IMG/VR virus record: IMGVR_UViG_3300023215_000864
Span: 1-25,251 of that record
Source: a virus
Direction: 5' to 3' (one strand)
DNA: 25,251 nt
Position numbers and translations under genes: made by a program. The notes below the pieces were generated by a model. The model saw only the letters and a program-made list of their open reading frames with translations, did no database searches and was not told where the DNA came from. Below, one piece after another: positions 1-25,251 of the stretch (the first letter of the stretch is position 1; every line of letters begins with the position of its first letter).

Positions 1-9
1 GAGACTTAA

Positions 10-939
10 ATGGCAAATATAAAAATAAGTGAATTAACTTTAGTAACACCAGCATCCGCTGATGAAATGGTTGTTGTCGATGCAACCGACAGTGCCTCTA
101 AACGAATTACAGTAGGCTCTCTACCTGATACAACCTACACAGCATCTGGTGTAGTTTCTATAGATGGTTCTAATGCAATCACTTCAACAGCAACCGTAAA
201 CGATACAGATGCCAACCTTAAAGCAAGGGCTAACCACACTGGCACACAGGCAGCCTCTACTATTTCTGATTTTGATACAGAGGTTGCTAACAATACAGCA
301 GTCACGGCAAATACAGCAAAGGTAACAAACGCCACACATACTGGAGATGTAACAGGTGCTACAGCTCTTACTATTGCTGATGATGCAGTAGACATCGCCC
401 ACTTAAGCGCTACAGGAACAGCAAGTGCAACTACATTCTTACGTGGTGATAACTCTTGGGTAGTGCCTACCGACACCAACACAACCTATTCAGTTCAAGA
501 CGGTGAGCTATCGCAAAACAATCTCACTAATACACTAAAGGGCTATTACGATACTGGCTATACCCATTCCCAAGCAGCACACGCACCGAGTGGTGCAGAA
601 GCTAACGCTGCCAATACTGCGATTACAACCGCAGATACTTCTTGGTCAGGCTCACAAAGAGGCACACCTTCTGTTGTGACAGATGGCACACTTGACCTTA
701 ATACTGCCAACAACTTTAAGTACACCCCTGCTGCTGCCGATACTCTTGAATTTAGTAACGAAACTGCTGGACAGGCTGGCTTTATTACAGTGATTAATCC
801 ATCGGCTTACACCATCTCTTTAGGCTCTGAGGTAAAGAAAGGCGCATCGTGGGATGTGTCCACAGCAGGTACTTATCTGGTGTCTTATTACAGTGATGGT
901 ACTAGCGTTTATGTTTCAGCAAGCGAGGCTCTTAGCTAA
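10..939 (+). CDS. Tail fibre protein
   Basis: This 309-residue protein is low-complexity and Thr/Ala/Ser/Asn-rich, like phage fibre shafts. It carries fibre phrases such as NHTGTQ followed by STISDF (about residues 75-90), a THTGDVTG element (about 111-118), and a LSATGTASATTFLRGDNSW segment near 133-151 that is common just before receptor-binding tips. The C-terminal 80 residues look like a compact beta domain. The start follows a TAA directly (TAAATG), so an upstream gene probably ends at base 9. The stop overlaps the next start as TAATG, so the two fibre genes are likely co-translated. Role inferred: trimeric fibre or fibre adaptor at the tail. Gene-level certainty is high; receptor is unknown. 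Confidence 0.8.
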   Translation: MANIKISELTLVTPASADEMVVVDATDSASKRITVGSLPDTTYTASGVVSIDGSNAITSTATVNDTDANLKARANHTGTQAASTISDFDTEVANNTAVTANTAKVTNATHTGDVTGATALTIADDAVDIAHLSATGTASATTFLRGDNSWVVPTDTNTTYSVQDGELSQNNLTNTLKGYYDTGYTHSQAAHAPSGAEANAANTAITTADTSWSGSQRGTPSVVTDGTLDLNTANNFKYTPAAADTLEFSNETAGQAGFITVINPSAYTISLGSEVKKGASWDVSTAGTYLVSYYSDGTSVYVSASEALS

Positions 940-3407
940 TGAGCGTCCTTAACACAGGTCTAGCAACACCAGCTTCAGGCTACGACATCCCCAACTCGTT
1001 AAGATTTAATGACGATGATTCTGCTTATCTAAGCTGGACACCGAGTAGTGCTGGTAATCAAAAGACTTGGACATTCAGTGCTTGGACTAAATTAGATTAC
1101 TTTACATCTGGACAACACGCTTTATTCTCAGCGAGAAGCACATCAACCGACCAGTTTACTATCTGGCATCAGTCTAATAAGTTTGTGATGGAGTCTGGTG
1201 GTGGTAAAGGTAATATTAGTATAAACGCCTTAACTAGGGATTCTTCTGCTTGGTATCACCTTATGTTTGTGTTAGATGCGTCAAATGGTACAGCATCAGA
1301 GAGAGCAAGAATTTATATTAATGGTGTAAGGCAAGATGTTACAACAAGTACTTCATTCTCTGACGCAGACCACGGTGTAAATTCTGCTATCGCCCACAAC
1401 ATCTCAGCAGAGGCATCCACCAACTCTAATTTTTATGGAGGCTACCTAGCAGAAGTCAACTTCATTGATGGCTTTGCCAAAGACCATACACACTTCGGTG
1501 AAACTGACGAAACATACGGACACTGGAAAGCTAAAGAATACACACACAGTGACGGCTATGGCACAAACGGCTTCTACCTTGATTTTAAACTATCCGCAGA
1601 TAGTGCAAGTGGTCTAGGCAATGATGCTTCTAGTAATAGTAACAATTGGACACCGAACAATTTAGATACATATGACCAGATGCTGGACAGCTCAACGAAT
1701 AACTTCTCTACCCTTAATCCTTTAAAACAAAAAGATGTTACATTGTCTGAGGGTAACTTAAAGTCATTTGGTGGAACAGGTGGTTCAGGTGATGTTCTAA
1801 CTCATAGCACCTTCGGAGTATCTTCTGGCAAGTGGTATGCAGAGTTTGCTTATACAGCAATAAGTGGTACGTCTAGTCCTGAAGCCGCGTATGCTGTTGG
1901 TATACAAAAAACAGAATCAACAGGTTCAACTGATTTAAGTTATAGATATTATGCTTATTGGGGTACTAAGTATAAAGACAGCGATGAGCCGGAAACTTAT
2001 GGCGTTGCATATACTGCTGGAGACATTATCGGCATCGCATTTGATGCTGAAAACGGTGCTGTTTATTTCAGTAAGAATGGAGCTTGGCAGAGCAGCGCAA
2101 CTGCAACAGAGATAGCAAACGGCACAACTACTAATGCTGCATTTACAGGCATATCTGGAGAGTACAATTTCTATGGTACTAGGATGGGTGGAACTGAACA
2201 CACTGGTGTTTGGAACTTCGGTCAGGACTCAACCTTCGCAGGTAACGAAACAGGTTCTGCTGGTCCTTACACAGATGATAACAACACAGGTCTAGGAGAC
2301 TTTTACTACACCCCACCTTCAGGATTCCTCGCTCTGTGTACTAAGAACTTAGCTGACCCTGCTGCTGGACTTTGGTCTGGTGGTGATAATCAGGCGTTTA
2401 ATACGGTGCTATATACTGGTGATGGTGACCCGAGAACCATAAGCGGAGTAGGCTTCCAACCAGACTGGGTGTGGACAAAACCAAGAAACAATAGTGGTTC
2501 TCATGTCTTAGTTGATGCTGTTAGAGGTAATACAAAACTCCTAGAAACTAATTCTACTGGTATAGAGCAAACTACTTCTTCTGGTATTACTGGGTTTAAT
2601 GGTGATGGATATACATTAGGCACAGGAAATGATTGGAATGTTAGTGGTGATACCTTTGTATCTTGGAACTGGAAAGCTGGCAACGAAACACTCGGTACTG
2701 GAGCTTTCACACAGGGAACAATACCCTCAACTTGTAGTCGTAATGCAGATGCTGGCTTCTCGATTGTGTCTTATGAGGGTACAGGCTCTAGCAATTCTAC
2801 AGTTGGACACGGACTATCTTCAGTACCAGAGATGATTATCACCAAAAATAGGGACTCTGCAACAGCAGGAGAAAATTGGAATACATACCATTCAGCGATT
2901 GGAGAAACCAAATACCTAAGACTTAATACAACGGGTGAAGCAAGTACATACGCTATGTGGGCTGACACAGCACCAACAACTTCGGTTTTTAGTATTAGGG
3001 AAAATGATTCACACACTAACGTAGATGATGACAATTACATCGCCTACTGCTTCCACTCTGTCGATGGCTACTCAAAGGTGGGTTCTTATACTGGTAATGC
3101 TTCAACGGACGGCACATTTGTTTACACGGGATTCAGACCAGCTTATGTGATGATTAAGTCAGCGGATGCTGCTGAAGCTTGGTATTTGTTTGACACTGCA
3201 CGTTCTCCCGCTAATTTAGCAATAGAAAATCTATACCCGAGTCATTCTAATGCTGAAGATGATGCAGGCTCTGGCAACCGAGCTATTGATATACTCTCAA
3301 ACGGTTTTAAAATGAGAGGCTCTGACGCATCAAATAACGGTGATGGTAACGCACACATCTACCTAGCCTTCGCAGAACACCCTTTCAAATACTCAACCGC
3401 CCGATAA
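939..3407 (+). CDS. Large lectin-like tail fibre/receptor-binding protein
   Basis: This is an 822-residue protein. Residues about 20-215 look like a LamG/concanavalin-type jelly roll, with a WTFSAWTKLD start and an AEVNFIDG end. Residues about 290-440 resemble a SPRY/B30.2-like fold, with KWYAEFAYTA, IGIAFDAENGAVYFSKNG and a WNFGQD end. From about 485 to the C-terminus there are three diverged repeats with the pattern GFQPDWVWTK, DAVRG, FVSWNWKAG; this pattern is frequent in marine phage fibre proteins (DUF7483-like, from memory). These are carbohydrate-binding or host-recognition folds, so receptor binding at the cell surface is the likely role. It starts at TAATG, overlapping the previous gene. 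Domain limits are judged by eye. Confidence 0.78.
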   Translation: MSVLNTGLATPASGYDIPNSLRFNDDDSAYLSWTPSSAGNQKTWTFSAWTKLDYFTSGQHALFSARSTSTDQFTIWHQSNKFVMESGGGKGNISINALTRDSSAWYHLMFVLDASNGTASERARIYINGVRQDVTTSTSFSDADHGVNSAIAHNISAEASTNSNFYGGYLAEVNFIDGFAKDHTHFGETDETYGHWKAKEYTHSDGYGTNGFYLDFKLSADSASGLGNDASSNSNNWTPNNLDTYDQMLDSSTNNFSTLNPLKQKDVTLSEGNLKSFGGTGGSGDVLTHSTFGVSSGKWYAEFAYTAISGTSSPEAAYAVGIQKTESTGSTDLSYRYYAYWGTKYKDSDEPETYGVAYTAGDIIGIAFDAENGAVYFSKNGAWQSSATATEIANGTTTNAAFTGISGEYNFYGTRMGGTEHTGVWNFGQDSTFAGNETGSAGPYTDDNNTGLGDFYYTPPSGFLALCTKNLADPAAGLWSGGDNQAFNTVLYTGDGDPRTISGVGFQPDWVWTKPRNNSGSHVLVDAVRGNTKLLETNSTGIEQTTSSGITGFNGDGYTLGTGNDWNVSGDTFVSWNWKAGNETLGTGAFTQGTIPSTCSRNADAGFSIVSYEGTGSSNSTVGHGLSSVPEMIITKNRDSATAGENWNTYHSAIGETKYLRLNTTGEASTYAMWADTAPTTSVFSIRENDSHTNVDDDNYIAYCFHSVDGYSKVGSYTGNASTDGTFVYTGFRPAYVMIKSADAAEAWYLFDTARSPANLAIENLYPSHSNAEDDAGSGNRAIDILSNGFKMRGSDASNNGDGNAHIYLAFAEHPFKYSTAR

Positions 3408-3421
3408 CACAGGAAAATATT

Positions 3422-4042
3422 ATGTGGATATTAAATTCAATGACAATCAAAACTCCAAAGGCACTCACCATTGGAGACATTCAATACCCATCCTCTATCT
3501 TCACACGCTGGTCAAAGGCTGAGTTAGCTGAGTTAGGTATCAAACCATACCGACTCACCAGAGTAAACGAACGCTATTACTGGACAGGCAACGTCACCAA
3601 CGTAGAGACTGACGGTGAAGTGGTGGGAACACCAGAAGCCATCGCCAGAGATGTTGACAGACTCAAAGAAGGAATGCTCCAACAGATTAACTCACAAGTC
3701 TCAAACAAACAAGGTGACATTGATTGGTACTGGAGTCGTGCATCTAAAGGTGGCAAGGCAATTCCAGCAGAGATTGAGACATACGCGACAGCCATCTACG
3801 CTGACCAAGTAACTAAGGAAGCAGAGGTGAATGCCTTAGTCACTCTCGAGGATGTAATGGCTTATGAATCTGTGCCTCACCTAAGTGTAAGAAAGGTCAA
3901 GCACACAGACGATGACGGTGTTGAGAGCTACGGACTGGAGACTGAAGAACATACTGTCGAAATTAACATGGTCACAGGAGGCTGGACAGAGAATCCAACT
4001 GCCGAGATTGACCCAGCATTTGTTTCATTAACAGAGGTGTAA
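3422..4042 (+). CDS. Fibre-linked phage protein, function unknown
   Basis: The protein has 206 residues and no membrane segment. AGGA at 3411-3414 sits 7 bases before ATG 3422, which favours this start over the internal ATG at 3440. The N-terminal part has the phrase YPSSIFTRWSKAELAELGI followed by YYWTG and a TPEAIARDVDRLK helix; a helical middle includes DWYWSRASKGG and an IPAEIETYATAIY helix. This organisation recurs downstream of fibre genes in marine phages. A fibre-assembly chaperone or a small tail-tip component is possible, but that is inference from position only. The C-terminus is acidic. The next gene begins directly after the stop (TAAATG). Confidence 0.6.
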   Translation: MWILNSMTIKTPKALTIGDIQYPSSIFTRWSKAELAELGIKPYRLTRVNERYYWTGNVTNVETDGEVVGTPEAIARDVDRLKEGMLQQINSQVSNKQGDIDWYWSRASKGGKAIPAEIETYATAIYADQVTKEAEVNALVTLEDVMAYESVPHLSVRKVKHTDDDGVESYGLETEEHTVEINMVTGGWTENPTAEIDPAFVSLTEV

Positions 4043-4252
4043 ATGGAAGAGAGAATCATCAATCTAGAAAGAACAAGCGAGCGACACACCGAACAAATAG
4101 AGACTCTGTTCTCGAAACTTGATTCTGTCAAGACTCAGCTTTGTTCGATTCAGAATACTTTGAATCAAATCAGATACATGTTTCTCGGTGGACTGGCTTG
4201 GTTCATTCTAACCGAGGTTGGCATTCTCACCGCACTTAAGGTGATGGCGTGA
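4043..4252 (+). CDS. Small coiled-coil membrane protein (XhlA-like topology)
   Basis: The protein has 69 residues. Residues 1-45 form a charged heptad-type helix (ERIINLERTSERHTEQIETL and onward) and residues about 48-66 form one hydrophobic segment (FLGGLAWFILTEVGILTAL). An N-terminal coiled coil with a C-terminal membrane anchor is the layout of XhlA-type haemolysin/holin partners. It is the first of five consecutive tiny membrane genes, which fits a lysis cassette. Its TGA overlaps the GTG start of the next gene. The family assignment rests on shape, not on recognised residues. Confidence 0.6.
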   Translation: MEERIINLERTSERHTEQIETLFSKLDSVKTQLCSIQNTLNQIRYMFLGGLAWFILTEVGILTALKVMA

Positions 4253-4362
4253 AGAAGGCAAAGATATATTTGGTTTTGGTTATTGGTTTGTTAGGTGTGA
4301 TTGTTGCTGGTATTGATGGCATGGAAACCGTGTTGGAGGATTACTTTTTAGCGGATGGATAA
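4249..4362 (+). CDS. 37-residue single-pass membrane protein
   Basis: A GTG start at 4249 overlaps the preceding TGA (GTGA) and gives a 37-residue protein. After a KKAK basic start it has one hydrophobic stretch (IYLVLVIGLLGVIVAGI), then a short acidic tail ending ADG. There is no separate ribosome-binding site; translation is probably coupled. The next start lies inside its last codons. The position among holin-like genes suggests a lysis role such as a holin or pinholin accessory. Alternatively it could be a non-functional overlap ORF, but the tight spacing on both sides argues for a real gene. Confidence 0.45.
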   Translation: MKKAKIYLVLVIGLLGVIVAGIDGMETVLEDYFLADG

Positions 4363-4444
4363 ACACGCTAGAGTTTGGATTTACGCCATTGCAGTTTATG
4401 TGTTTTTCGATATGGCGGCTAATATAAGGATGTTGTTATTATGA
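4355..4444 (+). CDS. 29-residue membrane peptide
   Basis: ATG 4355 overlaps the end of the previous gene and the TGA overlaps the next start (ATGA). The product has a short polar start (MDKHAR), a hydrophobic aromatic stretch (VWIYAIAVYVFFDMA) and a small C-terminal tail. It is too short for a family call. The gene is supported by the unbroken chain of overlaps and by having the same size class and hydrophobicity as its neighbours. A lysis-cassette peptide is the most economical guess. Confidence 0.35.
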   Translation: MDKHARVWIYAIAVYVFFDMAANIRMLLL

Positions 4445-4602
4445 AAATGGAATTGCCAACACTAATTGCACTCGCTGGAGTTATTGGTGGAATTATATTT
4501 ACATACGGTCAGCTTACAGGACAGGTGAGTGAACTTGAATTTAGAGTTGAACAACTCGAGACGATGATGGCAACTGCATTCGATATATATAGGAGTCAAT
4601 AA
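4441..4602 (+). CDS. 53-residue membrane/coiled-coil protein
   Basis: ATG 4441 overlaps the preceding TGA and the TAA overlaps the next start (TAATG). Residues about 5-23 are hydrophobic (LPTLIALAGVIGGIIFTYG), followed by a heptad helix (GQVSELEFRVEQLETMMAT). An N-terminal anchor plus periplasmic coiled coil is the shape of small inner-membrane spanins (Rz type), although 53 residues is shorter than usual. It could equally be a holin regulator. Its 3' end carries the AGGAG (4591-4595) that serves the next gene. Confidence 0.5.
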   Translation: MKMELPTLIALAGVIGGIIFTYGQLTGQVSELEFRVEQLETMMATAFDIYRSQ

Positions 4603-5033
4603 TGTTTGGACTACCAATTGAGATTTTGACGATGCTCATGAGTACGCTGGGCGGAGCCGCTATGAAGATGTGGAGTCAGTCACAAGCTGACCTTGCAGAT
4701 GAGAGAAACTTCCGAAAAGAACAATATATGAACGTTGAGGCTAGTATGGAGAGAGCGGGTAAGCTCAATACTCCAGAGGCATCTTGGGCTAAAAAGTTCT
4801 TGGTTGTGTCGTTTATGGCTATGGCTGCTTATATTCTCCTAGCTCCAGCTTTCGGATTATCTACACAAGTCCCAGTAGAAGTTACCTCTGGATTTAAGTT
4901 CTTGTTCTTAGACTTCACAAACACAGTAACTGAGTACATTAGCCTAGAAGGCACAGTCGTTCCATTGTGGTTAGGCCACGCTATTATGGCTGTTGTAGGG
5001 CTATATTTTGGACAATCAATTACACGCAGATAA
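4602..5033 (+). CDS. Holin-like three-segment membrane protein
   Basis: This 143-residue protein has an amphipathic N-terminal helix (residues about 3-24), a charged linker (ADLADERNFRKEQ), then membrane segments about 65-86 (KKFLVVSFMAMAAYILLAPA) and 119-138 (WLGHAIMAVVGLYFGQSI). It ends in a basic tail (TRR). The size and layout match the 3TM holin family of marine phages and gene-transfer agents. AGGAG lies 6 bases before the ATG. It closes the membrane-protein cassette and is followed without a gap by the phosphoesterase gene (TAAATG). The expected role is permeabilising the inner membrane at lysis. No endolysin is adjacent. Confidence 0.6.
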   Translation: MFGLPIEILTMLMSTLGGAAMKMWSQSQADLADERNFRKEQYMNVEASMERAGKLNTPEASWAKKFLVVSFMAMAAYILLAPAFGLSTQVPVEVTSGFKFLFLDFTNTVTEYISLEGTVVPLWLGHAIMAVVGLYFGQSITRR

Positions 5034-5786
5034 ATGAATAAAATCGGCATAGTAATACCCGATCAGCACTTCCCGATACACGATAAGAAGGCTTACTCGG
5101 TAGTTTTACAGGCGATAGAACACATCAAACCAGACCTGTTTATTAACCTTGGTGATGTCGGTGAATGGACCAGTGTTAATGGTCACAGATACAAGAGAAG
5201 GAAGCGACCACCACTTGAGTATCAGCTTCCTATGATTGATAAAGATATTGATGCGGTTAATAAAGAGATAGACAAGATGGATGCCGTGCTTGACAAGATT
5301 GGATGCACAGAAAGACACATCCTCGCTGGCAACCATGATGAATGGCTAGATGCCTTTGTTGAGGAGAATCCCTACCTAGACCAGTATATGTTTAGAAAGG
5401 CGTGTAAGTGGGATGAGAGAGGATACACCTACAGACGCTATAACACGGTGTTAGCTATCGGCAAGGCCCAATTCATTCATGGAGCCTACTGTGGTAATAA
5501 CCACGCAAAGAAACACTGTGATGTCTATGGCAATCTAATCTACGGTCATACACATGACGTAACCAGACACACGGCAACACGTTTGAATGAGAGTACAAGT
5601 GCTTGGTCGATGGGTTGTTTAAAGGATAGGTCAGCCGAGAAGAACAGATGGCTAAAAGGCAAGCCTCACAACTGGGGACATGCTTTTGGCATTGTCACTT
5701 GGTTTAAGGGCGGTGAATTTCAGTTGGATGTAATCGATATTGTTAAAGGCCAAGCCAATGTTTGGGGCAAAGTAATTAAAGGATAA
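5034..5786 (+). CDS. Calcineurin-like metallophosphoesterase
   Basis: The protein has 250 residues with the metallophosphoesterase signature in order: D10-x-H12 (PDQH), G40-D41 (NLGD), G99-N-H-D-E (GNHDE, residues 99-103), H149 (FIHG) and G171-H-T-H-D (171-175). All dimetal ligands appear present, so it is probably an active phosphodiesterase or phosphatase. Enzymes of this family act on nucleic-acid ends, cyclic or dinucleotides, or phosphoproteins; the substrate cannot be read here. It is soluble, with no signal peptide. It sits between the lysis cassette and the tail adaptor gene and is probably expressed late. A virion-associated or anti-defence signalling role is possible but unproven. 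Confidence 0.85.
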   Translation: MNKIGIVIPDQHFPIHDKKAYSVVLQAIEHIKPDLFINLGDVGEWTSVNGHRYKRRKRPPLEYQLPMIDKDIDAVNKEIDKMDAVLDKIGCTERHILAGNHDEWLDAFVEENPYLDQYMFRKACKWDERGYTYRRYNTVLAIGKAQFIHGAYCGNNHAKKHCDVYGNLIYGHTHDVTRHTATRLNESTSAWSMGCLKDRSAEKNRWLKGKPHNWGHAFGIVTWFKGGEFQLDVIDIVKGQANVWGKVIKG

Positions 5787-5788
5787 CT

Positions 5789-6457
5789 ATGACTTATAGA
5801 GAACTCATAAATGAAGTATTAATCAGACTCCGAGAAGAAACCATTGCTACTGACTGGTCTGGCAATATCAACGACTCAACAACAATAACCGATTACCAAA
5901 AAGTGATCGGCTCTTTAGTTAATGATTCCAAGCGCAATGTTGAAGGCTACCACGACTGGTTATCGCTGCGAGAAACCGCTGACATAACCACCGTATCAGG
6001 CACTAAGAATTACAATCTCAGCTCTGGTCAAGAGTTCAAAGTAGTGGATATTATCAACAACGATACAGGGCTTAATTTGGTACAGGTTAGCCGTCACTAT
6101 ATGAACAGTGTAAAGTACCCCACAGACCCCACTGGAGACCCTCTGTATTACAGTTTTAATGGCTCAGATACCTCCAACAATTTAAAGGTTGACCTTTCCC
6201 CTGTTCCGACTTCAGCACAGACCATCTCGTTTGATTTGGTGAAGTATCAGGATGAATTAAAGACCGCCTCAACAGTATTAAAAATACCCGACAAACCTGT
6301 TGTGCTTGGAGCTTGGGCGAGAGCCATTGCCGAGCGTGGTGAAGATGGTGGAACGCAATCATCTATGGCAGCCCAAGAAACCAGAGAGGCACTCACTCAT
6401 GCGGTGATGCTTGACTCTGGCAATACCCAATATGAAACCGACTGGTACGCTGTCTAA
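5789..6457 (+). CDS. Head-tail adaptor (gp4/gp11-like tail tube protein A)
   Basis: This 222-residue protein begins with a helix (TYRELINEVLIRLREE), then a segment NDSKRNVEGYHDW typical of podoviral adaptors, a small beta domain (about residues 65-155), and a C-terminal helical part (VLGAWARAIAERGEDGG and onward). This helix-beta-helix order matches the T7 gp11 and P22 gp4 adaptors that form the ring between portal and nozzle. The start lies two bases after the phosphoesterase stop. Its TAA overlaps the next ATG (TAATG), coupling it to the nozzle gene. Assignment relies on fold pattern and on the neighbouring nozzle. Confidence 0.7.
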   Translation: MTYRELINEVLIRLREETIATDWSGNINDSTTITDYQKVIGSLVNDSKRNVEGYHDWLSLRETADITTVSGTKNYNLSSGQEFKVVDIINNDTGLNLVQVSRHYMNSVKYPTDPTGDPLYYSFNGSDTSNNLKVDLSPVPTSAQTISFDLVKYQDELKTASTVLKIPDKPVVLGAWARAIAERGEDGGTQSSMAAQETREALTHAVMLDSGNTQYETDWYAV

Positions 6458-8127
6458 TGGCTAAACAACTGACCTACAGACCGCTTGATAATCTCGGTGT
6501 TAATGGGTTAAACACTCAGGCTAATCCTGCCTCACTGGATTCTACTTGGCTAACCAAGGCTGATAATATTGTTATCAGAGAATCAGGTCGTATCTCTTCA
6601 CGCAAGGGATTGAAACAAAACATCCTCAAAACCTCTGCCAAGATCGGCTCAATGGTTGAGTATAACGACTCAGGCACGAATAAAGTCTTTGCTAGTGTCG
6701 GCACAAGTATCTACACCATTGCCTTTAGCTCGCCAGACTCAGCCTTTACCTCGGCACATACCGTATCAGGTTCAACCTCGGATTGGCAGTTTGTCAACTT
6801 TAACAACAAGCTCTACGGCTTCCAGAATGGTGTTGTTCCTGTTGAGTATTCTTCTGGTTGGTCTAATTTCACTAAAAAGCCATCGGGTGTGTCTACCTTT
6901 GACCCTTCCTGTGGAATGGGTTATTACGGGCGACTGTGGGTTGGTGGAGTGACAGAAAACAACGATGTACTTTATTACTCAGATACCCTGATTGGAACTG
7001 AGTGGGCTGGTTGTACTGACCCCCAATATACAACACAAGCTACTTGTGAGACAGCAAGTGGAACATGGACAAGCAGAGCTTCTGGTTATATCGACCTTAA
7101 AAAGGTCTGGGGTGCTGATGAGATTGTCGCTATTGCGCCTTTCTATGGGCAACTGGTTATCTTTGGTAAAAGCAATATCGTCATCTATAACAATCCAACC
7201 GATCCAAATGCGGGTACATCAAGTCCAATGGCACTCACTGAGGTTATCAGAGGTATTGGCTGTGTCTCCAGAGACTCGGTTCAGGCGATTGGTGATGACC
7301 TTGTGTTCCTTTCCTCTACGGGTCTGCGTTCACTGGCTAGGACTACAGAGCTGGACAAAGTTCCACTGACAGATTTCTCGGTCAATGTTAAAGACACATT
7401 AATCAGAAACATCTCTCAAAGCACCAATGTCAAATCGGTTTATGTTGAGAATGAGGGTGTCTATGTAATGTCCTTTGTTGATTTAAATATCACCTATGTC
7501 TTTGACATGAAGTATTTCACCCCAAACAAAGCACCAAGAGTAACAATTTGGAAGTTTGACTCCGACAGAGAACCTGCCAGTCTTACCTACACCGAATCGA
7601 AGGGTTTCTTAATCGGTCAACAAGAAGGCAGCATTGCCACCTATCAAGACTATTATGACAAAGATTACTCAGGCTCTACTGTTTATACCAGCCACTCATA
7701 CACCTCATCCTTTGCTACCAACTGGATTGACTTGGGTGATAGCGTGGTTGCCTCATTGCTGAAAAAACTGAAGATGGTAATTGAAGGCGGTTCTGGCTCT
7801 AGTCTTGGTATCAAGTGGTATAAAGACTTTTCTCCAACACCCTCCAAAACCACTCAGATTGCACTCAATCCTGTAACCACTGGAACGGTGTCATTGTGGG
7901 GAGCATCCAGTTCTTTATATGGAGCAACAACAGTTTCACACACCCATGATTCAGCAGTACACCCTGCCTCAACCACTTACGCCCCTGTCTATGGACTGAG
8001 GGAATACAACACATCCTTAACAGGTTCAGCCAAACATCTAAAACTGGAAATGGATATAGAAATCAATGGTTTTGTGGCATCGCTGCAAGACGCAACCGTA
8101 CTTCACAAACAAGGAAAAATTCGATAG
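6457..8127 (+). CDS. Tail nozzle/stabilisation protein (gp12/gp10-like tail tube protein B)
   Basis: The protein has 556 residues and opens with the characteristic statement of podoviral nozzle proteins: a Gly/Asn-rich GVNGLNTQ segment, then a WLTKADNIVIRESGRISSRKG motif (about residues 31-51). Repeated beta blades follow (for example FVNFNNKLYGFQNG and VWGADEIVAIAPFYGQLVIFG), as expected for the beta-propeller nozzle. It probably seals DNA in the virion and carries fibres. An unusual Cys insert (C186, C197, W204) interrupts the blades. It overlaps the adaptor gene at TAATG and is followed by a collar-fibre gene. Confidence 0.75.
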   Translation: MAKQLTYRPLDNLGVNGLNTQANPASLDSTWLTKADNIVIRESGRISSRKGLKQNILKTSAKIGSMVEYNDSGTNKVFASVGTSIYTIAFSSPDSAFTSAHTVSGSTSDWQFVNFNNKLYGFQNGVVPVEYSSGWSNFTKKPSGVSTFDPSCGMGYYGRLWVGGVTENNDVLYYSDTLIGTEWAGCTDPQYTTQATCETASGTWTSRASGYIDLKKVWGADEIVAIAPFYGQLVIFGKSNIVIYNNPTDPNAGTSSPMALTEVIRGIGCVSRDSVQAIGDDLVFLSSTGLRSLARTTELDKVPLTDFSVNVKDTLIRNISQSTNVKSVYVENEGVYVMSFVDLNITYVFDMKYFTPNKAPRVTIWKFDSDREPASLTYTESKGFLIGQQEGSIATYQDYYDKDYSGSTVYTSHSYTSSFATNWIDLGDSVVASLLKKLKMVIEGGSGSSLGIKWYKDFSPTPSKTTQIALNPVTTGTVSLWGASSSLYGATTVSHTHDSAVHPASTTYAPVYGLREYNTSLTGSAKHLKLEMDIEINGFVASLQDATVLHKQGKIR

Positions 8128-8136
8128 GAGAATATT

Positions 8137-8805
8137 ATGAGTAATTACACATTAGCGGTATCGTGGTCTGGCAAGGACGCTCTATCGGATTCAGACGCAG
8201 CCAAGGTTATTTCAGGGGCAGACTTTAACACTGAGTTTACCACTGTCCAGACAGCAATCAATTCAAAGTCAAACCTCAACGGTGACGCAGGTGAGGTTTT
8301 CTCAACAAGCACGGCAGGGTCATCATCCAACACTACCATTGCTGCCAGTACACAGTATGTAACCAGTGCCATCAGTGGCATGGATACCAAGGCGAATATA
8401 TTGTCTGCGGTTTATCCAGTTGGCTCAATCTTCACCACAGTCACAGCCTACGCAAACTCAGCAGCCGTGGTAGCGGTTATTGGTGGTACAACTTGGGTAG
8501 CCTTTGGAGCAGGTAAAGTTCTAGTGGGTCTTGATTCAGCGGATGATGATTTTGATGTTATTGGTTCGGGGACAAACACCAATTCAACAACAGGTAGAAA
8601 AGATGCTGTATTAAAAGCCCATACACATACTGAAACCTATCCAACGACACACGGTTGGGTAGAAAATCCAGATAACGGTGGTAGTGATTACTACACACAT
8701 AATCCAGCTACTACTGTGAACACTGGCTCAACAGGTGATTCTTTAACAGGAAATGAAAACTTACAACCATATGTAGTCGTTTACATGTGGAAACGCACAG
8801 CATAG
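8137..8805 (+). CDS. Collar-type short tail fibre
   Basis: This is a 222-residue protein. The N-terminal half (TLAVSWSGKDALSDSDAAKV, then a helical INSKSNLN segment) looks like an attachment shaft. The C-terminal half has the tail-collar/short-fibre tip signature: YPVGSIF (about 93-99), a WVAFGAGKVLVGLD strand, an AHTHTE histidine motif that in related fibres binds metal, and the NLQPYVVVYMWKRTA ending. AGGAG lies 5 bases upstream of its ATG (8127-8131). It is a second receptor-binding gene, well separated from 10-3407, and directly follows the nozzle, to which it may attach. Confidence 0.75.
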   Translation: MSNYTLAVSWSGKDALSDSDAAKVISGADFNTEFTTVQTAINSKSNLNGDAGEVFSTSTAGSSSNTTIAASTQYVTSAISGMDTKANILSAVYPVGSIFTTVTAYANSAAVVAVIGGTTWVAFGAGKVLVGLDSADDDFDVIGSGTNTNSTTGRKDAVLKAHTHTETYPTTHGWVENPDNGGSDYYTHNPATTVNTGSTGDSLTGNENLQPYVVVYMWKRTA

Positions 8806-8814
8806 GAGATAGAT

Positions 8815-9588
8815 ATGGATTGGCTTAGTTTATTATTTGGATTTTTAGATTCAAGAAATCAAAGGAAAGACGCTAAAGCAGCTCAACAATACGCAGAGGA
8901 CTTTGCCAAGTCTGTAGAGTTTAAACCTTGGGATGTCAGTGGCCCATTAGGGAGTGCTACCTTTGAAGATGGCTCGGCAACAACCGCCCTCTCGCCAGAG
9001 ATGCAGAATCAGCTCACCGGTTTGTTCAGTCAAGCCTCTGGTTATGGTGATGCGCTGGCAGCCTATGACCCAGCAGCAGCCCAACAACAGATGTATCAGC
9101 AACAAAGATCAATGTTCGCCCCGCAACAGGCTCAAGACCGACTGGCTATGGAGAACAGATTACTGGCTCAAGGTATGCTTGGTTCAACTGGTGGAGCTGG
9201 AAGAACTCAATCCTTATTAGAGGCTCAAGGTCAACAAGACCAGGCGGCTCAATTAGCAGCATGGCAACAAGCCCAACAACAACAGCAGAATCTCCAACAA
9301 GGCTACAACAGCTCGATGAACAATATCTTGAACATGGGTAATTCGGTATCGGGTTTGTTTGGTACTGGTTCTGGACTAGGAGCAGAAGCATCTTTGGCAG
9401 CATACCGAGGTGGTGATGCCGTGCTAACAGCCAACACAGCAGCAAATGAGGGTAGATTCCAGTGGGGTGATTTAGGTGGGTCTAACAAGGATGGCAAAGA
9501 ACTTTGGGACACTCTGAAAAACTATTTAAACCCACCGAAACCCACTTTAACAGGGTTGTCCTCTCGACTCGATAATCCATATATATAG
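8815..9588 (+). CDS. Gln-rich internal virion/ejection protein
   Basis: The protein has 257 residues. A short hydrophobic N-terminus (WLSLLFGFLD) leads into a charged helix (SRNQRKDAKAAQQYAEDFAK), then an Ala/Gln-rich centre (about residues 83-165) with stretches of consecutive glutamines. This composition matches gp14-like internal virion proteins of podoviruses, which leave the virion with the DNA and help form the trans-envelope conduit. AGGAG at 8804-8808 sits 6 bases before its ATG. It begins a three-gene set (to 12834) in the usual ejection-protein position after the tail genes. The call is based on composition and synteny. Confidence 0.55.
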   Translation: MDWLSLLFGFLDSRNQRKDAKAAQQYAEDFAKSVEFKPWDVSGPLGSATFEDGSATTALSPEMQNQLTGLFSQASGYGDALAAYDPAAAQQQMYQQQRSMFAPQQAQDRLAMENRLLAQGMLGSTGGAGRTQSLLEAQGQQDQAAQLAAWQQAQQQQQNLQQGYNSSMNNILNMGNSVSGLFGTGSGLGAEASLAAYRGGDAVLTANTAANEGRFQWGDLGGSNKDGKELWDTLKNYLNPPKPTLTGLSSRLDNPYI

Positions 9589-9597
9589 GAAATTATT

Positions 9598-10743
9598 ATG
9601 GCACTAGAAGGATTTAACGCAGCAATTCAAAGACAGGTAGCTAACAGAACCGCCACAAACAAACGACTAGCAGAGACGATTAGCCAGGGCATGTTCAGTC
9701 TATCAGATGGTGCCTTTGGTAGTCGCTCTCAAGCCTCATTAGAGCAAGAGAAACAAGGTATTGTTGCAAGCGTTCAACAAAGCATCGCAGCAGCCATGCA
9801 GTCTGGTGATGATAATGCCGTTTTTGAAGCTATAAAAAGAGGTTCTCTGAAATTACAAACTGTTGACCCAGGGGCGGCTACACAATTGATGGATTGGTAC
9901 ACTCAGTTTCAACCTACCGCATCAGCAGACCGCAAAATAATACTACAAGGTGGCGTTCAATACTGGGCCGACACTGGGTTGCCTGTGTTAAATGTTCCCA
10001 TACAAAGGCAGATTGAAGAGCTTGGTGACAAAAGAAAGTATTATATTAATCCAGATGGCACACTTGAATTGGTTAAACCAGACCTTGTAATTCCAGAAAC
10101 TCCAGAGTCATTAGCCACTGAAATTATAACTAATTTTGGTTACGCTGACACCTTAGAGCAAATGGAAGAACTTGTTAAAAACTTGATTGATAATGGATTG
10201 GCTGGAACAGAAATTTACAAAACTGCCATCGCCAATTTAAATGTAGAAAAGGGAATACGATCAAATGAGAAAGAAGGAATCCGTGCAGATCAGATAAAAC
10301 TGTCCAATAGAGTCTCAGGAACCCACATCCCAGCATTTGAATCAACCTTACAATCTGCCGAGGCCCTTATAGAAGAATATAGTGGTCGCGATATACCAGG
10401 AATAGGTTTTGGAGGGTTAGCTGTAACAGAAGCAGCATCGTATGCTCAATCTGTAAAACAAGCACTTATGAACGTCATCTTAAAAGCACGGTCTGGTGCT
10501 GCTGTTACTGAAACTGAATTTGACAGACTCCAAACAGAGGTTGCTGGTGTAAAAGCTAAATACTTAGGCATTATTACAGATAAAGACTTTAAAAAATGGG
10601 TTAAAGCATTGAGAGACATTCAAAACAGAGAAATAGACGCAATCTTTGGTGGTTATAGACCTGAAGTTAAACAAGCATACTGGGACCAAGGTGGATTTAA
10701 ACCCATAGTGAAACCAGGCGATCTTTACAACCTTGAGGATTAA
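9598..10743 (+). CDS. Putative internal virion protein
   Basis: The protein has 381 residues, is mostly helical, soluble and rich in Gln, Glu and Lys. The N-terminal part (AIQRQVANRTATNKRLAE) resembles the helical start of ejection proteins. The middle has a proline-rich strand segment (PDGTLELVKPDLVIPETPE), and the C-terminal half is helical with ALMNVILKARSGAAVTETEF, a phrase seen in phage proteins of this type. AGGA at 9588-9591 sits 6 bases before its ATG. It lies between the Gln-rich protein and the large 695-residue protein, matching the order of gp14-gp15-gp16-like genes. No enzymatic motif is visible. Confidence 0.5.
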   Translation: MALEGFNAAIQRQVANRTATNKRLAETISQGMFSLSDGAFGSRSQASLEQEKQGIVASVQQSIAAAMQSGDDNAVFEAIKRGSLKLQTVDPGAATQLMDWYTQFQPTASADRKIILQGGVQYWADTGLPVLNVPIQRQIEELGDKRKYYINPDGTLELVKPDLVIPETPESLATEIITNFGYADTLEQMEELVKNLIDNGLAGTEIYKTAIANLNVEKGIRSNEKEGIRADQIKLSNRVSGTHIPAFESTLQSAEALIEEYSGRDIPGIGFGGLAVTEAASYAQSVKQALMNVILKARSGAAVTETEFDRLQTEVAGVKAKYLGIITDKDFKKWVKALRDIQNREIDAIFGGYRPEVKQAYWDQGGFKPIVKPGDLYNLED

Positions 10744-10746
10744 ATT

Positions 10747-12834
10747 ATGTCAGAAGTTAAAACAACACCATCAAGAGAGCAAGTTATTAGTGATGCCAAA
10801 GAGTATGGATGGACAATGGCCGAAGTTAATGCTGTTTATGAAAAACTTGGTTATGAATTATTAGACAGAGAAAGTGTTGTAGGGACTCGTGCTGGATTTT
10901 TAAACCGTGTACAGAGCATGAGACAAGGCCATAGGGTTGACCCTGATGACTTAGGTCCAGGTTGGTTTGAAACCGAATTCGGACAGACTGCTGTAGGTAT
11001 GGCTGGTTTTATGAAAATGTATTCCACAGGGATGCGGGTGGCCCCTGCTGTGGGTGCTGCCTACCCTCCTGCTGCACCAATTACCGTACCATTAACACCT
11101 ATTGCATTTGGACTTGTTGGTGCTTTTACTGGTGGTGCTGGTGGCGAGGGTGTTCAACAACTTTATCAAACATTAACCGACAATCCTTACGCTCCAGAAA
11201 ACTTTGATGAAGCACTTAGAAAGATGTATGAGTCTGGTGGTGAAGAGTTTTTGTATGCGGCTCTTGGATTCGGTGTTTTTAAAGGTGGTGAAAAGGTGTT
11301 TAGATTTCTCAAACCAAAACCATCAGAGGGTATTCAGGCGATAAAAGAAACCTTTGAGGCTTATGGTGGAAAGCTCTCCGCTACACAAGTTGTTGATAAC
11401 AAAATCATTGACACCATTGAAGGTCTTGCACAAGCAACATGGGGTGGTGATCCATTAGACACTCTAAGAACTATGAATGATGTGGCTATTGAAAGATATA
11501 TTAATGATTTCATAGGCCATGTTGCAGGGACAGCCAATAAAGAATTAACTGATTTGGGTCTTGGTCAATTGTTTGTCGCTCTTGTTCGCACAGGTAGGAG
11601 TCAGCAAAAAATAATAACAGATAGACTTTTCAGTGAACTTGATGAGCTTTACATACCTTTGGTTGCAAAGAAAAAGGTTGTTATAGAAAACCCTACAGGC
11701 ATTGTCGATGCTAGTGGCAACATGCTCAACAGAAAAACCGTACAAGTTATCGAAGAAGAGGTTTTGCCAGTTTCAGTACAAGGTTTAAAAGAAGAAGCCT
11801 TAAAACTTCTAAAGCCACACGGAGCATCAAGAGGTTCTGCATTAGGTTCAAAAGCCAAAACAATGCTGCAATCTGTGGAAGGATTTAACAGCAGAATGAC
11901 GTTTAACGAGATGCAAACCTACCTCTCTGGCCTTAAAAGTATGCAGAGAGACTTAAAAAATGCCGCAAGCCCTGATAGCGCACTGAAAAGAATTCTCACA
12001 CAGCTAATTGGTGCTGGTGAAGAAGCGATGGAGGCAGGTGCAAAGGCGACAAATAATAAGGAATTCTACTTAAAGTATGTAGAAGCTAAAGCATTTGTTA
12101 AGGAGAGTTCAGAGGCTTTGTCCGATAAATTTATAACCAAATTAATTCGTGAGAATCCTGAAAGAATGGGTGAGACTTTATTTAGAGTTGGTAATCAAAC
12201 AGAAATCATAAATGTAAGAAGGGCATTAGCAAAGGCAGCCCAATTATCCAAAGGAACGGACGATGCCTTCTTGTTCACCACTGAATGGAGAAAGATGCAA
12301 GCTGGCTATCTAAAAAGTATTCTTGCAGACACTACAAACCTATCAAAAGGCGTACTATCTGGTGAAGGCAAGATTAAAAGCGCCTTAAATAAAGTCTTTG
12401 GCAAAGAACAGGTCCCCGACATAACTTCGGGAGAGCTGTCAATAGCAGCCCTGAAGAAACTCTTCCTTTCTGGAACAAAACAACAAAGAACATTTGCCGA
12501 GGCGTTCACAAAATCACAAAGGAAAGAGATAAAACACTTTATCAATGTTGTTGAGGTTGCTCAAAAAAGACCAGAAGCTTCTGGCGTGTTTATGGTGATA
12601 GTTGGTCAGGCTGGATTATTGCTCAATCTTGCTACAGGCGCTTTGGATTTAGGTGCGCTTGCCATTTACACTATTGGTGCAAACGCCCTATCAAGAGCCT
12701 TAACCAATCCAAAAATTGTTAAACTTCTTTCTGAGGGTGTAAACACTAAACCAGGCACAGCTCGATATGCTGCTGTTTCAGCACAGCTTATGGCCTACTT
12801 TACTGGTGTTGATGCTTTTGGTGATGATAAGTAA
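10747..12834 (+). CDS. Large internal virion/DNA-ejection protein
   Basis: This 695-residue protein has two hydrophobic regions: about 78-135, Gly/Ala/Pro-rich (AFGLVGAFTGGAGGEG), and about 613-650 near the C-terminus (VFMVIVGQAGLLLNLATGAL). The intervening 450 residues are soluble and helical. Large proteins with such segments at the end of a podoviral late operon are usually the last-ejected virion protein that crosses the inner membrane. No lytic transglycosylase signature was found, unlike T7 gp16. It starts three bases after the previous stop, with a weak ribosome-binding site. Its final codons overlap a possible 38-residue ORF. Confidence 0.55.
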   Translation: MSEVKTTPSREQVISDAKEYGWTMAEVNAVYEKLGYELLDRESVVGTRAGFLNRVQSMRQGHRVDPDDLGPGWFETEFGQTAVGMAGFMKMYSTGMRVAPAVGAAYPPAAPITVPLTPIAFGLVGAFTGGAGGEGVQQLYQTLTDNPYAPENFDEALRKMYESGGEEFLYAALGFGVFKGGEKVFRFLKPKPSEGIQAIKETFEAYGGKLSATQVVDNKIIDTIEGLAQATWGGDPLDTLRTMNDVAIERYINDFIGHVAGTANKELTDLGLGQLFVALVRTGRSQQKIITDRLFSELDELYIPLVAKKKVVIENPTGIVDASGNMLNRKTVQVIEEEVLPVSVQGLKEEALKLLKPHGASRGSALGSKAKTMLQSVEGFNSRMTFNEMQTYLSGLKSMQRDLKNAASPDSALKRILTQLIGAGEEAMEAGAKATNNKEFYLKYVEAKAFVKESSEALSDKFITKLIRENPERMGETLFRVGNQTEIINVRRALAKAAQLSKGTDDAFLFTTEWRKMQAGYLKSILADTTNLSKGVLSGEGKIKSALNKVFGKEQVPDITSGELSIAALKKLFLSGTKQQRTFAEAFTKSQRKEIKHFINVVEVAQKRPEASGVFMVIVGQAGLLLNLATGALDLGALAIYTIGANALSRALTNPKIVKLLSEGVNTKPGTARYAAVSAQLMAYFTGVDAFGDDK

Positions 12835-12940
12835 TAGCAAGGCTAAACTATTCTCCAATGAGTACGAGAGACCAGGTAAACCTCACATGGACAGAAGGCT
12901 AGAGTCCACTTTGAAGTTTGAGGGTTTACTGGCAACCTAA
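12824..12940 (+). CDS. Possible 38-residue protein at the end of the late operon
   Basis: An ATG at 12824, inside the last codons of the ejection-protein gene in another frame, opens a 38-codon ORF rich in charged residues (KLFSNEYERPGKPHMDRRLE). Its TAA (12938-12940) overlaps the stop of the convergent minus-strand gene (12937-12939), so the two operons would meet with no spacer. There is no clear ribosome-binding site. It may be real through coupling, or simply an open stretch; similar tails are common in compact phages. Confidence 0.35.
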   Translation: MISNSKAKLFSNEYERPGKPHMDRRLESTLKFEGLLAT

Positions 12941-13104
12941 ATCTCTCGTTTCAGATAGTCCAAGTCCTGAAGAGCTAAAGACAATAAGTGTCTCAAGTCC
13001 GTATCTCTCTCAGCGTCACTTTCCCTGGCTATTTTATGTGCCTTCTTCACCATAGAACAAATCACCTCTATCTTTTGATGTATCTGCTCTTGTGTGTGTA
13101 TCAT
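12937..13104 (-). CDS. Small helical protein, function unknown
   Basis: This 55-residue protein begins at ATG 13104, which overlaps the upstream TGA as ATGA, so it is coupled to the NinB-like gene. It is highly charged and entirely helical by appearance (HQKIEVICSMVKKAHKIARE, then LRHLLSLALQDLDYLKREI), with no membrane segment. It is the last gene of the minus-strand early operon. Nothing in it identifies a family. The start overlap and lack of stops support its being real. Confidence 0.55.
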   Translation of the reverse strand: MIHTQEQIHQKIEVICSMVKKAHKIARESDAERDTDLRHLLSLALQDLDYLKREI

Positions 13105-13517
13105 GTTCTTTTCCCCATAACTGCAAACTCATAGTCCGATCCGTGAGGTAGCCGATACCCTAAAAACTCATCAGCCCACATATCTACCTCACAAAGATAA
13201 TCAACAAACTCTGTAATATTTAATTTGGTTGTAGATTTTCGCTCTGAATACTCTTCATTTTCATACTCTGTCTTAACTAGGTCTAAGAACTTATGAGACA
13301 CTACGAGATGTACTGAGTCCTTATGCATTCCTAAATGTCTACCCAACAACCCCAACCAATACCAATATAAATTAGATTGAACCTGTGTTCTTCTAGGCTT
13401 ACCTTCAGTTATTTTTATTGTGGCCGTATCTACGTCTGGATTCTGAGTAAAGAACTCTGTAGATAATGCTTTAAAAGCATCTGCTTTAGGTTTCTCTCTG
13501 TGTATTATTCGGTGCAT
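13101..13517 (-). CDS. ninB: NinB-like recombination protein
   Basis: This 138-residue protein has an N-terminal strand region, then the phrase RRTQVQSNLYWYWLGLLGRH (about residues 47-66). This resembles the conserved core of NinB/Orf family proteins, where an R-x-x-x-Q-N-x-x-W/Y-type segment precedes an aromatic helix. Lambda NinB (Orf) binds ssDNA and SSB and aids recombination mediated by annealing proteins; this phage has such a system at 19544-20637. ATG 13517 was chosen; a longer form from TTG 13544 has GGGGA 8 bases upstream and is possible. It sits in a nin-like cluster with RusA and YbcO relatives. The family call is moderate. Confidence 0.55.
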   Translation of the reverse strand: MHRIIHREKPKADAFKALSTEFFTQNPDVDTATIKITEGKPRRTQVQSNLYWYWLGLLGRHLGMHKDSVHLVVSHKFLDLVKTEYENEEYSERKSTTKLNITEFVDYLCEVDMWADEFLGYRLPHGSDYEFAVMGKRT

Positions 13518-13566
13518 TTGGGTTCTCGTCCTTAAAGTCTCCAAACTTTTCGTCCCCGTCTAACAT
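13486..13566 (-). CDS. Possible 26-residue acidic peptide
   Basis: ATG 13566 opens a 26-codon frame rich in Asp, Glu and Asn (starting MLDGDEKFGD). It overlaps the beginning of the NinB-like gene by about 30 bases in another frame. It fills the gap between the 33-residue membrane peptide gene and the NinB-like gene. The ribosome-binding site is weak (GAAAG). It could instead be leader sequence for the NinB-like gene. Low certainty. Confidence 0.25.
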   Translation of the reverse strand: MLDGDEKFGDFKDENPNAPNNTQRET

Positions 13567-13590
13567 ATCATCTTTCTAGGTCAACTGCTA

Positions 13591-13692
13591 TCAAAGCCCA
13601 AACCAGTTGCCGATTATCATCAACAAAACAAACCCTACGAATACCACTAAGCTTGTCTTGTTCTTGACTAACTTCATCAGTTCATCTTTCAT
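13591..13692 (-). CDS. 33-residue single-pass membrane peptide
   Basis: ATG 13692 has a strong ribosome-binding site (AGGAG at 13699-13703). The product has a charged start (MKDELMKLVKNK) and one hydrophobic segment (TSLVVFVGFVLLMIIGNWFG), with almost nothing after it. It is in the early operon, not the lysis cassette, so a role such as superinfection exclusion or membrane targeting is as likely as lysis. No family can be named. The strong initiation signal makes it a credible gene despite its size. Confidence 0.5.
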   Translation of the reverse strand: MKDELMKLVKNKTSLVVFVGFVLLMIIGNWFGL

Positions 13693-13706
13693 CTTTAACT
13701 CCTATA

Positions 13707-13886
13707 TTAAATTTGTAACCAAGCCTGAAACTGCTTCTCTGTTGAGTAGTACCTGACAGCCTGGACAAGAGTAGCAAGAAGCTCCTCATCACCATCAAAC
13801 TTAGCATTTTCATAATCATTCATAAGGTGTCCCCTTACAAACTCATCAGCCCCATCTGGGGTAATCATAATTGACTCATCTTTCAT
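13707..13886 (-). CDS. Small acidic protein, function unknown
   Basis: A 59-residue protein with GGAG 6 bases before ATG 13886 and an ATGA overlap with the gene upstream. It is acidic (DESIMITPDGADEF, FDGDEELLATLV) and ends in an aromatic helix (VRYYSTEKQFQAWLQI). There is no membrane segment or metal motif. It belongs to the run of mini-genes between the YbcO-like nuclease and the NinB-like gene. Such genes in nin regions are often host-takeover or regulatory factors, but no function can be assigned. Confidence 0.55.
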   Translation of the reverse strand: MKDESIMITPDGADEFVRGHLMNDYENAKFDGDEELLATLVQAVRYYSTEKQFQAWLQI

Positions 13887-14011
13887 TTTCTTCTCCTGCT
13901 TTTGGTTAATTTCTGGCTGGCCTTTGTGAACGCCTTATCAGCAGACCAAAGCAACCACTTAATCCCAACTTTCTTAACCGCTGTGGCTGGGACTTTCCAC
14001 AACTTTTTCAT
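13883..14011 (-). CDS. Small basic protein, function unknown
   Basis: A 42-residue, strongly basic product: KKLWKVPATAVKKVGIKW at the start and a KSRRRK end, with an amphipathic middle. It starts at ATG 14011, six bases past the YbcO-like stop, with only a weak ribosome-binding site, and ends in an ATGA overlap with the next gene. The basic tail could bind nucleic acid or the membrane surface. Family not recognised. Confidence 0.45.
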   Translation of the reverse strand: MKKLWKVPATAVKKVGIKWLLWSADKAFTKASQKLTKSRRRK

Positions 14012-14016
14012 TAGAT

Positions 14017-14340
14017 TTACTTGCATTCGATAATTCCTTCTATAGCCATTAAGCTTATATAGGCAAAAGTGCCTCTGAGATGTTTAACTTCTATCCATTC
14101 TGGTGGTATAGGTGGGTCAGCTTGGGTTCTTCCATCTGCCAAATTGTGACAGTTGAAACATGCCGGACAGCCAAAATCTATGCCCCCTGCCCTATTCTTC
14201 ATGCCCATAGCTGATATACCCAAGTGGGCAAATACAGTTGTTTCATTTTCTCCACCCGATTGACAGTTCTCATCGAGATGTAAATAGCAACGAGACCCCT
14301 TTGCTAATTTTGTCATCTTGGATTGTTTTATTCTTCCCAC
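14017..14340 (-). CDS. YbcO/DUF1364-family putative nuclease
   Basis: This 107-residue protein matches the DUF1364 pattern: Cys18 and Cys26 in CYLHLDENC, an ETTVFAHL block (His39), then GMGMK-like AMGMK, and a C58-C61-C64-H65 cluster (GCPACFNCHNLADGR). Lambdoid YbcO proteins have an HNH-like zinc fold and are considered DNA nucleases of the nin region. GTG 14340 has an ideal GGAGG 7 bases upstream, lying inside the preceding gene with which it overlaps by 13 bases, so I prefer it over ATG 14316. Next to RusA and NinB relatives it probably processes recombination or replication intermediates. Confidence 0.8.
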   Translation of the reverse strand: MGRIKQSKMTKLAKGSRCYLHLDENCQSGGENETTVFAHLGISAMGMKNRAGGIDFGCPACFNCHNLADGRTQADPPIPPEWIEVKHLRGTFAYISLMAIEGIIECK

Positions 14341-14669
14341 TCTTCTTCCTCCATTATTAATTCTGCTTCTCGCATTTCTTGTTTAATTACTACTAATTTG
14401 TCATACACATAGGTATTGATCTGAGCCATAATTATGCTCTCTAAGGGGTATGAAAGGGGTATGTGGCGTACTTCTTGGTCTACCCCTACCGATGCCATTG
14501 CTAAGGCTTCTTTTCGGTACTTATCTCTTAGTGATTTAATGAGTTGTTCAACTGTTGCGAAGTAACCGTTTTGTCGTTCAGTTTTTCTTGTGTTGTCTTT
14601 TAATATCCAGTTGTAAGCATCTGCGCCAATTGAGAATCTATCATTAATTTTTATGTAGGGGTTTTTCAT
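14328..14669 (-). CDS. DnaB-adjacent phage protein, function unknown
   Basis: The protein has 113 residues and starts at ATG 14669, overlapping the DnaB TGA as ATGA. The N-terminus (YIKINDRFSIGADAYNWILK) looks like a small beta unit that many phage replication clusters encode. The rest is helical, with a KSLRDKYRKEALAMA helix and a very acidic end (EEEEWEE). The family is one I have seen near phage replication genes, but I cannot attach a function. The 3' end contains the GGAGG used by the nuclease gene. It probably takes part in replication or recombination. Confidence 0.55.
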   Translation of the reverse strand: MKNPYIKINDRFSIGADAYNWILKDNTRKTERQNGYFATVEQLIKSLRDKYRKEALAMASVGVDQEVRHIPLSYPLESIIMAQINTYVYDKLVVIKQEMREAELIMEEEEWEE

Positions 14670-15916
14670 AACACTATCTCCATGTCGGAGAACTTAGAAA
14701 TCTCTCCTTTAAAATTGAGTTGAATGTGCATACCAGATCCACCCATGCGATTCTTAACAATATGGACCTCAGCAATACCTGGACGCGTGGATAATTCTTT
14801 GGTGTAATAGTCATCTCTATAGAGCATAAGAATGATGTCGGCATCTTGCTCTATCTCACCTGAGCTTCTTAGGTCACTCATTTGTGGCTCTTTGTTATCC
14901 CTTTTTTCTACGCCTCGACTTAGCTGGGATAGGAGTAATACAGGCACACCTAGCTCTTTTGCAAAACCTCTTAACTCTCTGGTGATAGTTCCCAGTTCGG
15001 AAATCTCTCTGCCTTTGTCATACTTCATTATTTGCAGATAATCAATAACAATCATATCTAGGCCACGCTCTGTACTAGCAACCTTCCTTGAGTAGTTGAT
15101 GATGTCTTGAACTGACAAACCACTCTTATCAACAATATTGAGTTTCTTATTGCCAATATCTGCTAAAGCCTTGTAGTAACGGTCTTGCTCTCTATCCGAC
15201 ATCTTGTTCTTGTAAACATTTGGCAGTGGAACATTAGACTCAGCACTAGCCATCTTCATAGCTAAATCTTCTTGCTTCATCTCCAAGGAGAAAAATAAGA
15301 CGTTATTCTCATCTGCAATATGAGAGGCTATATTCAAGACAAAAGTTGACTTACCCATAGCTGGCCTTGCAGCAATAACAGTTAATGTCCCTGCTTTAAA
15401 TCCATTGGTTTGATAATCCAAAGCACGAAATCCAGAGTAGATACCGGTACGCCCTTCTGCGATCTCCTCCATATAATCAATGGTCTTAGCCACAACAGAC
15501 TTCATTGAGGTTTCATCTGAGCTTTCTAACTCTTCTTGCAGATAAGCTATCTCAGCACTTACTTTGTTAAAGTTATCGTAGGTAATGCTTCGCTTTAAAT
15601 TTTCAATCCTGGACTTGAGTGAGGTGGATCGGATATGTTTGGCATAGACACCGATATTAGATACAGTGGGTGTACTATCTGCAATAGAAGCTAAGTAGTT
15701 AAAGTCAATGTCCTTACCTTTTGTATGATTTTTAACGGTAAGAATGTCAATCTTCTGCTTATCATTGTGCATTCCAACAATCTCATCAAAGACTTTGCCT
15801 AATGTTTGATTGCTGAAGTCGGATGACTGGAGACCTGTTGCCAAGACTTTATCAACAACAGGATCTATCATCAAGCCACCTACTACAGACTCTTCTGACT
15901 CAATAGTTGTAATCAT
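14666..15916 (-). CDS. dnaB: Replicative DNA helicase DnaB
   Basis: The 416-residue protein is slightly shorter than host DnaB (about 450-470). The N-terminal domain begins ESEESVVGGLMIDP. The RecA-like domain carries Walker A ARPAMGKST (183-191), FFSLEM (208-213), Walker B MIVIDYLQI (288-296), QLSR (331-334) and DLRSSGEIEQDAD (348-360), all intact. It would form the hexameric 5'-3' fork helicase, loaded by the upstream O-like protein. The start overlaps that gene by ATGA. Coding its own helicase means the phage need not take over host DnaB. Confidence 0.95.
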   Translation of the reverse strand: MITTIESEESVVGGLMIDPVVDKVLATGLQSSDFSNQTLGKVFDEIVGMHNDKQKIDILTVKNHTKGKDIDFNYLASIADSTPTVSNIGVYAKHIRSTSLKSRIENLKRSITYDNFNKVSAEIAYLQEELESSDETSMKSVVAKTIDYMEEIAEGRTGIYSGFRALDYQTNGFKAGTLTVIAARPAMGKSTFVLNIASHIADENNVLFFSLEMKQEDLAMKMASAESNVPLPNVYKNKMSDREQDRYYKALADIGNKKLNIVDKSGLSVQDIINYSRKVASTERGLDMIVIDYLQIMKYDKGREISELGTITRELRGFAKELGVPVLLLSQLSRGVEKRDNKEPQMSDLRSSGEIEQDADIILMLYRDDYYTKELSTRPGIAEVHIVKNRMGGSGMHIQLNFKGEISKFSDMEIVL

Positions 15917-16602
15917 GCTATATCCTCCATTGTGAATAGTTTGGAACTTGGTTGTTTGTTTGATTGTGCTTCTCCCATCTCCCAGTTACGGTTATTAATG
16001 AAAGTTTGCAAATGAGGGACATATTGTTCGTCAGTGACACCCAGCCATGACAAGGTTGGATTAATCATCTCCAAGGTGTTTAATACCTCTTCCCAATCTT
16101 TGTGTTTGGTTATGAAGTTTTTAAACTCGGTTTCACAGCCTCTTTTCTTTCCTAGGTATTTGGATCTAAACACTTCAAATTGTTTCATTTGTGTAGAAAT
16201 ATCTTTCTCTTTAATACTCTCTTTCTCTTTAATACTCTCTTCCTCTTTAATGTAGGTTACATTTCCGCATCTGCGGGTTTCCGCACCTGCGGAAAACGCA
16301 CTTACGGGAGAATGGTAGACGTGGAAGTGGTTTCCGGTGAATTGGTTGTTGTCATTCTTGTGAAAAATGACATCATACAAACCTAACTCTTTTAGCTCTT
16401 TCATGGCCTTCTGATATTTACGTTGACCAATGGCAAAATGTTTTCTGATATGAGACTCGATAACATCCCAGTCCTCAGCCTGTGATTGCAGATAAACCCA
16501 GATAGCCAAGGCAATTGGATTGGTGATTGATTGCACCACTTCCCTACTCACCATGTCATAAGGGATTTGGTCCTGATGCTTCTTGAGCTTAATGATCGGC
16601 AT
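15913..16602 (-). CDS. O-like replication initiator/helicase loader
   Basis: The protein has 229 residues. Residues about 1-85 look like a winged helix typical of phage O/RepL-type proteins (PYDMVSREVVQSITNPIALA, then IGQRKYQKAMKELKELGLYD). A low-complexity charged linker repeats ESIKEKE (about 118-135), and the C-terminal part (FEVFRSKYLGKKRGCETEF) resembles DnaD/DnaT-like helicase-contact domains. It overlaps RusA upstream by 14 bases and dnaB downstream by ATGA. The linker-coding DNA contains iterons and an 18-bp tandem repeat, as in lambda O where ori lies inside the gene. Predicted role: bind ori and deliver DnaB. Confidence 0.7.
   Translation of the reverse strand: MPIIKLKKHQDQIPYDMVSREVVQSITNPIALAIWVYLQSQAEDWDVIESHIRKHFAIGQRKYQKAMKELKELGLYDVIFHKNDNNQFTGNHFHVYHSPVSAFSAGAETRRCGNVTYIKEEESIKEKESIKEKDISTQMKQFEVFRSKYLGKKRGCETEFKNFITKHKDWEEVLNTLEMINPTLSWLGVTDEQYVPHLQTFINNRNWEMGEAQSNKQPSSKLFTMEDIA
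16204..16307 (-). other. Candidate lambda-type replication origin inside the O-like gene
   Basis: Two direct copies of TTTCCGCAYCTGCGG (16262-16276 and 16278-16292), each with inverted arms CCGCA/TGCGG, are followed by a degenerate third (16293-16307). Beside them is an 18-bp tandem repeat TTTCTCTTTAATACTCTC (16204-16221, 16222-16239, partial to 16251) that is nearly all pyrimidine on this strand. Iterons next to a purine/pyrimidine-asymmetric AT-rich stretch inside the initiator gene is the architecture of lambda ori. Function is inferred. Confidence 0.55.
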
Positions 16603-17002
16603 GACAGTCTTCTCTAGGCACTAACTCTATTAACTCAACTACCGCATGATTCTCATCAGCAAAGCCACCAAAACAACTAGAGAAACCAAGTAGATATTCA
16701 TAGTTGTCATCTTCAATCACCCCACCCTTTACCAGTGCATCCATCAGGAACTTTTGCAAAGGAATGGTGTAATTATCTAAATCCTTTTTTCTTTTATTGT
16801 TAAAGAAAATCTTGTAACAGACATGCAACCTTTTAAACTTGGGTAATGTTTTTACCCAGTCACCCAATACATCGTTTTGGTAGTTTTGTTTGGCGGTGTT
16901 GAGAGAGAAATAGTGCATATTTCTCATAATGTTGTAGCTCAATAATAAGACCTTGCCACGTTTGGTGTAGGTTGGAAGTGCAATAATTGCCTTATGCATC
17001 AT
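16589..17002 (-). CDS. rusA: RusA-like Holliday junction resolvase
   Basis: The 137-residue protein has the RusA fold signature: KKDLDNY (D74, D76), a K84...D88 helix (LQKFLMDALVKGG), and EDDN (D98-D99) for metal binding. These acidic residues bind the catalytic metals in E. coli RusA. It would cut four-way junctions made during replication or annealing recombination. It is the first gene of the minus-strand operon, where lambda would have cro. Two consecutive ATGs exist (17002 and 16999). GGA lies about 11 bases upstream of the first. Expression should come from the promoter at 17137-17165. Confidence 0.85.
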   Translation of the reverse strand: MMHKAIIALPTYTKRGKVLLLSYNIMRNMHYFSLNTAKQNYQNDVLGDWVKTLPKFKRLHVCYKIFFNNKRKKDLDNYTIPLQKFLMDALVKGGVIEDDNYEYLLGFSSCFGGFADENHAVVELIELVPREDCHADH

Positions 17003-17123
17003 TAAGTATTTCCGTTACTCTTGCTAGGGTAATCATCAATACATACTCCAGTCATTTAACTTTTATCATTTTTGTGTTATAATTTGCACGGTAAATTAAC
17101 ATGGTGGTAAAACGTGTTTCTTT

Positions 17124-17138
17124 TTGAACTTAGTCTAT
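17124..17138 (+). promoter_or_regulatory. Operator-like site oR-a
   Basis: TTGAACTTAGTCTAT. It shares TTGAAC-N3-GTCTAT with the site at 17708-17722 (13 of 15 bases identical) and the TTGAAC-N3-GT core with the inverted site at 17143-17157. It touches the -10 of the minus-strand promoter. Probable binding site of the XRE repressor. Confidence 0.5.
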
Positions 17139-17165
17139 TATATTCAACTTTGTTCAATATAGCAA
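17137..17165 (-). promoter_or_regulatory. pR-like promoter for the replication operon
   Basis: Read on the minus strand, TTGCTA (17165-17160) and TATAAT (17142-17137) are 17 bases apart. This is a good sigma70 promoter pointing at rusA, with a leader of about 130 bases. The spacer is filled by an operator-like repeat (17143-17157), and a second repeat lies just downstream of the -10, so the repressor encoded at 17191 probably shuts it. Confidence 0.6.
17143..17157 (-). promoter_or_regulatory. Operator-like site oR-b
   Basis: On the minus strand it reads TTGAACAAAGTTGAA, a near-palindrome of half-site TTGAAC (5 of 6 matches in the second arm). It lies entirely within the 17-bp spacer of the pR-like promoter. 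Its centre is 19 bp from that of oR-a. Confidence 0.5.
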
Positions 17166-17190
17166 CACTATTTTAGTTTAATATTGGAAT

Positions 17191-17568
17191 ATGATGAGTT
17201 TAGCTGAGAGAGTGAAAAAAACCCGTTTAGAGAAGGAGTTGACCCAATCGGAATTGGCCTCAATGCTGGGCATGTCATATCACAATATTCAAAACCTAGA
17301 AAAAGGAAGGATTCAGACCTGCCGCTATATCGACAGACTGGCAACAGCATTAGACACTACAAGAAATTATCTGCTTGTTGGTGAAAAAGCTAAAGTGATT
17401 AAAGTCGATAAACCAATCAACCTAATTTCAGTCGATAATTCATTTGAATTCAAACCCGACTGTGACTACCATATTGTCGAAACTCCGCAAAATAAGACAT
17501 TATTTTTAACTTCTGACTCAAAGGAAGTTGCCAGTGTCTCACAGATGTTTATTCAAAAAATACGCTAA
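17191..17568 (+). CDS. XRE-family repressor (cI-like, no peptidase domain)
   Basis: The 125-residue protein has an HTH_XRE domain at residues about 5-62 (RVKKTRLEKELTQSELASML, then HNIQNLEKGRIQ) and a short, probably beta-rich C-terminal part. There is no S24/LexA-type Ser-Lys autopeptidase, so classical RecA-triggered self-cleavage is not expected; induction would need an antirepressor or another mechanism. It is transcribed away from the replication operon and beside operator-like repeats, the position of a lysogeny repressor. A possible -10 TTTAAT (17177-17182) is only 8 bases before the ATG, so the message may be leaderless as for lambda cI; otherwise GGA serves ATG 17194. Confidence 0.75.
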   Translation: MMSLAERVKKTRLEKELTQSELASMLGMSYHNIQNLEKGRIQTCRYIDRLATALDTTRNYLLVGEKAKVIKVDKPINLISVDNSFEFKPDCDYHIVETPQNKTLFLTSDSKEVASVSQMFIQKIR

Positions 17569-17588
17569 CTACAAATAACTTGTAGTTA
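17566..17588. repeat. Inverted repeat at the repressor stop codon
   Basis: TAACTACAA and TTGTAGTTA form a 9-bp perfect stem with a 5-base loop, beginning at the repressor TAA. No T-run follows on either strand, so it is not a simple intrinsic terminator. It may stabilise mRNA ends or bind a protein. Confidence 0.4.
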
Positions 17589-17628
17589 TTCCAAAAAAAG
17601 TTGGAGTTCATTAGCCATATCAAATAGA

Positions 17629-17661
17629 CTGGCTCTATAGCATGGTTTCTCTGGCTCTATA
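17629..17661. repeat. Two CTGGCTCTATA direct repeats, 22 bp apart
   Basis: CTGGCTCTATA occurs at 17629-17639 and 17651-17661, two helical turns apart and just upstream of the promoter at 17680. The first copy is also part of a palindrome ATAGA-CTGGC-TCTAT (17624-17638). The position suits an activator or co-regulator of the pL-like promoter. The rest of the 17569-17789 gap shows no gene. Confidence 0.4.
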
Positions 17662-17679
17662 AATAGTTTAAAATAACAC

Positions 17680-17708
17680 TTGCACTTAATAAGACTTTTA
17701 GGTATATT
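17680..17708 (+). promoter_or_regulatory. pL-like promoter
   Basis: TTGCAC (17680-17685) and TATATT (17703-17708) are separated by exactly 17 bases, a strong sigma70 match. Transcription would begin near 17715, inside the operator-like site, and run into the 17790 gene with a leader of about 75 bases. Confidence 0.6.
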
Positions 17709-17722
17709 TGAACTATGTCTAT
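17708..17722 (+). promoter_or_regulatory. Operator-like site oL
   Basis: TTGAACTATGTCTAT differs from oR-a at two of 15 bases and overlaps the last base of the -10 and the start point of the pL-like promoter. It links this promoter to the same repressor as the divergent region. Confidence 0.5.
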
Positions 17723-17789
17723 CGCAATAAACAATAACAGTTATTTAAAAAACCAATACAAGACGAATTAATAATATAAGGGGAAGCAA

Positions 17790-18116
17790 GTGCAAGTTCT
17801 CAACCAAGTAGTAAGTAACGAATCTTTTAGCAATAAATTACAAACTCTTTCTTCAAGCTTGATGTTTGTTAAGCAATTGACTTGTACACACCACCAAGCC
17901 TGGATTGAACAGATCCGAGAACAATTGATAATGTTGAGGCATATACTTCAAGAAGCAAAACTCTCTTATAGTGATGCGATGTTGCTTGATCCTGAAGATT
18001 TAAGTATCTTCTCATGGATCGTCAAGGACTTGCACGATATGGCTAAAAACTTTACCCATAGAGACAAACCCCGTAACATGGTGCCATACACCAAAACACT
18101 CCTAGCCGAACTTTAA
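17790..18116 (+). CDS. First pL-operon protein, function unknown (N position)
   Basis: A GTG start at 17790 with AGGGGA (17779-17784) upstream gives 108 residues. It is helical and Leu-rich with histidines (TCTHHQAWIEQIREQLIMLR) and a basic, Pro-containing C-terminal segment (THRDKPRNMVPYTKTLLAEL). There is no membrane segment. It is the only gene between the pL-like promoter and a strong terminator at 18128-18153, exactly the place of the lambda antiterminator N. It lacks the Arg-rich N-terminal motif of N, so the functional parallel is only positional. Confidence 0.6.
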   Translation: MQVLNQVVSNESFSNKLQTLSSSLMFVKQLTCTHHQAWIEQIREQLIMLRHILQEAKLSYSDAMLLDPEDLSIFSWIVKDLHDMAKNFTHRDKPRNMVPYTKTLLAEL

Positions 18117-18127
18117 TCTAAACACTT

Positions 18128-18153
18128 AGCCAGACATACGCTCTGGCTTTTTT
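18128..18153 (+). terminator. Intrinsic terminator after the 17790 gene
   Basis: AGCCAGA (18128-18134) pairs with TCTGGCT (18142-18148) around a 7-base loop, followed by a run of six T. It lies 11 bases after the stop at 18116. It corresponds to tL1 in the lambda-like layout. Confidence 0.85.
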
Positions 18154-18176
18154 ACGTCTGCGATAAAGCATCTTGT

Positions 18177-18228
18177 TTAATACGTATTAATGAATATATG
18201 TACATTTCGTTGTATATTAGTGTATTAT
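18177..18228 (+). promoter_or_regulatory. Promoter/operator region of the recombination operon
   Basis: TTAATACGTATTAA (18177-18190) is a perfect 14-bp palindrome. Downstream, TGTACA (18199-18204) and TATTAT (18223-18228) are 18 bases apart and could be a promoter for the gene at 18278. The palindrome would be upstream of it. The TGTACA element is itself palindromic, so it may instead be a second protein site. Confidence 0.4.
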
Positions 18229-18277
18229 TAACATTACTAAAGTTTATTTTAGCTTTAGGTTATATGCTGGAGAGCAA

Positions 18278-18601
18278 ATGACACAACTAGAAAATCACAT
18301 GGTATTGCCCCACCCTACTCCGTCCGAGTGGGAAGGCGATGCACCCGAAATCACAACTGAGCTTCTGTATGAGGCTTGGGATAACTTTAGCGAATTAAAT
18401 AAGTCCGATATGGATTATCTTTCAAACGTTAAACGATACCAAACAGCCTTATTCGATCCACTTACGCCTTTCTTAAAAGAGTCCATTCAAAAGCGAGTGG
18501 AAACTTTCAACGATCTTTTTGATAACTCAGAGTCTTTTGAGTTTGATGGTATGGATGTTGATTTGAGAGTCTTTGTATACCAATGGTGGGTATCGCTATG
18601 A
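18278..18601 (+). CDS. Acidic phage protein, function unknown
   Basis: The 107-residue protein has GGAGAG 4 bases before its ATG. It is rich in Asp, Glu, Trp and Phe (for example PSEWEGDAPEITTELLYEAW and SFEFDGMDVDLRVFVYQWW), overall acidic and probably helical. No motif is recognised. It is the first gene after the palindromic region, and its TGA overlaps the next start as ATGA, making it the head of a plus-strand operon that ends with the AlpA-like gene. Confidence 0.6.
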   Translation: MTQLENHMVLPHPTPSEWEGDAPEITTELLYEAWDNFSELNKSDMDYLSNVKRYQTALFDPLTPFLKESIQKRVETFNDLFDNSESFEFDGMDVDLRVFVYQWWVSL

Positions 18602-18690
18602 ACAAAGAGTTTATTGGTGAGGTTTTGCAAGGTGTGATTTTTCTAGTTGCTTTATTTTCTTTGCTTATCCTAGGAGTCGCAATCGCATGA
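18598..18690 (+). CDS. 30-residue single-pass membrane peptide
   Basis: ATG 18598 overlaps the stop of the gene before it and its TGA overlaps the gene after it (ATGA on both sides). After MNKEFIGEV it has one hydrophobic segment (LQGVIFLVALFSLLILGVAI) reaching the C-terminus. It supplies an AGGAG for the next gene. An early-expressed membrane peptide could act in superinfection exclusion or host membrane control; there is no direct evidence. The overlaps on both sides make it likely to be real. Confidence 0.5.
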   Translation: MNKEFIGEVLQGVIFLVALFSLLILGVAIA

Positions 18691-18917
18691 ATATCGTAAC
18701 AAAATTAAATCGTAAAGAATACCTAAATGACAAACAGAAACTTTCACCTGCCTATGTAATTGGGTGGTTAGCAGCTGAATCTAACGGCTGTGAAGCTATC
18801 AGCGCAGACCCTAAAACAATGTATTACTACGAACAAGGCTATAACGACTGCAAGTCCAACGAATGGACTATCAGCGGTATTTCATCCAATGTATCTGATG
18901 AGGAGCAAAGCGCATGA
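18687..18917 (+). CDS. Small phage protein, function unknown
   Basis: The 76-residue protein is coupled on both sides by ATGA. It has a basic start (TKLNRKEYLNDKQK), a central helix (SPAYVIGWLAAESNGCEAIS) and a tyrosine-rich YYYEQGYNDCKSN segment, with an acidic C-terminus. The two Cys are not in a metal-binding arrangement. I do not recognise the family. Its neighbours suggest an accessory early function. Confidence 0.55.
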   Translation: MNIVTKLNRKEYLNDKQKLSPAYVIGWLAAESNGCEAISADPKTMYYYEQGYNDCKSNEWTISGISSNVSDEEQSA

Positions 18918-19099
18918 AAAGGAAACGCTATATTGTAGAAATTGACTTATTTGTTTGGGCTGATTCAGATGACCAGGCTAGACAAGAAGCATTGGCATCT
19001 ACCAAGAAGTTTGAAGATGCTAATGATGCAAAAGTCCACCAATTACATGAAGCGCCTTGGGGAATAAAAGAGGCTAGAAAGGTGGAACTTAATGATTAA
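18914..19099 (+). CDS. Small ferredoxin-fold-like protein, function unknown
   Basis: A 61-residue protein starting at an ATGA overlap. A strand KRYIVEIDLFVWAD is followed by a helix SDDQARQEALAS and a second strand region. This strand-helix-strand order, with an A-D/N-S-x-x-x-A helix start, is common in tiny phage proteins annotated only as hypothetical. There is no enzymatic motif. It ends shortly before the 55-residue gene, with a short AT-rich spacer carrying GGAGAG. Confidence 0.55.
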   Translation: MKRKRYIVEIDLFVWADSDDQARQEALASTKKFEDANDAKVHQLHEAPWGIKEARKVELND

Positions 19100-19117
19100 C
19101 GATGGAGAGATAACAAA

Positions 19118-19285
19118 ATGCAAATTACTACTAAAGAAAAGTACGACATAAGTGTAAATGGTGATCACCTTGAACAGATTAGTCACTCAGACTTACTAGA
19201 TATTATCACGGTGTATATCCTTGAGATGAGTCCAGAAATTGGATTAATTGATGATGACGAAGTAGAGATTGACAACGCTAATTAG
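19118..19285 (+). CDS. 55-residue acidic protein, function unknown
   Basis: ATG 19118 has GGAGA at 19104-19108, 9 bases upstream. The product opens with strands (QITTKEKYDISVNGDHL), has a helix (ISHSDLLDIITVYILEM), and ends strongly acidic (DDDEVEIDNAN). The leader ATGGAGAGATAACAAAATG resembles that of the next gene, suggesting a repeated translation-initiation cassette. No family is recognised. Confidence 0.5.
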   Translation: MQITTKEKYDISVNGDHLEQISHSDLLDIITVYILEMSPEIGLIDDDEVEIDNAN

Positions 19286-19308
19286 TCTTAATAACAATGG
19301 AGAAAGAC

Positions 19309-19554
19309 ATGAAAAATATAAGTAATGATGATGGCTTTGCTAGATTCAAAAAGGCTTTTGAAGGTCTCACAGAACAAGCAAGTAGCATGGATGAGATGAA
19401 TAACATTAAAGCAATGTCAGATGAGTATTTTGTTCTAAAAAGAAAGATGTGCGGAATGATGACACATGAAGATGCTTTCCAAATGGTTAAAGATATTTTA
19501 CGACCTGTTGAATTTCTAGCCGAACCTACTATGGAGGTGAGTGATGAGCAATAA
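19309..19554 (+). CDS. Helical protein upstream of the annealing protein, function unknown
   Basis: I place the start at ATG 19309 because GGAG (19299-19302) lies 6 bases upstream; the earlier in-frame ATG at 19297 overlaps that GGAG. The product has 81 residues, is helical and rich in Met and acidic residues (DGFARFKKAFEGLTEQASSM). It overlaps the Sak-type gene by 11 bases and contains its GGAGG ribosome-binding site. A partner or regulator of the recombination genes is possible by position only. Confidence 0.55.
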   Translation: MKNISNDDGFARFKKAFEGLTEQASSMDEMNNIKAMSDEYFVLKRKMCGMMTHEDAFQMVKDILRPVEFLAEPTMEVSDEQ

Positions 19555-20179
19555 AAAGAAATCAGTCTTTGAAACTCTTAACGCAATTGATGTTAATGAG
19601 CATACAGATCAAAAAGGCAATTTAACTTACCTATCGTGGGCGTGGGCTTGGCAAACAACTAAGCAGAACTACCCAGAAGCGTTCTACACAGTATATGAGA
19701 ACGAGATGGGTTACATCTATCACCATGACAACAGAACCGCTTGGGTAAAAACTGGGGTCACTATAGAGGGGCTTGAGCATATCGAGAACCTGCCTGTTTT
19801 GAACTACCAGAACAAGTCTATTCCTGTTGATTCGCTTACCTCGTTTGACATTAATACAGCCATCCAACGTAGCTTAACAAAAGCTATCGCTAGACATGGA
19901 CTTGGTTTGTATCTCTACATGGGTGAGACAGAACCTGATACACCTGTATGGGATGATTCTGAACAAAAGGATCGTTACGTTGAAGAAATCACACAACATT
20001 GCGCTGATGAAAAAGACAATAAGGCGGTCAAACTCTATCGTGAGATGGGTAAGCAAAAGAACAAGGTCAGAGGAACAAAACAAGCTACACAGGTGTGGAG
20101 TTCGCTTGACCCAGCAACACAGCGTTATTTGAAAAACGCTTTAAGTGAGAAGAAAACCGCAGAGAAAGTATCAGCATAG
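19544..20179 (+). CDS. Sak/DUF1071-family single-strand annealing protein
   Basis: The 211-residue protein has the DUF1071 core: GNLTYLSWAWAWQTTKQNYP (about residues 26-45), GVTIEGLEHIENLPVLNYQN (about 70-90) and TSFDINTAIQRSLTKAIARH followed by GLGLYLYMGE (about 97-125). The family (Sak3 type) binds ssDNA and pairs complementary strands in phage recombination, with replication or end repair as likely uses. GGAGG with a 6-base spacer favours ATG 19544 over GTG 19541. The C-terminal part is helical and basic (KKTAEKVSA). An SSB-like gene lies downstream, as is usual for annealing modules. No exonuclease is seen. Confidence 0.9.
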   Translation: MSNKKKSVFETLNAIDVNEHTDQKGNLTYLSWAWAWQTTKQNYPEAFYTVYENEMGYIYHHDNRTAWVKTGVTIEGLEHIENLPVLNYQNKSIPVDSLTSFDINTAIQRSLTKAIARHGLGLYLYMGETEPDTPVWDDSEQKDRYVEEITQHCADEKDNKAVKLYREMGKQKNKVRGTKQATQVWSSLDPATQRYLKNALSEKKTAEKVSA

Positions 20180-20225
20180 GAATCTCCTTACGCCATACCT
20201 GGGGCGTTAATGCTAGGTGTGTGTT

Positions 20226-20322
20226 TGCCAGTACACATATGATGAAAACTGGCACCAAATTAGATGCTTGTGAAAAGAATTAATGTGACAAGTGTCAATC
20301 GCAAGCCAGAGCGTTATCTGGC
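20226..20322 (+). other. Structured leader with three inverted repeats
   Basis: Between the annealing and SSB-like genes lie TGCCAGT/ACTGGCA (20226-20232 with 20248-20254), TGACA-AG-TGTCA (20286-20297) and GCCAGA/TCTGGC (20305-20322). None is followed by a T-run. GCCAG in the first hairpin and in the third could also pair with the opposite CTGGC arms, giving alternative structures. This may control expression of the SSB-like gene. Confidence 0.4.
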
Positions 20323-20356
20323 ATCAAATTATACAAAGCCTGGAGGGCGAAAATGA
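20264..20356 (+). CDS. Possible 30-residue basic peptide
   Basis: ATG 20264 opens a frame whose TGA overlaps the next ATG as ATGA. The product is basic (starting MLVKRINVTSVNRKPERYLA, ending PGGRK). There is no convincing ribosome-binding site, and internal GTG starts (20270, 20285) are alternatives. It overlaps the structured leader, so it could be a leader peptide. The ATGA overlap is its main support. Confidence 0.3.
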   Translation: MLVKRINVTSVNRKPERYLASNYTKPGGRK

Positions 20357-20637
20357 GTGATCAAAAAGAAGTTGAATTTGTAGATGGGTTGAGAATTATG
20401 GAGCCAAGTCCAAACAGCCCAGATTTTATCAAAGCCAGAATTTCAATCAAGAGAAAAGACCTTGGAAACTGGTTAAGATCCAAAGAAGATGATTGGATTA
20501 ACGTAGATGTTAAAGTCTCTCGTGGTGGTAAGTGGTATTGTGCGGTAGACAACTGGAAGCCCGAACCAAGTCAAAATAGTGGGATACCGACGATGCCACA
20601 AAACAACCCAGACTCTGGTGATGATATTCCCTGGTAA
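20353..20637 (+). CDS. SSB-like protein with acidic C-terminal tip
   Basis: The 94-residue protein has GGAGGG 6 bases upstream of the ATG. It has a compact strand-rich body (FVDGLRIMEP, ARISIKRKDLGNWL, WINVDVKVSRGGKWYCAVDN) and a disordered Pro/Asn/Ser tail ending SGDDIPW. That ending mimics the DDDIPF tip with which SSB recruits partner proteins. The body does not look like a full OB-fold SSB (about 110 residues plus tail), so it may be a small phage ssDNA-binding protein or a decoy for SSB partners. It follows the annealing protein and overlaps the next gene (TAATG). Confidence 0.6.
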   Translation: MSDQKEVEFVDGLRIMEPSPNSPDFIKARISIKRKDLGNWLRSKEDDWINVDVKVSRGGKWYCAVDNWKPEPSQNSGIPTMPQNNPDSGDDIPW

Positions 20638-20960
20638 TGGCATATAAGAAAAAAGGTCCCAAGGTGTACACACTTCAGTGTGGTATGAAAGTCACTGCCG
20701 ATATGGTGGTAAAAAAAACTTCCGTTAAACGTGGGACCGCAAGAAGGCGGCTACAGCGTTCTGACACATACGAGCTTATCTTTGCCCCTAAAAGTAAAAA
20801 GGTTGGCCATATATACGCCAAGAATCAGAATCCCGATAAAAAGATAGATAACCCAAGAGTTCGTAAATCCAAGTATAGGGCCGCCCTTGAGAAACGCATC
20901 ATAGCCACCCAGCCTTTTTATAACGATCCAATGTACCGATTAGCATTAATAGCAATATAG
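20637..20960 (+). CDS. Very basic protein, possible DNA-binding
   Basis: A 107-residue, strongly basic protein, overlapping the SSB-like gene by TAATG. The centre (MVVKKTSVKRGTARRRLQRS, about residues 21-40) reads like a helix-turn-helix with an Arg-rich recognition helix. The following DTYELIFAPKSKK strand and the basic NPRVRKSKYRAALEKR helix suggest nucleic-acid binding. It lies just before the AlpA-like gene. A transcription regulator or a recombination accessory would fit; no family is recognised. Confidence 0.5.
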   Translation: MAYKKKGPKVYTLQCGMKVTADMVVKKTSVKRGTARRRLQRSDTYELIFAPKSKKVGHIYAKNQNPDKKIDNPRVRKSKYRAALEKRIIATQPFYNDPMYRLALIAI

Positions 20961-20969
20961 GATAATATT

Positions 20970-21152
20970 ATGAGTAAATTAATTAGAATGGAGCAAGTCA
21001 GAGAGATAACCACCCTAAGTGCAACAACAATATATAGAAAGATTGCCGCTGGTGATTTTCCTAAACAACTCAAACTAACTAATAAGACTTGCGCCTGGGT
21101 TGAGCAAGAGATTCACGACTTTGTAGAAAGAAAGATTTTAGAGCGAACCTAA
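20970..21152 (+). CDS. AlpA/Xis-like DNA-binding regulator
   Basis: This 60-residue protein matches the AlpA/MerR-type winged-helix pattern: LIRMEQVREITTLSATTIYR (helix-turn-helix), then AAGDFPKQLKLTNKTCAWVE and a C-terminal helix (EIHDFVERKI). In P4-like elements AlpA relatives activate int transcription or act as excisionase. AGGA at 20960-20963 lies 6 bases upstream of the ATG. It is the last gene before the attachment site and integrase, which supports an Xis role: bending attP DNA and setting the direction of recombination. Confidence 0.85.
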   Translation: MSKLIRMEQVREITTLSATTIYRKIAAGDFPKQLKLTNKTCAWVEQEIHDFVERKILERT

Positions 21153-21171
21153 ATATAACACTGAATATGAT

Positions 21172-21196
21172 AGCCCCCTTAATTGGGGGTTTTTTT
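21172..21196 (+). terminator. Intrinsic terminator after the AlpA-like gene
   Basis: CCCCC (21174-21178) and GGGGG (21185-21189) pair around TTAATT, with extra A-T and G-T pairs below and seven T after. It separates the early operon from attP and int, so int needs its own promoter or antitermination. Confidence 0.85.
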
Positions 21197-21215
21197 GCGT
21201 TTCTTAGGGGTAAAA

Positions 21216-21244
21216 ATGGGGTACAGTATGGGGTATTTAAAATC
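21216..21244. repeat. Integrase arm-type repeat, left of the att core
   Basis: ATGGGGTA (21216-21223), then ATGGGGTATTTAAAATC (21228-21244). The same pair recurs at 21457-21484. A further GGGGTA is at 21207-21212. GGGGTA motifs in tandem near tRNA-targeted P4-type integrases are typical arm sites (from general knowledge). Confidence 0.6.
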
Positions 21245-21276
21245 GTTTTTATAGTTGAAAACCTCTACAGGCTTAG

Positions 21277-21317
21277 TGGTGCGTCCGACAGGAGTCGAAC
21301 CTGCGACATTTGGCTTC
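21277..21317 (-). other. Attachment-site core (attP) derived from a tRNA 3' end
   Basis: On the minus strand this reads as the 3' part of a tRNA. There are the tail of an anticodon loop (GAA), stem GCCAA, variable ATGTC, T stem-loop GCAGG-TTCGACT-CCTGT, acceptor strand CGGACGC, discriminator A and CCA. The matching 5' half is absent, so it is not a tRNA gene. The acceptor and loop fit a bacterial tRNA-Arg, anticodon ACG being most likely. It lies between two arm-type repeats and next to int, as expected for attP. Confidence 0.75.
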
Positions 21318-21456
21318 AATGTACTGTGTTGAATTATATAACACTGACACGCTCACTAAAATCCTCTTGTATCAAGCATTTATAAGTCATTCTCATTTTT
21401 TCTAACAAGGCTTACGCACCAGAAAGAACCTTATTATTCTCACAATCCCGATATAA

Positions 21457-21484
21457 ATGGGGTATTATTGGGGTATTTAAAATC
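21457..21484. repeat. Integrase arm-type repeat, right of the att core
   Basis: ATGGGGTA (21457-21464) followed by TGGGGTATTTAAAATC (21469-21484), the same arrangement as at 21216-21244 with one base less between elements. It ends 14 bases before the int ATG, so binding here could also repress int. Confidence 0.6.
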
Positions 21485-21498
21485 ATTTCTTGGTTATT

Positions 21499-23067
21499 AT
21501 GCAAGTTAAATTAACAAACCTTTATATTAAAAACTTAAAAGCAGAAGCAACAGTGTGGCGAGTCATGGACTCTATCACAAAGTCATTTTATGTTGAGGTT
21601 AGACCTAAGAGTAAAAAAAATCCAGACAAGCCAATTTTAAAAACTTATCAATATCGTTGGAGATATAATTCTAAGGCGTTTGGAAAGGGAGATACCTATC
21701 TTCGTATTAATGATGTGAATTATATATCACTTGAAGATGCTAGGGAAGAAGCTAGGAAGTGTCATAAATCTGCCAAAGCTGGCAACGATCCTAGACTGGT
21801 ACTCAACCAAGTAGTTAAAAGTGATGGTGATAATACTCTTACTGAGATGTTTAAAGGTAGCTTTAAAGGCCGCACAGGCTTTTTCCCCGAAGAGTTTAAC
21901 CCTAAGATTGATGGGTTTGTTGATAGCTATAAACTTGCATCAGCCATAGATAACGATAAAGTAGGCTTAACAACTGCCAGTGATATGAAGTCAAGAGTTG
22001 AAAGGTATTTGCTACCTGCTTTAGGTGGGTGTGATGTCAGAAAGATCACTCCTAATGACCTTGTAAGGGTCATTAAAACCATTAAACCTATAATCAAAAC
22101 AGGCAAAGATGGAGAAAAATACACCTGCCACAGGTTCAGTGTAAGAGATAAGTTATATCAAGACATGCAGTACATATTCAATTACGCACAAGGCGAATTT
22201 CCTGAAATGCTATATTCTCCCACCCAAGGTGTTGACATGAAGCAGCTTACTAAAGGTTCTGCCATTGTAAAAACACACAGGGTTAGTACAATCGATATAG
22301 ATGGAATTCAGACAATTATGTGGAAAATCTGTAGTCATATCACCACATCAACTAGAATGTCTTGGCAAATGAAGGTCGCTACATTGGCTTTAGCTTTGAC
22401 TCATTTAAGACCAAAAGAATTAACTGGCCTTAGATGGGAAGAAGTAGACTTTAATAAGGGTTTAATCGATATTCCTGGCATATATGAGCCGCACACACAA
22501 AAGCCAGAAAGACGGATGAAAATGGGCTTGGACCACATTGTGCCAATGAGTAGGCAATTACATGGTTTATTAAAGTACGCTAAAGTGTGCAGCAAGAAAG
22601 AGGGAATTGTTTCTAGGTATGTTTTTCCTTCGTCTACAAAGTACAGTAAAAAGAATTTGAGGGTTTTCAACGAAGATGGCACAGAATATATAGATAAATG
22701 TATTTCTATTTCTGGTTTAGAGGATGCATTAAAAAGAATGGGAGTCTGTAATAAAACCGAATTAACACCGCACGGCTGGAGGGCAATGGCATCGACTTCA
22801 TTAAATGGTGGGTTAGTAATTAATGATATAAAGAAAGACTATGAATCCAAGTGGATAGAAGTGGCGCTGTCTCATAGTTCGATTAAAAAGGAAGATGGTG
22901 GAGCAATGGCAAAGCCTTATAATCGTGCAAAATATCTCCCCGAAAGAATCAGAATGGCACAAGATTGGACTGATTTTCTTGAAGGCTTTATGCTGACGGC
23001 CCCGTCAATTAAATCGACATCATTACAAAGTCTTGATAACCTCATATATAGAGGGTTAGATATATAG
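21499..23067 (+). CDS. int: Tyrosine-recombinase integrase (P4-like)
   Basis: This 522-residue protein is longer than the usual 390-450. The N-terminal arm-binding domain (about 1-100) has SFYVEVRP and the EDAREEARKCHKSAKAGNDP motif of DUF4102 integrases. A core-binding helical domain follows, with extra residues around 105-190. Catalytic residues are R304 (HLRPKEL), H425 and R428 (HGWR), H459 (LSHSS) and Y479 (AKYLPER), all present. ATG 21499 is preferred to TTG 21490, though the ribosome-binding site is weak. It should recombine the 21277-21317 core with a host tRNA. Its last codons fall inside a TATATAGAGGGTTAGA repeat. Confidence 0.93.
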   Translation: MQVKLTNLYIKNLKAEATVWRVMDSITKSFYVEVRPKSKKNPDKPILKTYQYRWRYNSKAFGKGDTYLRINDVNYISLEDAREEARKCHKSAKAGNDPRLVLNQVVKSDGDNTLTEMFKGSFKGRTGFFPEEFNPKIDGFVDSYKLASAIDNDKVGLTTASDMKSRVERYLLPALGGCDVRKITPNDLVRVIKTIKPIIKTGKDGEKYTCHRFSVRDKLYQDMQYIFNYAQGEFPEMLYSPTQGVDMKQLTKGSAIVKTHRVSTIDIDGIQTIMWKICSHITTSTRMSWQMKVATLALALTHLRPKELTGLRWEEVDFNKGLIDIPGIYEPHTQKPERRMKMGLDHIVPMSRQLHGLLKYAKVCSKKEGIVSRYVFPSSTKYSKKNLRVFNEDGTEYIDKCISISGLEDALKRMGVCNKTELTPHGWRAMASTSLNGGLVINDIKKDYESKWIEVALSHSSIKKEDGGAMAKPYNRAKYLPERIRMAQDWTDFLEGFMLTAPSIKSTSLQSLDNLIYRGLDI

Positions 23068-23462
23068 GTCCATTACCTATATAGAGGGTTAGACCTATAG
23101 ACGATCCAACAGGCCCTTGATTTTGTCTATATTGGTATCCCCTGGCAACTGCTGCCATTTGTCGAAATAGCCTTGATCTGAGGGCTTGAATCCTATAACA
23201 ATTCTATTGAGTGTTTTATTCCATTCCGAAGATGTAATGATATTCTTTTTTCGAGTTACTTCTGATGTTTTTCTCATTCACAAAGTATACTATAATTGTT
23301 CATTGTTCATATCACATATTACTCATATAGCCAGGTTAGACCATTAGGCATATAGGCTTATTTGCCTCATATACAGGATTAGACTATTAGGCGTATATAG
23401 CCAGGTTAGGCATATAGGCTCATTAGACTTATAGGTTCATTAGATATATAGACTTATAGGCT
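23045..23462. repeat. Array of degenerate TATATAG...TTAGA repeats
   Basis: TATATAGAGGGTTAGA occurs at 23045-23060 (inside the int 3' end) and 23078-23093. Related units flank the next small gene: ATATAGCCAGGTTAG at 23325-23339 and 23395-23409, CATATAGGCTTATT at 23349-23362, CATATAGGCTCATT at 23411-23424, and further TATAGG/TTAGA pieces up to 23462. Units are direct, short and unevenly spaced, which suits iterons or binding sites better than CRISPR. Confidence 0.6.
23095..23277 (-). CDS. Small protein inside the repeat array, function unknown
   Basis: This 60-residue basic protein (RKTSEVTRKKNIITSSEWNK at the start, NIDKIKGLLDRL at the end) is encoded opposite to int, and its stop lies next to the second TATATAGAGGG repeat. 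There is no Shine-Dalgarno; a TATACT -10-like element lies about 8 bases upstream of the ATG, so any message could be leaderless. The basic start and position suggest DNA binding, perhaps to the repeats, but no family is recognised. It could be a chance frame. Confidence 0.45.
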   Translation of the reverse strand: MRKTSEVTRKKNIITSSEWNKTLNRIVIGFKPSDQGYFDKWQQLPGDTNIDKIKGLLDRL

Positions 23463-23464
23463 GT

Positions 23465-23740
23465 TTGATCGGGGATCCCATAGAATAATATTCTAAGATC
23501 CGGACAGGATCCTATACCATTGAGAGAAAATTATTTTCAAATTTGCTCTTTTTAGAGATTGTTTTTAATCTTTTTTGCGTTCCTGTATTAAGCCCAACAC
23601 CCTTAAAACCCGCATTTAAAGCAATGCTTTGCTATTGCCGGCATTCAGATATACGCTATATCGTCAAATTTGAAAGCCTATATTAATCAATTCAGGCCGG
23701 CAGCACCCAAAACAAGCTAATACAGCCGGTTTTCTTAATT
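23465..23740. other. Palindrome- and GATC-rich non-coding region
   Basis: No gene is seen from 23278 to 23809. This part holds GGGATCCC (23472-23479), TAGAAT-AAT-ATTCTA (23481-23495), AGGATCCT (23506-23513), AAAGCA-A-TGCTTT (23618-23630), GATATA-CGC-TATATC (23648-23662) and TCAAATTTGA (23664-23673). Four GATC sites fall within 45 bases (23467-23511), followed by an AT-rich run to 23575. A second origin, partition site or regulatory RNA locus could look like this; none is proven. Confidence 0.45.
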
Positions 23741-23764
23741 AGTGGCGCCTTTGTATTGGCCCAT

Positions 23765-23791
23765 AAAAAACGCCCAGTGAAGGGCGTTTTT
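23765..23791. terminator. Bidirectional intrinsic terminator
   Basis: AAAACGCCC (23767-23775) pairs with GGGCGTTTT (23782-23790), with T-runs available on both strands. On the minus strand it ends the accessory operon about 20-40 bases after the stop at 23810. On the plus strand it would stop transcription coming from int. Confidence 0.85.
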
Positions 23792-23809
23792 AGTTTGTTT
23801 GACTATCAA

Positions 23810-24133
23810 CTATACAGCACAAGATGCTAAATAATACGCCTCATTTTCAAGATAAAACTCAAAGCATAGTTGCTTATTAGTCTTTTTACCAGTGTGTAAA
23901 GTTTGTAGTTCATTTTGATCAAATACCCAGGCACTTCTATCAATATCCATTTTAAAAAGTTGCTGTACTTCTTGCCTAAATGTCAAGTAAACGAACCTTT
24001 GAAAGTCAACACACGTTTTGTCGAATTTGCGCTGGTCTACTATCAAGCTGCCCGCTTTACAACCTAAAGCGTATTGACGCGCATTGTTGTACACCGTTTC
24101 AAACTTATTATATTTTTTATTTTTTGCTTTCAT
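23810..24133 (-). CDS. Accessory operon protein, function unknown (last gene)
   Basis: The start at ATG 24133 is favoured by GGAG 6 bases upstream; ATG 24145 gives four extra residues but lies before that GGAG. The 107-residue protein is basic at its start (AKNKKYNKFETVYNNARQYA), then helical and aromatic (DFQRFVYLTFRQEVQQLFKM), with Cys residues not in a metal pattern. No membrane segment or known motif is present. It is the last gene before the bidirectional terminator. Phage accessory genes at such places are often host-takeover or anti-defence factors; that is inference. Confidence 0.55.
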   Translation of the reverse strand: MKAKNKKYNKFETVYNNARQYALGCKAGSLIVDQRKFDKTCVDFQRFVYLTFRQEVQQLFKMDIDRSAWVFDQNELQTLHTGKKTNKQLCFEFYLENEAYYLASCAV

Positions 24134-24151
24134 TTTGATCTCCATTTTTTA

Positions 24152-24367
24152 TTATAGATTTTCTTTTATATACCTATTGCGCAAATCTTCGACAAAGCCT
24201 GTCATATGTTTCACATTGTCCCATATTTGCCCGTAATGAATGGCGATATCTTCATTACTTGGTAAGCGGTCATCTGCCACCAGTCTTTCGTCAGATCCAC
24301 AGTCAAAACATAATTCACCAATAACATCACGGCTGCCGCAACAGGCACAATATATTTGATTTTTCAT
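24152..24367 (-). CDS. Zinc-ribbon protein, function unknown
   Basis: The 71-residue protein has AGGGG 6 bases before its ATG. It opens with a clear zinc ribbon, C7-x2-C10 (YCACCGS) and C20-x2-C23 (LCFDCGS), and continues with a helical acidic part (NEDIAIHYGQIWDNVKHMTG). Such ribbons bind nucleic acids or other proteins. It lies between two unknown genes with small gaps (6-8 bases), so it is co-transcribed with them. A transcription or host-polymerase-modifying role is possible; no specific family is recognised. Confidence 0.65.
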   Translation of the reverse strand: MKNQIYCACCGSRDVIGELCFDCGSDERLVADDRLPSNEDIAIHYGQIWDNVKHMTGFVEDLRNRYIKENL

Positions 24368-24375
24368 AATATCCC

Positions 24376-24903
24376 CTATGTAGTTATAAATATATTTTCT
24401 TCTGTATATTCCAAATCAAACTCAATATCTGAGTAATCGTCAAATGATTGGCATATATAGCTATAAACGTATTGATGCAAAATATTATCTTTATCATTAA
24501 CTGCTTGATCATAGCTATAAAAAGATATATAACCATCGTAAGATTTTGTCGTTTCTTTCAAATACGCTAAAAAATCAGGATCTTTCAAAAGTTTCTTGTT
24601 GAGTTTCAATTGATCCTTTTTTAAAGTGCTGCAGTAGATTATGTCAGTCTCGAAATTGTAGAATTTTGGACTATGTAAACTAATATTTTTATATTCTATG
24701 TCAAGATCATACTCAGAGAAAATATGGTCCGTCAAAACACTGCAATATGATTTTATATAATTGTCGAATGTCGCTTGATAATCGACATAATCACATAAAT
24801 CAATACCTGGCTTAATATCTTCTACAAAATAGTCTATTTGACCATCTATCATGGCCTCATGTAACGAACCATAGAAGCCACCAAAATCAATTCTAATCTT
24901 CAT
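24376..24903 (-). CDS. Very acidic protein, function unknown
   Basis: The 175-residue protein starts MKIRIDFGGFYGSLHEAMID and has an SPKFYNFETDIIYC centre (about residues 78-91). I recall a hypothetical phage/bacterial family with this GGFYxSxH start and SPKxYNFxTD motif, without known function. It is rich in Asp, Glu and Tyr, with few basic residues apart from a KKDQLKLNKKLLK stretch. High negative charge is also a feature of DNA-mimic antirestriction proteins, but no such fold can be claimed. AGGGG lies 6 bases before the ATG, and the start overlaps the upstream gene by ATGA. Confidence 0.6.
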   Translation of the reverse strand: MKIRIDFGGFYGSLHEAMIDGQIDYFVEDIKPGIDLCDYVDYQATFDNYIKSYCSVLTDHIFSEYDLDIEYKNISLHSPKFYNFETDIIYCSTLKKDQLKLNKKLLKDPDFLAYLKETTKSYDGYISFYSYDQAVNDKDNILHQYVYSYICQSFDDYSDIEFDLEYTEENIFITT

Positions 24904-25127
24904 AATCTACCCCTGGTTAATTCCTTCATAAATTCATCGATATTCTCAGTTGGTATATATAATCCTGTTGTTTCGTCTCGAGAATAATTAACACCTTTTT
25001 GTTTTTTCTCGGCAAGATCCCGACAAGTATCAGCAAAAAATCCTTTGTACTTGTTGATCAATTGCCTTTTGTCGGTAATATTTATTCTCATATGATTAAT
25101 TTTTATTTTGTACTCTATGATATTCAT
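24900..25127 (-). CDS. Small basic accessory protein, function unknown
   Basis: The 75-residue protein starts at ATG 25127, with GGAG 8 bases upstream and an ATGA overlap with the gene before it. It is Lys/Ile/Asn-rich at the start (YKIKINHMRINITDKRQL), with a helix KGFFADTCRDLAEKKQKG and an ending ENIDEFMKELTRGRL. An internal ATG (25091) could give a shorter form. No motif is recognised. It is coupled to the acidic protein gene, which may indicate a joint function. Confidence 0.5.
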   Translation of the reverse strand: MNIIEYKIKINHMRINITDKRQLINKYKGFFADTCRDLAEKKQKGVNYSRDETTGLYIPTENIDEFMKELTRGRL

Positions 25128-25251
25128 AACTCTAGCTCCATAAACATTTCACACACATAATAAGACGTAGAGCCAGAATCTACTTCAACGCTGGCGCCAT
25201 CGAACCAATCCATATACCAAAACTCAATAAAATCAATTGATTTATCATAAT
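25124..25251 (-). CDS. Partial accessory protein (N-terminus beyond window)
   Basis: An open frame runs in from the window edge and ends at TGA 25124-25126, overlapping the next ATG. The visible 41 residues are acidic and aromatic (KSIDFIEFWYMDWFDGASVE) with a CEMFMELEL end. Composition resembles the 175-residue protein two genes on. It shows that the minus-strand operon continues to the right. Function is unknown. Confidence 0.5.
   Translation of the reverse strand, partial: YDKSIDFIEFWYMDWFDGASVEVDSGSTSYYVCEMFMELEL

Follow-up and report, generated by a model that had tools for sequence, protein, structure and literature searches.

The 25,251-base linear virus record analyzed here, referred to below as the window, carries a gene for a CI/Cro-type HTH regulator (the XRE gene) between two early gene sets and raises the question of whether a single repressor acts on the promoters of both sets through one family of operators. 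The rightward early region includes genes for an integrase and an AlpA-like excisionase, and the phage is therefore temperate. A sequence-only reading had proposed that three 15-mers sharing the pattern TTGAAC-N3-GT-Y-N-A form one operator family at a pR-like promoter of the replication operon and at a pL-like promoter of another early operon, and that the whole is a lambda-like immunity circuit. The features of the region are listed in Table 1.

Table 1. Features of the early region, with positions given in the window unless another phage is named
Feature	Position	Strand	Remarks
Replication operon (RusA-like resolvase, replication initiation protein, DnaB helicase, phrog_154 replication protein, YbcO/HNH nuclease, NinB)	13101..17002	-	Leftward
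Probable repressor promoter, TTTAAC-17 (or TTAACT-16)-TATAAT	17055..17083	+	TGn extended -10; second-best match in the whole-window scan
Inverted arms, GTGTTKCTWTWTTGAACWWAGT	17114..17168 (L004 186-243)		Around the pR-like -10; contain W1 and W2
Putative operator W1, TTGAACTTAGTCTAT	17124..17138	+	On the last 2 bases of the pR-like -10 and on the expected start near 17130
pR-like promoter, TTGCTA-17-TATAAT	17137..17165 (17165-17137)	-	Serves the leftward replication operon; matrix scan, kept in relatives
Putative operator W2, TTGAACAAAGTTGAA	17143..17157	-	Fills most of the pR-like promoter spacer
XRE repressor candidate, 125 residues	17194..17568	+	434-CI-like HTH; recognition helix SYHNIQNLE
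pL-like promoter, TTGCAC-17-TATATT	17680..17708	+	Matrix scan score 10.2
Putative operator W3, TTGAACTATGTCTAT	17708..17722	+	Covers the start point; overlaps the last base of the pL-like -10
First gene after the pL-like promoter, 108 aa	17790..18116	+	GTG start after AAGGGG
Intrinsic terminator, AGCCAGACATACGCTCTGGCT-TTTTT	18128..18153	+	After the 108-aa gene; same stem and T-run in L004 (1063-1087)
Rest of the rightward early region	18278..23067	+	Starts with small genes
Sak annealing protein	19541-20179	+
AlpA-like excisionase	20970-21152	+
Integrase	21490-23067	+

The three 15-mers, W1, W2 and W3, were confirmed in position and strand, and so was their placement on the promoters. W2, described as lying in the spacer of a sigma70 promoter for the replication operon, is wholly inside the 17-bp spacer; W1, described as abutting the -10 element, overlaps its last 2 bases; and W3 is on the start point of a 17-bp-spaced promoter, as proposed. 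The pR-like promoter is the top sigma70 match in the whole window by our matrix scan, and the score of the pL-like promoter is average, not outstanding. The sites can be summarized by the 15-bp consensus TTSAAC-WWW-RT-N4, with two copies on the leftward replication promoter (19 bp apart, centre to centre) and one on the rightward promoter. Extra operators were not found in either region, the next best distinct matches scoring 4.8 (left) and 6.5 (pL-like region) vs 14.5–19.6 for W1–W3. All three sites are weak palindromes (2–5 of 7 positions symmetric), so that the true recognition unit and its register are unsure.

The pattern TTGAAC-N3-GT-Y-N-A is post hoc, having been written from W1, W2 and W3 themselves. 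Scanned across the window, it matched three times, only at these sites, against an expectation of 0.18 ± 0.44 (none of 100 shuffles reached three), and the reversed control pattern gave no match; the coding DNA is thus not equally rich in the motif. W1 and W3 agree at 13 of 15 bases, but an equally similar pair of 15-mers was obtained in 88 of 300 dinucleotide shuffles of the two AT-rich intergenic regions when no pattern was assumed, and the similarity of W1–W3 by itself is within chance. In all three phages compared (the window and the relatives introduced below), unbiased tests of 12- and 15-mer pairs between the left and right regions likewise gave no significant result, so the finding cannot rest on the likeness of W1 and W3. 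With a post hoc motif and a chance-level likeness, the sites needed independent evidence, and significance comes only from the comparison with one related phage, L004.

Syntenic relatives of the locus were taken from IMG/VR: L004, whose XRE protein is 52% identical and has the same recognition helix as that of the window, and the pair L101/L102, with 37% identity and a different helix (PYQSIQNVE). The motif is carried by just one close relative, L004, and when the left operator block was used for a DNA pattern scan, only the L004 contig matched. Other IMG/VR relatives of the RusA-like gene (L005–L021) were rejected as syntenic loci, having other neighbouring genes and no XRE match. The left blocks of the window and L004 share 21 identical bases (GTGTTTCTTTTTGAACTTAGT), whereas the longest shared run in 100 shuffle pairs was 12. 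This run includes TTGAACTTAGT of W1 (L004 196-206), and the equivalent of W2 in L004 is TTCAACTAAATGCGT (229-215, minus strand), again 19 bp from the W1 equivalent between centres; the outer halves of the left sites differ (GTGCGA/ATGCGT in L004 vs GTCTAT/GTTGAA in the window). The pR-like promoter has counterparts in L004 (TTGCTA-16-TATAAT, 237-210) and L101 (TGTACA-17-TATAAT, 3869-3841). The pL-like promoter corresponds to TACACA-17-TATAAT (639-667) in L004 and, at the same place in L101, to the strong TTGCAA-17-TATAAT (4283-4311).

Whether W3 belongs with W1 and W2 is the point on which the most serious competing explanation turns. It holds that only the two left sites are true XRE operators, that the match at 17708 is a chance occurrence in AT-rich DNA or a gene-start remnant, and that the pL-like promoter lies outside repressor control. 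The shuffling result for W1 and W3 fits this explanation, as does the absence from W3 of the outer GTGTTKCTWTW arm. W3 also shares bases with ATGTCTATCGCAATAAAC (MSIAIN), which is in the reading frame of the 108-aa gene and resembles the start of the first gene in L004 (MSIAVN), so that part of W3 could reflect coding descent. However, a matrix built from the four left sites of the window and L004, with no pL-like site included, ranked W3 first in the rest of the 25-kb window (0/434 other windows reach its score; P = 0.0047 in dinucleotide shuffles of the W3 region). The same test over 13.2 kb of L004 ranked TTGAAATTAATGTGT (654-640, minus strand) first outside the left sites (P = 0.0063), inside the L004 pL-like promoter. 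Both sites are exactly on the promoter, and Fisher's method combines the two P values to about 3e-4 (hand calculation). L004 thus has equivalents of all three sites, and we consider independent chance matches or gene remnants an unlikely account of W3. Matrices made from one phage work only within their own phage and find the pL-like site of the other poorly (P = 0.49 for the window-only matrix and P = 0.065 for the L004-only matrix), as would follow from drift of the outer half-site along with each repressor.

The pair L101/L102 keeps the genes and both promoters, and the motif is absent from both regions (left P = 0.79, right P = 0.23). Across these three phages only, the pattern is the one expected if repressor–operator pairs change together. 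The L004 comparison and the absence of the motif in L101/L102 make one operator family on both early promoters likely, by sequence and with modest statistics from two phages, and support the claim of the sequence-only reading on this point. We estimate a probability of about 0.8 that the region is a temperate-phage immunity region in which a 434-repressor-like XRE protein has shared operators on both early promoters, and we infer that this protein binds all three sites as a dimer.

The assignment of the repressor draws on comparisons of its HTH domain. The gene probably starts at the ATG at 17194 rather than at the listed ATG at 17191, judging from alignment with the starts of its relatives. 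The closest solved structure to the N-terminal 65 residues is the CI repressor of phage 434 (PDB, E = 6.5e-16), and searches of named phages with the XRE protein returned 434-type N-domains only. Pfam and PHROGs match the HTH domain alone, with no S24/LexA-type cleavage domain recognized, and the AlphaFold model has a good HTH and a low-confidence C-terminal part that is too uncertain for a fold search. The XRE protein and a 107-aa protein gave nothing useful against the genome collection (one 19-residue match in Streptomyces, L103), and the 107-aa and 76-aa neighbour proteins have no relatives among named phages. A perfect 9-bp inverted repeat (TAACTACAA/TTGTAGTTA, 17566-17588) spans the XRE stop codon and is not followed by a T-run; no clear terminator was seen between the XRE gene and the pL-like region.

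The short length of this protein and its lack of an S24 peptidase domain would also suit a Cro-like or autoregulatory minor regulator, with the main repressor encoded elsewhere or off the contig (the 25-kb linear record may be incomplete) and the sites serving to turn down early genes rather than to confer immunity. Such a role is less probable still than a chance origin of W3. The closest solved relative is 434 CI; as with cI, the gene has an early promoter on either side and its transcription leads away from the replication genes. Apart from it, only the AlpA-like protein gave an HTH match in the early region, and the related phages have, by inspection, one XRE-type gene at this place. A Cro-like gene was not found: the first gene of the leftward operon is RusA-like, and there is no second XRE-type HTH among the early-region genes searched.

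If the XRE protein occupies the shared operators as proposed, W1 and W2 would jointly block RNA polymerase at the pR-like promoter, where the spacer, the -10 element and the start would be covered, and W3 would block the pL-like promoter at its start point, so that both early regions would be silent in the lysogen. The repressor gene itself is probably driven by the promoter upstream of W1, of which TTTGTGTTAYAATT is kept in L004; an acceptable plus-strand promoter was not found by consensus scan between 17124 and 17194, and the repressor promoter was not recognized in L101. In the window and L004 alike, the repressor promoter faces the pR-like promoter at a distance of 54 bp between -10 elements (17083 to 17137; L004 156 to 210), and the predicted starts at about 17090 (rightward) and 17130 (leftward) imply two transcripts overlapping by about 40 bp. 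Interference would be expected from this overlapping, head-on arrangement of the repressor and early lytic promoters; in phage 186, interference of pR on pL has been described (PMC7708051). Transcription of the XRE gene would most likely run against the pR-like promoter, and repression of the latter would, as in phage 186, relieve the collision and so promote expression of the repressor itself. Alternatively, W1 and W2, lying in the repressor leader, may act as a roadblock that limits XRE expression.

The inverted arms around the pR-like -10 have outer 10 bases that are identical in the window and L004; neither the pL-like sites nor L101 have these bases, and the left outer arm is not explained by any role as promoter or operator. 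The arms (GTGTTKCTWTWTTGAAC) are kept in L004, and their predicted folds are somewhat better than shuffles (z-scores from -1.8 to -3.1). It is very improbable that they act as a hairpin in the leader of the repressor mRNA, or as a cruciform, and not as operators: the inner-arm difference between the window and L004 (GTTC to GTTG) breaks a stem pair with no compensation, the region scores within the shuffled range as an ungapped inverted repeat, and at the pL-like promoters a single copy of the motif occurs, with no partner arm.

What W3 would control appears narrower at first than the other early operon of the sequence-only reading: the pL-like promoter is followed by just one 108-aa gene and then a conserved terminator, and a promoter-like site precedes the next gene in all three phages (window 18199-18228, L004 1123-1151, L101 4615-4644). 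Since the terminator directly follows the 108-aa gene, control by W3 may be largely confined to this gene, barring read-through or antitermination. The product of the gene belongs to no known family in Pfam or PHROGs and gave no relatives by pattern search; its positional relatives are 92 aa (L004, 30% identity) and 77 aa (L101) long. That it antiterminates, by analogy with lambda N before its terminator, is only an idea. An 18-codon ORF (MSIAINNNSYLKNQYKTN, 17715-17771) has its start within W3, reads in the frame of the 108-aa gene and may encode a leader peptide or mark a former gene start. Upstream of the pL-like promoter, an exact 11-bp direct repeat (CTGGCTCTATA) is present at 17629-17639 and 17651-17661, 22 bp (two helical turns) apart and ending 19 bp before the -35 element; it has no further copies in the window and none in L004 or L102, and is possibly an activator site.

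Among known switches, that of phage 434 shares with this locus the type of repressor HTH, the repressor gene between the replication and the recombination/integration promoters, and one operator family at both. The 434 operator is a 14-bp ACAA-N6-TTGT site, whereas the sites here are 15-bp, weakly symmetric and of the form TTSAAC-N3-RT; the recognition helix also differs (TQQSIEQLE in 434), the operators number two plus one, and no Cro gene or cleavable C-domain was found. In lambda, the replication promoter, the repressor gene and the operator and promoter on the recombination/int side follow in this order, with a terminator after the first pL gene. The window has the mirror image of this layout, together with the terminator after the first pL-like gene. 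Unlike lambda and 434, it has two and one operators instead of three at each of OR and OL. No Cro, pRM over the operators or CII-type gene was recognized, and the conserved repressor promoter points towards the pR-like promoter instead of diverging from it across the operators. The proposal of a lambda-like immunity circuit therefore stands for the layout and not for the Cro-like gene, pRM-like promoter over the operators, cleavable repressor domain and triple operators.

With phages 186 and P2, the locus shares a predicted repressor promoter placed head-on to the early lytic promoter and overlapping it, the 54-bp distance being found also in L004. Its repressor is closest by sequence, among solved structures, to 434 CI. 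Past the repressor gene there is a further early promoter that carries an operator, which sets the locus apart, and neither a CII nor an Apl of the 186 type was recognized here. The layout is thus a mirror image of lambda/434, by the features tested it is not the lambda switch proper, and the convergent promoters recall 186.

The locus may, tentatively and with less than even probability, be read as a minimal switch operating in the absence of Cro, in which a non-cleavable 125-residue 434-type repressor would hold both early promoters through only three operators, bistability arising from collision between the facing repressor and replication promoters instead of Cro and pRM. Such a switch would combine the arrangement of lambda with the logic of 186. 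If this were true, the locus would be a compact system for studying lysogeny with no lambda parts; if it fails, what is left is ordinary temperate-phage biology. The locus is very probably an ordinary dormancy switch of a temperate phage, of an already known kind. An uncultured phage lineage gains a readable immunity region, and the three related phages offer a small natural test in which recognition helix and operators change together. In the leftward promoter of L101/L102, a near-perfect palindrome (ATTTGTACACAAAT, L101 3861-3874) has ACAA/TTGT halves like those of the 434 operator and is a candidate operator for the PYQSIQN-type repressor.
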